Source: Halobacterium sp. R2-5 | GTDB taxonomy: Archaea; Halobacteriota; Halobacteria; Halobacteriales; Halobacteriaceae | DNA: 64,000 nt | Direction of reading: 5' to 3' | Assembly (NCBI RefSeq): GCF_011734195.1 | Contig: NZ_JAANTH010000001.1 | Span: 806,001-870,000 of the forward strand | In this document: positions 1 through 64,000 of the stretch, piece after piece | How positions within the stretch are numbered: the first letter of the stretch is position 1 | Layout: every line of letters begins with the position of its first letter | Made by a program: the position numbers and the translations under genes | Notes under the pieces: model-generated | Told to the model about the DNA's origin: nothing | Database searches by the model: none | What the model saw: the letters and a program-made list of their open reading frames with translations, nothing else

Positions 1-494
1 CGGGCGCTCGTGCTGTCCGGGAGCGGCGTGTCATCGGGGTCGGTGAGGGTGACGGCGTCCGCGCGCAGCGTCAACTGGACGTCGCCGTCGCCCTCGGGGA
101 CGAGCGCGCGCACGCGGCCCGCCGCGGTGTCGACGGTCGCGAGCTCGCCGTCGCGCTCGACGACGGTGCCCGCGAGCACCGTCTCCGCGACTTCGGTGAT
201 ACCCTCGAAGCTCGTCCGCACGCGCTCGAAGGTCGCGAGCAGGTCGACGGCGGTGTCGGTGAGCTCGCTACCGCCGCCGTCCGCGCCGCCGCGCTGGCGC
301 TCGACGAGCGAGCCGAACGCGTCCTCGAGCTCGACGACGCGGCGCTGGGCGTGCGCGTACGAGCGGTCCAGCGACGCCGCGGCGCTGCTCAGCGACCCCT
401 CGCTGTCGATGGCGCGCAGCAGTTCCACGTCCCGCGTGTCGACGGTGACGCCGTCGCTGCCGACGTACGCGTCGAACTCGGGGCGGGCGTCCAT
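1..494 (-). CDS. ModE-like molybdate/TOBE transcriptional regulator (3' end cut by window)
   Basis: Reading the minus strand from the ATG at 494 gives at least 164 codons that run off the window edge. Residues about 17-75 form a LysR/ModE-type winged helix-turn-helix (stretch with GSLSSAAASLDRSYAHAQRRV). Residues about 110-160 look like a TOBE/molybdate-binding half (VLAGTVVERDGELATVDT). This is the layout of ModE regulators, which sense molybdate or tungstate and control its uptake. It lies 45 bases downstream of phoU on the same strand, so read-through is possible, but a role in phosphate control is not implied by its domains. The ligand is inferred from the family only. Confidence 0.75.
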   Translation of the reverse strand, partial: MDARPEFDAYVGSDGVTVDTRDVELLRAIDSEGSLSSAAASLDRSYAHAQRRVVELEDAFGSLVERQRGGADGGGSELTDTAVDLLATFERVRTSFEGITEVAETVLAGTVVERDGELATVDTAAGRVRALVPEGDGDVQLTLRADAVTLTDPDDTPLPDSTSA

Positions 495-539
495 GCGTCG
501 CTGTAGCCCGAGCACTCGCAAAAGCGTTGGGTCGCCGCG

Positions 540-1220
540 TCAGTAGATGAGCTCGTCGTCCTTCTCGACCATGTAGAGGGTGCGCGCGGCGACGTTCACC
601 GCGTGGTCGCCGACGCGCTCTAGGTCCCGCACCGTCAGCAGCATCCGGGAGACGTCGCCCATCAGCGCCTCGACGTCCGCCTCGCTGGACTCCGTGTCGA
701 CCTCGGTCTCGATGAGGTCCCGCATCACGGTCTCGGAGGCCTGCCGGCAGCGCTCGTCGAGGTCGTCGTCGCGCTCGGCGATCTCGTAGCAGGCGTCGAC
801 GTCCTCCTCGGCGTACGCGTCCATCGCGTCCTCGACCATCTCGATGGTCGTGGTGCCGATAGCCTGGATGTCGACCTCGGGGAACATGTCGCGGTCCGCG
901 TCGAGCGTGTACTCCGCGAGGTTCGTCGCGAGGTCGCCGATGCGCTCGAGGTCGGTCGTGATCTTGAACGACGACGCGATGAGCCGGAGGTCGCCGGCGA
1001 CCGGCTGCTGGAGCGCGAGCAGGTCGATGCAGTCCTTCTCGAGCTCGAGGTAGAGCTGGTTGACCTCGTCGTCGCCCTCGATGACCTCCCACGCGGTCTC
1101 CTCGTCTTTCTGCTCCATGGACTCGAGCGCCAGCCGGAGGCGGTCGACGACCAGCTCGCTCATGTAGAGGACGTCGCTGCGGAGCGCCTCGAGTTTCTCC
1201 TGGTAGCTGTCTCGTGCCAT
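540..1220 (-). CDS. phoU: Phosphate signalling complex protein PhoU
   Basis: A 226-residue all-helical protein, the usual PhoU length, built of two PhoU three-helix repeats. The repeat signature ExDxxxDxLxxxLEKDCIDLLA followed by DLRLIASSFKITTDLERIGDLA is visible at about residues 48-98, and RDLERVGDHAVNVA recurs near residue 200. PhoU restrains Pst transport and, in bacteria, the PhoR kinase. Haloarchaea lack an obvious PhoR here, so it probably acts on PstB. It is the last gene of the pstS-C-A-B-phoU unit, 5 bases after pstB. Confidence 0.95.
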   Translation of the reverse strand: MARDSYQEKLEALRSDVLYMSELVVDRLRLALESMEQKDEETAWEVIEGDDEVNQLYLELEKDCIDLLALQQPVAGDLRLIASSFKITTDLERIGDLATNLAEYTLDADRDMFPEVDIQAIGTTTIEMVEDAMDAYAEEDVDACYEIAERDDDLDERCRQASETVMRDLIETEVDTESSEADVEALMGDVSRMLLTVRDLERVGDHAVNVAARTLYMVEKDDELIY

Positions 1221-1225
1221 GGTTG

Positions 1226-2107
1226 TTACCCGAACTTGCCCGTAATGTAATCTTCGACGCGCTGGTGTTCGGGGTTCTCGAAGATCTGGTCGGTGTCCCC
1301 GAACTCCACGAGCTCGCCACCGGTGAGGAAGACGGCGGTCTTGTCGGAGATGCGCGCGGCCTGCTGCATGTTGTGCGTGACGATGACGACGGTGTAGTCC
1401 TCGGCGAGCTCCTCGATGAGGTCCTCGACCTGGCTGGTCGCGACCGGGTCGAGGGCTGACGCGGGCTCGTCCATCAGCAGTACCTCGGGGTCGGGCGCGA
1501 TGGCGCGCGCGATGCAGAGGCGCTGCTGCTGGCCGCCGGAGAGCTCCAGCCCGGAGCTGTCGAGCTGGTGGCTGACCTCGTCCCAGAGCGCCGCCCGCTT
1601 CAGGGACTGCTCGACGATCTCGTCGTGGTCGCCCTCGATGTCCTGGATCTCGAGGCCGTACGCGACGTTGTCGTAGATGCTCTTCGGGAACGGGTTCGGC
1701 TCCTGGAACACCATACCGACGCGGCGGCGCAGCGCCACCGGGTCGACGTCCGGGTCGTAGACGTTCTTCCCGCGCAGCGTCAGTTCGCCCTCGACGCGAG
1801 CCGAGGGGATGCGGTCGTTCATGCGGTTGATGCAGCGCAGGAACGTCGACTTCCCGCAGCCGGACGGGCCGATGATGGCCGTCACGCGGTTCTCCGGGAT
1901 GTCGATGTCGATGCTGTCGAGGGCCTGTTCCTCGCCGTAGAAGACGTCGAGGTCCCGCGACCGGATGATGGGGTCGGGGGTGGTCGTCGACTCGCTGCCG
2001 GACGTCGCGCTCGCGACGTCGGTCTCGATGACCATGTCGTCGGCCGTCGGGTCGGCGGTCTCTCCGCCGTCCGCGTCGGCGCTGAACTCTGATGTGTTGT
2101 CGCTCAT
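1226..2107 (-). CDS. pstB: Phosphate ABC transporter ATPase PstB
   Basis: The cytoplasmic ATPase that powers phosphate uptake. It has Walker A (GPSGCGKST), Q-loop, signature LSGGQQQR and Walker B ([12 protein letters not shown]), followed by the switch histidine in VTHNMQQA. The catalytic domain is PstB-specific ([24 protein letters not shown]). The first 45 or so residues are a low-complexity acidic and threonine-rich extension absent from bacterial PstB, common among haloarchaeal cytoplasmic proteins. It starts 4 bases after the pstA stop and is followed by phoU. Confidence 0.96.
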
Positions 2108-2111
2108 TGTA

Positions 2112-3758
2112 TTACTCCGTGGACTGGTACTTGTTCCGCAGCACGATAGCGATGGAGTTCATCGCCAGCAGGATGGCGACGAGCACCACGACGCCCGCCG
2201 GGACGGCTCGCTGGTAGAATGCCTCGCTGGCGTAGAGGCTCGACCACGCGTACACCTGCAGGGGCATCGCGCTGGCCGCCTCTCCGAGGCCGCCCGGCAG
2301 CGAGTACTTGACGTTCGGCGCGCCGATCATGATGAGCGGCGCGGTCTCGCCGATGGCGCGGCCGAGCGCGAGAATCGTCCCGGTGAGGATGCCCGAGAAC
2401 GACTGGGGCAACACGACGTTCTTGACGGTCTGCCACTTCGTCGCGCCCATCCCGTAGGACGCCGCGCGGGCGTCCTCGGGCACCGCGCGGATGGCCTCCC
2501 GCGCGGAGATGATGACGATGGGCAGGATGAGCAGGCCGAGCGTCGCGCCGCCGAGCAGGACCGTCCCCGCGGGCTGGTTCAGGTACGTGACGAACAGGCC
2601 GAGGCCGAGGAGGCCGTAGACGACCGACGGCACGCCCGCGAGGTTCGAGATGTTCACGTCGATGACGCGGGTGAACCGGTTGTCGGGGGCGTACTCCTCG
2701 AGGTAGACGGCGGCGCCGATGCCCACGGGGAACGCGAGCGCGGCGACGGTCACCATCAGGAGGATGGAACCGCCGATTGCGGGGTAGAAGCCCGCGTTCT
2801 CGGCGGTACTGCTGTGTGCGCCCGTGAGGAACGCCCAGTCGACCCACGACTGCGGGCCGGCGAAGCCGACGGCGTCGACGGCGGCGGCGCCGACGAGCGA
2901 GCCGACGACGACGGCCGCGGGCACGAGCAGGCCGACGCGCTCGACGGGCCGGTTCGCGGCGATGCCGGCCGCGTACGCGAGCGGCGGGAGGAGACCGACA
3001 GTCGCGACGACGACACCGGGAACGGGGTCGACGCCCGCGAACGGTGCGACAGCCCCGCCGGCGACGACGACCGCGAACAGCCCCGCGGCGGCGAGCACGT
3101 GGGTGCGGCGGTCGCGGTCCGCGGCGACGTACCGGCTGCCGACGAGCGCTGCGGGGAGCCCGAGCGTCCCCGCCATCATGAGCCACGGCGCGGGTGCCAC
3201 GGGGACGCCGGCGACGAGGCCGAAGAGGCTCGGGACGATCGCGCCGACACCGGCCAGCGACCCGAGCGGCCCCGGGACGCCGAACAGCGAGAGGTAGAAC
3301 GCGGCCACGGTGACGACGAACTGTGCTGTGAACGGGATTCGGTGGTCGTAGCTGACCACCGCGGCGGTGATCGCGGTCGGCACCGCGAGCGCGACGAGGA
3401 ACGCCAGCCACGTCAACGGCTCGACGATGTCGACGAATATCATCGACGCGCCGCCGCTGAACATCAGCGCGACGACGACGAGCCCGATCGAGAACACGCC
3501 CGAGCGGAGCGCGTCGACGCTCTCACGGTAGGCGTACGCGCCCGCCGCGAGCGTCGGGACGACCAGCGTCAGGAAGAACGTGAGGTGCCAGCCGGGGTCG
3601 GCGGTCAGCGGTTGAATCGCGTCGTTGGCGACGTAGACGAGCAGAATCGTGACGAAGACGAGACCGAACAGCGTCGCCGCCAGCAGCAGGTAGCGGAACA
3701 CCGTGCCCGCGGTCCGGCTGATCTGTCCGAAGTTTCCGGATTCCGTGTTCGTTGCCAT
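2112..3758 (-). CDS. pstA: Phosphate ABC transporter permease PstA with long extra membrane N-terminus
   Basis: At 548 residues this is nearly twice the usual PstA (about 280-300). The canonical permease domain is the last 240 residues, from about residue 310 ([20 protein letters not shown]). It includes the EAA loop [23 protein letters not shown] that docks to PstB. The first 300 residues hold roughly nine further hydrophobic segments with no motif I recognise. PstA pairs with PstC to form the channel. It sits between pstC (1 base gap) and pstB (4 base gap). The extension could be regulatory or structural. Confidence 0.93.
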
Positions 3759-3759
3759 C

Positions 3760-4719
3760 TCAGTACTCCTCCCGGTAGCGCTGAGCGACGTAGTCGCTGA
3801 TGACGTTCATGGCTAGCGTGATGACGAAGAGCGTGATGCCGATGGCGAACACGCTCCGGTACGCGAGGCCGCCACCGGTGACGTCACCGCCGACGAGTTT
3901 GACCATCGCGGCGGTCATCGGGAGCGCGCGCTCGGTGTACGTCGCGGGGTTGAACGGGTTGAGGAACTGCGCGGTCGACCCGGACGCGATGGTGACCGCC
4001 ATCGTCTCACCGATAGCTCGCGACAGCGCGAGGATGAACGACGAGAAGATGCCCGAGAGCGCGGACGGGACGACGACGCCGGTCGACACCTCGAACTTCG
4101 TCGCGCCCATCCCGTAGCCGGCCTGCCGGAGCTCCTCCGGGACGGCGGACATCGCGTCCTCGCTGATGGACGCGACCATCGGGATGATCATGATGCCGAC
4201 CACGATACACGCCGACAGCATGTTGAACGTCCCGAGTCCGGGGACGAACGGCTGGAGCATCGGCGTGATGTAGATGATGGCGAAGAACCCGTAGACGACC
4301 GTCGGGATGCCTGCGAGAATCTCCAGGCCGGGCTTGAGTATCGACCGCACGCGCGGGCTGGCGTACTCGCTGAGGTAGATGGCCGTGCCGACGCCGAGCG
4401 GGAGCGCGATCACCGACGAGCCGATCATCACCATCAGGGTCGCGGACACGAGCGCGAGCACGCCGAACTGTCCGCTCGTCGGCTGCCAGTTGGTACCGGT
4501 CAGGAACTCGACGACGGTCGCCGTATCGCCCTCGACGCCGACCAGCGGCGCGGAGAACGTGAAGAACTTCGCCGCTTCGGTGGTCAGGAGGAGGATGAGT
4601 CCGATAGTCGTCGCAATCGAGAGCGCGGCACACACGAAGAAGAACGTCCGCGACAGTAACTCGGGTGGCGCGTTCTGGGTCCGACTGGTGAGGTCGTCCT
4701 CCAGGCTATCGCCGCTCAT
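3760..4719 (-). CDS. pstC: Phosphate ABC transporter permease PstC
   Basis: A 319-residue membrane protein with six predicted transmembrane helices and the EAA loop EDAMSAVPEELRQAGYGMGATKFE near residue 200, typical of PstC. An N-terminal cytoplasmic tail of about 25 residues precedes the first helix. It forms the phosphate channel with PstA. It lies 54 bases downstream of pstS and 1 base before pstA, so the whole cluster reads as one transcript. Confidence 0.95.
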   Translation of the reverse strand: MSGDSLEDDLTSRTQNAPPELLSRTFFFVCAALSIATTIGLILLLTTEAAKFFTFSAPLVGVEGDTATVVEFLTGTNWQPTSGQFGVLALVSATLMVMIGSSVIALPLGVGTAIYLSEYASPRVRSILKPGLEILAGIPTVVYGFFAIIYITPMLQPFVPGLGTFNMLSACIVVGIMIIPMVASISEDAMSAVPEELRQAGYGMGATKFEVSTGVVVPSALSGIFSSFILALSRAIGETMAVTIASGSTAQFLNPFNPATYTERALPMTAAMVKLVGGDVTGGGLAYRSVFAIGITLFVITLAMNVISDYVAQRYREEY

Positions 4720-4773
4720 TGTGTTGTTCGGGTCATGGAGAACCTATAAGCTCTTTGTTCGGCCGTTCTGGCG

Positions 4774-5772
4774 TCAGTTCTGGGCGTCCTCGATCGCCGA
4801 TTCGAGTTTGTCGAGTTGCTCCTGCTGGTCCTCCTCGCTGAGCGGGACGTAGCCGACGTCCTCGGCGACGATTTCCTCGCTGGTCGAGTTCTCCAGCCAG
4901 AAGCGCGCGAACTCCGCGATGTGCTCCTCGGACAGCGACGACTTCGCCGGGTACGTGAACAGCGGGCGGGCGAGGGGCGTGTACTCGCCGCTTCGGGCCG
5001 TTTCGAGGCTGGGTTCGACCGGTTCGCCGTCGCCGTCGTCGATAGCGAGCGCCTTCACGCGGTCCTTGTTCGTGGAGTAGTACGCGTACCCCATGTACCC
5101 CATCGCGTACTGAGAGCCCTCGACGCCCTGGATGATGGTCCGGTCCTGCTCGGTCCCGGAGTAGTCCTGGCGGTGGCCCACCTCCTCGTCGCCGCTGTGG
5201 AGGACCGACTCGATGAAGTAGTCGTAGGTGCCGGAGGCGTCGGACGGGCCGTACAGTTCGAGGGGCTCGTCCGGCCAGTCGGAGTTGACGTCGCTCCACT
5301 GCTCGGGCTGCTCCTCGGCCGACCAGATGGTCGCGAGCTCGTCGACGGTGATGCTGTCGATGCCGAGGTCGTTGTTGACGATGACGGTGAGTGCGTCCGT
5401 CGCGACGGTGAGCTCGACGGGCTCGACGTCGTTGTCGGCGCACTGCTGTTCTTCCTGTTCTCGGATGGGCCGGGAGGCGTTGTTGAAGTCCGTGTTCCCC
5501 GGGCAGAAGTGGTTCGCGAACCCGCCCCCGGAGCCAGTCGACTGCATGTTGAAGTCCACGCCGCCGTGTTCGGCGAGGAACTCCTCCGACATCGCCGTCG
5601 CGAGGGGGAACACGGTAGAGCTCCCCGCGATGTCGATCGTGCCGGAGAGGCCGTCGTCCGAACCGCCGTCGTCGCCGGTACTCTGACAGCCAGCGAGCGC
5701 TGCAGCCCCGGCAGCGCCGACACCAGTCAAGAATTTGCGTCGCGTACTGACAGCCGACTCGTTACGAGTCAT
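4774..5772 (-). CDS. pstS: Phosphate-binding protein PstS, Tat-exported lipoprotein
   Basis: The N-terminus carries a twin-arginine motif (STRRKFLTG) followed by a hydrophobic stretch and a lipobox (ALAGC), so the protein should be exported folded and lipid-anchored outside the cell. The mature part has the phosphate-binding PstS fold: SGTIDIAGSSTVFPL, then MQSTGSGGGFANHFC and GPSDASGTYDYF loops that bind phosphate. I chose the ATG at 5772. A GTG lies one codon upstream. An AT-rich box at 5792-5804 sits about 27 bases before this ATG, which suggests leaderless transcription. First gene of the pst operon. Confidence 0.95.
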   Translation of the reverse strand: MTRNESAVSTRRKFLTGVGAAGAAALAGCQSTGDDGGSDDGLSGTIDIAGSSTVFPLATAMSEEFLAEHGGVDFNMQSTGSGGGFANHFCPGNTDFNNASRPIREQEEQQCADNDVEPVELTVATDALTVIVNNDLGIDSITVDELATIWSAEEQPEQWSDVNSDWPDEPLELYGPSDASGTYDYFIESVLHSGDEEVGHRQDYSGTEQDRTIIQGVEGSQYAMGYMGYAYYSTNKDRVKALAIDDGDGEPVEPSLETARSGEYTPLARPLFTYPAKSSLSEEHIAEFARFWLENSTSEEIVAEDVGYVPLSEEDQQEQLDKLESAIEDAQN

Positions 5773-5791
5773 CACCTGTGACTGAGGGAGA

Positions 5792-5804
5792 TGTAAATAA
5801 ATAC
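5792..5804 (-). promoter_or_regulatory. Probable TATA box of the pst operon
   Basis: On the minus strand this reads TATTTATTTACAT, centred about 27 bases before the pstS ATG at 5772, the archaeal TATA distance for a leaderless transcript. A second AT-rich stretch (5816-5826) lies just upstream and could hold an activator or phosphate-response site. Inferred from position and composition only. Confidence 0.6.
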
Positions 5805-5844
5805 CCTACTATGTTAACTATATAGACCTACCTATGTAGACGTT

Positions 5845-5879
5845 CACAGGGGGGTTTCGACAGTATCCTGTGACCCCCC
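5845..5879. promoter_or_regulatory. Interleaved inverted repeats in the pstS/phoU-like divergent promoter region
   Basis: CACAGG (5845-5850) can pair with CCTGTG (5867-5872), and GGGGGGT (5849-5855) with ACCCCCC (5873-5879). The order of arms is A-B-A'-B', so the two pairings overlap. It lies midway between the divergent promoters. It may be a paired operator for a dimeric regulator such as the AbrB-PhoU protein next door. Confidence 0.4.
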
Positions 5880-5885
5880 GGACGC

Positions 5886-5896
5886 CCATATATAGC
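5886..5896 (+). promoter_or_regulatory. Candidate TATA box for the AbrB-PhoU gene
   Basis: CCATATATAGC lies 78-88 bases before the ATG at 5974. A second AT-rich box, ACTATATATT at 5951-5960, is too close for that ATG but fits a start near 5982 and hence the in-frame ATG at 6001. The two boxes therefore correspond to the two possible starts of the gene. Confidence 0.45.
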
Positions 5897-5973
5897 GCCC
5901 TTTCGGACGAAAAGCCGATATTACTGCCGGAGAATAGCTCTCTCGTGGAAACTATATATTAGTAGGAGAATTT

Positions 5974-7005
5974 ATGTTGGAGGCGGCGATAGATTCGGAC
6001 ATGGAACGCAGGAAGGTCCAGGTCACCGGCGGTTCGACGTTCACCGTCTCGATTCCCAAGGACTGGGCGCGCGACCACGACGTCGACGCCGGCGACGAAG
6101 TCGGCTTCCACCCCGACAGCGGGTCGCTGCTGCTGACCCCCGTGACCTCCACTGACACCGAGAAGGGGTCTCTCGACATCACCGGCATGGAGGGCGACGA
6201 GCTCATGCGCGCGGTGATGACGATGTACGTCAGCGGCTTCGACGTGCTCGCGCTCGAAGCCGACCGTATCACCTCCGAGCAGCGCCGCGTCATCCGGAAC
6301 GCCACCCAGAGTCTCGTCGGTCTCGAAGTCCTCGAGGAGACGAGCGACCGCGTCGTCGTCCAGGACCTCCTGGACTCCTCGGAGCTCTCGATTCACAACG
6401 CCGTCCGCCGCATGCACCTCATCGCCACGTCGATGCTCGGCGACGCCGTCGAGGCGCTCGCGAACCGCGACCTCGACGTCGCCGAGGACGTCATGGGGCG
6501 CGACGACGACGTCGACCGCCTCTGGTACGTCGTCTCTCGCATCTTCCGCGGCGCGCTGCGCTCCCCGAAGGTCGCCCAGGAGATCGGCGTCGAACGCGAG
6601 GTCGCCTTCGACTACCACTCCAGCGCCCGCCAGCTCGAACGCGTCGCCGACCACGCCACGAAAATCGCCCGCGTCACCCGCGAGCTCGACGGCGACGTCC
6701 CACCGGAGGTCGCGGACGCGCTCGGCGACCTCGAAGCCGACGCCACCGACATCATCGCCACCGCGATGGAGGCGCTGTTCACCGACGACCCCGAGGAAGC
6801 CACGCGGCTCGCAAACGAAGCGCGCGCGGACGTCCGCGCCATCGACGAACAGACCCGCGCCATCGACGACCTCCTGCACGACCTCGACGCCCAGCACGCC
6901 CAGCACCTCGGCCTCGTCGTCGACTCCCTCTCTCGGAGTGCGGACTACGGCGGCAACATCGCCGAGACCGCCCTCCAGAAGGCCGCGCCGACCCCTGGTC
7001 CGTGA
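5974..7005 (+). CDS. AbrB-type DNA-binding domain fused to PhoU domain, phosphate regulator
   Basis: Residues about 10-50 form a SpoVT/AbrB swapped-hairpin DNA-binding domain (MERRKVQVTGGSTFTVSIPKD). Residues about 115-335 carry two PhoU-type helical repeats (SSARQLERVADHATKIARV; SLSRSADYGGNIAETAL). This architecture is a haloarchaeal PhoU-like regulator that probably binds the shared promoter with pstS. The ATG at 5974 has a good GGAG Shine-Dalgarno at 5965-5968. Many relatives start at the in-frame ATG at 6001. Divergent from pstS, so autoregulation and pst control are likely, but this is inference. Confidence 0.88.
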   Translation: MLEAAIDSDMERRKVQVTGGSTFTVSIPKDWARDHDVDAGDEVGFHPDSGSLLLTPVTSTDTEKGSLDITGMEGDELMRAVMTMYVSGFDVLALEADRITSEQRRVIRNATQSLVGLEVLEETSDRVVVQDLLDSSELSIHNAVRRMHLIATSMLGDAVEALANRDLDVAEDVMGRDDDVDRLWYVVSRIFRGALRSPKVAQEIGVEREVAFDYHSSARQLERVADHATKIARVTRELDGDVPPEVADALGDLEADATDIIATAMEALFTDDPEEATRLANEARADVRAIDEQTRAIDDLLHDLDAQHAQHLGLVVDSLSRSADYGGNIAETALQKAAPTPGP

Positions 7006-7073
7006 GCACACGTCACACCCTGAAGTAAGTACTGCCGGCGTCATTGAGCCCTGACAACGCACCTTCCGAACCA

Positions 7074-7085
7074 CAAGCCTATACG
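7074..7085 (+). promoter_or_regulatory. TATA-like promoter of the PAPS-reductase-family gene
   Basis: AGCCTATACG-type box centred about 27 bases before the ATG at 7108, consistent with a leaderless transcript. Position-based inference. Confidence 0.4.
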
Positions 7086-7107
7086 TCAGAACGTAGACTG
7101 TGGAGTC

Positions 7108-8079
7108 ATGGGTGAGGACTTCCCCGACTATCTCGACGTCGACTACACGGACGGCGAAGGCGAGTCCCCCGCGGACTATCCGACGCTCGAAGACAAGCTC
7201 GAGAAGGCCATCGAGGTCACTCGGAAGGGCCTCGAAGAGTACGAGAACCCCGCCATCATGTGGACCGGCGGGAAGGACTCCACGCTCACGCTGTACTTCG
7301 TGAAGGAGGTCGCCGAGCGGTTCGACCTCGAAGTCCCGCCGACCATCTTCATCGACCACTTCCAGCACTTCGACGAGCTCCACGACTTCGTCGACCACTG
7401 GGCCGAGGAGTGGGACCTCGACGTCGTCTACGCCCGCAACGAGGACGTCGGCGACTACGTCGACGAACACGACCTCGAACCCGGCGACGACATCCCCATC
7501 GACGCGCTCAACGAACAGAACCAGCACCACGTCCACGACCTCCTCGAGTACGAGGAGGACTCGTTCCCGTTCCTGCTGGACACCTACGTCGGCAACCACC
7601 TCCTGAAGACCGTCGCGCTCAACAACGCCCTCGAAGAGCACGACGTCGACGGCATCCTCTCGGGCATCCGCTGGGACGAACAGGAGGCCCGCGCCGACGA
7701 GACGTTCTTCAGCCCGCGCCACGACCCCGACGTCTACCCGCCCCACGACCGCATCCAGCCGATCCTCCAGTTCGACGAGGCCGCCGTCTGGGACGCCTTC
7801 TGGTTCTACGTCGTCCCCGAGACCGTCGAGGAGTTCCCGGACGACGGCTACGTCCCGCAGGACTACGACGACCTCCCGAACGGCCTCACGCACGAGGACA
7901 TCCCGGTCTCCCCCAAGTACTTCAAGGGCTTCCGCTCGCTGGGGAGTGAGGTCTCCACGGACAAGGCCGCCGAAGAGCCCGCGTGGCTCCAGGACTTAGA
8001 GAACACGACCGAGCGCGCCGGCCGCGCCCAGGACAAAGAAGACCTCATGGAGCGCCTGCGCGACCTCGGGTACATGTAA
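7108..8079 (+). CDS. PAPS reductase / adenylyl-sulfate family ATP-pyrophosphatase-fold protein
   Basis: A 323-residue member of the phosphoadenosine phosphosulfate reductase family. The PP-loop motif appears as TGGKDS at residues 53-58, followed by HFQHFDELHDFVDHWAEEW and a conserved GIRWDEQEARADETFFSPRHD segment that resembles CysD-type nucleotide binding. The substrate could be an adenylyl-sulfate or a different thiolated or adenylated compound. I see no CysN or CysH partner next to it, so its exact reaction is uncertain. It is a single-gene unit followed by a T-rich stretch. Confidence 0.85.
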   Translation: MGEDFPDYLDVDYTDGEGESPADYPTLEDKLEKAIEVTRKGLEEYENPAIMWTGGKDSTLTLYFVKEVAERFDLEVPPTIFIDHFQHFDELHDFVDHWAEEWDLDVVYARNEDVGDYVDEHDLEPGDDIPIDALNEQNQHHVHDLLEYEEDSFPFLLDTYVGNHLLKTVALNNALEEHDVDGILSGIRWDEQEARADETFFSPRHDPDVYPPHDRIQPILQFDEAAVWDAFWFYVVPETVEEFPDDGYVPQDYDDLPNGLTHEDIPVSPKYFKGFRSLGSEVSTDKAAEEPAWLQDLENTTERAGRAQDKEDLMERLRDLGYM

Positions 8080-8087
8080 AACGTACC

Positions 8088-8119
8088 TTTTTTCGCCTCG
8101 GGTTCGCCGGAGGCGAACC
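8088..8119 (+). terminator. T-run plus stem-loop after the PAPS-reductase-family gene
   Basis: Six Ts at 8088-8093 start 8 bases after the stop codon, then a perfect 8-bp stem GGTTCGCC / GGCGAACC with a GGA loop at 8101-8119. Archaeal terminators are T-rich, so the T-run is the likely stop signal. The hairpin belongs to the intergenic element described next. Confidence 0.45.
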
Positions 8120-8201
8120 ACTCGGCCAAAAAATCTACGCTAAAAAAGCCGCGCTCGTTCGCGTCGCTCACTCGCGCGGTGAACGGCGCGCGAAGCGCGC
8201 C
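8101..8201 (+). repeat. Copy A of a dispersed intergenic element with three-base-loop hairpins
   Basis: The element consists of a hairpin (8101-8119), a core at 8118-8149 containing CTCGGC, CAAAAA, CTACGCTAA and AAGC blocks, a CTCGTTCGC...CGCTCAC block, and a second hairpin GGCGCGC-GAA-GCGCGCC at 8185-8201. The same blocks in the same order occur on the minus strand near 11230-11326. It follows a gene 3' end in both cases. Nothing in it looks coding. Confidence 0.5.
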
Positions 8202-8267
8202 GATGCTTGCTGCTGTGGCTCCTCGTTTTCACCAAAGAACAGCCGGTTAGCCCAGTACTCGGTCAGC

Positions 8268-9095
8268 TCAGTTCCAGGGCGCGAAGCCGGGGTCGACCTG
8301 CCGGTCACGGCCGTCGATGCCGTCGATCTGCTCGACGTCCTCGTCGTCGAGGTCGACGTCGAGGCTCGCGAAGTTGTCCGTGATGTGGTCCTCGCCGGTG
8401 GCCTTCGGGATGGCGGTGACGCCCTTCTCGCGGACCCACGCGAGGCTGACCTGTGCCTCGCTGACGCCGTGCTTCTCGGCGACGTCCTGGATCTCGGGCT
8501 GCTCGAAGACGTCGCCGCGCGCGAGCGGCGAGTACGCGACGAGTTCGAGGTCCCGTCCCGCCGCGTACTCGCGGAGCTCCTCCTGGGGGAGCAGCGGGTG
8601 GAGCTCCACCTGGTTCGCGAACGGGTCCTCGCCGAGCACGTCGCGGGCTTCGTCGAGGTGCCGCGGCTCGAAGTTGCTCACGCCGATGCGGTCGACGAGG
8701 CCGTCCGCGCGGAGCTGCTGGAACGCCGACAGCGTCTCCTCAGCGTCGTACTCGCGGGCCGGCCAGTGGACGTACAGGAGGTCCACGGAGTCGACGCCGA
8801 GCTTCTCCAGGCTCTCCTCGGTCGTCGAAAGCACGTCGTCGTGCGCGAGGTTGTCGATCCAGACCTTCGTCGCGAGGAAGACGTCCTCGCGGGGGACGTC
8901 AGCTTCCGCGATGCCGCGCCCGACGGCCTCCTCGTTCCCGTACGCCTGCGCGGTGTCGATGTGGCGGTAGCCCGCTTCGAGTGCGGTGCGGACGCTCTCG
9001 GCGCACTGGTCGGCGTCGTCGTTCTGCCACGTGCCGAGGCCGAGCATCGGCATCTCGTTCGCGAGCGGTGCGCGTCGCTGCTCGTTCTGGGACAT
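8268..9095 (-). CDS. Aldo/keto reductase
   Basis: A 275-residue NAD(P)H-dependent TIM-barrel oxidoreductase, a typical length. The catalytic tetrad is present: Asp in GYRHIDTAQAYGNE, the Tyr of the same motif, Lys in FLATKVW and His in LLYVHWP. The cofactor loop near residues 230-245 (TAIPKATGEDHITDN) matches the IPK(S/A)xxxxR region. Relatives reduce aldehydes or 2,5-diketo sugar acids. The substrate cannot be told here. Single gene convergent with the previous unit. Confidence 0.92.
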   Translation of the reverse strand: MSQNEQRRAPLANEMPMLGLGTWQNDDADQCAESVRTALEAGYRHIDTAQAYGNEEAVGRGIAEADVPREDVFLATKVWIDNLAHDDVLSTTEESLEKLGVDSVDLLYVHWPAREYDAEETLSAFQQLRADGLVDRIGVSNFEPRHLDEARDVLGEDPFANQVELHPLLPQEELREYAAGRDLELVAYSPLARGDVFEQPEIQDVAEKHGVSEAQVSLAWVREKGVTAIPKATGEDHITDNFASLDVDLDDEDVEQIDGIDGRDRQVDPGFAPWN

Positions 9096-9147
9096 GGTCG
9101 AACGGACGCCTCCCGCGTGGTTAGGACTTTGGGCAGCGGCGAGCGCG

Positions 9148-10383
9148 TTACTCCGTGAGGCGCTGTTTCGCGAAGCGCGCGAGCAGCGGCAGGTCGTCGA
9201 AGTGAATGAGCTCCGAGACCCCGCGCAGGCCGCCCTGGTTGGCCTCGCTGAGCGTGTCCACGTCCATCGCGTTGAGGTCGCTCATGAGGCGGTCGTAGCG
9301 CTCGTTCGGCGCGAGGTAGAGCAGTTGGGTCATCGCGAGCCGGCGACGCATGTCGGGTGCGACGCGGTTCCGCCAGAGGTCGTCGTACGTCGACATCGAC
9401 GCGGCGGACGTGTCCGTCTCCGTTCCCATCAGGCAGCGGTCGGCAGTGATGGCGGCCGCGCGCGCGGACTCCATGCCCTTGTGGATGCCCTCCCCCCACA
9501 GCGGGTCGATGGTCGGGACGGTGTCGCCGATGGCCATGAAGTTGTCCGTGCTGAAGCCGTCCGGCATCTGGATGTGCGCGGAGCCGCGGTGCTGCTGTTT
9601 GTCCGCGATGCGCTCGGCGTCCGCGAATCGCGGGTCGGTCTCCAGCCAGTGTTCGAGGTGGTCGTCGATGCTCATCGAGTCGTCGCCGAACTGCTGGTAG
9701 CGCTCGTTCTGGATGTAACAGAGCCCGACTTTCGCGGTGTCCCCGCCCGTGTGGAAGATCCACGAGTAGCCGCCGGGCGCGAGGTCGTGGTCGAGGCGCA
9801 GCATCATCGCGTTCCGCAGGTCTGCGAAGTCCGGGTGGTCGACGTCGACGCCCTCCATCTCCCACTCGATGCCGACCGCCTGGTGTTTCCGCTGGAGGTC
9901 GCAGACGTCGAGTTTCTTCGCGAGCGGCGCCGCCGGCCCCGTCGCGTCCACGACGATGTCGCCGTAGACCTCCTCGTCGCCGGCGTACTGCACGCCGACG
10001 ATCTCGCCGTCCTCCATCACGGGGTTGTTCACGCGCGACCCGAAGCGGTACTCGACGCCGTGCTCGCGGCCCTCCGCGACGAGCCACTGCTTGAAGTCCG
10101 CGAACTCCAGGACGGCGCCCGGCTGGGTCTGCACGAAGTGTTCGTTCGGGGATTCGAGGACGACGTCGTCGGTGTACTGCATGACGACGTCGTCGGGAAT
10201 CCCGAACGCGCCGGTCATCGACGCGAACGTGCCCGCCGTTGACTTGTTCGACTGGCGCGGGAACCCGTCCTCGGGCTCGGCCTCCAGGACGAGAACGTCG
10301 TAGTCCCGCTGGGCGAGGTCTCGCGCGCACTGTGCTCCTGCCGGGCCGGCGCCGGCGACGACGACGTCGTAGTGCTCAGACAT
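9148..10383 (-). CDS. Geranylgeranyl-reductase-family FAD oxidoreductase
   Basis: A 411-residue flavoprotein with the N-terminal Rossmann motif VVVAGAGPAGAQCARDLA and ending-half FAD motif FMAIGDTVPTIDPLWGEGIHKGME, typical of the geranylgeranyl reductase family. In archaea members saturate the isoprenoid chains of membrane lipids or reduce menaquinone or other prenyl chains. The YxWxFP-type substrate segment is present as GGYSWIFHTGGD. Exact substrate unknown. The next gene on the same strand is the aldo/keto reductase, 52 bases downstream. Confidence 0.88.
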   Translation of the reverse strand: MSEHYDVVVAGAGPAGAQCARDLAQRDYDVLVLEAEPEDGFPRQSNKSTAGTFASMTGAFGIPDDVVMQYTDDVVLESPNEHFVQTQPGAVLEFADFKQWLVAEGREHGVEYRFGSRVNNPVMEDGEIVGVQYAGDEEVYGDIVVDATGPAAPLAKKLDVCDLQRKHQAVGIEWEMEGVDVDHPDFADLRNAMMLRLDHDLAPGGYSWIFHTGGDTAKVGLCYIQNERYQQFGDDSMSIDDHLEHWLETDPRFADAERIADKQQHRGSAHIQMPDGFSTDNFMAIGDTVPTIDPLWGEGIHKGMESARAAAITADRCLMGTETDTSAASMSTYDDLWRNRVAPDMRRRLAMTQLLYLAPNERYDRLMSDLNAMDVDTLSEANQGGLRGVSELIHFDDLPLLARFAKQRLTE

Positions 10384-10763
10384 GGCGTAGAGGGTCGGTG
10401 TCGGGGTGCGGCCGTCGGGCCGCGGTGGTCGCGCGGACGCGCCGCTGCGGGCGTCGGCTACCCGTCGTCGGCCGACCGTCTCGAACGGCCGCGTCGGCGT
10501 CCGTGCTCACTGTTACTCGACGTAATTCGCGTCGCAGGTAAAAAACACGCGGGAACGTTCCTGACGCCCGCGAAAGGGCGGAATACCCGGCGGACGGGTG
10601 CCGCCGGCGACTGCAGTGCGCGGCGTGGAACGGGAAGCGGCGTCGCCGCGGCCGCGCGTGGACGAACTACGGCCCCGAGGCGCCTACTGTCGCCGTTTCT
10701 TCTCGTCGGCCGGGAATCGTGATAACGAACTAACTGTTCTCGTACTGTAGGTCGAATCGCACC
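10384..10763. other. 380-base non-coding gap between divergent genes
   Basis: I see no credible reading frame here. The open frames have composition unlike haloarchaeal proteins. The part nearest 10763 (GATAACGAACTAAC, about 10721-10734) is AT-richer and lies 30-45 bases before the CBS gene, a plausible promoter. The left side would hold the promoter of the minus-strand flavoprotein gene. Confidence 0.5.
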
Positions 10764-11183
10764 ATGCCAGTAGACGACCTCGCCCGCAGTGACGTCGTCA
10801 CTGCGGACACGGACACCCCAGTTGCGGAGTTAGCCTCGACGATGGCCGACGAAGGCGTCGGTAGCATCGTCGTCACGGACGGCGACGAACCCGTCGGTAT
10901 CGTCACAGACCGCGACCTCACTGTGCGCGTGCTCGCCAGCGGCGACGACCCAGACGACCTCGTCGCCGAGGACGTCATGTCCGGTGACCTCGCGACTGTC
11001 GACACGCACGCGGGCTTCTACGAGGTCGCCGACCTGATGAGCGAGCACGGCGTGCGCCGCGTCCCGGTCGTCGAGGACGGCGACCTCGCCGGCATCATCA
11101 CGTTCGACGACATCACCGAACTGCTCGGCGACGAACAACAGCACGTCGCAGACATCGTCCGCGCACAGCGCCCGCCGTACTGA
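10764..11183 (+). CDS. CBS-domain pair protein
   Basis: A 139-residue protein consisting of two CBS domains (residues about 8-60 and 72-125): VAELASTMADEGVGSIVVTDG and VADLMSEHGVRRVPVVEDGDLAGIITFDDITELL. CBS pairs bind adenosyl ligands such as AMP, ATP or SAM and act as energy sensors. No effector domain is attached, so it probably acts on a partner. Stand-alone gene. Confidence 0.92.
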   Translation: MPVDDLARSDVVTADTDTPVAELASTMADEGVGSIVVTDGDEPVGIVTDRDLTVRVLASGDDPDDLVAEDVMSGDLATVDTHAGFYEVADLMSEHGVRRVPVVEDGDLAGIITFDDITELLGDEQQHVADIVRAQRPPY

Positions 11184-11229
11184 CGACGACCGAAGCATCG
11201 CTCTCGCGCACACCGATTTCCCCGGTCGT

Positions 11230-11377
11230 GGGTTCTCGTGAGCGCAGCGAACGAGAGCCCGTCAGAGCGAAGCTCTGACGGTGGCCCGACGGCGCTTGTT
11301 AGCGTAGCTTTTTGCCAGCCGAGCGGGACCAACGGTCCAGTTGGCCGTGAGCAGAGAGCGAGGGCGCGTCAGCGCCC
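11230..11377 (-). repeat. Copy B of the dispersed intergenic element, downstream of korB
   Basis: On the minus strand the order is hairpin GGGCGC-TGAC-GCGCCC (11362-11377), core (11326-11294) with CTCGGC, CAAAAA, CTACGCTAA and AAGC, a perfect 8-bp hairpin GTCAGAGC-TTC-GCTCTGAC (11261-11279), then CTCGTTCGCTGCGCTCACGAG. This mirrors copy A at 8101-8201. It follows the korB stop directly and may be part of its 3' end. Confidence 0.5.
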
Positions 11378-11399
11378 GAGTGAGCGCAGCAAAACGGGA

Positions 11400-12269
11400 C
11401 TAGTAGAACTCTCGAACGAGGTCCGTCGCGCCGTCGGGGGCGCCGTCGGGAATCTCGGCCATGTTCTCGGTGACGCCGTGGGCTTCGTGGTACGGCGTGG
11501 AGTTCTCGTCCTGGTAGAGGACGCCCATGTACTCCTTGTCGGCGTCGAGGATGGCGTCCTTGGCCTGGTCGTAGTCGTGGCGGTCGTAGTCGTCTTCCTC
11601 GGAGAGGTCGACGAGGCTGTCGCGGAAGTAGTCGTAGGTGTCGACGTCGTTGAACGTGACACACGGGCTGAACGTGTTGACGAGGCTGAAACCGTCGTGT
11701 TCGATGGCCTCCTGGACGATCTCGGTGTGGCGCATCGCGTCAGAGGAGAAGCTCTGGGCGATGAACGACCCGCCGGCGGACATCGCGAGCGCGAGCGGGT
11801 TGACCGGCGGCTGCTTCGGGCCCTCCGGAGTGGTGGAGGTCTCGAAGTCGGGCCGGCTGGTCGGCGAGGCCTGGCCCTTGGTGAGGCCGTAGATGCGGTT
11901 GTCCATGACGACGTACGTGATGTCGACGTTCCGGCGAACGGCGTGGATGAAGTGGCCCACGCCGATGGAGTAGCCGTCGCCGTCGCCGCCCGCGACCATC
12001 ACTTCGAGGTCGGGGTTGGCGAGCTTCGCGCCGGTGCCGACCGGGAGCGCGCGGCCGTGGACGCCGTGGAGGGCGTACGACCGCATGTACGTCCCGATCT
12101 TGCCGGAGCAGCCGATGCCCGCGACGACGAACGTCTCGTCGGGGCTGTTGCCGGTCTCGGCGAGCGCTTTCATCATGCCGTTCATGGTGCCGAAGTCGCC
12201 GCATCCCGGACACCACGTCGGCTGTTTGTCGGACTTGAAGTCGGTGAATCGGACGTTCTCTGAGCTCAT
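11400..12269 (-). CDS. korB: 2-oxoacid:ferredoxin oxidoreductase beta subunit (probably KorB)
   Basis: The thiamine-diphosphate subunit, 289 residues. It has WCPGCGDFG, VAGIGCSGKIGTY, HGVHGRALPVGTG and the TPP motif GDGDGYSIGVGHFIHAVRRN, followed by NRIYGLTKGQASPT. It converts 2-oxoglutarate or pyruvate to the acyl-CoA with reduction of ferredoxin, in the cytoplasm. The start codon is 3 bases after the korA stop. The two-subunit arrangement is that of the halobacterial enzymes. Length fits KorB better than PorB, but the substrate is not proven. Confidence 0.92.
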   Translation of the reverse strand: MSSENVRFTDFKSDKQPTWCPGCGDFGTMNGMMKALAETGNSPDETFVVAGIGCSGKIGTYMRSYALHGVHGRALPVGTGAKLANPDLEVMVAGGDGDGYSIGVGHFIHAVRRNVDITYVVMDNRIYGLTKGQASPTSRPDFETSTTPEGPKQPPVNPLALAMSAGGSFIAQSFSSDAMRHTEIVQEAIEHDGFSLVNTFSPCVTFNDVDTYDYFRDSLVDLSEEDDYDRHDYDQAKDAILDADKEYMGVLYQDENSTPYHEAHGVTENMAEIPDGAPDGATDLVREFY

Positions 12270-12272
12270 TGG

Positions 12273-14015
12273 TTAGGCCTCCAGGGTCTGCTTGATTTCG
12301 TCGGCGAGTTCGTCGGCCTTGAAGTCGACGCCGTCGTACTTGTTGATGCGTTCGACGCGTTCGAGCGTGTCGTGTTCGACGACGTCGGCGAACTGGCCGG
12401 TGGCGTTCGCTTCGACGACGACCACGTTCTCGGCGGACTGGACGTCCGCGGTGAGGTCGGGCCGCGGGAAGATGTAGGGGACGGAGAGGACGCGGACGTC
12501 CACGTCGTCGAGGTAGCCGAGCGCTTCGACGATGGTCCCTTCGTTCGACCCCCAGGAGATGACGAGGTTGTCGGCGTCGCCGTCGCCGAACTCGCGGTAG
12601 TCGAAGTCCTCGCGTTCCTCGGCGGTCTCGACTTTCCGGTTGCGCTTGTCGACCTGTTCGACACGGACCTCGGTGTCCTCGGTGCGGCGCCCGAGCTCGT
12701 CGTGCTCGAGACCGGTGGACATGTGGACGCCGCCCTCGGTGCCGGGGACCGCACGCGGGCTGATGCCGTCGGCGGTGGCGGCGTGGGGCTTGAACTGGTC
12801 TTTCTCGTTCTGCCACGCGGAGATGTCGTCCTCGTCGACGAGCTTCCCGCGGTCGATTTCGACCTCGTCCATGTCGAACTCCTCGGGCTCGTAGGTGCGT
12901 TCGGTGACCGCCAGGGAGAGGTCGGCCGTGAGGTACACCGGGACCTGGTACTTCTCGGCGAGGTTGAACGCCTCGACGGTCTTGTGGAAGCACTCCGCGA
13001 CGGACGTGGGAGCGAGGACGAACCGCGGCACTTCGCCGTGGCCGCCGTACAGCATCATGTTGAGGTCGCCCTGCTCCTGCTTGGTCGGCATCCCCGTGGA
13101 GGGGCCCGAGCGCATGACGTTCGTGATGACCAGCGGCGTCTCGCTGGTGGCGACGAGGCCGAACGTCTCGCTCATCAGGTCGATGCCGGGGCCGGAGGTC
13201 GCGGTCATCGCGCGAGCGCCGGCGCGGGCGGCGCCGAGCGCCATGTTGATGGCCGCGAGCTCGTCCTCGGCCTGGACGACGTGGCCGCCGAACTGCTCGA
13301 TGCGGCCGGTGAGGTACTCCATCACGTCGGTCGCGGGCGTGATGGGGTAGCCGGAGTAGAACCGGCAGCCGCCGGCGATGGCGCCCATGCCGATGGCCTC
13401 GTCGCCGTTCAGCAGGACGTAGTCGCTGTCCGTGGTCTCCAGCTCGTAGGGCGTGGAGACGTCGTCGTACTCGTCTTCGACGTACTCGAAGCCGAGCCGG
13501 GCGGCCTCCTTGTTGTTCTCGACGATGCTCTCGCCCTTGTCGCCGAAGCGCTTCTCCAGGGACTCGTCGAGGTTCTCGATGGGGAACTCGGTGACCGCGC
13601 AGACGGCGCCGAGCGCGACGATGTTGCGCATGATGGCGCCGCCGGCGTCCTCGGCCAGCGACTTCAGCGGGACGTCGAGGCCGACGGTGTCGTCGGGCGC
13701 CTCGAAGTCCGAGAACTCGGTGCGGTCGCCGTCGTAGATGATGACGGACTCGTCGTGGAGCTCGTCGATGTTCTCGTCGACGGTTCGTTCGGTGAGTGCG
13801 ATGAGAACGTCGAGTCGGTCGACGACGCTCTGCACCTCGTCGACGGACGTTCGCACCTTGTAGGCGGTGTAGCCGCCGCGGATACGGGACGCGAAGTCCT
13901 TCGACGTGAAGACGTGGCGACCCGCGCGGGACAGCGCCTGCGCGAAGATTTTCCCGGTGGACGCGATTCCATCGCCGGCTTCGCCGCCGATGGCCCAGTT
14001 CAGGTCGTCGTGCAT
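12273..14015 (-). CDS. korA: 2-oxoacid:ferredoxin oxidoreductase alpha subunit (fused gamma-alpha, probably KorA)
   Basis: A 580-residue chain. Residues about 1-190 are the gamma-type domain (WAIGGEAGDGIASTGKIFA). The rest is the alpha pyrimidine-binding domain (GGCRFYSGYPITPATDVMEYL; ATSGPGIDLMSETFG) plus a C-terminal transketolase-like domain. I chose the ATG at 14015 because homology begins there. An in-frame ATG 33 codons upstream adds an arginine-rich, non-acidic stretch unlike this proteome. Paired with korB downstream. Confidence 0.93.
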   Translation of the reverse strand: MHDDLNWAIGGEAGDGIASTGKIFAQALSRAGRHVFTSKDFASRIRGGYTAYKVRTSVDEVQSVVDRLDVLIALTERTVDENIDELHDESVIIYDGDRTEFSDFEAPDDTVGLDVPLKSLAEDAGGAIMRNIVALGAVCAVTEFPIENLDESLEKRFGDKGESIVENNKEAARLGFEYVEDEYDDVSTPYELETTDSDYVLLNGDEAIGMGAIAGGCRFYSGYPITPATDVMEYLTGRIEQFGGHVVQAEDELAAINMALGAARAGARAMTATSGPGIDLMSETFGLVATSETPLVITNVMRSGPSTGMPTKQEQGDLNMMLYGGHGEVPRFVLAPTSVAECFHKTVEAFNLAEKYQVPVYLTADLSLAVTERTYEPEEFDMDEVEIDRGKLVDEDDISAWQNEKDQFKPHAATADGISPRAVPGTEGGVHMSTGLEHDELGRRTEDTEVRVEQVDKRNRKVETAEEREDFDYREFGDGDADNLVISWGSNEGTIVEALGYLDDVDVRVLSVPYIFPRPDLTADVQSAENVVVVEANATGQFADVVEHDTLERVERINKYDGVDFKADELADEIKQTLEA

Positions 14016-14270
14016 GTGACTGTGGGTAGCCGTGCCGCCCGCAAAAAGCCTTCTGAAGGCGTTGGGCCGGCCGAAACGGCGGATTCTCGCCCTGAGAGCG
14101 GCAGAACTGTGCATACGTCCATGACAGTCTCCTGTCCCGTGACGGACGATGGTTCCACGCGCGCGTTACGCCCGCGTGTCTACCGCGATTTTTGCGAGCG
14201 CACGTGTGTGATTCAGTATCACTCGACCGCGGAAGCGAATCCATTTGGGTGCCGGTCTCGAATCCCGGGT

Positions 14271-14912
14271 ATGGACGAGACAGCAGTGACGGTGCGGGCG
14301 GTCCGCGACGTCGGCGCGGACACGGTCGCGGTGACCTTCGACAGCCCGTCCGGGTTCGCGGCCGAACCCGGCCAGTTCGTGCAGGTGTTCGGCGAGTTCG
14401 AGGGCGAGCGCGAGGGCCGGTTCTACACGCTCTCCTCGCCGGACGTCGCGGAGACGTTCGAGGTGACGGTCGCGGTCGACCCCGAGGGCACGCTCGGGCC
14501 GTGGCTCGCGGCTCGCGAGGAGGGCGACGAGGTCGTCGTCTCGGGGCCGTTCGGCGACGACTTCTACGAGGGCGAGGACGCCGTCGTCGTGCTCGCCGGC
14601 GGCCCCGGCGTCGGTCCGGCCGTCGCGGTCGGCGAGCGCGCGCTCGCGGACGGCGCGGACGTCACGGTCGTCTACCAGGACGACCAGCCCGTCCACGAGG
14701 ACCGCCTCGCGGCGCTGTCGAAGGCCGGCGCGCGCGTCGTCGTCGTCGCCGAGGACGTCGGCGGCGCGGTCCGGTCGCTGACGGGCCCGACCGGCAGCGT
14801 GCCGTTCGTCTACGGCTTCTCGGAGTTCTGCGAGGACGCCATCGAGGCGCTGGAGGCCGCCGGCTTCGACACGGACGCCGCGAAGGTCGAGAGCTTCGGG
14901 CCGGCACCGTAG
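14271..14912 (+). CDS. FAD/NAD(P)-binding oxidoreductase of ferredoxin-reductase type
   Basis: A 213-residue protein with an FAD-binding beta-barrel (GFAAEPGQFVQVFG; REGRFYTLSSPDV, a variant of the RxYT/S motif) and a C-terminal nucleotide-binding domain (VVLAGGPGVGPAVAVGERAL). It resembles the catalytic core of dihydroorotate-dehydrogenase electron-transfer and NfnA-type subunits but lacks their C-terminal iron-sulfur cysteines. The frame stays open far upstream, but the acidic protein begins at the ATG at 14271. It may pass electrons between ferredoxin made by KorAB and NAD(P). That link is inference. Confidence 0.8.
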   Translation: MDETAVTVRAVRDVGADTVAVTFDSPSGFAAEPGQFVQVFGEFEGEREGRFYTLSSPDVAETFEVTVAVDPEGTLGPWLAAREEGDEVVVSGPFGDDFYEGEDAVVVLAGGPGVGPAVAVGERALADGADVTVVYQDDQPVHEDRLAALSKAGARVVVVAEDVGGAVRSLTGPTGSVPFVYGFSEFCEDAIEALEAAGFDTDAAKVESFGPAP

Positions 14913-15024
14913 CCCGGCGACGCTCCTCGCGGGGTCGTGTTCGACCGGCTACGACCCCGCGAGCGGGCGGCAGCGCTTCCTGGAAGCCAAACGAACTAAA
15001 CGGGAGGGTTTCTAGAGTCGTCCC

Positions 15025-15543
15025 GTGTCGTCGCCTAGCGGTCGGGACCGAGTCCGGCAGCGGCTCGCCGGTCTCGAACGGGACTACGGGGAATTCGCCG
15101 TCGTCGAGGAGGAGACGGTGGTTCCGCGTCCAGTCTACACGGACTGTCTGCAGGCGGCCGAGGCGGGGTCGCTGGGGGGCGCGCGCGTCGTCGTCCGGCG
15201 CGACGACGAGGTGTTGCTCGTTCGCTACCGCGACCAGCCCGAGGCGTGGGACTTCCCCGGCGGGTCGACCGAGCGCGGCGAGACCCACGCCGACACTGCG
15301 GCGTTCCGCGTACACGACGACGTCGGGCTGGCGTGCACGCTGACGGGCGTCGAGCGCGCAATCGAGCAGTCGTTCGCGCTCGTCGAGGGCGGGGACGGCG
15401 TCACTGGCCTGTGGGTGTTCTTCGAGGCGGAGGCCGACGGCGAGGCGGTTTCGCTGTCCGAGGACGTGCTGGAGGCGCGGTGGTTCGACGCGGCGGACCC
15501 GCCCGAGGCTATCGGGCCGCACACTCGCGCGATTCTCGGCTAG
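15025..15543 (+). CDS. Nudix-fold protein with an altered Nudix box
   Basis: A 172-residue protein starting at GTG. The middle aligns with Nudix hydrolases (VLLVRYRDQPEAWDFPGGSTERGETH). In the 23-residue Nudix box (residues 79-102) the usual RExxEE catalytic helix reads FRVHDD, so Arg-Glu is replaced by Phe-Arg and both metal-binding glutamates are aspartates. The protein may bind nucleotides without hydrolysing them efficiently, or use another metal site. Nothing nearby suggests a substrate. Confidence 0.8.
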   Translation: MSSPSGRDRVRQRLAGLERDYGEFAVVEEETVVPRPVYTDCLQAAEAGSLGGARVVVRRDDEVLLVRYRDQPEAWDFPGGSTERGETHADTAAFRVHDDVGLACTLTGVERAIEQSFALVEGGDGVTGLWVFFEAEADGEAVSLSEDVLEARWFDAADPPEAIGPHTRAILG

Positions 15544-15929
15544 TGCTGAACGAACTCCACGAGCGCGCCGCCCGTGTCGCGCGGGTGGAGGAACGCGATG
15601 TCGTGGCCCCACGCGCCCTCGCGGGGCTCCTCGTCGATTAGCTCGACACCCGCCTCCCGGGCGGTGTCGAGTGCTGCTTCGATGTCCTCGGTCGCGAGCG
15701 CGACGTGGTGGATACCCGAGCCCTCGCGGTCGAGGTACCCGCCGATGTCGGTGTCCTCCTGCACTGGTTCGACGAGCTCGAAGTAGCTGCCCTCGCCGAG
15801 TTCGAGGAACACGAACCGGAGACCGTCGAAGGACTCCTCGTGGACGGCCGGCGCGTCGAACAGCGTCCCGTACAGTTCCGCGAGGCCGTCCGCGTCGTCG
15901 GTCACGACGCCGATGTGGTCGACGTGCAT
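15540..15929 (-). CDS. mce: Methylmalonyl-CoA epimerase
   Basis: A 129-residue vicinal-oxygen-chelate fold enzyme that interconverts (2S)- and (2R)-methylmalonyl-CoA before the mutase. It begins HVDHIGVVTDDADGLAELY and has the metal ligands His in HVDHIG and HHVALATEDIEAAL, plus Glu in the closing ALVEFV. I chose the ATG at 15929 because the canonical HVDHIG start follows it. The upstream 10 residues are arginine-rich and unlikely. The methylmalonyl-CoA mutase large subunit is two genes away. Confidence 0.92.
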   Translation of the reverse strand: MHVDHIGVVTDDADGLAELYGTLFDAPAVHEESFDGLRFVFLELGEGSYFELVEPVQEDTDIGGYLDREGSGIHHVALATEDIEAALDTAREAGVELIDEEPREGAWGHDIAFLHPRDTGGALVEFVQH

Positions 15930-15975
15930 GCGGGAACGTCGCCCTCGGCCGACTATCAAGCCACCGGCGCGCTCG

Positions 15976-16959
15976 TCAGCTCCTGTCGGGCGCGGGCAGG
16001 TCGAGGGCGACGCCGGTGAGCTCCTCGGAGACCGACCAGAGGCGGCGCGCGGTCGCCTCGTCCCGCGAGCGCTCGCTGGACGCCTGCTCCTCGGGGTGGC
16101 CGCGAGCGTTCAGCAGGCCGCCCGGCCCGACGTACTCGCCGCCGTCGACCGACGGGTGCGTGGCGGCGTACAGCAGCGGCCACGCGCCTGCTTCCGCGCT
16201 CTGCGCGAGCACGGCGTTGACGGCCTTCATCGCGAGCAGGCGCAGCCGCGACCCGGACTGCTGGGGGCCGCGGAGCTGGAGGTTCGTGGCGGCGAACCCG
16301 GGGTGGCAGGCGACGCTGGTGACGCTCGCGTCCGCGGCGCGCAGCCGCCGGTCGAGCTCGTACGCGAACAGCACGTTCGCGAGCTTCGACTGGCCGTAGG
16401 CCGCCCACTTGTCGTACTCTGACTCGTGCTGGAGGTCGTCGAAGTCGATCTCGCCGCTCTCGTGGGCCATGCTGGACTGCGTGACGACGCGGGTCCGTCC
16501 GCTCGTCTGCCGCAGGACATCCAGCAGCCGGCCGGTGAGCGCGAAGTGCCCGAGGTGGTTGACGCCGAACTGCGTCTCGAAGCCGTCCGCGGTCTCCGAG
16601 CGCGGAATCGCCATCACGCCCGCGTTGTTCGCGAGCACGTCCAGGGAGTCGTAGGTCGTCTCGTACCAGTCCGCGAACGCCGCCACCGAGTCGAGGTCCG
16701 CGAGGTCGAGTTCGCGGACGGTCAGGGACGCGCCCGGGTACTCGGCTTCGATCTCGCGTTTCGCGTCCCGGCCGCGCTCGACGCTCCGGCACGCCATCAC
16801 GACGTGCGCGCCGTGGGCCGCGAGCGCTCTCGTCGCTTCGAGGCCGATGCCGCTGTTCGCGCCCGTCACGACGACGTTCCGGCCGGCCTGCGAGTCCATG
16901 TCGTCGGCGGTCCAGCCGCTGTCGTCGAACATGTGTTCGACACGACGCGCGAGCCCCAT
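15976..16959 (-). CDS. Short-chain dehydrogenase/reductase
   Basis: A 327-residue SDR of the retinol-dehydrogenase-like type. NAD(P) motif VVVTGANSGIGLEATRALA (about residues 29-47), the NNAGVM motif, the active-site YGQSKLANVLFAYEL (Tyr-x3-Lys), and RELDLADLDSVAAFADW. The start is either ATG 16959 or ATG 16932, nine codons in. Many relatives begin close to the second. The substrate is unknown. Confidence 0.88.
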   Translation of the reverse strand: MGLARRVEHMFDDSGWTADDMDSQAGRNVVVTGANSGIGLEATRALAAHGAHVVMACRSVERGRDAKREIEAEYPGASLTVRELDLADLDSVAAFADWYETTYDSLDVLANNAGVMAIPRSETADGFETQFGVNHLGHFALTGRLLDVLRQTSGRTRVVTQSSMAHESGEIDFDDLQHESEYDKWAAYGQSKLANVLFAYELDRRLRAADASVTSVACHPGFAATNLQLRGPQQSGSRLRLLAMKAVNAVLAQSAEAGAWPLLYAATHPSVDGGEYVGPGGLLNARGHPEEQASSERSRDEATARRLWSVSEELTGVALDLPAPDRS

Positions 16960-16990
16960 AATACGGCGTGTCGCGGCGAGGGCGACCGCC

Positions 16991-18676
<1,686 letters not shown>

Positions 18677-18757
18677 GACTGGACGGACGCGGGACTGCGC
18701 CTTAACGTTTGTACGTTCCCGCGGAGGAACGCCGCCGGCGGCGACTGCCTCGACTCG

Positions 18758-19339
18758 TCACCCGCCCGTGTCGTACTTGTACGTCGCCGAGTCCGGGTCG
18801 ATGCCGAAGTCCTCCGCGGACTCCTCGGGCTCGGTGTCCTCGTCGTCGTCGCTCTCGTCGGCGGTGAAGCGCTCCACGAGGCGCTCGGGGATGTCGAAGT
18901 CGGCGAAGTCGAGGAAGACGGGGACGGCGTCGGGCTGGTACTCCCGGGTGGCGTCGAGGCGGTCCGGGAGCGGCTCGGGGAGCTCCTCGGCGTCCACGCG
19001 CTCGAAGCCGAACTGCGCGAGGTACTCCGGCTCGTCGGTGAGCGCGTACGCCGCCTCGAGCCCCTGTTCGCGGGCGTCCTCCACCAAGTACTCGAGGAGG
19101 TGCGCGCCCACGCCGCGGCCGCGCCAGTCCTCCCGCACGCCGATGTTCGTGAACTCGCAGACGCCGTCGCCGTCGCCCGAGTGGACGCGGAGGCGCGCGA
19201 ACCCCGCGCGCTCGTTGGTCTCGCCGTCGATGGCCAGCACGTAGTCCCGCGACCGGAACGCCGGGTCCTCGAACCCGAACTCGTCGAGGCGGTCGAGCAA
19301 CCACACCTCCTCGTGTTTCTTCGCGTCGCGGGCGTACAT
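18758..19339 (-). CDS. GNAT-family N-acetyltransferase
   Basis: A 193-residue protein. The acetyl-CoA loop R/QxxGxG/A appears as REDWRGRGVGAHLLEYLVEDA at about residues 68-88, followed by EPEYLAQFGFERV. The frame continues upstream of 19339 but there it is arginine-rich, so the ATG at 19339 is the start. The last 30 residues are an acidic tail (ESDDDEDTEPEESAED). The substrate is not predictable. Confidence 0.82.
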   Translation of the reverse strand: MYARDAKKHEEVWLLDRLDEFGFEDPAFRSRDYVLAIDGETNERAGFARLRVHSGDGDGVCEFTNIGVREDWRGRGVGAHLLEYLVEDAREQGLEAAYALTDEPEYLAQFGFERVDAEELPEPLPDRLDATREYQPDAVPVFLDFADFDIPERLVERFTADESDDDEDTEPEESAEDFGIDPDSATYKYDTGG

Positions 19340-19413
19340 ACCCGTACCGTTGCACGGGGGGCCGGAAAAGCGTTTGCGGACTGCCCGATTCGAGCCGCGA
19401 GGGGGCGTCGCTC

Positions 19414-20475
19414 TCAGAAGCTGTCCACGACGGGGATGCCCGAGGTCTCGAAGTCGCTCATGCGTTCGAGCTGTTCCGAGACGCCGGCGAGGTCGACGGT
19501 CTCGGAGACCACGCGTCCGGGATCGAGCTTCCCGGCTTCGACCATGCTGAACAGCTCGCCGTAGTCGGAGGGCGCCATCCCGTACGACCCGTAGAACTCG
19601 ATCTCTTCGAGGACCATCGCGTCCGTCGGCAGCGATATCTCGCCGCGCTCCTCGCTGGTCGTCAGCCCGATCTGGACGTGCTGGCCGCGCGTGCCGAGGC
19701 TCCGAATCGCGTTCCGGCAGGTCTCCGCGACGCCGAGCGCGTCCACGGAGACGTCCGCGCCGCCGTCCGTGATATCGATTACTTCCCCGGGCACGTCCTC
19801 GACGTCGCTGGCGTTCACCGTGGTCTCGGCGCCGAGGTCGCGGGCGTGGTCGAGCGCGTCCTCGTCGAGGTCGACGGCGACGACGCGGCCGCCGAGCGCG
19901 TCCGCGACGTGGACCGCGGAGAGCCCGACGCCGCCGCAGCCGTGGACGGCGACCCAGTCGCCGGGCGCGAGGTCCGCGCGGTGGGCGACGCCGTGGAACG
20001 CGGTGGTGAACCGGCAGCCCAGCCCCGCCATCTCGGTGGCGTCGACGCCGTCGGGGAGCGCGATGGCGTTGTGGTCGGCGTACGGCACCGCGAACTCCTC
20101 GGCGAACGCGCCCTGCGCGATGGGCGTGAACCCGAGCGGGACGCCGTTCTCGCAGACGTTCCCGCGACCCTGGCGGCAGTGGGGGCACGTGCCGTCGCCG
20201 AGCGTGAACGGCACCGCAACTCGGTCGCCTTCGCTGACCGAACTCACGTCCTCGCCGACCTCGACGACGGTGCCGGCGGGCTCGTGGCCGAGAATCTGGC
20301 CGGTCGGGGACTGCGCGCCGAGCCAGTCCCAGTCGCCCTGCCAGGCGTGCCAGTCGCTCCGGCAGATGCCGCAGGCCTCCGTCTCCACGACGACGCCGGT
20401 CGGGTCTGGCTCGGGCCTGTCGACGTCGCGAATCGAGAGCGGTTCGCCGTATGCGTCGAGGACTGCTGCTCGCAT
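19414..20475 (-). CDS. Zinc-dependent medium-chain alcohol dehydrogenase
   Basis: A 353-residue MDR protein. The catalytic zinc site is seen in CGICRSDWHAW and GHEPAGTVVEVGEDV. The structural-zinc loop reads CPHCRQGRGNVC with three cysteines, the first usual cysteine replaced. The NAD(P) motif is VHGCGGVGLSAVHVA. It would oxidise a primary or secondary alcohol, or reduce the carbonyl. The neighbours give no strong hint to the substrate. Confidence 0.9.
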   Translation of the reverse strand: MRAAVLDAYGEPLSIRDVDRPEPDPTGVVVETEACGICRSDWHAWQGDWDWLGAQSPTGQILGHEPAGTVVEVGEDVSSVSEGDRVAVPFTLGDGTCPHCRQGRGNVCENGVPLGFTPIAQGAFAEEFAVPYADHNAIALPDGVDATEMAGLGCRFTTAFHGVAHRADLAPGDWVAVHGCGGVGLSAVHVADALGGRVVAVDLDEDALDHARDLGAETTVNASDVEDVPGEVIDITDGGADVSVDALGVAETCRNAIRSLGTRGQHVQIGLTTSEERGEISLPTDAMVLEEIEFYGSYGMAPSDYGELFSMVEAGKLDPGRVVSETVDLAGVSEQLERMSDFETSGIPVVDSF

Positions 20476-20535
20476 AGCAGCCCGTTCGCGTCACTCACAG
20501 TAAATGTTTGGTACGAGTTCGCACACGACGTGGGG

Positions 20536-21717
20536 CTACTCGCAGCCGGCCGACCGCGCGAACTCCACGAGGAGCGACGCCGGGACGCCCTGCCCGCGGA
20601 CCGTGTACCGGTACTCGCCGCAGTTCCACGACACCGACGTCGTCGGGCCGTACGTCACCGCGCCCTCGCGGTCGCCGATGGCGACCGTCTCGTCGCCGCT
20701 CGCCGGGAACGTCCGGTCGTACTTCGCGAGCGTGACCCGCGCGGTCTCGTTGACGTACCGCAGCCCGACGCCGTGGACGTCGCCGGTCGTCTCGGAGGCG
20801 TACGTCAGCCGGAACGACGGCGGCACGTCGGGCGACGGTACGGAGACGTCCGTCGCCTCGCGGAGCGCGCCGACGCTCTCGTAGGCGGTCGTCTCGGGCG
20901 TCTCCACGCGCTCGACGGTGGTGTTCCCGGACGGGGCGAATTCGAAGGCGCCCTCGTCGAGGTCGGGGTTCACGGAGACGTTCGAGTACGTTCTCGTCAC
21001 GGAGACCGGTACGCCGTCGTCGACCCACTCGGTTTGCTGTTTCAGCACGACGAAGTGCTCGGTGTCCACCCACAGCGTCTGCTCGTAGTTCGCGCTGTCG
21101 TCCTGCGAGGTCACGCGGAGGACGTACGCCTCGCGGCCGTCGACGCGCTCGGTGCCGTCGTACTCCGCGCCGACCGTCGCGTCCGCGGAGGCGTTCGGTC
21201 CGCCGGCGACCCCGGGGACGACGGGCAGCGGCTCGATTTCCGGACTGGACGCCTGCTCGGCCGCCGACCGCTGCGTGACGTTCAACGCGGTGAACAGCCG
21301 CTCGACTCGCTCGCCGCGGGCGACCCCGTCCCCGGGCATCTCCGAGAGCGGCACGCGCTTCGCGACGTCGTCGCCGCTGTCGTACATCCACATCACGGAC
21401 CCGTTCGACACCGTCAGGTCGTATCCGGTCTCGCCGGTGACGACGTGCTCGCGGCGCTGCTCGGTTCCGGGGCGGAAGGCGACGTCGGCGACGGTCCGCG
21501 TAGTCTCCCCGCCGCGCCGGACGACGCGCGTCTCGGTCGCGGTCACGCCGTCGACGTCGGCGTGCCTGTCGGCGGCGTCCGTGCCGATGGGCCGGCTGGT
21601 CGCCTCCGGCGCGGCCACGAGCCAGAGCGCGCCGGCGACTAGGACGGCCGCGACGACGGCCACCACCACGACAGTCGTCACGCCCGCGCGGTCCGCAGAA
21701 CGACCGCTCGGCGGCAT
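20536..21717 (-). CDS. Membrane-anchored LolA/RseB-like protein
   Basis: A 393-residue protein with one N-terminal transmembrane helix (about residues 12-36, VTTVVVVAVVAAVLVAGALWLV) and a long beta-rich extracellular part. The part ERVERLFTALN to TLWVDTEHFVVLKQQTEW resembles the LolA/RseB lipid-binding fold found in many haloarchaeal surface proteins. The C-terminal 100 residues resemble a DUF4367-type domain. I chose the ATG at 21717. The upstream extension is cysteine- and arginine-rich. A TATA-like TTATAGAAA at 21742-21751 lies about 30 bases upstream. Confidence 0.75.
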   Translation of the reverse strand: MPPSGRSADRAGVTTVVVVAVVAAVLVAGALWLVAAPEATSRPIGTDAADRHADVDGVTATETRVVRRGGETTRTVADVAFRPGTEQRREHVVTGETGYDLTVSNGSVMWMYDSGDDVAKRVPLSEMPGDGVARGERVERLFTALNVTQRSAAEQASSPEIEPLPVVPGVAGGPNASADATVGAEYDGTERVDGREAYVLRVTSQDDSANYEQTLWVDTEHFVVLKQQTEWVDDGVPVSVTRTYSNVSVNPDLDEGAFEFAPSGNTTVERVETPETTAYESVGALREATDVSVPSPDVPPSFRLTYASETTGDVHGVGLRYVNETARVTLAKYDRTFPASGDETVAIGDREGAVTYGPTTSVSWNCGEYRYTVRGQGVPASLLVEFARSAGCE

Positions 21718-21741
21718 GTATTGACGGAAGCCAGAACTGGC

Positions 21742-21751
21742 GTTTCTATAA
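21742..21751 (-). promoter_or_regulatory. TATA-like box for the LolA/RseB-like gene
   Basis: GTTATAGAAA on the minus strand, about 30 bases before the ATG at 21717. The intergenic space is shared with the divergent acyl-CoA synthetase gene. Confidence 0.4.
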
Positions 21752-21824
21752 CCCTTCCGGTGTCGCAGCCGACACAGGCAAAAACTGCGAAACACCTTTG
21801 CCGGGACCGACAGAGGACCAACAC

Positions 21825-23837
21825 ATGGACACCCTCGACGAAGTCGACGAAGTCGTTCACAGGCCCTCCGAGGAGTTCGTCGAGTCCACGAACGTCTGGC
21901 AGTTCATGCAGGCGTACGACATCGGCGACTACGACGAGCTCGTCGAGCGCACCACCTCGGACCTCGACTGGTTCTGGGGCGAGCTCCCCGACTACCTCGG
22001 CCTGGAGTTCTACGAGGGCTTCGACGAGGTTCGGGACGAGCGCGGGGTGCGACGCGCCCCGGAAGGAGCGAGCGGCGCAGCCGCGAGCCGCGACGGCCCG
22101 CAGTTCACGGAGTGGTACCCGGGCGCGGAGCTCAACGTCGCGCACAACACCGTCGACCGTCACGCGCGCGTCGACTCCGGGACGCGGAACCACGTCGCCT
22201 GCATCTGGGAGGGCGAGGACGGCGAGGTCCGCCAGCAGACCTACCACGACCTCCACCGGCAGGCCAACAGGGTCGCGAACGCGCTGACCGAGCGCGGCGT
22301 CGGCGAGGGCGACACGGTCGCCCTCTACATGCCGATGGTGCCCGAGGTCCAGAGCATCCTCTACGGCGTCTTCAAGGTCGGCGCCGTCGCCGTCCCCATC
22401 TTCTCGGGGTTCGGCGTCGACGCCACCGCCACCCGCATCGCGGACGCCGAGTGCTCGGTGCTGTTCACGGGCGACGGCTTCTACCGCCGCGGCGACGAAA
22501 TCACGCTCAAGGAGACCGCCGACGAGGCCGTCGAGCAGGCCGGCCACGTCGAGCACACCATCGTCTACGATAGACTAGGGGCGGATATCCCGTGGGACGA
22601 CGACCGTGACGAATGGTGGAGTGACGCCGTCGCGACGCGGGACGACGGCTTCGAGACGCGCGCGATGGACGCCAGCGACCCCTGCATGCTCCTCTATTCG
22701 TCGGGGACGACGGGGAAGCCGAAGGGAATCGTGCACACGCACGCCGGCACGCTCGTCCAGCCCGCCAAAGAGATCCACTTCGGGTTCGACCGGAAGCCCG
22801 GCGACCGCTTCTTCTGGGTGAGCGACATCGGCTGGATGATGGGGCCGTGGACGCTCGTCGGCAACCACGCGTTCGGCGGCACCATCGTGATGTACGAGGG
22901 CGCGCCCGACCACCCCGAACCCGATCGCTTCTGGGAGATGATCGACCGCCACGGCGTCACCCAGTTCGGCATCTCCCCGACCGCGATTCGCGCGCTCCGG
23001 AAATATGGAGACGACTGGCTCGAGGGCCACGACCTCTCCAGCCTGCGCCTGCTCGGCTCCACGGGCGAGCCGTGGGACCCCGAGAGCTGGCTGTGGTTCT
23101 ACGAGCACGTCGGCGGCGGCGAAGCTCCGATCATCAACATCTCCGGGGGCACCGAGGTGTTCGGCTGCTTCCTGATGCCGATGCCCATCCAGTCGCTGAA
23201 GCCCTGTACCCTGGGCGGTCCCGGCCTCGGCATGGACATCGACGTCGTCGACGAGGACGGCAACTCCGTCAGGGACGAACACGAGCGCGGCTACCTCGTC
23301 GCGCGCTCCTCGAACCCCGCGATGACCAAGAGCCTCTGGAGCGGCGACGAGCGCTACCTCGCGGAGTACTGGTCGCGCTTCGAGGACGTCTGGAACCACG
23401 GCGACTGGGCGCAGGTCGACGAGGACGGCTTCTGGTTCCTGCACGGCCGCGCGGACGACGCTATCAACGTCGCCGGGCGGAAGGTCGGCCCCGCCGAGGT
23501 GGAGGGCGCGCTCATCGACCACGACGCCGTCAATCAGGCCGCCGCGGTCGGCGTCCCCGACGACACCACCGGGGAGGCCGTCGTCGCGTACGTGATTCTG
23601 GAGGACGGCGTCAGCCCGAGCGAGGACCTCCGCGCCGGCCTCCGCGAGCAGGTCGGCGCCGAACTCGGGAAGCCGTTCCGCCCGCGCGAGGTGTTGTTCG
23701 TCGACGAGTTCCCGAAGACGCAGTCCGGGAAGATCGTCCGCCGCGCCATCGAAGGCGCGTACACGGGCGAGGACGTCGGCGACCGCTCCAGCATCGAGAA
23801 CCCCGAAGCCATCGAGGCGCTCGGGGACGCGCGGTAG
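21825..23837 (+). CDS. Acyl-CoA synthetase (acetyl/propionyl-CoA synthetase family)
   Basis: A 670-residue AMP-forming ligase. ATP motif YSSGTTGKPKGIVHTHAGT, A5-like NISGGTEVFG, adenylate-binding LHGRADDAINVAGRKVGPAEVE, and the C-terminal PKTQSGKIVRRAI with the regulatory Lys. It makes an acyl-CoA from a short-chain acid, ATP and CoA. The ATG at 21825 is used. A TTG nine codons earlier is in frame. Residues about 71-90 (GVRRAPEGASGAAASRDG) look like an insertion between YEGFDEVR and PQFTEWYPG and contain a palindrome. Confidence 0.9.
   Translation: MDTLDEVDEVVHRPSEEFVESTNVWQFMQAYDIGDYDELVERTTSDLDWFWGELPDYLGLEFYEGFDEVRDERGVRRAPEGASGAAASRDGPQFTEWYPGAELNVAHNTVDRHARVDSGTRNHVACIWEGEDGEVRQQTYHDLHRQANRVANALTERGVGEGDTVALYMPMVPEVQSILYGVFKVGAVAVPIFSGFGVDATATRIADAECSVLFTGDGFYRRGDEITLKETADEAVEQAGHVEHTIVYDRLGADIPWDDDRDEWWSDAVATRDDGFETRAMDASDPCMLLYSSGTTGKPKGIVHTHAGTLVQPAKEIHFGFDRKPGDRFFWVSDIGWMMGPWTLVGNHAFGGTIVMYEGAPDHPEPDRFWEMIDRHGVTQFGISPTAIRALRKYGDDWLEGHDLSSLRLLGSTGEPWDPESWLWFYEHVGGGEAPIINISGGTEVFGCFLMPMPIQSLKPCTLGGPGLGMDIDVVDEDGNSVRDEHERGYLVARSSNPAMTKSLWSGDERYLAEYWSRFEDVWNHGDWAQVDEDGFWFLHGRADDAINVAGRKVGPAEVEGALIDHDAVNQAAAVGVPDDTTGEAVVAYVILEDGVSPSEDLRAGLREQVGAELGKPFRPREVLFVDEFPKTQSGKIVRRAIEGAYTGEDVGDRSSIENPEAIEALGDAR
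22045..22100 (+). repeat. In-frame palindromic insertion within the acyl-CoA synthetase gene
   Basis: The low-complexity segment encodes Arg, Ala, Gly and Ser and holds a stem GCGGC-GCA-GCCGC (22072-22084) with a three-base loop. It interrupts an otherwise conserved stretch and resembles the loops in the intergenic elements at 8101 and 11230. The neighbouring codons remain in frame. Confidence 0.4.
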
Positions 23838-23846
23838 GGCCGCCCC

Positions 23847-24512
23847 TCACTCCCACTCGCGGCGCAGCAGGTCGTAGCGCACCTCGTCGTAGTAGTCGCC
23901 GTCGATGTACCGCGACTCGCGGCGGCGCGCGACCTGCGTGAACCCCATCGCCTCCAGCAGCCCGCGGGAGGCGTCGTTGAACTCGTAGGCGCCCGCGGTG
24001 ATGCCGTGGACGTCGAAGTTCTCGAAGACGTAGTCGATGCCCGTCTCCGCCATGTCGCGGCCGTACCCCTCACCGTGGTAGTCGGGGAGCAGCCAGTACG
24101 ACAGCCACACGCGGTCGCTGCCGACGTTCCGCGCGTTGAAGCTCCCGATGGGCGTCGTCTCCCCGTCGTCGGGACTGCCCCGCGGGGCGTCCTCCTCGTC
24201 TCGCGGCTCGTCGCCGTCTTCTCGCGGGCTCGGCCCGCTCGAACGGTCCGAGGGACTCCGTCCCTCGCTGCTCGACTGTTCCGCGGCGGTCGCCGCCGCG
24301 CCTTCAACGCACGCGACGAACGTCGCGGTGCGCTCGCTCTCGATCCACTCCTCGATTCCCTCCTCCTGCTGGGCGCTCGAGCGGTGGTGAATCGAGCCCA
24401 GCGAGTACCGGATTCGGGGGTCCGTCGAGGCCCGCTGGAGGAACTCGGCGTCGTCGCGCTCGACCGTGCGGAAGACGACGCGGTCGCCCTCCGTGACGAC
24501 TGGCCCGGGCAT
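23847..24512 (-). CDS. GNAT-family acetyltransferase with an inserted acidic segment
   Basis: A 221-residue RimJ/RimL-like acetyltransferase: RTVERDDAEFLQRA at the N-terminus and the acetyl-CoA region LLPDYHGEGYGRDMAETGIDYVFEN. It is a tandem paralogue of the next gene (start MPGPV, RTVERDDAAFLQR). Compared with it, residues about 71-113 contain some 35 extra residues rich in Ser, Glu, Asp, Arg and Ala. Its ATG overlaps the upstream stop codon (TAATG), so the two genes are translated together. Confidence 0.85.
   Translation of the reverse strand: MPGPVVTEGDRVVFRTVERDDAEFLQRASTDPRIRYSLGSIHHRSSAQQEEGIEEWIESERTATFVACVEGAAATAAEQSSSEGRSPSDRSSGPSPREDGDEPRDEEDAPRGSPDDGETTPIGSFNARNVGSDRVWLSYWLLPDYHGEGYGRDMAETGIDYVFENFDVHGITAGAYEFNDASRGLLEAMGFTQVARRRESRYIDGDYYDEVRYDLLRREWE
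24177..24300 (-). repeat. Cluster of four palindromes in the acetyltransferase insertion
   Basis: GCCCCGCGGGGC (24177-24188) is a perfect 12-base palindrome. Then come GCGGGC-TCG-GCCCGC (24224-24238), GAGGGAC-TCC-GTCCCTC (24250-24266) and CGCGGCGG-TCG-CCGCCGCG (24282-24300), all with three-base loops. They coincide with the extra segment missing from the tandem paralogue, which suggests inserted palindromic DNA kept in frame. Confidence 0.55.
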
Positions 24513-25075
24513 TATTCCTCCCACTCCTCGCGGAGCAAGCCGTACTGGATGCCGTCGCGGTACTCGCCGTTCACGAACCGGCGCTCGCGGTCGCGGCCCT
24601 CGTTCGTGAACCCGACCGCCTCGAACGCCTCGCGGACGTAGTCGTTGCCCTCCAGCACCTCGGCGCCGACCGTGTGGGCGTCGTACGTCCGGAACAGTCC
24701 CTTCAGCGCGAGTTCGAGCGCGGGCGCGCCGTGGCCGTCGCCGCGGTGCTCCTCGGGAGTCCACAGTAGGAGCCGCGGGCGGTCGCGGTCGACGTGGTGG
24801 GCGTACACGAACGCCACCGGCGTCGTCTCGTCGTCCTCGGGATGGCCGTAGGGCGTGTCCTCGTCGTCGACGCACGCGAGGTAGGCGGCGTTCGAGTCAT
24901 CCTCGAGTTCTTCCTCGACGAACTCCTCGACTTCCGCCTCGCTCTTCGGCGTCTGCTCGTGGAGGCTCGTCCGCGCGTAGGGGTCCGTGAACAGCCGCTG
25001 GAGGAACGCCGCGTCGTCGCGCTCGACGGTCCGCAGCACGAGGTCGTCGCCGACCTCCAGGACGGGGCCGGGCAT
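24512..25075 (-). CDS. GNAT-family acetyltransferase (tandem paralogue)
   Basis: A 187-residue protein sharing the start MPGPV and the RTVERDDAAFLQRLFTDPYARTSL segment with the downstream gene. The acetyl-CoA part reads TPEEHRGDGHGAPALELALKGLFR. Near the C-terminus EAFEAVGFTNEGRDRERRFVNGEYRDG follows the usual GNAT pattern. The start overlaps the stop of a 31-codon gene upstream (TGATG). The frame is open further upstream but becomes arginine-rich. Target unknown. Confidence 0.87.
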   Translation of the reverse strand: MPGPVLEVGDDLVLRTVERDDAAFLQRLFTDPYARTSLHEQTPKSEAEVEEFVEEELEDDSNAAYLACVDDEDTPYGHPEDDETTPVAFVYAHHVDRDRPRLLLWTPEEHRGDGHGAPALELALKGLFRTYDAHTVGAEVLEGNDYVREAFEAVGFTNEGRDRERRFVNGEYRDGIQYGLLREEWEE

Positions 25076-25170
25076 CACTCGCTCACCCCCTCCGCGTCGT
25101 CGTCGCTGCTCGACTCGGCGTCGGCGAAGCGGCGAGTGTCGTCGCCGCCGTAAATCACGAAACGGGGCAT
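25075..25170 (-). CDS. 31-residue small protein coupled to the acetyltransferase pair
   Basis: ATG at 25170 to TGA at 25075-25077, overlapping the next ATG by one base (TGATG). The product starts MPRFVIYGGDDTRRF and ends in a very acidic tail rich in Ser and Asp, as expected for a haloarchaeal protein. No family is recognised. Tight coupling in a three-gene run supports it as a real gene. A leader peptide or antitoxin-like partner cannot be excluded. Confidence 0.6.
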   Translation of the reverse strand: MPRFVIYGGDDTRRFADAESSSDDDAEGVSE

Positions 25171-25236
25171 GTCTCCCCCATTTCGCCCCCGGATTAAAGC
25201 GATTTCGCGAGAGTGGTATCCACTCGCACTCGCCGG

Positions 25237-25920
25237 CTACAGGTCGACGCTGCCGGGCGATACGACCCGGTCCTCGGGCGCCTCGTCCGCCGCGACCGCG
25301 ACCGTTCCCGCCCCGCCGGCGGACGGGAGCAGAATCGACGCGCCGGCGAGCAGCGGCGCGAGCACGCCCGCGACGACGGTGCCCGGGTCGGCGAGCGGCG
25401 CACGCAGGGCGACCCGGTCGTTCTCGTCGTACGTCTCGGCGACCCGCTCCGCCGCTGCGACCGCGTCGCCGTGCGCCACTCCCGCGAGCAGTTCCGTCTC
25501 GGCGGTCACCGTCGGCTCCGGGAACGTCGGATTCTCGCTCCAGACGTCGCGCTCGAAGTACATCCACGACGGGTCCGCGGGCGGCTCCCCCCAGCCGACG
25601 CGCTGGCCGCCCGGCGGCAGGTCGTACTCGCCGAGCTCCGCGGTCGGCCCCGCGAGCACTCGCGCCTCGACGACGCGGTCCGGCCCGAACTCCACGGTCG
25701 CGCCGAGCAGCGCCGCGCCGAAGAACGTGTGCAGCGCTGCCGGCGCGGGCACGTCGAGAATCGCGACCCCGGCGCCCTCGCGGACGCCGCGGTGGCGCAG
25801 CGCGTTCCCCGTCTTGTACGCCCGCGACCGGAACTCGCGGGCGTCGTGGACGCGGCCGGCGCGAAGGACCGGCCGGTCCGGGTCGTCGAGACTCGCGACG
25901 ACGTCGGCGACAGTCTCCAT
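25237..25920 (-). CDS. Short AMP-dependent-ligase-like protein (no catalytic core)
   Basis: A 227-residue acidic protein whose middle (REFRSRAYKTGNALRHRGVREGAGVAILDVPAPAALHTFFGAALLGATVEF) resembles the N-terminal part of acyl-adenylate-forming enzymes. It lacks the SGTTGxPKG ATP motif and the C-terminal lid. It is followed by the three-gene acetyltransferase run and preceded 40 bases upstream by the squalene-synthase-type gene, all on the minus strand. It may be a shortened regulator or a truncated ligase. The name is tentative. Confidence 0.6.
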   Translation of the reverse strand: METVADVVASLDDPDRPVLRAGRVHDAREFRSRAYKTGNALRHRGVREGAGVAILDVPAPAALHTFFGAALLGATVEFGPDRVVEARVLAGPTAELGEYDLPPGGQRVGWGEPPADPSWMYFERDVWSENPTFPEPTVTAETELLAGVAHGDAVAAAERVAETYDENDRVALRAPLADPGTVVAGVLAPLLAGASILLPSAGGAGTVAVAADEAPEDRVVSPGSVDL

Positions 25921-25960
25921 GCGAGGAGGTCGCGCCGGCAGGGACTAACGCGTTCCGGGT

Positions 25961-27010
25961 TCAGGCCAGCGGCCGGGTCGAGATGCGTTCGCGCAGCCGC
26001 CCGAGCGCCGACCGGTCGAAGTCCCCCGTGACGCGGGTCAACACCGCGTGGACCTCCGCCCGCGAGACCTTCACGTCGCCGTCCGCGACGACGTCCTCCG
26101 GCCGGTCGCGGAGCTCCCGCATCGTCCCGACCGCCAGCAGGTACGGGACCGTCCACGCCGCCACCGTGTTCCCGCGGGTCGTCGGCATCGCCTCCAGCCA
26201 CCGCTGCGCGCCGTCGGCGTACCCCCGCGCGCGGTCGACGACGCGCTCGACGACGTTCCCCACGCCCTCCGCGTTCGACGGGTCCGCGACTGACTCGGGG
26301 TCGACGCCCGCCTCGTCTAACCACGACGCCGGCAGGTAGACGTTGTTCTCCTCGTGGTAGTCCGGGCGCACGTCTTTCGCGACGTTCACGAGCTGGAGGA
26401 GCAGCGCGAACGACCGCGCGTGCTCGCGCATCGTCGCCGCGTCCTCGCGACCGGCGTCCGCCGCCAGCAGCTCCGTGACGAGCTCGCCGACGGTCCCAGC
26501 GACGTACCAGCAGTACTCTTCCAGCTCCTCGACGGACTGGATGCGGAGCCCGCCGTCGTCGGCGTACCGCTCCACGAACGACGCCATCCCCGTCGTCATC
26601 TCGCGGACGGTCGGGCGAATCGCGTCCTGCGCGTCCGCGTCGAGGCTCTCGAACGCCCGCAGCACGCGCGCCGCCTCCGCGACGACCGTCCAGTCTGCGT
26701 TCGGGTCCTCGGGCAGATGGGGGTCGACGGCAGCGCGGAACTCCTCGGCGGTCGTCTCGCCGTCTGGGTCCAGCACGCGGTCGTACGTCCGCAGGAGCGC
26801 GGCCTGCTCGTCCGGCGGTATCGACGTGGCGTCCTCGACCGTGTCGGCCACCCGGCACAGCAGGTAGCCGACGCAGATTCGGGTCGCCATCGGCTCCTCG
26901 AGCGCGTCGACTGTCAACGCGAACGTGCGGGAGACGTCCTGCACGGCGTCGTGACACCACGCGCGCTCGTCGGCCGCGGGCTGGGGGTGCTCGGTGTGGC
27001 CTCCGACCAT
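25961..27010 (-). CDS. Squalene/phytoene synthase family (squalene-synthase type)
   Basis: A 349-residue all-helical prenyltransferase. The aspartate-rich motifs are CRVADTVED (residues about 52-60) and NVAKDVRPDYHEENNVYLP (about 228-246). The DTVED form is that of farnesyl-diphosphate farnesyltransferase, while phytoene synthases usually show DDxVD. The enzyme would join two farnesyl-PP units (squalene) head to head. The start is ATG 27010. Another ATG five codons upstream at 27025 is equally possible. Confidence 0.85.
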   Translation of the reverse strand: MVGGHTEHPQPAADERAWCHDAVQDVSRTFALTVDALEEPMATRICVGYLLCRVADTVEDATSIPPDEQAALLRTYDRVLDPDGETTAEEFRAAVDPHLPEDPNADWTVVAEAARVLRAFESLDADAQDAIRPTVREMTTGMASFVERYADDGGLRIQSVEELEEYCWYVAGTVGELVTELLAADAGREDAATMREHARSFALLLQLVNVAKDVRPDYHEENNVYLPASWLDEAGVDPESVADPSNAEGVGNVVERVVDRARGYADGAQRWLEAMPTTRGNTVAAWTVPYLLAVGTMRELRDRPEDVVADGDVKVSRAEVHAVLTRVTGDFDRSALGRLRERISTRPLA

Positions 27011-27178
27011 CGCTATACCCCCCATTAAGGGAGCACGCGCAAAAAGGGCCGGGGCCCGGACCGCCGCTCCAACCGCCGTTTTCGTCGGTCCTCGGACGAC
27101 GTAAACAGTGTCCGTCGGGTGGGCTTCCACCGCCACAAGTATGAGAAAAGTAAAGGAACGACGCGGCAAGATTCCCGC

Positions 27179-28321
27179 ATGGACTTCAGCCTCAGCGACG
27201 AGCAGCGCCAGATCGAGGAGATGGTCGCGGAGTTCGTCGACGAGGAAGTGATTCCGCGCGCGTCCGAGATCGACCGCGAGGACGAGTTCCCGCGGGACCT
27301 CGTCGACGAGATGAGCGACCTCGGCCTGATGGGGATGCCGTTCCCCGAGGCGTACGACGGCGCGGGACTGGACTATCACTCGTACGCCATCGCGCTCGAA
27401 GAGATCTCGCGCGGGAGCGGCGGGCTCGGGACGATCGTCGCGGCGCACACGAGCCTCGCGGGGAACATGCTCTACCAGTACGGCGACGACGACCAGAAGT
27501 CCGAGTACCTCGCGGCGATGAATCGCGGCGACGACGTCGGCGCGTTCGCGCTCTCGGAGGCCGGCGCCGGCTCGGACGTCCCGTCGATGGAGACTACTGC
27601 CGAACGGGACGGCGACGAGTACGTCGTGAACGGCGGGAAGCTCTGGATTTCGAACGGCAGCGTCGCGGACACGGTGACGCTGTTCGCGAAGACCGACCCC
27701 GACGCCGGCCACCAGGGCATCTCCTCGTTCGTCGTCCGCCCGGAGGAGGACGACGGCTTCCACGTCGAGGGCACGGAGGACAAACTCGGCGACAAGGGCT
27801 GTCCGACCGCGGAACTCCGCTTCGACGACATGCGCGTCCCCGAGGACCGGCTGCTCGGCGAGGAAGGCGACGGCTTCCGGCACGCGCTCGAAACGCTCAA
27901 CGGCGGTCGCATCACCATCGCCGCGCGCTCCATCGGCCTCGCGCGCGCCGCCCTCGACGACAGCCTGGAGTACGCGCAGGCCCGCGAGCAGTTCGACCAG
28001 CCAATCAGCGACTTCCAGGCGATTCAGCACAAGCTCGCGGACATGGACACGAAGATCCAGTCCGCGGAGCTGCTGATGCACCGCGCCGCGGACAAGAAGA
28101 TGCGCGGCGAGGACTTCATCAAGGACGCCGCGCAGGCCAAACTCTACGCCTCCGAGATCTCCCGAGAGGTCACCAACGAGGGCATCCAGATTCACGGCGG
28201 CTACGGCTACACGAAGGACTTCGCCGTCGAGCGCTACTACCGGGACGCGAAGCTCAACGAGATCTACGAGGGCACCAGCGAAGTGCTCCGGAACACGATT
28301 GCTCAGCGGCTCCTGAAGTAG
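27179..28321 (+). CDS. Acyl-CoA dehydrogenase
   Basis: A 380-residue FAD enzyme. It shows the ACAD pattern DFSLSDEQRQIEEMV, FALSEAGAGSDVPSME, IHGGYGYTKDFAVERYYRDAKLNEIYEGTSEV. The glutamate in IYEGTSEV is the catalytic base of short- and medium-chain members. It oxidises an acyl-CoA to the 2-enoyl-CoA and passes electrons to ETF. The frame extends upstream but the ATG at 27179 fits the canonical start. Confidence 0.95.
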   Translation: MDFSLSDEQRQIEEMVAEFVDEEVIPRASEIDREDEFPRDLVDEMSDLGLMGMPFPEAYDGAGLDYHSYAIALEEISRGSGGLGTIVAAHTSLAGNMLYQYGDDDQKSEYLAAMNRGDDVGAFALSEAGAGSDVPSMETTAERDGDEYVVNGGKLWISNGSVADTVTLFAKTDPDAGHQGISSFVVRPEEDDGFHVEGTEDKLGDKGCPTAELRFDDMRVPEDRLLGEEGDGFRHALETLNGGRITIAARSIGLARAALDDSLEYAQAREQFDQPISDFQAIQHKLADMDTKIQSAELLMHRAADKKMRGEDFIKDAAQAKLYASEISREVTNEGIQIHGGYGYTKDFAVERYYRDAKLNEIYEGTSEVLRNTIAQRLLK

Positions 28322-28464
28322 CGGTTAGCTGTCGTCGTCTGTACTGTTCCTTTATTCGGCGTCGAGGGTGAGCAACTGCACAGACGAATCAGTCACTGAC
28401 AGACCGGCGCCCGCGAGTATCAGATACATAGAATATTTCCGGGAGACGGTGAAAGGACGCCCGT
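28322..28464 (+). promoter_or_regulatory. AT-rich leader region before a small membrane-protein gene
   Basis: Within 143 bases the part from 28418 to 28445 (CGAGTATCAGATACATAGAATATTTC) is AT-rich and holds a TATA-like sequence about 25-35 bases before the ATG at 28465. Nothing coding is seen. Confidence 0.35.
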
Positions 28465-28716
28465 ATGTCTGATCGGCCCTCCATTCCGCAGGCACGAGCG
28501 GTATCGTCGTACATAGCGGACGGCGCACGTATCGCCGCCATCCTGATCATCTGGGGCGTCATCTCCGCCGTGTTCACGTACGGAGTGAGCGATCTGGGGC
28601 TGCCGTTCGAGCGAGTCTGGCTCCAGCTCGGTCAGCTATTCGCCGTGACTGGCGTCCTCAACGCCGTTCTGTATCTCCTGTACCGCACCATCGATTATTG
28701 GCGGGAAGCCGCGTAA
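28465..28716 (+). CDS. Small two-helix membrane protein
   Basis: An 83-residue protein with transmembrane segments at about residues 22-42 (ARIAAILIIWGVISAVFTYGV) and 50-72 (VWLQLGQLFAVTGVLNAVLYLLY). GC content is visibly lower than in the flanking genes, so it may be recently acquired. I recognise no family. No obvious operon partner. Confidence 0.65.
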   Translation: MSDRPSIPQARAVSSYIADGARIAAILIIWGVISAVFTYGVSDLGLPFERVWLQLGQLFAVTGVLNAVLYLLYRTIDYWREAA

Positions 28717-28815
28717 CGCCTTCAGCCGCGGCTGAAGCACCGGTCTGCACAGCGGCCCAGCAGTCCGGCTTTTCGCTCTCTGACGTCCGGCTGAACGACG
28801 AAACTGCGCCGAGCG

Positions 28816-30033
28816 TTACTGCTCGTCCCCGTTTCGCAGTCTGAGCGGCTGGCGCTCGCCGTACGTGAGCGTGCGCCAGAGCCACTCCATCGGGCCGTAG
28901 CGGTAGCGCCGCAGCCAGAGCACGGAGAGCACGACCTGCACGACCCAGATGGCGGCGACGACGCCGAGCGCCTCCGCACGACTCACGCGCCCGAACAGAC
29001 CGAGGCCGTGGCCGTAGAAGATGGTGGTGGCGAGCACGCTCTGGAGGATGTAGTTGCTGAACGCGGTGCGGCCGACGGCGGCCAGCGTGCGAGTCAGGAC
29101 GCCAGCGGGGCGCCACTGGGCGTACAGCATCACGAGGCCGACGTACGCGAGCGCGAGCGGGATGGCCCCCCAGTAGAAGAACTGCTGCCAGAGCAGGCCC
29201 GCGGCCGGCGCCCAGTCGTTCGCCTGGATGTACCAGACGCCGGCGAGCGTCGGTGCGAGGCCGAGCACGCCGCCGGCGACGACGAGCCGGCGGTAGAACC
29301 GCGGCGAGCGGTCGTTCGTCAGCACGCCCCAGTCGTACAACGCCATCCCAATGAGCATCGACCCGCCGACGCGCCAGCCCGTGGCCCCGAGGTAGCCGGA
29401 AGTCTGGCGGCGGAACGACGACGAGACGCGGTGGTCCATCTGTTCGAGCCAGCCGCCGCGGTAGGTCGCCACCTCCGCGCGGAGCGCGGCCTCCGCGGGC
29501 TGCCACGTCTGCGCGAACGACGAGAGGTCCGCGAACAGCGCGGCCCACACCTCCGTGGCCGAGGGGACCGCGAGCAGGCCGAGACCGACGCCGACGAGCC
29601 AGCGCGGGGACTCGTCGCGCGCGAACACGACCCAGAACGCGGTGACGCCGTACGCGAACAGGATATCGCCGTACCACAGCAGGTAGGCGTGCGCGAGCCC
29701 GAAGACGACGAGCCAGCCCGCGCGCCGGAAGTGCAGGCTGAGCGTCCCGATTTCGTCGCGGTCGCGGGTGCGGGTGAAGAGGACGACGCCGGCGCCGAAC
29801 AGCATCGTGAACAGCGTGATGAACTTCTGCTCGACGAGGACGTGGCCGGCGAACCACGCCCAGTAGTTCGCGCCCGAGAAGTCGCCGTACGCCGTCGGGT
29901 TCAGCAGCACGATCTCGGGCATCGAGAACAGCCGGATGTTGATGACCAGGATGCCGAGCAGGGCGAACCCGCGGAGCGCGTCGAGGCCGACGATGCGCTC
30001 GGACGGCGGCGTCGGCCCGCTCTCGGAGCTCAC
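28816..30033 (-). CDS. DUF418-type polytopic membrane protein (YeiB-like)
   Basis: A 405-residue protein with about ten hydrophobic segments. It begins ERIVGLDALRGFALLGILVINIRLFSMP, the DUF418 hallmark (xxDxLRGFALLGI), and ends with the C-terminal DUF418 region ending RYRYGPMEWLWRTLTYGERQPLR. The family resembles acyltransferase-3 membrane proteins, but the function is unknown. Starts with GTG and has a GGAGG-like sequence 8 bases upstream. Confidence 0.88.
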   Translation of the reverse strand: MSSESGPTPPSERIVGLDALRGFALLGILVINIRLFSMPEIVLLNPTAYGDFSGANYWAWFAGHVLVEQKFITLFTMLFGAGVVLFTRTRDRDEIGTLSLHFRRAGWLVVFGLAHAYLLWYGDILFAYGVTAFWVVFARDESPRWLVGVGLGLLAVPSATEVWAALFADLSSFAQTWQPAEAALRAEVATYRGGWLEQMDHRVSSSFRRQTSGYLGATGWRVGGSMLIGMALYDWGVLTNDRSPRFYRRLVVAGGVLGLAPTLAGVWYIQANDWAPAAGLLWQQFFYWGAIPLALAYVGLVMLYAQWRPAGVLTRTLAAVGRTAFSNYILQSVLATTIFYGHGLGLFGRVSRAEALGVVAAIWVVQVVLSVLWLRRYRYGPMEWLWRTLTYGERQPLRLRNGDEQ

Positions 30034-30139
30034 CGCTCGCCCTCCCTCCGTGTTCCCCCGCTGCGTCCGTTCTGCTCCCGGCGGCTCATCTGTCGTCTCT
30101 CCAGTCTCGGAGTCGACACAAAAAGTGTGCGAATGCGCG

Positions 30140-30457
30140 CTACAGGACGCTCCGCGCCGCGGCGACGACGCCGACGCCGACCGCCAGCGACACGAGGAGG
30201 TTCCCGGTCTTGCGCGCGACGGCGAGCGTCGCGGCGGCGGCGACCCACTCGGGGAGCCCGCCGTCGGCGAGCGCGGGCGTGACGAACGCGACGACGACCG
30301 CGCCCGGGAGCACGTCGATGCCGGCTTCCGCGCGCTCGGAGAGGTCGACGTGGCCGAGCAGCCAGAAGCCGCCCGCCTTCGCCGCGTACGTCACCGCGGC
30401 CATCGCGAGAATCACACCGACGACGGCGGGGTCGAGCCGGAGCGCTTCAATCCTCAT
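30140..30457 (-). CDS. azlD: Branched-chain amino-acid exporter small subunit AzlD
   Basis: A 105-residue protein with about four transmembrane helices (VVGVILAMAAVTYAAKAGGFWLL; AVVVAFVTPALADGGLPEWVAA). Paired with AzlC in the same orientation, overlapping it by 11 bases. AzlCD exports branched-chain amino acids and related compounds. There is no regulator gene next to it. Confidence 0.9.
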   Translation of the reverse strand: MRIEALRLDPAVVGVILAMAAVTYAAKAGGFWLLGHVDLSERAEAGIDVLPGAVVVAFVTPALADGGLPEWVAAAATLAVARKTGNLLVSLAVGVGVVAAARSVL

Positions 30458-31190
30458 AGGTCACCACCTCCGCCGCGGCGCCGGCGAGCGCGCCGACGAG
30501 GATGTACCACTCGCCGGGCACGACGGCGTTCGTCGCGAGCGCAGCGGCGGCCGCGGCGACCCACGGGCGCAGCGACTCTTTGCCCCCCCAGAAGCCCGCG
30601 GCGAGCGTGAGGAACAGCGCGGTCGCGACGAAGTCGAGCCCGTACGTCGCGGGGTCGCCGACGAGGTCCCCCGCGGTCGCACCGACGGCCGTGGAGGCGA
30701 TCCACAGCAGCCAGAGGACGACGCCGCTGCCGAACAGGAACGCGCCGTTGCGGCTCCCCGACCGCAGCGCGCCGATGGACAGCGCCCAGTTCTCGTCCGC
30801 GAAGAAGAACACGCTCCCGTACGCCTCCAGCGGGTCGAGCTGGCCGAGCCACGGCCGCAGCGCCGCGCCCATCAGCACGTACCGGAGGTTCACGAGCAGC
30901 GTCGTCGAGACGACCGCGACCACCGGAATCGGGTCCGCCCACAGTTCGACCGCGACGAGCTGGGCGGCGCCCGCGACGACGGTCGCGCTCATCACCGCGG
31001 CCTCCGCGACGCTCAGGCCCGCGCGGCGCGCGACCACGCCGAAGACGACGCCGTAGCCCGCGACGCCGACGGCGACCGGGAACCCCGTGACGAACCCCTC
31101 GCGGAACCCCGCGGCGGTGAACTCCACGGACTGGACGTCATCGTCTGCGTCCCGTTCGCGGCGCTCGGCGGCCGGTTCGGCTTCAGCCAA
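30447..31190 (-). CDS. azlC: Branched-chain amino-acid exporter AzlC
   Basis: A 247-residue AzlC-family membrane protein: FREGFVTGFPVAVGVAGYGVVFGVV, LSVAEAAVMSATVVAGAAQLVAVEL, NLRYVLMGAALRPWLG, FFADENWALSIG, then two C-terminal helices. No ATG lies near the family start. A TTG at 31190 has a GGAGG seven bases before it, the best-supported start. The alternative is a GTG closer to the first helix. It overlaps azlD at the 3' end. Confidence 0.85.
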   Translation of the reverse strand: MAEAEPAAERRERDADDDVQSVEFTAAGFREGFVTGFPVAVGVAGYGVVFGVVARRAGLSVAEAAVMSATVVAGAAQLVAVELWADPIPVVAVVSTTLLVNLRYVLMGAALRPWLGQLDPLEAYGSVFFFADENWALSIGALRSGSRNGAFLFGSGVVLWLLWIASTAVGATAGDLVGDPATYGLDFVATALFLTLAAGFWGGKESLRPWVAAAAAALATNAVVPGEWYILVGALAGAAAEVVTYED

Positions 31191-31269
31191 CGCTACCCCT
31201 CCGCGTGACAACTCGCATCGTCGGGAACCAGGGCGCCCGGCGTGAAAACGACTCCGGGAACGACTGCGC

Positions 31270-31875
31270 TCACTGCGACTGACCGGTCCGCCGGCGGGCC
31301 GTCCCACGGTTCCGGGAGACGGCGAGCGCGCCCGCGACGAGGACGACGCCGAGCGCGAGCCCCGCGACGGATTCCAGCGATGTGTGCGCGCCGGTCGCGA
31401 CGCGGCTCCACACCATCGCGCCGGGGACGACGAGCAGCGCCGCGAACCGCCGGTCGACGGTCGCGAGGTAGACGACCGGGACCGCGGCGTACAGCACGTG
31501 GCTCGACACGTCCCACAGCGGGACGACGACGGCGTGGACGACCGACGTCGCGACCAGCAGCAGGCAGTACTCCGGCCCGACGGAGTCGAGGTTCTGGCGC
31601 GTCCACGCCAGCCAAATGAGGCCGAATCCGACAATCAATCCGACGCTCGCGTAGAAGTCGTCGCCGCCCGGCACGCCGCCCGCCACGAGGCTCGGGCCGC
31701 CAGCGTACACGGCGAACGCGAGCGTCCACCCCGCGAGGACGGCGCCCAGTCGGACCGCGAGCGCGCGCTCGCTCCAGTCCCGGGCGCGCCACTCGTAGGC
31801 GACGAGCAGCGCGGTCGCTTCGAGGACGAACAGCTCCGGCGCGAACACCGTCGAGTACAGTCCTGCGAGCCCCAT
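31270..31875 (-). CDS. Multi-pass membrane protein, weak PAP2-like pattern
   Basis: A 201-residue protein with six or seven hydrophobic segments. The C-terminal part SRVATGAHTSLESVAGLALG (residues 157-176) resembles PAP2 phosphatase motif 3, and WDVSSHVLYA (122-130) could match motif 2 (PSGH). Motif 1 (KxxxxxxRP) is missing and the motif 3 aspartate is Glu or Ser. It is probably not an active phosphatase of the classical type. Conserved neighbours are not evident. Confidence 0.65.
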   Translation of the reverse strand: MGLAGLYSTVFAPELFVLEATALLVAYEWRARDWSERALAVRLGAVLAGWTLAFAVYAGGPSLVAGGVPGGDDFYASVGLIVGFGLIWLAWTRQNLDSVGPEYCLLLVATSVVHAVVVPLWDVSSHVLYAAVPVVYLATVDRRFAALLVVPGAMVWSRVATGAHTSLESVAGLALGVVLVAGALAVSRNRGTARRRTGQSQ

Positions 31876-31976
31876 CGCTGTACGCGACGCACTCGCCGCG
31901 CAGCCAATAGACGTTGTGGACTCCCGCCGACGGCGGACCCGTCGTGTTTTTCCCCTGCCCGGCCGAATCGCCGACG

Positions 31977-32252
31977 ATGACCGAGGAGACCGCCGAGGAC
32001 GACGGCGTCACCGCCCGCTACTACGAGACCGACACCGAGCGCGTCCTGGCGTTCGAGCGCGACGGGCAGACCGCCGCGGTCGCGCAGAACGTCGAGGGGT
32101 ACGCGATGCTGAAGGTCCGCCCGAGCGCCGACGGCGACGAACTGGAACGGTACTACGGCTTCGACATGGCCCTCGACCACGCCGCGGAGCTGCTGGGCGT
32201 GCGCCCGAACGACCTCCCGGTGCCGGACGCCGCGGCGGACATGGGGATGTAG
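31977..32252 (+). CDS. Small conserved haloarchaeal cytoplasmic protein
   Basis: A 91-residue acidic protein (RVLAFERDGQTAAVAQNVEGYAMLKV; YYGFDMALDHAAELLGVRP). It begins at the ATG at 31977. The upstream 21 codons are unlikely to be translated. It resembles a haloarchaea-specific DUF family. I cannot assign a role. The next gene is a thiolase 48 bases downstream. Confidence 0.7.
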   Translation: MTEETAEDDGVTARYYETDTERVLAFERDGQTAAVAQNVEGYAMLKVRPSADGDELERYYGFDMALDHAAELLGVRPNDLPVPDAAADMGM

Positions 32253-32300
32253 GTCCGCGGTCCCCCACACCTTTTCACGCTACTCGGCGAACCACCGGGT

Positions 32301-33470
32301 ATGACGAAGGTTCGAGTCGCGGGCGCCGGGATGACGCCGTTCGGCAGTCACCCCGAGCGCACGACCCGCGACCTGTTCGCGGAGGCCGGCACGAGGGCGC
32401 TCGACGACGCCGGCGTCGACCGCGGGGACGTCGAGGCCGTTCACTACGGTAACTTCATGGGCGCGCTGAGCGAGCACCAGGGCCACCAGGGACCGCTCGC
32501 GGCGGAGGCACTGGGCGTGCAGGCGCCCGCGACGCGCTACGAGAGCGCGTGCGCGTCCAGCGGCGTCGCGCTCCGGCAGGCCGTCCGCGACGTCCGGAAC
32601 GGCGAGGCGGACGTGCTCGTGGTCGGCGGCGCCGAGCGCATGACGAACCTCGCGACGGCCGAGTCCACGGAGGTGCTCGCCATCGCCGCCGACGAACTCT
32701 ACGAGGTGCGCGCGGGCGTCACGTTCCCCGGGGCGTACGCGATGATGGCGGCGGCGTACTTCGAGCAGTTCGGCGGTTCGCGCGAGGATCTCGCGCACGT
32801 CGCGGTGAAGAACCACGCGAACGCCGTTGGAAACCACCACGCGCAGTACCAGCGCGAGATCACCGTCGAGGAGGTGCTGGACTCGCCGGCGGTCGCGGAC
32901 CCGCTACATCTCTACGACGCCTGCCCGATCACGGACGGCGCGAGCGCGGTCGTGCTCGTCAGCGAGGACTACGCAGAGGACAACGGCCTCGACGCGGGTG
33001 TCGCCATCACGGGCACCGGCCAGGGCGGCGACCGGATGGCGCTCCAGGACCGTGAGGACGCCGCGACGTCGCCCGCTGCGACGGCGGCCGCCGAGGAAGC
33101 CTACGGGGACGCCGGCGTCACTAGCGACGACGTGGACGTCGCAGAGGTCCACGACTGCTTCACCATCGCGGAGGTGCTCGCGCTGGAGTCGCTGGGGTTC
33201 TTCGAGACCGGCGAGGGCGTCACCGCCGCTCGCGAGGGCGTGACGACCCGGGACGGCGACCTCCCAGTGAACCTCTCGGGCGGCCTCAAGGCGAAGGGTC
33301 ACCCGGTCGGCGCGACGGGCACGAGCCAGGTCGCGGAGCTCACGAAGCTGCTGCGCGGCGACCACGTCAACAGCGAGCACGTCCCCGACGCCCGCGTCGG
33401 CGTCGCGCACAACGCCGGTGGGACCGTGGCGAGTGCCGTGGTCCACGTCCTCGAAGAGGTGGGAGAATGA
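32301..33470 (+). CDS. Archaeal thiolase (acetyl-CoA acetyltransferase-like)
   Basis: A 389-residue thiolase. The acyl-accepting Cys84 lies in ESACASSGVA, and the catalytic His in KGHPVGATGTS near the end. The second classical Cys motif is replaced by VAHNAGGTVAS, as in archaeal thiolases that work with a DUF35/OB-fold partner. It condenses or cleaves acetoacetyl-CoA or longer 3-oxoacyl-CoA. Its stop overlaps the start of the partner gene by 4 bases (ATGA). Confidence 0.92.
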   Translation: MTKVRVAGAGMTPFGSHPERTTRDLFAEAGTRALDDAGVDRGDVEAVHYGNFMGALSEHQGHQGPLAAEALGVQAPATRYESACASSGVALRQAVRDVRNGEADVLVVGGAERMTNLATAESTEVLAIAADELYEVRAGVTFPGAYAMMAAAYFEQFGGSREDLAHVAVKNHANAVGNHHAQYQREITVEEVLDSPAVADPLHLYDACPITDGASAVVLVSEDYAEDNGLDAGVAITGTGQGGDRMALQDREDAATSPAATAAAEEAYGDAGVTSDDVDVAEVHDCFTIAEVLALESLGFFETGEGVTAAREGVTTRDGDLPVNLSGGLKAKGHPVGATGTSQVAELTKLLRGDHVNSEHVPDARVGVAHNAGGTVASAVVHVLEEVGE

Positions 33471-33862
33471 CCGACACGAGCGAGGAGCGCGTGCGCGACG
33501 CGGGCTTCGACGACCTGCTGGACGCGCTCGCCGAGGGCGACGGCTACTATCTGGCGTGCGCGAACGGCCACGGCAGCCTGCCGCCGCGGCGCGTCTGCCC
33601 GGAGTGCGGGAGCACGGACCTCGACGAGGAGCCGCTGCCGGAGACCGGCGAGGTGGCGACGTACACGCAGGTCCACGTGCCGGCGCCGTCGTTCGCCGAC
33701 GACGCGCCGTACGTCACCGCGGTCGTGGACTTCGGACCGGTGCGGCTCACGGGCCAGGTGCTCGCGGACTACGAGGACGTGGAGATCGGCACAGAAGTCG
33801 CGCCGACCGTCGGTGAGACGGAGACGAACGGCGAGCGCCTAGTGCGTTTCGAGCTTCGGTAG
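33467..33862 (+). CDS. OB-fold (DUF35) protein with zinc ribbon, thiolase partner
   Basis: A 131-residue protein with an N-terminal rubredoxin-like zinc ribbon (CPECGS plus an earlier Cys and His in CANGHG) and a C-terminal OB-fold (VATYTQVHVP; DDAPYVTAVVDFGPVRLTGQV). In archaea such proteins form a complex with thiolase and channel acetoacetyl-CoA to HMG-CoA synthase. Overlaps the thiolase by 4 bases. The last 24 bases overlap the convergent hydrolase gene. Confidence 0.9.
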   Translation: MTDTSEERVRDAGFDDLLDALAEGDGYYLACANGHGSLPPRRVCPECGSTDLDEEPLPETGEVATYTQVHVPAPSFADDAPYVTAVVDFGPVRLTGQVLADYEDVEIGTEVAPTVGETETNGERLVRFELR

Positions 33863-34774
33863 GTCCTCGCGGACCGCGTCGAGGAACACCTCGGGCTGTT
33901 CTGCGTGCGGGAGGAGGCGGGTCTCGTCGACGACGACCAGTCGCGCGTCCGCGCTGTCGGCGATGTCCCGGCCCTCCGCGAGCGTCGTGATCGTGGCCTC
34001 CCGGCCCCAGACGATCGTGACGGGGCAGTCGCGGGCGGCGAGTTCGGCGCCGAGGTCGACGTCGGGGTCGAGGAAGCCGCCGGCGAACGACGCGGGCGCG
34101 AACCGCGCGCCCGCCTGGTGGGCGGTCCGCCACTGGTAGTCGAGGAGGTCGACGGGGACGCGGTCGGGGTAGTAGAAGCCGTCGCGCTCGTCGAAGTACT
34201 TCAGCGACGGCTTCGAGGTGAGCGCGTCGAACGCCGCGGCGCCGGCGACGGGCGACCTGAGGAAGCCCCGTACCCACGGGCGCCGCGGACCGGTGTCCGC
34301 GGTCGGGCAGACGAGCAACAAGCCGGCGACGTCGGCTTCGTCGGCCGCTATCGACGCCCACGCGCCCGTCAGTGACGACCCGAGGACCACGGGGTCGTCG
34401 GCGACGTCGCCGACGAAGTCCGCGACGAACTCCTCGTACAGCGAGGACGTGTACGCGACGGGCGGCCGGTCGGTCCGCCCGAACCCGGGGAGGTCGGGCG
34501 CGATCACGTGGTAGTCGTCGGCGAGCTCGTCGAAGACGCCGGAGAACTCGCGGGAGGACGCGGCCGCGTGGACGCCGTGCAGGCAGACCACGTCGGGGTG
34601 GTCGCTGTCGCCGGCTTCGGTGTACGCCACGTCGAACCCGCGCCAGCGATAGGTGTCGTGGGTACCCGGGAGCGCGGGCGGGAGGTCGCCCGCCTTCGCG
34701 CGGAGGCCGCGGTTGAGGAGGCCCGCGGCCGCGACGGTGCCGGCAGCGCCAGCGAGTAAGCTGCGAAGTCGCAT
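33839..34774 (-). CDS. Alpha/beta hydrolase, probably membrane-associated
   Basis: A 311-residue protein. A hydrophobic N-terminus (RLRSLLAGAAGTVAAAGLL) looks like a signal or anchor. The fold follows with VVCLHGVHAAASSREF (oxyanion HG), nucleophile elbow GSSLTG (GxSxT rather than GxSxG), and the late Asp/His positions in VTIVWGREATI and LLPHAEQPEVF. Substrate unknown. Its end overlaps the DUF35 gene by 24 bases, convergently. Confidence 0.85.
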   Translation of the reverse strand: MRLRSLLAGAAGTVAAAGLLNRGLRAKAGDLPPALPGTHDTYRWRGFDVAYTEAGDSDHPDVVCLHGVHAAASSREFSGVFDELADDYHVIAPDLPGFGRTDRPPVAYTSSLYEEFVADFVGDVADDPVVLGSSLTGAWASIAADEADVAGLLLVCPTADTGPRRPWVRGFLRSPVAGAAAFDALTSKPSLKYFDERDGFYYPDRVPVDLLDYQWRTAHQAGARFAPASFAGGFLDPDVDLGAELAARDCPVTIVWGREATITTLAEGRDIADSADARLVVVDETRLLPHAEQPEVFLDAVREDLPKLETH

Positions 34775-34817
34775 ACCAGCGCGTTCGACAGCCAGTCGCT
34801 TAGCCGTTGTGACAGAA

Positions 34818-35807
34818 TCAGTCCCGGCGCTCGTCCAGACAGTCCGCGAGCGGCCCGACGACGTCGTCGGCGACGTCGTACGGCGTCGTCTCGCCCGCGT
34901 CGATGCGCTCGACGAGCTGGTCCACGCCGCCGCGCGCGTCGAGCTCGTCCTCGATGAGTTCGCTCGCGTCCTCCCGCAGGAGGTTCCGGAGCTCCTCGGC
35001 GTGGCGCTGGTAGCGCTTGTCCTCGCGGCGGCCCGACTCGTCGAGCCAGCCCGCGTGCTCGCCGAGCACGTCGAGGAAGTCACTCACTCCTTCGCCGCTG
35101 TTCGCGACCGTCTCGACGACCCGCGGCGTCCAGTCGCCGGGCTCGGCGTCGCGCATGTCGAGCATGTTCTTGAGCTCGGTGACGGTCTTGTCCGCGCCGG
35201 CGAGGTCGGCCTTGTTCACGACGAACACGTCCCCGATTTCGAGGATGCCCGCCTTCAGCATCTGGACGTCGTCGCCGGATGACGGTGGCACGAGCACCGC
35301 GACCGTGTCCGCGGTCTTCACCACGTCGACCTCGTTCTGGCCGGCGCCCACGGTTTCGATGATGATCTTGTCCTTCCCGAACGCGTCGAGGGCCTTCACG
35401 GCGTCCGCGGTCGCGGTCGACAGTCCGCCGAGGCTCCCCCGAGCGGACATCGACCGGAAGAACACGTCCATGTCCGTCGCCGTCGAGGCCATCCGGATGC
35501 GGTCGCCGAGCACCGCGCCGCCCGTGAACGGCGACGACGGGTCGACGGCGATGACGCCGACGGTGAGCTCCTGGTCGCGGTACGCCGCCGCCATCTTGTC
35601 CACGAGCGTCGACTTCCCGGAGCCCGGGCTGCCCGTGATACCGATCACGTCCGCGTTCCCCGTGTGCGGGTAGAGCGCGGCGACGAGGTCGCGGTAGCCC
35701 GACGACCGGTTCTCGATTCGCGTGATGGTGCGCGCGAGCGCCCGGTGTTTCCCGGCGAGCAGCTCGTCGACGAGTTCGGGGGCGTCCTGGGCGGCCATCT
35801 CAGTCAC
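34818..35807 (-). CDS. meaB: Methylmalonyl-CoA mutase-associated GTPase MeaB
   Basis: A 329-residue G3E GTPase: P-loop GITGSPGSGKSTLVD, VDPSSPFTGGAVLGDRIRM, ETVGAGQNEVDV (switch II), and NKADLAG. MeaB gates cofactor loading and protects B12 mutases from inactivation. Its start overlaps the B12-binding small subunit by 8 bases, so the two are made together. In this window it could serve both mutase large subunits. Confidence 0.95.
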   Translation of the reverse strand: MTEMAAQDAPELVDELLAGKHRALARTITRIENRSSGYRDLVAALYPHTGNADVIGITGSPGSGKSTLVDKMAAAYRDQELTVGVIAVDPSSPFTGGAVLGDRIRMASTATDMDVFFRSMSARGSLGGLSTATADAVKALDAFGKDKIIIETVGAGQNEVDVVKTADTVAVLVPPSSGDDVQMLKAGILEIGDVFVVNKADLAGADKTVTELKNMLDMRDAEPGDWTPRVVETVANSGEGVSDFLDVLGEHAGWLDESGRREDKRYQRHAEELRNLLREDASELIEDELDARGGVDQLVERIDAGETTPYDVADDVVGPLADCLDERRD

Positions 35808-36216
35808 GCCGCTTGACGTTCCCCCGGATGAACTCGATGGTCTCCTCCATCGGCGTCCCCGGCCCGAAGATGGCGTCCACGCCAGCCTCCCGCAGGCCGT
35901 CGCGGTCCTCGTCGGGGATGATGCCGCCGACGATGATGAGGGTGTCCTCGAAGGCGTCGTACTCCTGTAGGCCCTCGACGATCTTCGGGACGAGCGTGTT
36001 GTGCGCGCCCGAGAGGATGGAGATGCCGAGCACGTCGACGTCCTCCTGGACCGTCGCCTGCACGATCTCCTCGGGGGCCTTGTGGAGCCCGGAGTAGATG
36101 ACCTCGAACCCGGCGTCGCGGAACGCCCGCGTGATGACGTGGGCGCCCCGGTCGTGGCCGTCGAGTCCGACTTTGGCCACCAGGCACCGGATGTTCCGCT
36201 GGGATTCGTGGCTCAT
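35800..36216 (-). CDS. mcmA2: B12-binding small subunit of methylmalonyl-CoA-type mutase
   Basis: A 138-residue Rossmann-like domain with the adenosylcobalamin motif KVGLDGHDRGAHVI (DxHxxG, axial His) and VGGIIPDEDRDGLREAGVDAIFGPGT. Separate B12 subunits of this size pair with about 560-residue catalytic subunits in archaeal mutases and in bacterial isobutyryl-CoA mutase. Two catalytic subunits are in this window (16991-18676 and 49632-51335). Overlaps meaB. Confidence 0.95.
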   Translation of the reverse strand: MSHESQRNIRCLVAKVGLDGHDRGAHVITRAFRDAGFEVIYSGLHKAPEEIVQATVQEDVDVLGISILSGAHNTLVPKIVEGLQEYDAFEDTLIIVGGIIPDEDRDGLREAGVDAIFGPGTPMEETIEFIRGNVKRRD

Positions 36217-36380
36217 GTTCGAGAAGTTGCCACATACGCGTTTTACTCTAACGGACTTCTATTACAGTTCTGCTTGCGCTATCCAAACTCCGGTTGCACC
36301 ACGGCGTCGGCGGTGCGCGGGAACCGGCCCGCGCCACAGGAAACGAAAACGGGTTGGTGGGCGCGTCCCAACCACCGCGC

Positions 36381-36983
36381 ATGACTTCCGTCTCCGAGTA
36401 CGCGCGAGCCCACCCGCGACGCGTCACCGTCGTCCTCTCGGTCGTCGGGTACGCGCTCGTCGCCGCCGCCTTCTCCGGCGTCGTCCCGCTGTTCCCGCCG
36501 CTGTCGGACGAGACCGTGCTCCTGTTCTCGGACGCCATCGCCGTCGTGAACACGCTCGCGCTCACCGCCCTGCTCGCCGGCGCGGTGTTCATCCGCCGCG
36601 GCGACGTCGACAAGCACCGGGCCGCCATGCTCACCGCGTTCGCGCTCATCTGCGTGTTCCTCGTGCTCTACCTCTGGAAAGTCGGCGGCGGCTTCGAGAA
36701 GTCCATCGTCATCGAGGAAGGCCAGCTCCTCGCCGCTTACGCCGGCATCGTCGAGATTCTCTACCTCCTCATGCTCGCCGTCCACATCTTCCTCTCCGTC
36801 GTCGCCGTCCCCGTCGTCCTCTACGCGATTACGCTCGGGCTGACGCACACGCCGGCAGAGCTCCGGGAGACCAGTCACGCCAAGTACGGCCGCATCGCGG
36901 TCGCCGCGTGGTCGCTGTCGCTGTTTTTGGGTGTCGTCACCTACTGGATGCTCAACCACGTCTACTCCTGGGTCCCGCGCTAG
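36381..36983 (+). CDS. DUF420 membrane protein (CtaM-like oxidase assembly factor)
   Basis: A 200-residue protein with about five transmembrane helices, one histidine-containing segment (MLAVHIFLSVVAVPVVLYAI) and the C-terminal YGRIAVAAWSLSLFLGVVTYWMLNHVY. DUF420 proteins such as Bacillus CtaM are needed to assemble haem-copper oxidases. The cytochrome c oxidase genes follow at 39320-48350. I chose the ATG at 36381 because the first helix starts soon after it. Confidence 0.85.
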   Translation: MTSVSEYARAHPRRVTVVLSVVGYALVAAAFSGVVPLFPPLSDETVLLFSDAIAVVNTLALTALLAGAVFIRRGDVDKHRAAMLTAFALICVFLVLYLWKVGGGFEKSIVIEEGQLLAAYAGIVEILYLLMLAVHIFLSVVAVPVVLYAITLGLTHTPAELRETSHAKYGRIAVAAWSLSLFLGVVTYWMLNHVYSWVPR

Positions 36984-37017
36984 ACCTGTTCCCCAGCGAC
37001 GCTCGTTCCTCTGACGG

Positions 37018-37135
37018 CTACGCTTCTTCGAAAGCCCCGGCGGGCTCGCGGTCGCTCGTGGACATATCTGCTCGCTGCGCTCGCAGATAGTGGTCCGCGA
37101 GACGACCACGCAAACGCGAGCCCGCCGCCCCTTTC
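37018..37135. repeat. Nested inverted-repeat element
   Basis: GGCGGGCTCGCG (37039-37050) pairs perfectly with 37115-37126. GAAAG at 37030 and CTTTC at 37131 extend the arms with a short mismatched step. Inside, CGTGG/CCACG (37057-37061, 37106-37110) and TATCTGC/GCAGATA (37065-37071, 37083-37089) pair again. It begins with CTACGCTTC (37018-37026), sharing CTACGCT with the elements at 8118 and 11294. It lies between two genes and looks non-coding. Confidence 0.6.
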
Positions 37136-37234
37136 ATTCCCACCCTGTGTCGGTTGTCGAGTCGGCAGTAATTCGTGTGTGAACGCGGGGGCATCGACAG
37201 CTACTTGCGCGGCGAATTGCGAGAGGACGCCAGC

Positions 37235-37618
37235 ATGGACGGCGACGCGGACGACGAGCAGGTGTGGCGGTGCAAGGCCTGCGGCACCCGGCAGCCCGAC
37301 CCCGAGCCGCCGTGCGAGCGCTGCTGGAACACGACGTTCGTCTCCGGTGAGGGCGCGGACGACGTCGTCCGGCCGACCGCCGAGCCGTCGCCGGACGCGA
37401 CCGCGCTCCGCGTCGCGCAAGCGCAGTCCGTCGCCTCGCGCACTGGCGCCGTCGCCGCGGTGCTCGCGGTGCCGCTCGGCGTCTCCCAGTGGGTCCTGTC
37501 GGGCGCGCTCGCCGGCCTCGCGTTCACGCTGTGGGTCGGCGTCAGCGCCGTCGCCGTCGCGCTCTTTCTCGTCGCCGGCGTCGCCAAAGCCGCCGACAGC
37601 ACCGGGTTCGTGGAGTAG
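37235..37618 (+). CDS. Zinc-ribbon protein with two C-terminal membrane helices
   Basis: A 127-residue protein. Residues about 11-28 form a zinc ribbon (CKACG...CERCW, two Cys-x2-Cys pairs). Residues about 75-120 have two hydrophobic helices. It starts at ATG 37235. The upstream 20 codons are in frame but follow an inverted repeat. It resembles other haloarchaeal small zinc-ribbon membrane proteins. It lies next to oxidase assembly genes and may take part in metal handling, which is speculative. Confidence 0.72.
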   Translation: MDGDADDEQVWRCKACGTRQPDPEPPCERCWNTTFVSGEGADDVVRPTAEPSPDATALRVAQAQSVASRTGAVAAVLAVPLGVSQWVLSGALAGLAFTLWVGVSAVAVALFLVAGVAKAADSTGFVE

Positions 37619-37621
37619 CGC

Positions 37622-38365
37622 TCACTCCGTCCACGGAATCGCGAGCGTGCCGACGGCGAACGCGACCACCGCGAGCACGACGACGACGGCCGCGTTCGTC
37701 GTCACGTCCCCGCCCGAGTACGTCGCCGCGCGGACGCCCCGCGCGAAGTACGCGAGCGGCGAGAGGTCGACGACGGGCCGGAACCACGCGGGGAACAGCT
37801 CCGGCTGGACGAACGTCTCCGAGAGGAAGAGCACGGGCAAGGCGATGCCGTTGCTCGCGGCGATGGCGCCGTCCTGGCCGTCCGCGTAGCTCCCGATGAC
37901 CGCGCCGACGCCGCAGAACACCACGGACGTGGCGGGCACGAGCACCGCGAGCCACGGCGAGAGCGCGAACGACGCGCCAGTCGCGAGCAGCGCGACCAGC
38001 AGTACGGCCGACGCCGCCGCGATGAGCGCGACGTTCACGAGCGTGTGCGCGGCCAGCCACTCCGCGCGCGTCAGCGGTGTCGTCGACAGCTTCTCGAAGC
38101 GGTTCCCCTCGCGGTGGCGCGCGACCGTGCTGCCGACCCGCGACAGCGGCGTGAACAGCACGACGGTCGCGAGGTACGCCGGCACGTAGTACGCGGTCGG
38201 CTCCGTGAACAGGCCGCCGCTGCCCGAGGTCGTGCGGACGAGGCCGGCGAAGATGACGATGAGCAACACCGGGAAGAAGAACGTGAAGAACACCGCCGTC
38301 CGCCGCCGGAGGAACGTCCGGTAGGTCGCCGTCGCTTCCGCACGAATGCGGGCGAGCCGGCTCAT
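37622..38365 (-). CDS. ABC-2 type transporter permease
   Basis: A 247-residue permease with six hydrophobic segments and the ABC-2 pattern (RTAVFFTFFFPVLLIVIFAGL; GNRFEKLSTTPLTRAEWLAAHT; FLSETFVQPELFPAWF; LSPLAYFARGVRAATY). It forms an exporter with the ATPase upstream, whose stop overlaps its start by 4 bases (ATGA). The frame is open far upstream in an arginine-rich stretch, so the ATG at 38365 is the start. Located next to cytochrome oxidase genes. Confidence 0.9.
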   Translation of the reverse strand: MSRLARIRAEATATYRTFLRRRTAVFFTFFFPVLLIVIFAGLVRTTSGSGGLFTEPTAYYVPAYLATVVLFTPLSRVGSTVARHREGNRFEKLSTTPLTRAEWLAAHTLVNVALIAAASAVLLVALLATGASFALSPWLAVLVPATSVVFCGVGAVIGSYADGQDGAIAASNGIALPVLFLSETFVQPELFPAWFRPVVDLSPLAYFARGVRAATYSGGDVTTNAAVVVVLAVVAFAVGTLAIPWTE

Positions 38366-39270
38366 CGCCGCACCTCCGCGCCCTCGACGTCGCCGGCGAG
38401 CGCGAGGTACGCGTCCTCGAGCGTCGGCTCGCGCCACGACAGCGCCTCGAAGTCGACGCCGGCGTCGTCGAGCGCCGCGACGACCTCGCCGATGGCCTCT
38501 GGCGCGACGCCGGAGAAGACGAGCCCCTCTCGTGTACTCTCGGGGTCGAAGCCCGGCACGTCGGGGGACTCCGCGGATCCCTCCGGGAGTTCGACGACGA
38601 GTCGCGGTCGGCCGCCGTGCTCGGCGACCAGTTCTCTGGGGGTCCCGGTCGCGGCGACCTTCCCGTCGGCGAGCAGCGCGACGCGGTCGGCGAGGCGCTC
38701 GGCCTCGGCCATGTCGTGCGTGGTGAGGAAGATGGTCGTTCCCGAGTCCGCGAGCCCCTCGAACACGCGCCAGAGCGCGCGCCGCCCCGCGGGGTCGACG
38801 GCTGTCGTCGGCTCGTCGAGGAACAGCACGTCCGGGGCGTTCACGAGCGCTGCGGCGACGCACGCGCGGCGCTGTTCGCCGCCCGAGAGGTCGCCGTACC
38901 ACGTCTCCGTGTCGGGGTCGAGGCCGACCTCCGCGAGCACCGCGTCGGGGTCGCGGGCGTCGTCGTAGAGGCCGGCGTAGTAGCCGACCAGTTCGCCCGC
39001 GGTGAGGCGGTCCGGCGGGGAGAAGTCCTGCGGGAGCAGGCCGACGCGCTGGTCGTTGGCCTCGCCTGGCTCGTCGCCGAGCAGTTCCACGCTGCCGCTG
39101 TCCGGGTTCGTCGTGCCCGTGAGGCAGCGCACGAGCGTCGTCTTGCCCGCGCCGTTCGGTCCGACGAGCGCGAACACCTCGCCCTCGTCGACGGACAGCG
39201 AGACGCCGTCGACCGCGGCGGTGTCGCCGTAGGCCTTGTGTACGTCCTCGGCGACGACTGCGGGAGTCAT
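38362..39270 (-). CDS. ABC-2 type transporter ATPase
   Basis: A 302-residue ATPase: Walker A GPNGAGKTT, signature LSGGEQRR, Walker B VLFLDEPTTAVDP and switch TTHDMAEAERLADR. The C-terminal extension is typical of drug, sodium or lipid exporters. ATPase and permease are translationally coupled. Placement beside haem-copper oxidase genes recalls NosFY-like copper or haem export, but the substrate is not proven. Start at ATG 39270. Confidence 0.93.
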   Translation of the reverse strand: MTPAVVAEDVHKAYGDTAAVDGVSLSVDEGEVFALVGPNGAGKTTLVRCLTGTTNPDSGSVELLGDEPGEANDQRVGLLPQDFSPPDRLTAGELVGYYAGLYDDARDPDAVLAEVGLDPDTETWYGDLSGGEQRRACVAAALVNAPDVLFLDEPTTAVDPAGRRALWRVFEGLADSGTTIFLTTHDMAEAERLADRVALLADGKVAATGTPRELVAEHGGRPRLVVELPEGSAESPDVPGFDPESTREGLVFSGVAPEAIGEVVAALDDAGVDFEALSWREPTLEDAYLALAGDVEGAEVRR

Positions 39271-39319
39271 ACCTGGGAGTCGGCGGGCGCGGACGTAAAG
39301 CACTGCGGAACGCGGCCGG

Positions 39320-39976
39320 CTACCGGGTCGGCCGCCAGACGAGCAACAGCACGGAGGAGACGAACACCACGGTGGAGAGGCCGTACGGGTCGTTCTGCGC
39401 CGCGGACGCGACCGCTGACGCGCTGCCGAACGCGCCCGTGAACACGGTCGCGGCGACCGGCCACGTACAGCTCACGCACGCGAACAGCCCGAGGAAGCCC
39501 GCGGCGCCGGTCTTCGCGGCGTCGAGGACGGTCGCTGCGACGAGGTACGCCAGCGTCGCGTACCCGATCACCTTGAACGGCAGCAGGCTGACGGTGAACC
39601 CGGCGCCGCTGTAGAGGAGCGCGGGACCCCAGCCCGGGGAGAGCCACGAGACCCGCGCGCCGAGGTCGGCGCCGTGGAACATGTACAGCCCGCCGACGCC
39701 GCCGAGCACGAGGAAGTACGCGAGCGCGACGCCGAGCGCGAGCAGGCGCTGTCGTGGCGGCGCGTCGGGCAAATCCACCCGCCAGGCCGCCCAGATGGAG
39801 GCGTTGATCCAGACGAACGGGTACGCCAGCACCACGGGGTCGGTCGCGACCGACGACGCCACCGCGAAGTACAACAGCACGACGGCGAGCTCGCCGTTGA
39901 GTATCAGTGCGGCGTACAGCAGCGCCTTCCGCGTCGGCACGAACCGGCCCGGCGAGAGCGACACTGACGCCCCCAC
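39320..39976 (-). CDS. Cytochrome oxidase cluster membrane protein with CxxC pair
   Basis: A 218-residue protein with about six transmembrane helices (KALLYAALILNGELAVVLLYFAV; RLLALGVALAYFLVLGGVGGLYM). A Cys-x2-Cys pair lies in LFACVSCTWPVAA (about residues 165-177). It directly follows the haem synthase gene on the minus strand and belongs to the haloarchaeal oxidase neighbourhood (it resembles a DUF7546-type family). A role in copper or haem insertion is possible but unproven. Confidence 0.75.
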   Translation of the reverse strand: MGASVSLSPGRFVPTRKALLYAALILNGELAVVLLYFAVASSVATDPVVLAYPFVWINASIWAAWRVDLPDAPPRQRLLALGVALAYFLVLGGVGGLYMFHGADLGARVSWLSPGWGPALLYSGAGFTVSLLPFKVIGYATLAYLVAATVLDAAKTGAAGFLGLFACVSCTWPVAATVFTGAFGSASAVASAAQNDPYGLSTVVFVSSVLLLVWRPTR

Positions 39977-41389
39977 TCAGACCACCATCGCGTCCACGAC
40001 GACCGCCACGAGCAGGCAGCCGAGGTAGGCGTTCGACGCGTGGAACGCGCGCATCGCTGCGCTCCGGTCGCGTTCGCGGTGCAGCCGAACTGCGGCGTAC
40101 AGGAACACGGCGCCGAAGACGACCGTCGTCGCCGCGTACAGCACGCCGAGGCCGGCGAACTCCGAGAGCGCCACCGCGGAGACGAGCGTCGCGCCGAGGT
40201 AGTAGACGATGTGCTTCCGGGTGGTGGATTCGCCGCTGACGACCGGCATCAGCGGGAAGCCGCCGCGCTCGTAGTCGTCCTTGTACGCCAGCGCGAGGTT
40301 GTAGAAGTGCGCGGGCGTCCACAGGAAGATGACCGCCGCGAGCGCCAGCCCCGCGACGCCCACGTCGCCGGTGACGGCGGCCCAGCCGATGAGCGCGGGG
40401 AGCGCGCCCGCGGCGCCGCCGATGACCGTGCTCTGACGGGTGTTCGGCTTCAGCACGAGCGTGTAGACGACGGAGTAGAACACGATGGCGGTGAACCCGA
40501 GCGCCGCGGTCAGCGGGTTCACGCTGTAGAACGCGGCCAGCGACGCCGCTGCCAGCGTCACGCCGAACGCGATCGCGTTGCGCTTCGGGATGCGGTCGTT
40601 CGCGAGCGGGCGGTCGTCCGTGCGGGACATCTTCCGGTCCTTCTCGCGTTCGAGCACGTGGTTGAAGGTCCCGGACGCGCCGATGGCGAGCACGCCGCCG
40701 CCGAGCGTCAGCGCGATCGTCTCGACGCGGAGGCTCGGACCCGCCGCCAGCGCCATGCCGGCCGCGGCGACCAGGCAGAGCAGCCACATCAGCCGCGGCT
40801 TCGTCAGCCGGAAGTACGCGTACGCGGTCGCCAGCGGGCCGGACGCGGGGACGCTGTCGTCGCCGTCGTCGCCTTTCGGCTCGCCCTCCCACTCCACGGA
40901 GGGCAGGTGGCCGGTCTGGGCTTCCAGCGTCCACGCGAGCGCGGCGACCAGGCCGGCGAAGATGAGCACGCCGAGCGCGAGGTGCGCGCCGCCGAGCGCG
41001 GCCGACCCCGGCGACGTCGCCGTGAGCGCGCCGACCGCCACCTGGACGGGGTAGGCGGCGAGTGCGATGGTGACCGCGGCGCGGACGCGGCCGGAAGTCT
41101 CCTGGCGCCACGCCAGCACCGCGGCTGCGAGCACGAGCACGCCGGTGATTACGGCGGCCGTGCGGTGGCCCCAGACGACGGCCAGCGAGACTGAGTCGAG
41201 GGCGTACCAGCGTCCGTCGCAGGCCGGCCACGACTGGCACGCCGCGGCCGCGTCCGTCAGTGCGGACGTCGCGCCGACGACGAGCAGCGTGTAGACGCCC
41301 ATTGCGGCCGCCGCGAGCACCGCCGTGAACCGGTCGGGGATGTTTCGAGTCACGAACGTCTCTCTTCGGGGGGTTACAACGGCTCCCAC
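39977..41389 (-). CDS. ctaB: Haem O synthase (CtaB) with N-terminal half CtaA-like domain
   Basis: A 470-residue fusion. Residues about 1-155 resemble one half of haem A synthase CtaA, with histidine-bearing helices VVWGHRTAAVITGVL and GGAHLALGVLIF. Residues about 190-470 are the UbiA prenyltransferase CtaB with NHVLEREKDRKMSRTDDRPL and YKDDYERGGFPLMPV. It farnesylates protohaem to haem O, and the fused half could cooperate in making haem A. It sits beside coxB. Many haloarchaea show this fusion. Confidence 0.9.
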   Translation of the reverse strand: MGAVVTPRRETFVTRNIPDRFTAVLAAAAMGVYTLLVVGATSALTDAAAACQSWPACDGRWYALDSVSLAVVWGHRTAAVITGVLVLAAAVLAWRQETSGRVRAAVTIALAAYPVQVAVGALTATSPGSAALGGAHLALGVLIFAGLVAALAWTLEAQTGHLPSVEWEGEPKGDDGDDSVPASGPLATAYAYFRLTKPRLMWLLCLVAAAGMALAAGPSLRVETIALTLGGGVLAIGASGTFNHVLEREKDRKMSRTDDRPLANDRIPKRNAIAFGVTLAAASLAAFYSVNPLTAALGFTAIVFYSVVYTLVLKPNTRQSTVIGGAAGALPALIGWAAVTGDVGVAGLALAAVIFLWTPAHFYNLALAYKDDYERGGFPLMPVVSGESTTRKHIVYYLGATLVSAVALSEFAGLGVLYAATTVVFGAVFLYAAVRLHRERDRSAAMRAFHASNAYLGCLLVAVVVDAMVV

Positions 41390-41427
41390 TTAGCCTGTCC
41401 GACTCGCCGACGCCCCGATTCAGCACC

Positions 41428-41435
41428 TATTTATG
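41428..41435 (+). promoter_or_regulatory. TATA-like box of coxB
   Basis: TATTTATG centred about 29 bases before the ATG at 41461, suggesting a nearly leaderless coxB transcript. Confidence 0.55.
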
Positions 41436-41460
41436 GAACCACTCCGAACCACACGACAAC

Positions 41461-42237
41461 ATGAGAGGCAAGCGGCTCGCAACCGTTCTCGTCGCCGCCG
41501 TCGGCTTCCTCGCCGCGTTCGCGGACCCGGTCGCTGCCCAGCAGTACCAGTCGGTGACCGAGAGTCTCATCCGGAGCCTGAACCGGACGATGCTCGCGGC
41601 TGCGCTCCCCATCACCCTGCTCGTCGAGGGCATCCTCGTCTACACGGTGTGGAAGTTCCGGAACAACGACGAAGCGAAGCCGACCAAGGAGAACCGCCGG
41701 CTCGAAATCACGTGGACAGTCGCCACCGCCGTCGTCCTCCTGTTCGTCGGCGTCGCGGCGTACGGCGTGATGGCTCAGCCGACCGTCACCGCCACGCAGG
41801 CCGACGCCCAGGAAGCGATGGCCGAGGACGACACGGTCGTCGTCGACGCCGTCGGCGTCCAGTGGTTCTGGAACTACGAGTACCCCGAGGAGAACCTCAC
41901 GGTGAGCTCCGGCACGGCCACCGGTGACGTCGACTACGGCAACCAACCGATGGTGGTCCCGGAGGACACGAAGCTCGTGATACGCACGGAGTCCGCGGAC
42001 GTGATTCACGCGTTCCACGCGCCCGAAATCGGCCTGAAGGCCGACGCGGTTCCGGGTCAGACCAACTACCTCATCACGGAGGTCAACGAGAAGGGTACCT
42101 ACCAGCTCTACTGCGCGGAGTTCTGCGGACAGGGCCACTCGGAGATGCTCGGTGAGATCATCGTCGTGGAGGAGGACAAGTACCAGGAGTGGGTCGAGGA
42201 CCCGGAGAACACGAGCGTCGGCTCCGGCGACAACTGA
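41461..42237 (+). CDS. coxB: Cytochrome c oxidase subunit II
   Basis: A 258-residue protein with an N-terminal signal (VLVAAVGFLAAFADPVAA), two transmembrane helices (residues about 35-60 and 78-100) and a periplasm-side cupredoxin domain. The CuA ligands are visible in VIHAFHAPEI and CAEFCGQGHSEM. It accepts electrons from an external carrier such as halocyanin and passes them to subunit I. Start ATG 41461 lies 29 bases after a TATA-like box. The divergent upstream gene is ctaB. Confidence 0.96.
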   Translation: MRGKRLATVLVAAVGFLAAFADPVAAQQYQSVTESLIRSLNRTMLAAALPITLLVEGILVYTVWKFRNNDEAKPTKENRRLEITWTVATAVVLLFVGVAAYGVMAQPTVTATQADAQEAMAEDDTVVVDAVGVQWFWNYEYPEENLTVSSGTATGDVDYGNQPMVVPEDTKLVIRTESADVIHAFHAPEIGLKADAVPGQTNYLITEVNEKGTYQLYCAEFCGQGHSEMLGEIIVVEEDKYQEWVEDPENTSVGSGDN

Positions 42238-42293
42238 CCGCTCGCAGTTTCTCGCAGTCCACTCGTTCTCGTCGCTGTCTCGCCGCCCCGTAG

Positions 42294-43124
42294 CTACGCG
42301 CGCCGCAGCCGGCTGCACTCGCCTTCGGTCACGTCTACGCGTCCATCGGCCGTCTCGACGACGAGCGCGCCGCGGGACGTGACGCCCGTCGCCTCGCCGA
42401 CGACAGTCCCGCCGTCGCGGGTCTCGACGCGGACGCGCTTGCCGAGCGTCGCGGAGCGCTCCCGCCACGCGTCCAGCGCGTCCGCGAACCCGTCGTCGGT
42501 CGCCACCGTCTCGACCCACGCGAGCAGCCGCTCGTGCAGCGTCGCCGCCACGTCGGTCGCGTCCACGTCGCCGGTCTCTGCCCGGAGTGTCGTCACGTCG
42601 CGGTCAACGTCGAGGTCGCCCGGGTCGAGGTCCGCGTTCACGCCGATACCGAGCACCGCGAACGACAGCTCGGCGTCCGCGGGGTCCGTGCCCGGCAGCA
42701 CCTCGTCGACCGGCTTCCCGGCGACCGGCACTTCGTCGACGACGGCTTCGGTGAGCACGCCGCAGAGCTTCCGCGCGTCGCCGCCGACGACCACGTCGTT
42801 CGGCCACTTCAGGTCGACGTCCACGCCGGATTCCTCGGCCGTCTCGGCGGCCGCGAGCCCGCCAGCGAACGTGAGGCGGCCGACGTGGCTCGCGTCGAAA
42901 CTCGGGCGGACGAGCGTACTCGACCAGACGCCGCCCGGCGGGGACGCCCACGTGTTCCCGGTGCGGCCGCGGCCCGCCGTCTGCTCGTCGGCGACGACGA
43001 ACGTGCCGTGGGCCGCGCCGTCTCTCCCCTCCGCGCGTGCGATGTCGTTCGTGCTCGGGACCGACTCGCGGTGGACGACGGGCGCGTCCACGAGCGAGCG
43101 CAGTCTGTCGGCGTCGACGGTCAC
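42294..43124 (-). CDS. birA: Biotin-[acetyl-CoA carboxylase] ligase
   Basis: A 276-residue BirA catalytic domain without the helix-turn-helix of bifunctional BirA. Motifs GRGRTGNTWASPPGG and KWPNDVVV bind biotinyl-AMP, and a C-terminal SH3-like cap follows (GKRVRVETRDGGTVVGEATG). It biotinylates carboxylases such as the propionyl/acetyl-CoA carboxylase that feeds methylmalonyl-CoA. Starts with GTG. It lies between coxB and coxC on the minus strand, so it is not necessarily co-regulated with the oxidase. Confidence 0.92.
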   Translation of the reverse strand: MTVDADRLRSLVDAPVVHRESVPSTNDIARAEGRDGAAHGTFVVADEQTAGRGRTGNTWASPPGGVWSSTLVRPSFDASHVGRLTFAGGLAAAETAEESGVDVDLKWPNDVVVGGDARKLCGVLTEAVVDEVPVAGKPVDEVLPGTDPADAELSFAVLGIGVNADLDPGDLDVDRDVTTLRAETGDVDATDVAATLHERLLAWVETVATDDGFADALDAWRERSATLGKRVRVETRDGGTVVGEATGVTSRGALVVETADGRVDVTEGECSRLRRA

Positions 43125-43177
43125 GACTCGGCGTTCGCGGCGGACGGCGAAAAAGGACTGCGGTCAGCAGCGGGCGG

Positions 43178-44044
43178 TTAGAAGCTGACGACGGCGCCCG
43201 CGTACAGCACGACGACGAGGAAGATCCAGACGGCGTCGACGAAGTGCCAGTACATCGAGACGGTGGTGACCGAGGTGTCCCGCTCGTGGGAGTACTGGCC
43301 CTTGAACGCGCGCACGGTGACGATGGCCAGGAGCACCGCGCCCAGCGAGACGTGGAGGCCGTGGAGGCCGGTCAGCCCGAAGAACGCGCTCTCGAAGACG
43401 CCGCCCGAGAGCGTCAGCCCCTCGTGGACGATGAACTCGTAGTACTCGTAGATCTGGCCGCCGATGAACACGACGCCGAGTACGAGCGTCGTGACGAGCA
43501 GACCGAGGAACCGCGAGCGGTTCCCCTTCCGCAGCGCGACGTGCGCGAAGTGCATCGTGATACTCGACACCACCAGGATGGCGGTGTTCGCGAGAACGAG
43601 CACTCCGAGGAACCCGTCGGGGACGGCGCCGACGGCCTCCGACCACTGGGCGCCAGCGCGGACGAAGAAGTAGTAGACGAACCCGGCGCCGAACGTCGCT
43701 ATCTCGGTGCCGAGGAACAGTAGCATCCCCCAGCGCAGGGCCTTCCCGCCGGAGCTCTCCCGGCTCCAGAAGTGCTTGACGAAGGCGTGGTAGACCCAGC
43801 CGTACAGGCCCGCGAGGAAGACGAAGACGCTCCCCACGAAGACGGCCGGCCCGACCATCGGGCCGACGAATCCAAGCGTGTCGTTCTGTCCCAGGACGTA
43901 CAGGGCGGCGCCGATGTAGAAGCCCGCGGCGCCGATAGCGGTGACGAACGGCCACCAGCTGGCCTCGCCGAACCCCTTCGGCCAGTCCTCCACGGCCGGC
44001 AGGTGGTGGCCGTGGTCCTCGGTCGAGTCGTCCGTGACGGTCAT
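43178..44044 (-). CDS. coxC: Cytochrome c oxidase subunit III
   Basis: A 288-residue integral membrane protein with seven hydrophobic segments. Family motifs: WWPFVTAIGAAGFYIG, LLFLGTEIATFGAGFVYYFF (the conserved lipid/E site), YEYYEFIVHEGLTLSGGVFESAFFGLTGLHGLHV, and SMYWHFVDAVWIFLVVVLY. The ATG at 44044 is chosen because upstream codons are arginine-rich. It supports proton pumping by subunit I. Minus strand, separate from coxA. Confidence 0.94.
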   Translation of the reverse strand: MTVTDDSTEDHGHHLPAVEDWPKGFGEASWWPFVTAIGAAGFYIGAALYVLGQNDTLGFVGPMVGPAVFVGSVFVFLAGLYGWVYHAFVKHFWSRESSGGKALRWGMLLFLGTEIATFGAGFVYYFFVRAGAQWSEAVGAVPDGFLGVLVLANTAILVVSSITMHFAHVALRKGNRSRFLGLLVTTLVLGVVFIGGQIYEYYEFIVHEGLTLSGGVFESAFFGLTGLHGLHVSLGAVLLAIVTVRAFKGQYSHERDTSVTTVSMYWHFVDAVWIFLVVVLYAGAVVSF

Positions 44045-44143
44045 ACCAGCGAGTTGCGGGGCGAATACTAAAAACCCATCCAACTCCGTCCGCGCCGGCG
44101 CCGTACCGCAATCCTCAGGAGGGGCCGCTGCGAACGCCCGGAC

Positions 44144-45517
44144 ATGTCTCGTCGCGGCGCGCGCGCCGTCGGTGGCGTCGTCGGCCTGCTCGCGGTCTGC
44201 GGGGTCGCCGTCGCGCACGGCGGCAGCCTCCGAGACGCCAGCGGCCAGGAGCTCGCGGTGCCGACGTGGCTGTTCCTCTCGACGGGCGGCGCCGTCGTCG
44301 GCGCGTCGTTCCTGCTCGCGAGCTTCGTCACCGACCGCCGGTTCGTCGCCGCCGTCCACGAGTGGCGCCGCCGCCTCCCGGCACCGCGGCGCGCGCTCGC
44401 GTGGGTCGGCCACGCCGTCGGCCTCGCCGGGTTCGGATTCATCCTGCTCACCGGGTTCGTCGGGCCGACGGAGCCGCTGCGGAACGGCGCCATCGTCCTC
44501 GTCTGGGTGGGCTGGTGGGCGGCGTTCGCGATGTCCACGTACCTCGTCGGGAACTCGTGGCCCGCGATAAACCCGTTCCGCACGCTGACAGCGCCGCTCG
44601 CGCGCGTGCTCGGCGACCGGAGCGTGTCGCTGGCGCCGGGCCGCGCCGCGTGGGCGTCGACGGCGTTCCTGCTCGCGCTCGTCTGGTTCGAGGTGGTCAG
44701 CCCGCTCGCCGACGAGCCGCGGCTGCTCGCGGCGGCCGCCGTCGGCTACCTCGCGCTCTCCACTGCCGGCGTCCTCGCGGTCGGCCACGACCAGTGGTTC
44801 GCGGAAGTCGCCCCGCTCTCGCGGCTGTTCTCGATGTACGGCTCGGTCGCGCCAATCCAGCGCGCGGACGACGGCCTCGAACTCCGACTGCCCGCGATGC
44901 GCCTGACCGACGGCGTCGTCACCACGGACGGCGGGGTCGCGTTCGTCGTCGCGCTCGTCTGGGGGACGACCTACGACGGGTTCGTCGGCACGCCCGCGTG
45001 GGCGTCGTTCGCTCGCGCGGCCGTCGACGCCGGCGTTCCCCCACAGCTCCTCTACCCGGCCGCGCTGCTCGTCGGCTTCCTCGCGTTCCATCGGCTGTAC
45101 TGGTGGGCCGCGCGGAAGGCCCGCGACTTCGCGCCGACGTACACCGAGACAGCGGTGCTCGCGCGCCGGTTCGCGCCGTCGCTGCTCGCCATCGCCGCCG
45201 GCTACCACCTCGCGCACTACCTCGTGTACGCGCTGTCGCTGTCCCCGTCGCTGTTCGGCGCGCTGCTCGCGCCGTTGGACCCGCCGGTCGCGCGCACACT
45301 CGTACTCCCGTCGTGGCTCTCCGGCGTCGGCGTCGCGACGGTGCTGCTCGGGCACCTGTTCGCCATCTGGGTCGCCCACGCCACCGCCTACGACGAGCTC
45401 CCGGGCCGCCTGCAGGCGATCCGCAGCCAGTACGCGCTCACGCTCGTGATGGTGTTCTACACGATGACCAGCCTCTGGATAATCGGCCAGCCCGCCGCCG
45501 AACCACCGTTCCTATGA
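44144..45517 (+). CDS. Polytopic membrane protein resembling fenitrothion-hydrolase-like proteins
   Basis: A 457-residue protein with an N-terminal signal-like helix ending in VAHGGSL and about ten transmembrane segments. It begins like the 'fenitrothion hydrolase' membrane family found in actinobacteria and haloarchaea (HGG...LAVPTWLFLSTGGAVV). No hydrolase catalytic motif is evident. It precedes two small genes and coxA, so an oxidase assembly role seems more natural. Its stop overlaps the next start by 4 bases (ATGA). Confidence 0.6.
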   Translation: MSRRGARAVGGVVGLLAVCGVAVAHGGSLRDASGQELAVPTWLFLSTGGAVVGASFLLASFVTDRRFVAAVHEWRRRLPAPRRALAWVGHAVGLAGFGFILLTGFVGPTEPLRNGAIVLVWVGWWAAFAMSTYLVGNSWPAINPFRTLTAPLARVLGDRSVSLAPGRAAWASTAFLLALVWFEVVSPLADEPRLLAAAAVGYLALSTAGVLAVGHDQWFAEVAPLSRLFSMYGSVAPIQRADDGLELRLPAMRLTDGVVTTDGGVAFVVALVWGTTYDGFVGTPAWASFARAAVDAGVPPQLLYPAALLVGFLAFHRLYWWAARKARDFAPTYTETAVLARRFAPSLLAIAAGYHLAHYLVYALSLSPSLFGALLAPLDPPVARTLVLPSWLSGVGVATVLLGHLFAIWVAHATAYDELPGRLQAIRSQYALTLVMVFYTMTSLWIIGQPAAEPPFL

Positions 45518-45771
45518 CCGGGAAGACTGACGCCCCCGCGGACGCGCCCCGGTGTTCGTACTGCGGCGAGCCGTTCCCCAGCGAGCGCCTGCGCGCGCTC
45601 CACCGCGGCCTCGAACACTACGACAGCCTCGGCGACGACGAGCGAGCCGCCTACGAGGACGCCTACCACAGCGAGACCGAGGACATCCGCTCGTTCCGCC
45701 TGCGCGCGCTCGTCGTCCTCGTCGCGCTGTACTTCGGCTTCCTGATGACGTACGCCGTGGTCGCCGTCTGA
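45514..45771 (+). CDS. Small zinc-finger membrane protein in the oxidase cluster
   Basis: An 85-residue protein: C2H2-like finger CSYCGEPFPSERLRALHRGLEH at about residues 14-35 and a C-terminal transmembrane helix ALVVLVALYFGFLMTYAVV. Overlaps the previous gene by 4 bases. It belongs to a haloarchaea-specific family seen beside cox genes. A metal-related or regulatory role is possible. The frame upstream of 45514 is open but arginine-rich. Confidence 0.78.
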   Translation: MTGKTDAPADAPRCSYCGEPFPSERLRALHRGLEHYDSLGDDERAAYEDAYHSETEDIRSFRLRALVVLVALYFGFLMTYAVVAV

Positions 45772-45784
45772 GCGGAAGCGATGG

Positions 45785-45793
45785 CTTTCTTAC
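45785..45793 (+). promoter_or_regulatory. TATA-like box CTTTCTTAC before a small cox-cluster gene
   Basis: CTTTCTTAC centred about 26 bases before the ATG at 45815. The near-identical CTTTCTTTAC lies before coxA (46585-46594), suggesting co-regulation. Confidence 0.45.
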
Positions 45794-45814
45794 CCGTCGT
45801 CCCTAACCCCGGGT

Positions 45815-46177
45815 ATGGTCGAGCAAACGGAGCAGGGACTGAGCGACCAGTACCCCCGCGCCAGCCCCTGGCCGATCCCGCTCGTGTTGGGCCTCGTCAT
45901 CTCCGAACTCGGTATCCTCTTCGACGGCTTCCTCCCCGTCGCCGTCGGCGGGCTGGTGCTGCTCGCGGGCAGCATCGTCGGCATCGTCCGGGAGTCCGGG
46001 TTCGCCGCGACGCTGCACCGGCCCGCGTTCGCGGTCGCCGCCGTCTTCGCCGGCCTCGGCGCCGGCCTCTACGCCGGCACGACTGCGACCGCTCGCGCCG
46101 CCGCGCTCTCCGGCACCGGCGTCGTCGTCGCCGCTGGCGCAGTCGCCCTGTTCCTCTACGAGACCGGTCGCCTCTGA
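45815..46177 (+). CDS. Small four-helix oxidase-cluster membrane protein
   Basis: A 120-residue protein with four hydrophobic segments (PIPLVLGLVISELGILF; PVAVGGLVLLAGSIVGIV; FAVAAVFAGLGAGLYAG; ALSGTGVVVAAGAVALFL). It resembles the DUF7541-type 'cox cluster' proteins of haloarchaea. It is located between the zinc-finger protein and another small membrane gene before coxA. Function unknown. Confidence 0.7.
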   Translation: MVEQTEQGLSDQYPRASPWPIPLVLGLVISELGILFDGFLPVAVGGLVLLAGSIVGIVRESGFAATLHRPAFAVAAVFAGLGAGLYAGTTATARAAALSGTGVVVAAGAVALFLYETGRL

Positions 46178-46200
46178 CGGGGCCGCGCTGAATCCTCAAG

Positions 46201-46208
46201 CTATATTT
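46201..46208 (+). promoter_or_regulatory. TATA-like box before the 86-residue cox-cluster gene
   Basis: CTATATTT centred about 28 bases before the ATG at 46233, consistent with a leaderless start. Confidence 0.5.
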
Positions 46209-46232
46209 GTCCGCCGCTCCGACTGTGGGGCA

Positions 46233-46493
46233 ATGAGCTCCACCATCTTCGACAAGGACACCCTCCTCGACCTGACGGTCAACATCGTCCCGCTGGCCAT
46301 CCTCGGGTTCTTCTTCGTCGGTTTCATCCTCGTGAACCCGTGGGGGGAGAGCGGCATCTCCCTGGAGCGGGTGCTCCAGTTCGGCATCGTCGGCGTGACC
46401 TTCATCGGCCTCGCCCACATCACGTACGTCTCCGCCAAACGCATCGAGGCCGGCGACGAGGACGCCGAGCACGACGCCGACGAGCAGCACTGA
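46233..46493 (+). CDS. Small oxidase-cluster membrane protein
   Basis: An 86-residue protein with two helices (VNIVPLAILGFFFVGFILVN and VLQFGIVGVTFIGLAHITYVSA) and an acidic C-terminal tail. It resembles the DUF6684-type haloarchaeal family that sits before coxA. Its own TATA-like box suggests it is made from a separate transcript. It is probably an accessory subunit, but that is inference. Confidence 0.75.
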   Translation: MSSTIFDKDTLLDLTVNIVPLAILGFFFVGFILVNPWGESGISLERVLQFGIVGVTFIGLAHITYVSAKRIEAGDEDAEHDADEQH

Positions 46494-46584
46494 CCGCCCA
46501 CCGATTCCTGTCGACGTTCCGTCCGTAACTCCGGCGTCACCTCCACTGGTTCTCGGGGCGCGCGTTCGCGCGCCCAATCCTAAG

Positions 46585-46594
46585 CTTTCTTTAC
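46585..46594 (+). promoter_or_regulatory. TATA-like box of coxA
   Basis: CTTTCTTTAC centred about 27 bases before the ATG at 46617, consistent with leaderless transcription of coxA. Confidence 0.5.
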
Positions 46595-46616
46595 GGTCCG
46601 GAACTGACTATCGTCC

Positions 46617-48350
46617 ATGGCCTCGTCATCACTGGTGCTAACCGTGCTGATGGGCGTGCTTCTCGTCGCGGTCGCCGCGTCCCTCGCTCGTCTCGAGGAC
46701 TGGCGGTCGTACACGCCTCTCAGCGACGTGGGCGGTGCGCTCGGGGAGCGCACCGAACACGGCCACGAAGAGAAGCCGGGCGGCATCGTCCGGTGGCTCA
46801 CGACAGTCGACCACAAGGACATCGGCATCCTGTACGGCACGTACGGCGCCCTCGCGTTCGTCTGGGGCGGCCTCGCCGTGCTCCTGATGCGCATCGAGCT
46901 CGCCGCGCCCGGCAGCGACATCATCAGCGCCTCGTTCTACAACGGCCTGCTGACCAGCCACGGCATCACGATGCTGTTCCTGTTCGGCACGCCGATGATC
47001 GCGGCGTTCGGGAACTACTTCATCCCGCTGCTGATCGGCGCCGACGACATGGCGTTCCCGCGCATCAACGCCATCGCGTTCTGGCTGCTGCCGCCGGGCG
47101 CCATCCTCGTCTGGTCGGGCTTCCTGCTGCCGAGCGTCGCGACCGCCCAGACCGCGTGGACGATGTACACGCCGCTGTCCATCGAGATGGCCAGCCCCGC
47201 GGTCGACATGATGCTGCTCGGCCTCCACCTCACGGGGGTCTCGGCGACGATGGGCGCGATCAACTTCATCGCGACCATCTTCACCGAGCGCGGCGACGAC
47301 GTCGGCTGGCCGAACCTCGACATCTTCTCGTGGACGATGCTGACGCAGTCGGGGCTGATTCTGTTCGCGTTCCCGCTGCTCGGCAGCGCGCTCATCATGC
47401 TGCTGCTCGACCGGAACTTCGGGACGACGTTCTTCACCGTGTCGGGCGGTGACCCCATCCTCTGGCAGCACCTATTCTGGTTCTTCGGCCACCCCGAGGT
47501 GTACATCCTCGTGCTGCCGCCGATGGGGCTCGTCAGCCTCATCCTCCCGAAGTTCTCGGGGCGGAAGCTGTTCGGGTTCAAGTTCGTCGTCTACTCCACG
47601 CTCGCGATCGGCGTCCTCTCGTTCGGCGTGTGGGCCCACCACATGTTCACCACCGGCATCGACCCCCGCCTCCGGGCGAGCTTCATGGCGGTGTCACTCG
47701 CGATTGCGATACCGTCGGCGGTGAAGGTGTTCAACTGGATCACCACCATGTGGAACGGCAAGCTCCGGCTCACCGCGCCGATGCTGTTCTGCATCGGCTT
47801 CGTCCAGAACTTCATCATCGGCGGCGTCACCGGCATCTTCCTCGCCGCCATCCCCGTCGACCTCATCCTCCACGACACCTACTACGTCGTCGGCCACTTC
47901 CACTTCATCGTCTACGGCGCCATCGGGTTCGCGCTGTTCGCGGGCACCTACTACTGGTTCCCGATGGTCACCGGCCGCATGTACCAGAAGGGCCTCGCGC
48001 ACGCTCACTTCTGGCTCGGTCTCGTCGGCTCGAACCTCACCTTCCTCGCGATGCTGTGGCTCGGCTACGGCGGCATGCCGCGGCGGTACGCCACCTACCT
48101 GCCGCGGTTCCTCACCGCTCACCAGCTCGCGACCGTAGGCGCGTTCCTCATCGCAATCAGTACCCTGTTCTGGGTGTGGAACATGGTCGTCTCCTGGAAG
48201 GAGGGGGAGCGCGTCGACTCCGCGGACCCGTGGAACCTCGAGAACACCGACCAGCTCACGAACGACTGGGAGTGGTACGAGACCCAGCGCGACGCTCCGC
48301 TCCCGGCGACGGACGGCGGCGAACCCGAGGACGGCCAGTCAGCGGACTGA
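46617..48350 (+). CDS. coxA: Cytochrome c oxidase subunit I (type A haem-copper oxidase)
   Basis: A 577-residue integral membrane catalytic subunit. The metal ligands are clear: His in TSHGITMLF (haem a), the Cu-B His and Tyr in FFGHPEVYILVLPP, the His-His pair in WAHHMFTTG, and the haem a and a3 histidines in YVVGHFHFIVYG. The Glu in GHPEVY assigns it to type A1, with the usual D-channel proton route. It reduces oxygen to water and pumps protons. Several small accessory genes precede it. Confidence 0.97.
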   Translation: MASSSLVLTVLMGVLLVAVAASLARLEDWRSYTPLSDVGGALGERTEHGHEEKPGGIVRWLTTVDHKDIGILYGTYGALAFVWGGLAVLLMRIELAAPGSDIISASFYNGLLTSHGITMLFLFGTPMIAAFGNYFIPLLIGADDMAFPRINAIAFWLLPPGAILVWSGFLLPSVATAQTAWTMYTPLSIEMASPAVDMMLLGLHLTGVSATMGAINFIATIFTERGDDVGWPNLDIFSWTMLTQSGLILFAFPLLGSALIMLLLDRNFGTTFFTVSGGDPILWQHLFWFFGHPEVYILVLPPMGLVSLILPKFSGRKLFGFKFVVYSTLAIGVLSFGVWAHHMFTTGIDPRLRASFMAVSLAIAIPSAVKVFNWITTMWNGKLRLTAPMLFCIGFVQNFIIGGVTGIFLAAIPVDLILHDTYYVVGHFHFIVYGAIGFALFAGTYYWFPMVTGRMYQKGLAHAHFWLGLVGSNLTFLAMLWLGYGGMPRRYATYLPRFLTAHQLATVGAFLIAISTLFWVWNMVVSWKEGERVDSADPWNLENTDQLTNDWEWYETQRDAPLPATDGGEPEDGQSAD

Positions 48351-48371
48351 CCCGGTCGCCGGCTCTTTTCG

Positions 48372-48458
48372 TTACGCGAAGACGAGCACGAAGCCCGTCA
48401 GGAACATCAGGAAGGCGATGGCGGCCAGCACGACGAGCATGAGCTCCTTGTCTTCCAT
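48372..48458 (-). CDS. 28-residue single-helix membrane protein next to coxA
   Basis: An ATG at 48458 to a TAA at 48372-48374 gives a 28-residue peptide with a short charged start (MEDKEL) and one hydrophobic helix (LVVLAAIAFLMFLTGFVLVFA). The layout recalls subunit IIa of ba3-type oxidases, a 34-residue single helix that begins Met-Glu-Glu-Lys. It lies just after coxA, convergent. It is too short for routine calling. Its role is inferred from location and shape only. Confidence 0.6.
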   Translation of the reverse strand: MEDKELMLVVLAAIAFLMFLTGFVLVFA

Positions 48459-48518
48459 ACTGTGTCGGTTGGCGCGCAGACCGCAAAAGGCTACCCACTC
48501 CGCCGCCTACGGTCGCGC

Positions 48519-48809
48519 GTGAGCGAACGCGACACGCGCGGCCGGCGAGTGGTGCTGTGGATGTACGTCTCGGCGGTCGCCGTCTCCGGGCTGTTCGGCT
48601 ACGTTCTCGGCGTCATCGTCTACGGGAACGGCGGTCCCGCCGGCCCGCTCGTCGAAGGGTCGGGCGACGCCGCCGCCGGCTCCGTCGGTCCGATTACGTT
48701 CCAGCTGACCGGCCCGAACCTCGCGCTGTTCGGGATGGTCTCGGTCGGGCTCCTGCTCGGCGTCGGCGTGCTCGCCATCGCGTACGTCTCCGAGCGCGCG
48801 GACGCTTGA
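48519..48809 (+). CDS. Oxidase-cluster two-helix membrane protein
   Basis: A 96-residue protein beginning at GTG 48519, with two transmembrane helices (VVLWMYVSAVAVSGLFGYVLGVIVYG and LALFGMVSVGLLLGVGVLAIAYV) joined by an acidic/glycine loop. It resembles the DUF7520-type 'cox cluster' family. The region before GTG is arginine-rich and an unlikely N-terminus. Divergent from the 28-residue gene. Confidence 0.7.
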   Translation: MSERDTRGRRVVLWMYVSAVAVSGLFGYVLGVIVYGNGGPAGPLVEGSGDAAAGSVGPITFQLTGPNLALFGMVSVGLLLGVGVLAIAYVSERADA

Positions 48810-48858
48810 CTCGGACTCGCGAGTAGGTATTAGTGGGTGGCGAACGACTACCACGGAC

Positions 48859-49631
48859 ATGGACGTCCGCGAGGCAACCCACGACGACGCGAGTGGCATC
48901 CGCCGTGTGGCGGAGGCATCCCTCGAAGCGACGTACGCCGGCCAGCTCGGCGACGACATCGTCGACGCGGCCGCCGAGGAGTGGTACGGCGGCGACCGCC
49001 TCGACGACCGCCTCGACGCCGACGACGTCGTCTACCTCGTGGTCGTCGACGGCGACGAAGTGGTCGCGTTCTCGGAGAGCGAACTCGACGTCCGCCAGCC
49101 CGAGGGCGACGCCAGCGGTTCTTCGGCCGGCGTCGCGGCCATCCAGTGGCTGCACGTCCATCCCGACCACCGCGGCCGCGGGTTCGGCGGCCGGCTGCTC
49201 GAACGCACGGAGGCCGCGCTGTTCGAGCGCACTGCGAACCGCGTGGAGGGTCGCGTGCTCGCGGCCAACGAGGAGGGCAACGAGTTCTACCAGGCCAGCG
49301 GCTACGCGCGCACCGGCGAACGCACGCTCGACATCGGCGGCGACTCGTACACCGAGCACCTCTACGTGAAGCTCCCTGAGGGCAACGCCGCCGAACTCAC
49401 CGAAGAACACGAGGTCGAGGACGGCACCGTCTTCGTGGCCTACGACGAGCGCGAGCGCGGCTCCAGAGCGCCGTTCTACGCGGCCTACCGGACGCAGGAC
49501 CGCCAGCGCCGCTACGGGTTCTACTGCGCGGCCTGCGGGTCACTGGACACGTCGATGAACTCGATGGGGCGCATCCAGTGCGAGTCCTGTGACAACAAGC
49601 GGAAGGCGACCCGCTGGGACTCCTCGTACCT

Positions 49632-49635
<4 letters not shown>
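48859..49635 (+). CDS. GNAT acetyltransferase with C-terminal zinc-ribbon domain
   Basis: A 258-residue protein. Residues about 1-165 are a GNAT domain with the acetyl-CoA loop HPDHRGRGFGGRLLERTEAAL. Residues about 195-258 form a DUF5816-like zinc ribbon (FYCAACGSLDTSMNSMGRIQCESC). The linkage of acetyltransferase and zinc ribbon is typical for haloarchaea. Its end overlaps the convergent mutase gene by 4 bases. Target unknown. Confidence 0.88.
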
Positions 49636-51335
<1,700 letters not shown>

Positions 51336-51403
51336 GCCACCAAATCTTGCCGGGAGAATAATGAAGGAACCGGTTGGACGCGTGACCGAACGCGGCTACC
51401 GGC

Positions 51404-52207
51404 TCACTGCAGGCGCTCGATGGTCTCGACGAGCGGGTGGTGGGCGTAGTCCACGACGTCGATGTCCGAAATCGACTCCAGACCTTCCTTGTCCGCGGTG
51501 CGGGCCATCCCGAGGTCGACGCGGCGCTCTAAGGCGATGACGTACGCGTCCATCTCCTCGACGCCGGCGCGCTCGGCCGCCATCACGCGGTGGTGGCCGT
51601 CCGCCAGCAGCGTCTCGACGCCGCCGTTGTCGATGACCACTAGCGGCTCCGCGAGCCCGCGCTCGAGTTCGTACTTGCGACCCTCCAGCTCGTCGGCGTA
51701 CACTTTCCCCTGGGTCGGTACCAGTCCGTCGAGCCCGACGGTGCGGCGCTCCTCGGTCGCCTCGATGCCGTGAATCGTCTCCAGCGTGCGCTTGAGCTTC
51801 CCGACTTTCTCCGGGGTGGCGCGCTCGATCTGCGAGCGGATGACGTCGGAGTTCGAGATGATGCCGACGAGGTTGCCCGCGTCGTCGACGACGGGCAGCT
51901 TCTGGATGCCCGACCGCAGGATGACGCGGGCCGCGTCGGTCACCTTCATCTCGGGGTGGGCGACGATGAGGTCGCCGCTCATCACCTTGAACACCAGCTC
52001 CTCGGGGTCGGCGAGCAACAGGTCGCGCGCGGAGACGAACCCCTCGACGCGCCGGCCCTCGGTCACCGGGAAACCGTTGTGCTCGCTCTCCGAGATGCGG
52101 CACGCGACGTCCCGCACGGTGTCGTCCGGGGAGACCGTCGCGACGTCCCGGGTCATGTAGTCGCCGACCGTGGGCTTCGCGCCGTTGTGGTCGAGGGCGG
52201 AGTCCAT
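51404..52207 (-). CDS. CBS-pair plus ParB-like nuclease-fold protein
   Basis: A 267-residue protein. Two CBS domains (residues about 10-65 and 75-130: DYMTRDVATVSPDDTVRDVAC; VKVTDAARVILRSGIQKLPVVDDAGNLVGIIS) are followed by a ParB/Srx-type domain with ADGHHRVMAAERAG (residues 202-215). The ParB-Srx fold includes archaeal free-serine kinases (SerK) as well as DNA partition proteins, so the reaction is open. CBS domains suggest nucleotide control. It starts 32 bases after the DHH gene stop, on the same strand. Confidence 0.85.
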   Translation of the reverse strand: MDSALDHNGAKPTVGDYMTRDVATVSPDDTVRDVACRISESEHNGFPVTEGRRVEGFVSARDLLLADPEELVFKVMSGDLIVAHPEMKVTDAARVILRSGIQKLPVVDDAGNLVGIISNSDVIRSQIERATPEKVGKLKRTLETIHGIEATEERRTVGLDGLVPTQGKVYADELEGRKYELERGLAEPLVVIDNGGVETLLADGHHRVMAAERAGVEEMDAYVIALERRVDLGMARTADKEGLESISDIDVVDYAHHPLVETIERLQ

Positions 52208-52239
52208 CACGTCCCCGTAGCGCGGCGACCGGGAAAAAC

Positions 52240-53649
52240 TCACCCCCCGCGGATCTCGTCGAAGAAGCGCGTCGCCACCACGTCCTCGACCATCTCCGTG
52301 AGCGTGTGCTCGGCGTCCTCGCCGACCTCGTCGAACAGCCCGAGCGGGAGCTGTGCGCCCGCCATGTCGGCGTGGCCGCCCGCGCTCCCCTGGTCGGCGA
52401 ACGCCGACCGTAGCGCCGCGCCGAGGTCGACGTCGTTGCCACGTGCCCGGGCGGAGACGTAGATGGTGCCCCCCGTGAACCCGTAGACGAACGTCACCGT
52501 CACGCCGCGCATCGCGAGCAGCTGGTCGGCGGCCTGCGCGAGCGTGTCGCGGTCCGCGATGGAGCCGACGCAGGACGCCAGCACGGAGCCGTCGAGCTCG
52601 CGGTTGCGGATGGCGCGCGCGATGGTGTCCAGGGTGTCCGCGCTCACCGACGGGCTCTCGATGCGCTCCAGGACGTCCGTGTCCGCGCGGCCGAGCAGCC
52701 ACGCACCCGCCTCGAAGTCCTGGGTCGTGATCTCCCGCGAGAAGTCCTTCGTGTCCACGCGGATGCCGTACAACAGCGCCGTCGCGACCGCCGTCTCGAT
52801 CTCCAGTCCGAGCCCGCGGACGTACTCCACGAGGATGGTGCTGGCCGCGCCGAGCTCCTCGCGGATGTCCACGAACGACGCCTCCACGTCGCCGCTCGGC
52901 GGGTGGTGGTCGACGACGATGTCTACCTCCGTCTCGGGGTCGAGCTGGTCGTTGACGCCGGGCGCGGAGTGGTCGACGAGCGCGATCGCGTCGTGGTCGA
53001 GTTCGTCGCCGACCTCCACGTCGGTCACGTCCAGATCGAGGAGGTTGACGAACGCGCGGTTCTCCTGGTGGGAGATCTCCCCGAAGTAACACGCCTCCGT
53101 CTCCACGCCGAACTCGTCGGCGATGCGCGCCAGCCCGACGGCCGTCGCGATGGCGTCCGGGTCGGGGTTGTCGTGCATGAACACGCCCAGCGTCCCGTCG
53201 ATGTCCTGGAGAGTCGCGCGCAACTCCTGGAGGCGCTCGGAGCTGCCCTCGCTCGCGACGTCGTCGACGTGGTCGAGGACCGCCGCGCCCGGGTTGATGA
53301 CGCGGTCCGCGAGTCCCTCTAGGGCCTCGCGGTCGTCGCTGGTCGCGTCGTACCCGAGGAACGCCACGAGCTCGGCGTCCGGGTACACCTCGCGGGCGGC
53401 CGCCGCGGCGAGCCGGTTGGTCGACGCGCTGTCGCTGGCCGCGACGACCACGTCGACGTCGCGGTCCAGGCCGCCGATCGCGTCGGCGTCCGTGACGTCC
53501 CGCAGCTCGGCGGCGACCTTCTCGTTGCGTAGCGACTCCACGCGGCTCGCGTCCCCGTCGAGGACGAACAGCTCGCCGGGTCGATCAGCGAGGTCGTCCA
53601 CGAGTGCGTGGCCCGTCGTGCCGCAGCCGAGCACGAGCCGAGAAACCAT
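52240..53649 (-). CDS. DHH-family phosphoesterase with N-terminal RCK/TrkA-N domain
   Basis: A 469-residue fusion. Residues about 1-120 form a Rossmann RCK/TrkA-N domain (RLVLGCGTTGHALVDDLA). The rest is DHH-DHHA1 phosphoesterase with DNPDPD (160-165), DHH (247-249) and the DHHA1 GGHADMAGAQ near the end. DHH-DHHA1 enzymes hydrolyse cyclic dinucleotides, nanoRNA or polyphosphate. The RCK domain could bind a regulatory nucleotide. It is upstream of the CBS-ParB gene on the same strand. Confidence 0.88.
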   Translation of the reverse strand: MVSRLVLGCGTTGHALVDDLADRPGELFVLDGDASRVESLRNEKVAAELRDVTDADAIGGLDRDVDVVVAASDSASTNRLAAAAAREVYPDAELVAFLGYDATSDDREALEGLADRVINPGAAVLDHVDDVASEGSSERLQELRATLQDIDGTLGVFMHDNPDPDAIATAVGLARIADEFGVETEACYFGEISHQENRAFVNLLDLDVTDVEVGDELDHDAIALVDHSAPGVNDQLDPETEVDIVVDHHPPSGDVEASFVDIREELGAASTILVEYVRGLGLEIETAVATALLYGIRVDTKDFSREITTQDFEAGAWLLGRADTDVLERIESPSVSADTLDTIARAIRNRELDGSVLASCVGSIADRDTLAQAADQLLAMRGVTVTFVYGFTGGTIYVSARARGNDVDLGAALRSAFADQGSAGGHADMAGAQLPLGLFDEVGEDAEHTLTEMVEDVVATRFFDEIRGG

Positions 53650-53702
53650 TCGTCTACCCAGTTACCTCGCCGATCCGCTAAAAGGTACCGCTGTCCCGCC
53701 CG

Positions 53703-55187
53703 CTACAGCGCGAACAGGACGTCGGCGGCGTGGACCGCGGTCTGCGCGACCGGGTCGAACGCCACCAGCAGGACGACCGTCGCGACCGCCGCCGCGACGA
53801 CGGCGGTGTAGAGGCCGGTCGGCGTCCCGCGCAGCGTCAGGTCGTCGCTCGGATCCTCGATCCAGATGGCTTTGACGACCCGCGAGTAGTAGTACAGCGA
53901 CAGCGCGCTGTTGATGGCCGCGATGGCCGCGAGCCACGCGAAGCCGGCCTGGACGGTCCCCGCGAACAGCAGGTACTTCGAGAGGAACCCGCCGCCGACC
54001 GGGAGGCCGGCGAGGCTGAACATGAACACGGTCATCGCGACACACGCCACGGGGGCGCGGGTCGCGAGGCCGTTGTAGTCCTCGAACGTCCGGCCGACGT
54101 CCCAGTACTCGACGAGCGCGACGAACAGGAACGCGCCCGTGTTCATGAAGCCGTAGACGAGCAGGTGGGTCATCGACGCGCCGAGCACCCACGAGTTCGC
54201 GTCGGTCGCGCCGCTCTGGAGCGCCGCGAGCCCCATCAGGACGTAGCCCGCGTGGCCGATGGAGGAGTACGCGAGCATCCGCTTGACCTCGTCCTGGGTG
54301 GCGGCCGCGAAGTTACCGAGCGTCATCGTCAGCACCGCCAGCACCGCGAACAGCAGCGACCAGTCGATGGCCACCGCCGCGATCACCTCCAGCGGGAACG
54401 CGGTCGTGAACACGCGGAACGCGACCGCGAACCCGGCGGCCTTCGACGCCGACGACAGGAACGCGCTGATCGGCGCGGGCGCGCCCTCGTAGGCCTCCGG
54501 CGCCCAGAAGTGGAACGGCACGGAGGCGGTCTTGAACGCGAACCCGCCGGCGACCATCAGTACGCCGAGGCCGAGCACGCCGCCGAACTCGTTGCCGGCG
54601 ATGGAGGCCGCGATGTCCTCCAGCAGGAGCGTGCCCGTGGTCGCGTACACGAGGCTGATACCGTACGCCAGCACCGCCGAGGACAGCGCGCCGATGAGGA
54701 AGTACTTCAGGCCGGCTTCGACGCTGCCGCGGTCGGTCTTCAGGAACGACACGAGCGCGTACGACGGGAGGCTGGAGAGCTCCAGCGCGACGAACGCGGT
54801 CACGAGGCTGTTGGCCGACGCCATCAGCGCCATGCCGGTCGCCGCGAGCATCACCAGCGAGTAGTACTCCGCGACGTGCTCCTCGTCCTTGACGTAGTCG
54901 TAGCTCGCGACGACCACGAGCGTGGCGACGCTGCCGACGATGAACGCGAAGAACAGGCTCATCGCGTCCACGACGAGCGCGCCGTCGAACTGCACGTAGC
55001 GGTAGTCGCCGGTGCCCGACGCGAGGAACCACGCGGCCACGCCTGCCGCGGTGGCGGCGCCGAGCGCGCTCACGCCCGCGAGCAGGCCGTTCTTCCGCAC
55101 GTCGGGCGCGACGATGTCGATGCCGAACAGCACGATGGCCGTCGCCGCGAGCACCAGCTGGGGCGTCAGCGGCGGCATCTCCACCAT
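53703..55187 (-). CDS. nuoN: Complex I subunit N (NuoN-like)
   Basis: A 494-residue antiporter-like membrane subunit with about 14 helices. The proton-pathway Lys sits in the segment GLKYFLIGALSSAVLAYG, and a later Lys in EVKRMLAYSSIGHAGYVLMG. It pumps protons with NuoL and NuoM. Last gene of the nuo run. Its start overlaps nuoM by 1 base. Confidence 0.94.
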   Translation of the reverse strand: MVEMPPLTPQLVLAATAIVLFGIDIVAPDVRKNGLLAGVSALGAATAAGVAAWFLASGTGDYRYVQFDGALVVDAMSLFFAFIVGSVATLVVVASYDYVKDEEHVAEYYSLVMLAATGMALMASANSLVTAFVALELSSLPSYALVSFLKTDRGSVEAGLKYFLIGALSSAVLAYGISLVYATTGTLLLEDIAASIAGNEFGGVLGLGVLMVAGGFAFKTASVPFHFWAPEAYEGAPAPISAFLSSASKAAGFAVAFRVFTTAFPLEVIAAVAIDWSLLFAVLAVLTMTLGNFAAATQDEVKRMLAYSSIGHAGYVLMGLAALQSGATDANSWVLGASMTHLLVYGFMNTGAFLFVALVEYWDVGRTFEDYNGLATRAPVACVAMTVFMFSLAGLPVGGGFLSKYLLFAGTVQAGFAWLAAIAAINSALSLYYYSRVVKAIWIEDPSDDLTLRGTPTGLYTAVVAAAVATVVLLVAFDPVAQTAVHAADVLFAL

Positions 55188-56737
55188 CAGAGCTCACCTC
55201 CGGTGAGGAAGGCGGTTGCCTCCGGCAGCTGCTCGACCATCGGGTTGACCGCGTCCTGAATCATTCCGTAGAACACCTCGGGAACCGTCCCGAGCACGAC
55301 GACCAGCACCACCAGCACGACGATGGCGACCGCGTCGTGGGGCGCCGCGGGCACGATGTCGTAGTCCGTGTCCGCGCCGAACGGCCCGAAGAGGACGCGC
55401 TGCATCGCGAACAGCAGGTAGCCCGCGACGATGACGATGCCGAACATCGCCAGCGCCGTGAACAGCTGGGCGTACGGGAACGTCGCCTGAATCCCGCCGA
55501 GGAAGATGAACAGCTCGCCCGCGAAGCCCGCCATCAGCGGCAGGCCCATGTAGCCGAACGCGGCGGCGACGAACACCGCCGCGGTCACCGGCATCTTGTC
55601 CGCGATACCGGAGAGGTCGCCGACCATGCGCGTGTGGGCGACGTTGTAGATGACGCCGACACACATGAACATCAGCCCCGAGATGAGGCCGTGGGCGACC
55701 ATCTGGAAGGTCGCGCCGCCGAGCCCGTAGTGGTTGTACGCCACGAGCCCGAGCAGCACGTACCCCATCGAGGACACCGAGGAGTACGCGACGATGCGCT
55801 TGAGGTCCTGCTGGGCGAGCGCGAGCATCGCGCCGTAGATGACCGACACGACGGCGACGGCGGCGATGAGCACCGCGAAGTCCCGCGCGACGCCCGGCAG
55901 CAGCGTGAAGTTGAACCGCAGCAGCGCGTACGTCCCCATCTTCAGGAGCACCCCGGCCAGCATCACGGACGCCGGCGTCGGGGCCTGCACGTGGGCGTCC
56001 GGCAGCCACGTGTGCAGGGGGACCATCGGGACCTTCACCGCGAACCCGATGAACATCGCGAAGAACGCGACGACCTTCAGCGTCTCCGCGCCGAGGCCGT
56101 ACGTCGTCTGGAAGTTACCGGCTTCGAGCGCCGCGGCGACCGTCGGCAGGTCCATCGACTGGATCGGGAGCGCGAACACGAGCGCCACGAACCCGATGAA
56201 CATCAGGAGGCTGGCGACGTTCGTGTACACGAAGAACTTGATCGCGGCGTACTTCCGCCGCGGGCCGCCCCAGATGCCGATGAGGAAGTACATCGGCACG
56301 AGGACGAACTCCCAGAACACGAACCAGACGAAGAAGTCCAGCGCGGTGAACACGCCGAGCAGGCTCCCCAGCATGAACAGCATCAGGGAGTAGAACTGGC
56401 TCTGGCGCTCCTGGATCGGCGTCCACGCGCTCAGGATGGCCAGCGACGTCAGCAGCGTCGACAGCACGACCAGCGGCATGCTGATGCCGTCGAGGCCGAC
56501 GTGCCAGTTGAGCGCGTACGGACCGACGCTGATCCACCGCGCGGTCGTCTCGAACGCGAGCGACCCGCTCTCGAAGAGCGCGTTGCCGCTCCCGTCGAAC
56601 TGCGCGTACATCCAGAGGCTCCCCGCGGTGGGGAGCAGGCTCAGGGCGAACGCCAGCTTGCCCGCGATTCGGTCGGGCGCGAGCATGACGGCGAACGCCG
56701 AGAGGAACGTGACGGCGATGAGTGCTTCAATCAACAT
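55187..56737 (-). CDS. nuoM: Complex I subunit M (NuoM-like)
   Basis: A 516-residue antiporter-like subunit: VGLDGISMPLVVLSTLLTSL, FKVPMVPLHTWLPDAHVQAPTPASVMLAGVLLKMG, and QQDLKRIVAYSSVSSMGYVLLG carry the usual conserved Glu, Lys and His positions (FxVKVPMxPLHxWLPDAH form). It takes part in proton pumping. 1-base spacing between nuoL stop and its start. Confidence 0.95.
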   Translation of the reverse strand: MLIEALIAVTFLSAFAVMLAPDRIAGKLAFALSLLPTAGSLWMYAQFDGSGNALFESGSLAFETTARWISVGPYALNWHVGLDGISMPLVVLSTLLTSLAILSAWTPIQERQSQFYSLMLFMLGSLLGVFTALDFFVWFVFWEFVLVPMYFLIGIWGGPRRKYAAIKFFVYTNVASLLMFIGFVALVFALPIQSMDLPTVAAALEAGNFQTTYGLGAETLKVVAFFAMFIGFAVKVPMVPLHTWLPDAHVQAPTPASVMLAGVLLKMGTYALLRFNFTLLPGVARDFAVLIAAVAVVSVIYGAMLALAQQDLKRIVAYSSVSSMGYVLLGLVAYNHYGLGGATFQMVAHGLISGLMFMCVGVIYNVAHTRMVGDLSGIADKMPVTAAVFVAAAFGYMGLPLMAGFAGELFIFLGGIQATFPYAQLFTALAMFGIVIVAGYLLFAMQRVLFGPFGADTDYDIVPAAPHDAVAIVVLVVLVVVLGTVPEVFYGMIQDAVNPMVEQLPEATAFLTGGEL

Positions 56738-58816
56738 TCAGAACCACCCCCCAAGGAGGCCGAAGGCCACCAGGAGCACGACCAGGCTCAGCGACAGCAG
56801 GAACGCGTAGTGCGTCACGAGGCCGTCCTGGATCCGCTTGATGCGGCCGCCGGCGAACAGGCTCACGCTGCTGACGCCGTTGACGACGCCGTCGATGATG
56901 CCCTGGTCGAACGTGTCGGCGGCGCGGGCGAGCGGCAGCGTGACGCTCTCCGCGAGCCACACCTGGTACTCGTCCTGGTAGTAGTTGTTGTACAGCACGG
57001 TCTTCGCGCCGCCGAGCTTCTCGGTGTGCTCGGTCGGCGAGTCGACGTTGTACAGCGCCCACGCGAGGCCGGCGCCGCCGAACGCGAGCGCCAGCGAGAC
57101 GGCGGCCGGAATCAGCGCGCCGATGTCGGCCGCGTGGTAGCCGGAGAAGTCCTCCAGCAGGTGGTGGTAGTGCTCGTACCCGAGGTTCGCGAACTGACTG
57201 CTCTCGGGGATCACCAGCCACTGGTGGAGGTAGTCGATGTGGAGGCCCGTGAGTTCGGCGACCGGCGCCATGTTCACGAGGCCGATGACGGTCGCGAGGA
57301 TGCCGAGCACGACGAGCGGGAGCTTGACGTTCCAGCGCACGCCGTGGGGGTCGCGGGCGGTGTCGCTGCGGGCGTCGCCGTGGAAGGTGAGGAACACCAT
57401 CCGGAACGTGTAGAAGCCCGTGAAGAACACCGCGAGCAGCCCCATCGCCCAGCCGGCGAGCAGGATCTGGTTGCCGCCGACGCCGTAGATGAGCGCCTCG
57501 TAGAGGATCTCGTCTTTCGACCAGAAGCCCGAGAACGGCACGATGCCGGCCAGCGCGAGGCTGCCGGCGAGGAACGTGTAGTAGGTCACGGGCATCTTCT
57601 CCTTGAGGCCGCCCATGTCCCACATGTCCTCGTTGTGATGCATCGCGATGATGACCGACCCGGCGCCGAGGAACAGCAGCGCCTTGAAGAACGCGTGGGT
57701 CATCAGGTGGAAGGTCGCGGCGATGTAGCCGCCGGTGCCGAGCCCGAGCATCATGTAGCCGTACTGGCTGATCGTCGAGTACGCCAGCACCTGCTTGAGC
57801 TCGTCTTTCACGACGCCCATCGACGCGGCGAACAGCGCGGTGAACCCGCCGATCAGCGCGATGATCGCGAGGACGGTCGGGAGCAGCGCGTAGAAGCCGT
57901 ACATGCGCGCGACGAGGTAGACGCCGGCCGCCACCATCGTCGCGGCGTGGATGAGCGCGGAGACGGGCGTCGGGCCCTCCATCGCGTCCGGCAGCCACGT
58001 GTGCAGCGGGAACTGCGCGGACTTCCCGACGACGCCGCCGAGCACGAGCAGCCCGAGAATCGCGAACCACGTCTGGGCGCCCAGGCCGACCACGTCGAGG
58101 AAGCTCCCGACCTGCTCGGGCATCGATCCCTCGCCGCCCGCCGCGGCGAGCGCCTGCTCGGCGAGGTGCGGGAAGCTCTCGACGCCGTCACCGACCGCGA
58201 CGAAGCGCGCGGTGCCGAACGTCGCGAGGACGCCGACGACGCCGATGAGGAAGAAGTAGTCCCCGAAGCGCGTCACGAGGAACGCCTTCTTCGCGGCGCT
58301 CGGCGGGCCGGGCTCGCGGAAGTGGAACCCGATGAGCAGGAACGAGCAGAGCCCGACCAGCTCGAAGAACATGAACGCCATCAGGAGGTTGTCCGCGACG
58401 ACGAACGACAGCATCGAGAACGTGAACAGGCCGAGGCCGGCGTAGTACCGCGGGAGGCCGGTCTCGCCCTCATCGTTCATGTACCCGAGGCTGAACACGT
58501 GCACGAGGACGGCGACCAGGGAGACGATGACCAGCATCATCGCGGACAGCGGGTCCACGAGGATGCCGAAGTGCAGACTGAACGTCTCCTGACCGACGAC
58601 CCACGTGTAGATGTCCTGCGCGTAGTAGTCGCCGCCGCTGACCGTCAGGAACGCCCAGAGGGACAACAGCAGCGACCCGGCGGTCGCGAGGATGCCGGGA
58701 ATCGCGCCGCCCTTCGGCAGCAGGCGGGGCGCGAAGTGGCCAACGAGCAGCGCCACGAGGAACGCGGCGAACGGCAGCAGCGGAATCGCGGGCGTGAAGT
58801 CCATTGCTCCTACCAT
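56738..58816 (-). CDS. nuoL: Complex I subunit L (NuoL-like)
   Basis: A 692-residue subunit with the NuoL core (SAQFPLHTWLPDAMEGPTPVSALIHAATMVAAG and DELKQVLAYSTISQYGYMMLG) and a long C-terminal lateral helix region of about 190 residues. The start may be ATG 58816 or the in-frame ATG 58804. The latter has a better placed GGAG in between. Main distal proton pump. Its start lies 1 base before the nuoK stop. Confidence 0.95.
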   Translation of the reverse strand: MVGAMDFTPAIPLLPFAAFLVALLVGHFAPRLLPKGGAIPGILATAGSLLLSLWAFLTVSGGDYYAQDIYTWVVGQETFSLHFGILVDPLSAMMLVIVSLVAVLVHVFSLGYMNDEGETGLPRYYAGLGLFTFSMLSFVVADNLLMAFMFFELVGLCSFLLIGFHFREPGPPSAAKKAFLVTRFGDYFFLIGVVGVLATFGTARFVAVGDGVESFPHLAEQALAAAGGEGSMPEQVGSFLDVVGLGAQTWFAILGLLVLGGVVGKSAQFPLHTWLPDAMEGPTPVSALIHAATMVAAGVYLVARMYGFYALLPTVLAIIALIGGFTALFAASMGVVKDELKQVLAYSTISQYGYMMLGLGTGGYIAATFHLMTHAFFKALLFLGAGSVIIAMHHNEDMWDMGGLKEKMPVTYYTFLAGSLALAGIVPFSGFWSKDEILYEALIYGVGGNQILLAGWAMGLLAVFFTGFYTFRMVFLTFHGDARSDTARDPHGVRWNVKLPLVVLGILATVIGLVNMAPVAELTGLHIDYLHQWLVIPESSQFANLGYEHYHHLLEDFSGYHAADIGALIPAAVSLALAFGGAGLAWALYNVDSPTEHTEKLGGAKTVLYNNYYQDEYQVWLAESVTLPLARAADTFDQGIIDGVVNGVSSVSLFAGGRIKRIQDGLVTHYAFLLSLSLVVLLVAFGLLGGWF

Positions 58817-58817
58817 C

Positions 58818-59123
58818 TTACCACCTCATCGTCGTGGCGTTCCGCACGTCGACTTCGTCGAAGTTACGGTACAACACGAGCACGATGCCGAGGCCGATCG
58901 CGACCTCGGCGGCCGCCAGCGCCATCACGAACAGGCTGAACACCTGGCCCGTGACGTTGCCGTAGAAGTGCGAGAACGCCACGAGGTTGATGTTCGCGGC
59001 GTTCAGCATCAGCTCGACGCTGATGAGGAACATGAGCGCGTTCTCGCGCGTGAGGATGCCGAACACGCCCGTGCAGAACACGGCCGCGGACAGCAGGAGG
59101 TAGTACTCGACGGCGACCGCCAT
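58818..59123 (-). CDS. nuoK: Complex I subunit K (NuoK-like)
   Basis: A 101-residue subunit with three transmembrane helices. The conserved Glu is seen in FLISVELMLNAANINLVAF and a second Glu in AAAEVAIGLGIVLVLY. It links the Q module to the antiporter subunits. Its start overlaps the nuoJ2 stop by 1 base. Confidence 0.95.
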   Translation of the reverse strand: MAVAVEYYLLLSAAVFCTGVFGILTRENALMFLISVELMLNAANINLVAFSHFYGNVTGQVFSLFVMALAAAEVAIGLGIVLVLYRNFDEVDVRNATTMRW

Positions 59124-59437
59124 TACTCGCCGTCACCTCCTTCGGAGTCGCGGGTCGCCAGCAGCACGGACCCTTCGAGGGCCGCGTCCAGCAGCAGCGC
59201 GACGATGATGAACGCGGCGAGGAACCCCTCGCTGCCGGCGGTGTTCTCGCCAGCGACGTCCAGCAGCCCCATCAGCGCGTAGCCGATCGAGGCCGTGATG
59301 TTCACGTCCGCGCCGAACCCGACGGCGCCCCCGAACCCGGCGTTGAGGAACACCGCCGCGAACACGACGAACAGCGCCACCGCGACGATGCCCGTCACGA
59401 ACGTCGACGGGTCGCGGAGCTGCGGTCGCGTCGTCAT
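59123..59437 (-). CDS. nuoJ2: NuoJ C-terminal half, separate gene
   Basis: A 104-residue protein with two or three helices (TGIVAVALFVVFAAVFLNAGF and GFLAAFIIVALLLDAALEGSVLLA), corresponding to the C-terminal half of bacterial NuoJ. It starts with ATG 59437, which overlaps the stop of the preceding N-terminal half by 4 bases. Splitting of NuoJ is normal for haloarchaea, so it is not a frameshift. Confidence 0.85.
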   Translation of the reverse strand: MTTRPQLRDPSTFVTGIVAVALFVVFAAVFLNAGFGGAVGFGADVNITASIGYALMGLLDVAGENTAGSEGFLAAFIIVALLLDAALEGSVLLATRDSEGGDGE

Positions 59438-59703
59438 ATGTTGGTCACCTCGCCGATACCTCCCGTTTGACGCGTGAGCATCACTGCGAACGTGATGAGG
59501 ATGAGGACGCCGCCGACGTAGACGAGAATCTGCATCGCGGCGACGAACTCCGCCTGTAACATCACGTAGTGCACGGCGAAGCTCATCAGTGAGCCGCCGA
59601 GCAGCAGCGCGGAGTGCCACACGTCCCGCACCAGGACAGCGCCGAGACTGCACGCTACTGTGAGCAGCGCGAACAGTCCGAACGCGATTGTTGCTGTCGT
59701 CAT
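59434..59703 (-). CDS. nuoJ1: NuoJ N-terminal half
   Basis: An 89-residue protein with three helices (IAFGLFALLTVACSLGAVLV; WHSALLLGGSLMSFAVHYVML; AAMQILVYVGGVLILITFAVML). The conserved AxxQIxVYVGGVxxLxxFxxML motif of NuoJ is intact. I use the ATG at 59703. A GTG three codons upstream is possible. It lies 58 bases after nuoI. Confidence 0.88.
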   Translation of the reverse strand: MTTATIAFGLFALLTVACSLGAVLVRDVWHSALLLGGSLMSFAVHYVMLQAEFVAAMQILVYVGGVLILITFAVMLTRQTGGIGEVTNI

Positions 59704-59761
59704 TTCAGTCACCTTGTGGTTCGCAAATACGCCCTTTGTAGGTTTCGAGACGGGCGCGCGA

Positions 59762-60223
59762 CTACTGGTAGTCGACCTCGCCTTCGCCTTCGCCGACCCA
59801 CGCGCCCCTGTCGGGCTCGCGGGACGCCAGCGGGTCGAGGTCGTTGTACCACGGCACGTTCTTCAGCTGTTCTTTGTTGAACACGAGGTCGTGTTTCGTG
59901 TCCCCGGTGAACTCGAAGTTCTCCGTGAGGAGGATCGCGTCCACCGGACAGACCTCCTCGCAGAGCCGGCAGTAGATGCACTGGCCGACGTGGAGGTTGT
60001 ACTGCTCGCCGTTGCGCTGCTTGTCCGTGACGATCTGGATGGTGTCGTTCGGGCAGACGTTCTCGCACTGGCGACACCAGATGCAGCGCTCCTGGCTGAA
60101 CTTGTGGATTCCGCGGAAGCGCGGGCTGACTTCGGGCGCTTCCTCCGGGTACTCGACGGTGAACGTGTCGCCGTCGAGTGCGTGTTTCATCGTCGTTGCC
60201 ATCCCTTTGAGTAGTCCAATCAT
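59762..60223 (-). CDS. nuoI: Complex I subunit I (NuoI), 2x[4Fe-4S] ferredoxin-like
   Basis: A 153-residue subunit with two CxxCxxCxxxCP clusters: CIWCRQCENVCPND and CIYCRLCEEVCPVD. These are the N6a and N6b sites that pass electrons to the quinone site. Its start overlaps nuoH by 4 bases. NuoE, NuoF and NuoG are absent from this cluster, so the electron donor is probably ferredoxin or F420H2 rather than NADH. Confidence 0.95.
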   Translation of the reverse strand: MIGLLKGMATTMKHALDGDTFTVEYPEEAPEVSPRFRGIHKFSQERCIWCRQCENVCPNDTIQIVTDKQRNGEQYNLHVGQCIYCRLCEEVCPVDAILLTENFEFTGDTKHDLVFNKEQLKNVPWYNDLDPLASREPDRGAWVGEGEGEVDYQ

Positions 60224-61272
60224 AGTCCGGTCACCCCGAGGATTACCGCAGTGAGCACGAGATTAGCGAACGAAAGGACCAGCAGGCCCTTCCAGCCGAT
60301 CTCGATGATCTGGTCGATGCGCACGCGCGGGACCGCCGAGCGGCACCACTGCGTGAAGATGAACACCGCCCAGATCTTGATCGTGAACCAGACGAACCCG
60401 GGGAGGAACGGCCCCGAGGGCCCGCCGAGGAACAGCGTCGTCGCGATGGCGCCGCCGAGGAAGATGTGGATGAACTCCCCGAGGTAGAACAGCACGAAGT
60501 ACACCGAGGAGTACTCCGTCTGGTAGCCGCCGACGATCTCGGTCGGCGCCTCGGGCGTGTCGAACGGGTTCCGCCCGATCTCGGCGAGGTTCGCGATCAT
60601 GAACAGCACGAACGCGAACGGGTTCACGAACGCGAACCACGCCGGAATCCGGATGCCGGCGACGGTCACCAGTTCCGCGGTCTGGACCGCGACGATCTCG
60701 CTCATCTGCAGCGACCCCGTGAACAGCACGACGGAGGCCGCGGTGACGACGAGCGGGATCTCGTAGGCGATGTTCTGCGCGACGGCGCGCAGGCCGCCGA
60801 GGAGGCTGTACTTGTTGTTCGACGCGTACCCGCCCATCAGGAGGCCGAGGCTCGCGATCGACGCGATCGCGAACACGAACACGAGTCCGGTCTCGGGGTC
60901 CGCGAGGTGGATGCCGCTGCCCATCGGAATCACGGCGAACGCGAGCAGCGCCGACCCCGCGAGCACGAGCGGCGCGATGTCGAACGCGGGCCTGTCGGCC
61001 TCCTCGGGGATGATGAGTTCCTTCGAGAGCAGGCGGACGGCGTCGACGATGATGGTCCCGAGCCCCATCGGGCCGATGCGGTTGACGGAGATGCGGTCGG
61101 TGAACGCCGCGGTGATCTTCCGCTTCGCCCACGGGCCCGCGAACGCCGTCATCGTCAGCATGATGGTGCCGACGAGCGCGGCCGCCAGCAGCATCGACAG
61201 CAGCTCCCCGGCGAGCCCGCCGATGCCCAGGATGTCGTTGATGGTGTCCGGGAGCGGCGTTGCGGTCGACAT
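60220..61272 (-). CDS. nuoH: Complex I subunit H (NuoH-like)
   Basis: A 350-residue membrane subunit that forms the quinone entry. Conserved loops: ERNPFDTPEAPTEIVGGYQTEYSS-type (here GRNPFDTPEAPTEIVGGYQTEYS), and RISVNRIGPMGL near the N-terminus. Its stop overlaps the nuoI start by 4 bases. It starts immediately after the nuoCD stop. Confidence 0.95.
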   Translation of the reverse strand: MSTATPLPDTINDILGIGGLAGELLSMLLAAALVGTIMLTMTAFAGPWAKRKITAAFTDRISVNRIGPMGLGTIIVDAVRLLSKELIIPEEADRPAFDIAPLVLAGSALLAFAVIPMGSGIHLADPETGLVFVFAIASIASLGLLMGGYASNNKYSLLGGLRAVAQNIAYEIPLVVTAASVVLFTGSLQMSEIVAVQTAELVTVAGIRIPAWFAFVNPFAFVLFMIANLAEIGRNPFDTPEAPTEIVGGYQTEYSSVYFVLFYLGEFIHIFLGGAIATTLFLGGPSGPFLPGFVWFTIKIWAVFIFTQWCRSAVPRVRIDQIIEIGWKGLLVLSFANLVLTAVILGVTGL

Positions 61273-62949
61273 CTATCGGTCCACCTCCCCGAGAATCACG
61301 TCGAGGCTGCCCAGCGTCGCGATGAGGTCGGGGACGTACTCCCCGGTGGACATCTCCTTGAGCGCGGAGAGGTTGCTGAACGCCGGGCTGCGGATCTTGA
61401 AGCGCCCGGGCTTGTCGGTGCCGTCGGCGCGGATGTAGATGCCGAGTTCGCCCTTCGCGCCCTCGACGGAGCGGTAGGTCTCCTTGCCGGCCTCCGGCTT
61501 GAGGGTGCGGGGGACGTTGGCCTGAATCTCGCGGTCGTCCTCCGGCCAGTCCTCCAGCAGGTCGACGCACTGCTCGATGATGCGGGCGGACTCCTCGATC
61601 TCCCGCATGCGGACGAGCAGGCGAGCGAAGTTGTCGCCCCCGTCCTCCGTGACGACGTCCCACTCCAGCTCCTCGTAGTAGCCGTAGGGGTCGTCGCGCC
61701 GGATGTCGTAGTCGATGCCGGAGCCGCGGGCGACCGGGCCCGTGACGCCGTAGTCCTTCGCGACTTCGGGGGCGAGGTAGCCGGTGTCGACGCACCGCGA
61801 CTGGAAGATCTCGTTGGACGTGATGAGGTCGTGGTACTCGTCGAGCTTCGCCGGGAGGTCGTCGAGGAAGTCCCGGACGTTCTCGAAGAACTCCTCGCGG
61901 GGCTCGGGGACGTCCCAGACGACCCCGCCCAGCCGGAGGTAGTTGAACATCATCCGCTGGCCGGTGAGGTCCTCCAGGAGGTTCTGGACGATCTCCCGGT
62001 CCCGCATCCCGTACATGAAGATGGCGGTGAAGTCGCCGTAGAGGTCCAGCGCGAACGTCGCGGTGGCGAGCAGGTGGCAGGCGATGCGGCAGAGCTCCGA
62101 GCCCATCGTCCGGAGCACCTGCGCGTACTCGGGCACCTCGATGTCCGCGAGGTCCTCGGCGGCGCGCGCGTACGCCCACTCGTTGATGATGCCGCCCGGG
62201 CCGTAGTCCCAGCGGTCCGGATACGGCATGATCTGGTAGCGGTACGTGCCGTTCTGGGCCATCTGCTCCTCGCAGCGGTGGAGGTAGCCGATGTCGGGGT
62301 TGACGTCCGCGACCGTCTCGCCGTCCAGCACCGTCTCGACGTGGAGGACGCCGTGCGTGGCGGGGTGGTGGGGGCCGATGTTGAGGAACATCGTGTCCGA
62401 GTCCTCGCCGCCGCGGTAGTCCTCCTCTAGGGGATTCTTGTTCTCGTCGAACGTGACGATCTGGGGCTTGTTCTGGTTGTAGTCCTGCCCGAGCGGGTGG
62501 CCCTGCCACGTCTCCGGGAGCAGGATGCGTTCGAGGTTCGGGTGGTCCTCGTACTGGACGCCGACGAGGTCGTAGGCCTCCCGCTCGTGCCAGTCGGCCG
62601 TGCGGAACACCGGTTCGGCGCTCTCGCTGACCGGGTTCTCGCGGGGCGTCGGCACGACGACGCTGACCTCGTTGGTCGGGTCGTCGTACTGTTTGAGGTG
62701 GTAGATGCTCTCGAAGCGGTCCTCGTGCTCTTCGGCGGTGAGACACGAGAGGTGGTCGAACCCGGCGTCGTCCTTCAGCGTCTGGAGGACGTCCTGGACG
62801 GCGTCCGCGCGGACGACGTACGCGGGCGCGTTCAGGTGGTCCTCGCGGTCGAGGACGTGGTCGCCGAGCAGGTCCGCGATGGCGTCGCCGTCGACGTCGC
62901 CGGCCTCCGTCGTCGGCGGCTGGACGTTGCGTTTGTCGTACGTGCTCAT
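61273..62949 (-). CDS. nuoCD: Fused complex I subunits C and D (NuoCD)
   Basis: A 558-residue fusion. Residues about 20-170 are the NuoC 30-kDa domain (FRTADWHEREAYDLVGVQYEDHPNLERILLP). Residues about 185-558 are the NuoD 49-kDa domain (GPHHPATHGVLHV; CEEQMAQNGTYRYQIMPY; VARGSGIDYDIRRDDPYGYY). The quinone-binding His and Tyr positions lie here. Its start overlaps nuoB by 4 bases. Confidence 0.95.
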   Translation of the reverse strand: MSTYDKRNVQPPTTEAGDVDGDAIADLLGDHVLDREDHLNAPAYVVRADAVQDVLQTLKDDAGFDHLSCLTAEEHEDRFESIYHLKQYDDPTNEVSVVVPTPRENPVSESAEPVFRTADWHEREAYDLVGVQYEDHPNLERILLPETWQGHPLGQDYNQNKPQIVTFDENKNPLEEDYRGGEDSDTMFLNIGPHHPATHGVLHVETVLDGETVADVNPDIGYLHRCEEQMAQNGTYRYQIMPYPDRWDYGPGGIINEWAYARAAEDLADIEVPEYAQVLRTMGSELCRIACHLLATATFALDLYGDFTAIFMYGMRDREIVQNLLEDLTGQRMMFNYLRLGGVVWDVPEPREEFFENVRDFLDDLPAKLDEYHDLITSNEIFQSRCVDTGYLAPEVAKDYGVTGPVARGSGIDYDIRRDDPYGYYEELEWDVVTEDGGDNFARLLVRMREIEESARIIEQCVDLLEDWPEDDREIQANVPRTLKPEAGKETYRSVEGAKGELGIYIRADGTDKPGRFKIRSPAFSNLSALKEMSTGEYVPDLIATLGSLDVILGEVDR

Positions 62950-63653
62950 GGTGAATCAGCCCAGTTGTAGCGCATGACGAGGGTCTCCTCGTCGATCTCG
63001 TCGGCGAGCTCCTGGACGAACTCGTCGCGGTCGAGGTCGCCGAACTCCTCGAGCTCGTAGGGTTTCACCGTCACCGGCGCCGCTTCGCCGTTGGCGATGC
63101 GCTCCTGGAGCTTCGCGACGCCGTAGACGAGCGCCTCCGGCCGCGGCGGGCAGCCCGGAATCTGGATGTCGACCGGGATGACCTCCTCGGCGCCCTTCAC
63201 GACGTTGTACCCCTCCTGGAACGGGCCGCCGGAGGCCGTGCAGTTGCCCATGCCGACGACGAACTTCGGCTCGGGCATCTGGTCGTAGACGCGCTTCATG
63301 CGCGGGGCGAACTTCGAGACGATGGTCCCCGGCACGATGATGACGTCGGCCTGCCGCGGCGACGCGCGGGGGACGCCCGCGTGGAAGCGGTCGAGGTCGT
63401 GCTTGACCGAGTACGTGTGCATCATCTCGATGCTGCAGCACGCGATACCGAACTGCAGCATGAACATGCTCGACCCCCGGACCCAGTTCATGAACTTGTC
63501 GAACTTCGTGAGGATGAACGGCGTCGAGCCGAACGCCTCCCGGAGCTTCGAGTTGAACCGGCTGTCGACGCCCTCCCCCATTCGGGCGTCGCGGGTCTCG
63601 GTTAGCGGCTCGCTGGCTCCCGTAATGCTGTCGCGTGGTTGGTCACTACTCAT
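62946..63653 (-). CDS. nuoB: Complex I subunit B (NuoB), N2 cluster
   Basis: A 235-residue subunit holding the N2 [4Fe-4S] cluster with GIACCSIEMMHTY, GNCTASGGPF and PGCPPRPEAL ligands. Core residues FDKFMNWVRGSSMFMLQF. Its N-terminal 35 residues are a polar extension. The 3' end overlaps nuoCD by 4 bases, and the 5' end overlaps nuoA by 8. Confidence 0.96.
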   Translation of the reverse strand: MSSDQPRDSITGASEPLTETRDARMGEGVDSRFNSKLREAFGSTPFILTKFDKFMNWVRGSSMFMLQFGIACCSIEMMHTYSVKHDLDRFHAGVPRASPRQADVIIVPGTIVSKFAPRMKRVYDQMPEPKFVVGMGNCTASGGPFQEGYNVVKGAEEVIPVDIQIPGCPPRPEALVYGVAKLQERIANGEAAPVTVKPYELEEFGDLDRDEFVQELADEIDEETLVMRYNWADSP

Positions 63654-64000
63654 GTGTTTTTGCTTGGTACCGCGGTGCCCGCACCCACTGGACGACGCCC
63701 TTCCGCCACGCCCACGCGAGCCCGACGACGAGCACGCCGATGAAGACGAGCATCGGCAGCAGCGCGCGAGTCAGGCCGGCGGACTGGACGGCGTCCTGGT
63801 AGATAACGGTCCACGGGAAGATGAGAACGGTTTCGATGTCGAACACGAGGAACAGCAGCGCGACCATGTAGTACTGGATGTTGAACTGGACGCGCGCGTT
63901 CTTCGTGGGAACTTCGCCACTCTCGTAGGTGGCTCGCTTCCCTTGTTCGGGTACGGTCGGGCGCAGTAGCGAGGACACCATCATCATCGAGACCGGGATG
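63646..64000 (-). CDS. nuoA: Complex I subunit A (NuoA), 5' end beyond the window
   Basis: The C-terminal part of NuoA: VSSLLRPTVPEQGKRATYESGEVPTKNARVQFNIQYYMVALLFLVFDIE and further helices. The reading frame continues through the window edge without a usable start, so the N-terminal helix is outside. Methionines near the edge (MMMVSS) are inside the expected transmembrane region and not true starts. First gene of the run seen here. Confidence 0.92.
   Translation of the reverse strand, partial: IPVSMMMVSSLLRPTVPEQGKRATYESGEVPTKNARVQFNIQYYMVALLFLVFDIETVLIFPWTVIYQDAVQSAGLTRALLPMLVFIGVLVVGLAWAWRKGVVQWVRAPRYQAKTHE

Follow-up and report, generated by a model that had tools for sequence, protein, structure and literature searches.

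A 28-residue protein family of haloarchaea follows one form of aa3-type cytochrome oxidase and is a probable accessory subunit

Introduction

Subunit IV of the bacterial aa3 oxidases is a single helix (Pfam PF07835) that is longer than 28 residues. CydX is a very small protein, also a single helix, that is encoded in the cyd operon. PMC10095113 places subunit IV in the bacterial aa3 cytochrome c oxidases and CydX in cytochrome bd. Helper subunits exist in other terminal oxidases and are a kind of protein already known. Subunit IIa (CbaD) belongs to the ba3-type oxidases of the B family, where it replaces the helix missing from a one-helix subunit II. According to PMC3128077, subunit IIa is very small, has one helix, is encoded by an oxidase-linked gene directly upstream of the gene for subunit II, and is often missed by annotation. 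It measures 53–78 residues in archaea and carries a PX1-3G(T/A) motif and a conserved tryptophan.

Few details are available on which subunits make up the archaeal aa3 oxidases. In PMC8305020, questions about the haloarchaeal respiratory chain are described as open, and a Halobacterium aa3 preparation reported to be without CuA and CuB is cited (by title). The same paper identifies Halobacterium OE_1979R and Haloferax HVO_0907, which are 70 percent identical to each other, as the coxA1 genes of the studied aa3 enzymes. A protein of about 3 kDa would run off ordinary gels and lies below the usual annotation limits. Here we describe a protein of this size that is encoded beside coxA in Halobacterium sp. 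R2-5.

Results and discussion

The peptide gene and its position

The window analysed here is the whole stretch of 64,000 nucleotides of Halobacterium sp. R2-5 DNA, and its features are collected in Table 1. From class and genus, we take the window coxA to be the orthologue of OE_1979R and HVO_0907.

Table 1. Features of the cox region, with positions in the window
Feature	Coordinates	Strand	Basis or remark
Gene for 28-residue protein, predicted single membrane helix	48372–48458	-	ATG at 48458, TAA at 48372–48374; ORF reading, conservation, pN/pS
Promoter-like box TAGCCTTTTGC (candidate)	48483–48493	-	precedes both the peptide ATG and the divergent DUF7520 start by about 30 nt
DUF7520 membrane protein gene (PF24364)	48519–48809	+	Pfam, E 4e-15; divergent neighbour, conserved pairing
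coxA, aa3-type cytochrome oxidase subunit I	46617–48350	+	TIGR02891 above cut-off; convergent neighbour
DUF6684 small membrane protein (PF20389)	46233–46493	+	Pfam; constant companion
DUF7541 four-helix membrane protein (PF24396)	45815–46177	+	Pfam, structure model; constant companion
DUF7410 zinc-finger/membrane small protein	45514–45771	+	E 1.3e-7
457-residue multi-helix membrane protein of the cox cluster	44144–45517	+	no Pfam match
coxC, subunit III	43178–43954	-	COX3, E 1e-29
coxB, subunit II with two-helix COX2_TM domain	41461–42237	+	Pfam
UbiA-type (heme O synthase-like) protein	39977–41389	-	N-terminal stretch weakly COX15-CtaA-like, below cut-off

The peptide translates as MEDKELMLVVLAAIAFLMFLTGFVLVFA, 28 residues followed by TAA. 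A preliminary description of this DNA had placed a 28-residue frame here without giving its strand; coordinates, length and character were right, and the strand is minus. The frame ends 21 nt past the stop codon of coxA on the opposite strand, the two genes being convergent. At its other end, the peptide ATG lies 60 nt from the GTG start of DUF7520, and these two genes are divergent.

The best 19-residue mean hydropathy is 2.89, and from hydropathy only we would place the peptide in the membrane as one helix. The family follows the pattern M-x-[ED]-K-[ED]-L-L-x-L-V-L-[AG]-G-I-A-x-L-M-F-x-T-G-[FI]-V-L-V, with an acidic and lysine-bearing N-terminus. Within the helix, residues 12, 13, 15 and 22 are small, and L11 and M18 are nearly invariant; these features suggest packing against other helices. 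Over 118 distinct relatives, we counted in total no cysteine, four histidines, four prolines and two tryptophans. In one genus (g20, loci L027 and L029) the peptide is extended at its N-terminus (MLDREL...), the start being shifted upstream.

The reading frame is coding and conserved

The frame is a real coding gene under purifying selection. Thirteen congeneric sequences give a pN/pS of 0.25 in the peptide frame, compared with 1.13, 3.61, 2.00, 5.99 and 0.47 in the other five frames, and third codon positions hold 61 percent of the differences. Searching with the single sequence, we recovered the peptide at E 6.8e-5 or better in each of the 12 other congeneric genomes. When matches at E up to 10 are counted, 31 of the 59 genomes searched have it, the window's own among them. 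With a profile, the window's own genome matched at E 1.1e-13 and the 12 congeneric genomes at E 6e-12 or better, and further matches were found across the order; the best whole-genome E-values among haloarchaea reach 4e-15. Start, stop and hydrophobic core align across several families in the sequences compared. Codon 1 is ATG in 105 of the 118 distinct relatives and GTG in five, and lengths range from 27 to 32 residues. The preliminary description had named conservation of the ATG, the helix and the stop in other haloarchaeal cox loci as the check to be made, and this conservation is what we found.

As far as our searches reach, the family is restricted to haloarchaea: 148 genomes drawn from the phylum gave 14 matches, all within the window's own order. 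Searches of Pfam and NCBIfam yielded no family for the peptide, and 24 relatives run against Pfam gave scattered matches only, by single relatives, at E 0.1 or worse. Solved structures searched by sequence returned one irrelevant match (E 0.29). Searches of the open-licence literature yielded no mention of the peptide, which may have been detected earlier in small-proteome or ribosome-profiling data. As far as family, structure and literature searches tell, the family, its gene arrangement and its haloarchaeal link are new.

The peptide follows one class of CoxA

We classed 392 genomes by the E-value of their best CoxA match and counted the peptide as present at E 1e-3 or better. Weak profile matches (E 0.001 to 1) were scored as absent, and at least one of them, inside a 1044-codon frame of G059, is spurious. 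Of the 224 genomes whose CoxA is close (best E at or below 1e-250), 220 have the peptide, as do 49 of the 56 whose CoxA is intermediate. Where the only CoxA is a distant one (about 40 percent; fused in most cases, 830–860 codons), the peptide was present in 2 of 102 genomes; it was present in none of the ten genomes without CoxA at the 1e-90 cut, which makes 2 of 112 for these two classes together. Relatedness among the genomes means that a Fisher test gives no fair probability, and the peptide's spread over genera and families carries more weight.

Most of the exceptions could be accounted for. Two of the close-class misses (G021 and G025) have diverged peptide copies at the expected place; in the other two, coxA lies 405 bp from the contig end (G131) or runs to the contig edge (G098). 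Among the intermediate misses, G129, G149 and G157 carry a diverged copy beside DUF7541, with E-values of 1.1, 0.006 and 3.3 at a permissive cut-off, and these calls rest on position and likeness, not on the E-value. G263, G367 and G382 lack DUF6684 as well. G202 is an exception, as class II CoxA and DUF6684 are present and no peptide was found in 9.2 kb. Of the two distant-class matches, one is in a genome (G097) where another protein of the CoxA family is present, broken into pieces. The other, G120, is a true exception: it keeps the peptide and DUF6684, and the only oxidase found in it is distant, fused and CoxAC-like.

Where CoxA is more diverged (about 57–61 percent), the peptide is diverged too. 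At 23 loci, peptide distances correlated with CoxA distances at a Spearman coefficient of 0.48 versus 0.18 for a housekeeping neighbour (partial r 0.46), which is weak support given the non-independence of the pairs and the shortness of the peptide. The companion genes have a similar distribution. Of 42 genomes picked to include exceptions and negatives, 21 have DUF6684, and it was found in none of the 18 tested genomes with distant or no CoxA and no strong peptide match; DUF7520 was absent from 9 of 9 tested genomes having only a distant CoxA.

Gene neighbourhoods at coxA and peptide loci

Forty-one named haloarchaeal coxA loci were examined for the peptide and DUF6684. The peptide was present at 21 of 22 loci with DUF6684 nearby and at 0 of 19 without it, one of these 19 (L066) having only 311 nt of downstream sequence; L063 is the sole locus with DUF6684 and coxA that lacks the peptide. 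At the 21 loci, the peptide gene always lies on the strand opposite to coxA, within 1.1 kb at 20 of them and 5.4 kb downstream at L052. Genomes behind the coxA loci without the peptide carry it elsewhere in 19 of 20 cases searched (E 4e-8 or better). Their 20 peptide loci lie beside another coxA on the opposite strand (15), beside one on the same strand (1), or have no coxA within 1.5 kb (4). None of 38 bacterial coxA loci has the peptide.

Starting from the peptide instead, we inspected 40 loci, mostly one per genus among the better matches plus eight chosen special cases. CoxA is encoded on the opposite strand at 26 of these and on the same strand at one. Six have DUF6684 and no coxA in 6 kb, the peptide having kept its DUF6684/DUF7541 company where coxA moved away, and four, all of them copper islands (see below), have only DUF7541. 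The three loci with none of these genes are a contig edge (L143), a locus that keeps DUF7520 (L147, in G265) and a plasmid copper island (L134).

Three kinds of separation help to show what the peptide gene stays with. It follows DUF7541-DUF6684 in G022 and in several family f8 genomes; in G022 (L130), this pair closes a coxA-coxB-coxC-DUF7541-DUF6684 operon (coxB and coxC named from the ORF list), and the peptide gene converges on the operon end. In G265, the peptide gene is 318 kb from coxA with DUF7520 still adjacent. In five genomes (G156, G163, G357, G268 and G262), it shares the strand of coxA, so that adjacency is kept while orientation changes, which argues against antisense control. 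Together, these separations indicate that the constant unit is the peptide plus a set of small membrane proteins. The peptide, DUF6684, DUF7520 and DUF7541 all track the same oxidase, and the tie is to one isoform.

Proposed role of the peptide

We propose that the peptide is a haloarchaea-specific, single-helix accessory subunit of the aa3-type oxidase, which the sequence comparisons make the probable reading. In broader terms, it is very probably an overlooked helper part of this enzyme. The preliminary description saw an unannotated small protein whose charged start is followed by one helix and which goes with an oxidase of type A (aa3); this much is supported. The peptide presumably touches the oxidase, and it is more likely to be a lasting subunit than a transient assembly factor. 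In our model, its helix would pack against the oxidase together with DUF6684 and DUF7541, and once packed it would help the oxidase complex to assemble or to stay stable.

Copies in plasmid copper islands

Plasmid islands carry diverged relatives of the peptide in Halobacterium noricense, Halobacterium hubeiense, Salarchaeum japonicum and two further genomes (G004 and G041), and one more was found at a Halomicroarcula rubra locus. DNA searches found the plasmid copies; tblastn with the 28 residues gave no match because the query is too short. Neighbouring genes encode NosD/NosL, ABC transporter parts, a DUF7350 protein with a Fe2+-transport-like domain and a heavy-metal P-type ATPase. The islands also hold DUF7520, DUF7541, DUF7410 and relatives of the 457-residue protein (L133, L134, L136, L137 and L189). 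No oxidase gene was seen in the ORF lists of the islands or, by coxA tblastn, in their 12-kb loci. The gene table consulted, which is incomplete, has no gene at the peptide's place in S. japonicum and H. noricense, and none, judged by position, where Haloarcula marismortui pNG600 is homologous.

As no oxidase lies near these copies, some members of the family appear to work without one. This is the main support for a different role, in which the peptide is a transient assembly or copper-supply factor and forms, with DUF7520, DUF7541, DUF7410 and the 457-residue protein, a portable membrane module that helps to load copper into the oxidase (CuA and CuB) or into blue copper proteins without belonging to the finished enzyme. 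The separability of the peptide gene from coxA also fits such a role. It is our second choice, possible though unlikely. The peptide has none of the usual metal ligands (the four histidines among 118 sequences apart), and thus is unlikely to carry copper itself; the plasmid copies are diverged and their role may have changed; and the tight co-occurrence with one oxidase suits a subunit equally well. A tentative extension, which we hold doubtful, is that the portable set (peptide, DUF7520 and DUF7541, with DUF7410 and the 457-residue protein) serves copper enzymes, in its main version building or copper-loading the aa3 oxidase and, through the plasmid copies, serving a copper/halocyanin pathway. 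If that were true, few conserved parts of any respiratory assembly system would be as small as the peptide.

Divergent pairing with DUF7520

No Shine-Dalgarno-like stretch can be read 5' of the peptide ATG. In haloarchaea, an absent ribosome site does not speak against a gene. The best conserved feature in the upstream stretches of the 118 relatives is a T-run at -28 to -26, which fits leaderless transcription, and the missing ribosome site is therefore no refutation here. The promoter-like box TAGCCTTTTGC was matched at 9 or more of its 11 positions in 58 of the 118 upstream stretches, 56 of these matches starting at -35 to -32, compared with one of 118 shuffled stretches and none of 118 downstream stretches; for close relatives, part of this enrichment is circular, as the box was derived from sequences of that set. 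By profile, DUF7520 is divergent within 250 bp of the peptide gene in 100 of 122 distinct peptide loci, codirectional in five and neither in 17. The box was found at 57 of the 100 divergent loci and at 0 of the 22 others. These data suggest a candidate core promoter that is probably shared by two leaderless transcripts, one for the peptide and one for DUF7520. As a mark of a cox regulon, the box gave three sites in the genome (at most one mismatch) and two in the window (at most two mismatches), and no regulon was seen.

DUF7520 is the closest partner of the peptide gene by distance, and the peptide gene lies outside the cox operon in most genera. It could be argued from this, from the prevailing divergent pairing with its shared box, and from G265, where the peptide gene left coxA and kept DUF7520, that the two proteins act together in a function apart from oxidase chemistry, for example as a membrane regulator, and are kept by coxA through shared regulation. 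Such a role is improbable. DUF7520 is not nearby at 17 of the 122 loci; two of the tested genomes (G048 and G257) lack DUF7520 altogether and yet encode the peptide beside DUF6684 or DUF7541; and DUF7520 itself is missing from all nine tested genomes in which only a distant CoxA is present.

Comparison with known small subunits

The preliminary description had likened the peptide to subunit IIa of the ba3 oxidases. Size, linkage to an oxidase gene and the escape from annotation are indeed alike, and so would be the single helix that hydropathy predicts. However, the Pro-Gly/Trp motif is lacking in a family with so few prolines and tryptophans, and the peptide gene sits past the end of coxA, on the opposite strand and 6 kb from coxB, instead of upstream of the gene for subunit II. 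The window CoxB already has both helices (COX2_TM, model positions 18–84 of 88), and the partner oxidase is of the A type, not the B family. We therefore rejected the identity of the peptide with subunit IIa of a ba3-like enzyme, which is highly improbable.

The same description held that type A oxidases usually do without a helper of this kind. This was too strong, as the bacterial aa3 oxidases have subunit IV (PMC10095113). The peptide would resemble that protein as a small and non-catalytic component of an A-type oxidase. Pfam searches with the peptide and with 24 relatives, followed up to E 10, gave no subunit IV family, such short queries leaving the search little power. If the subunit reading holds, the peptide would be comparable to CydX, a terminal-oxidase protein that is likewise very small and a single helix, but the enzyme class differs, no sequence match was found, and the neighbours of the peptide gene are cox genes rather than cydAB. 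DUF6684, DUF7541 and DUF7520, also membrane proteins, belong with the peptide to one haloarchaeal cox module and have a similar distribution in the tested genomes; unlike the peptide, they are larger and already in Pfam, and no sequence relation to it was found.

That the conserved stretch is an antisense RNA, a terminator or a promoter of the cox region, as its place just beyond the coxA end on the other strand and the missing ribosome site might suggest, we rejected as next to impossible, given the coding signature, the conserved ATG and stop, the orientation to coxA that flips between genomes, and the lack of an Rfam match to the region.

The near-universal, linked peptide and its three companion families supply a handful of candidates for subunits or assembly factors still missing from the picture of the haloarchaeal enzyme. 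The peptide is also a clean case of a family of 27–32-residue proteins that is backed by more than 100 distinct sequences.

Other genes of the cluster

The 457-residue protein has no Pfam match and no sequence match in the PDB, and its relatives occur in cox clusters and in the plasmid copper islands. The DUF6684 structure model is poor (pLDDT 74, pTM 0.50). That of DUF7541 is confident (pLDDT 91) and has four helices. One DUF7541 relative weakly matches Cyt_c_ox_IV in Pfam (E 0.0039), a hint that DUF7541 may have a subunit-IV-like fold. Its likeness to small subunits of respiratory complexes is partial. In VIA-align 2, the DUF7541 model scored a best Z of 7.6 (6cfw_F) and a Z of 6.9 over 57 residues against chain H of the M. 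tuberculosis bcc:aa3 complex, values in a range common for helical bundles; Foldseek with the same model gave nothing at E 0.001. Further genes of the cluster, beside coxC, coxB and the UbiA/COX15-like gene, include one on the minus strand that is probably biotin-ligase-like, judged by its sequence. The UbiA-type protein, with its weakly COX15-CtaA-like N-terminal stretch, is possibly a ctaA-ctaB fusion.
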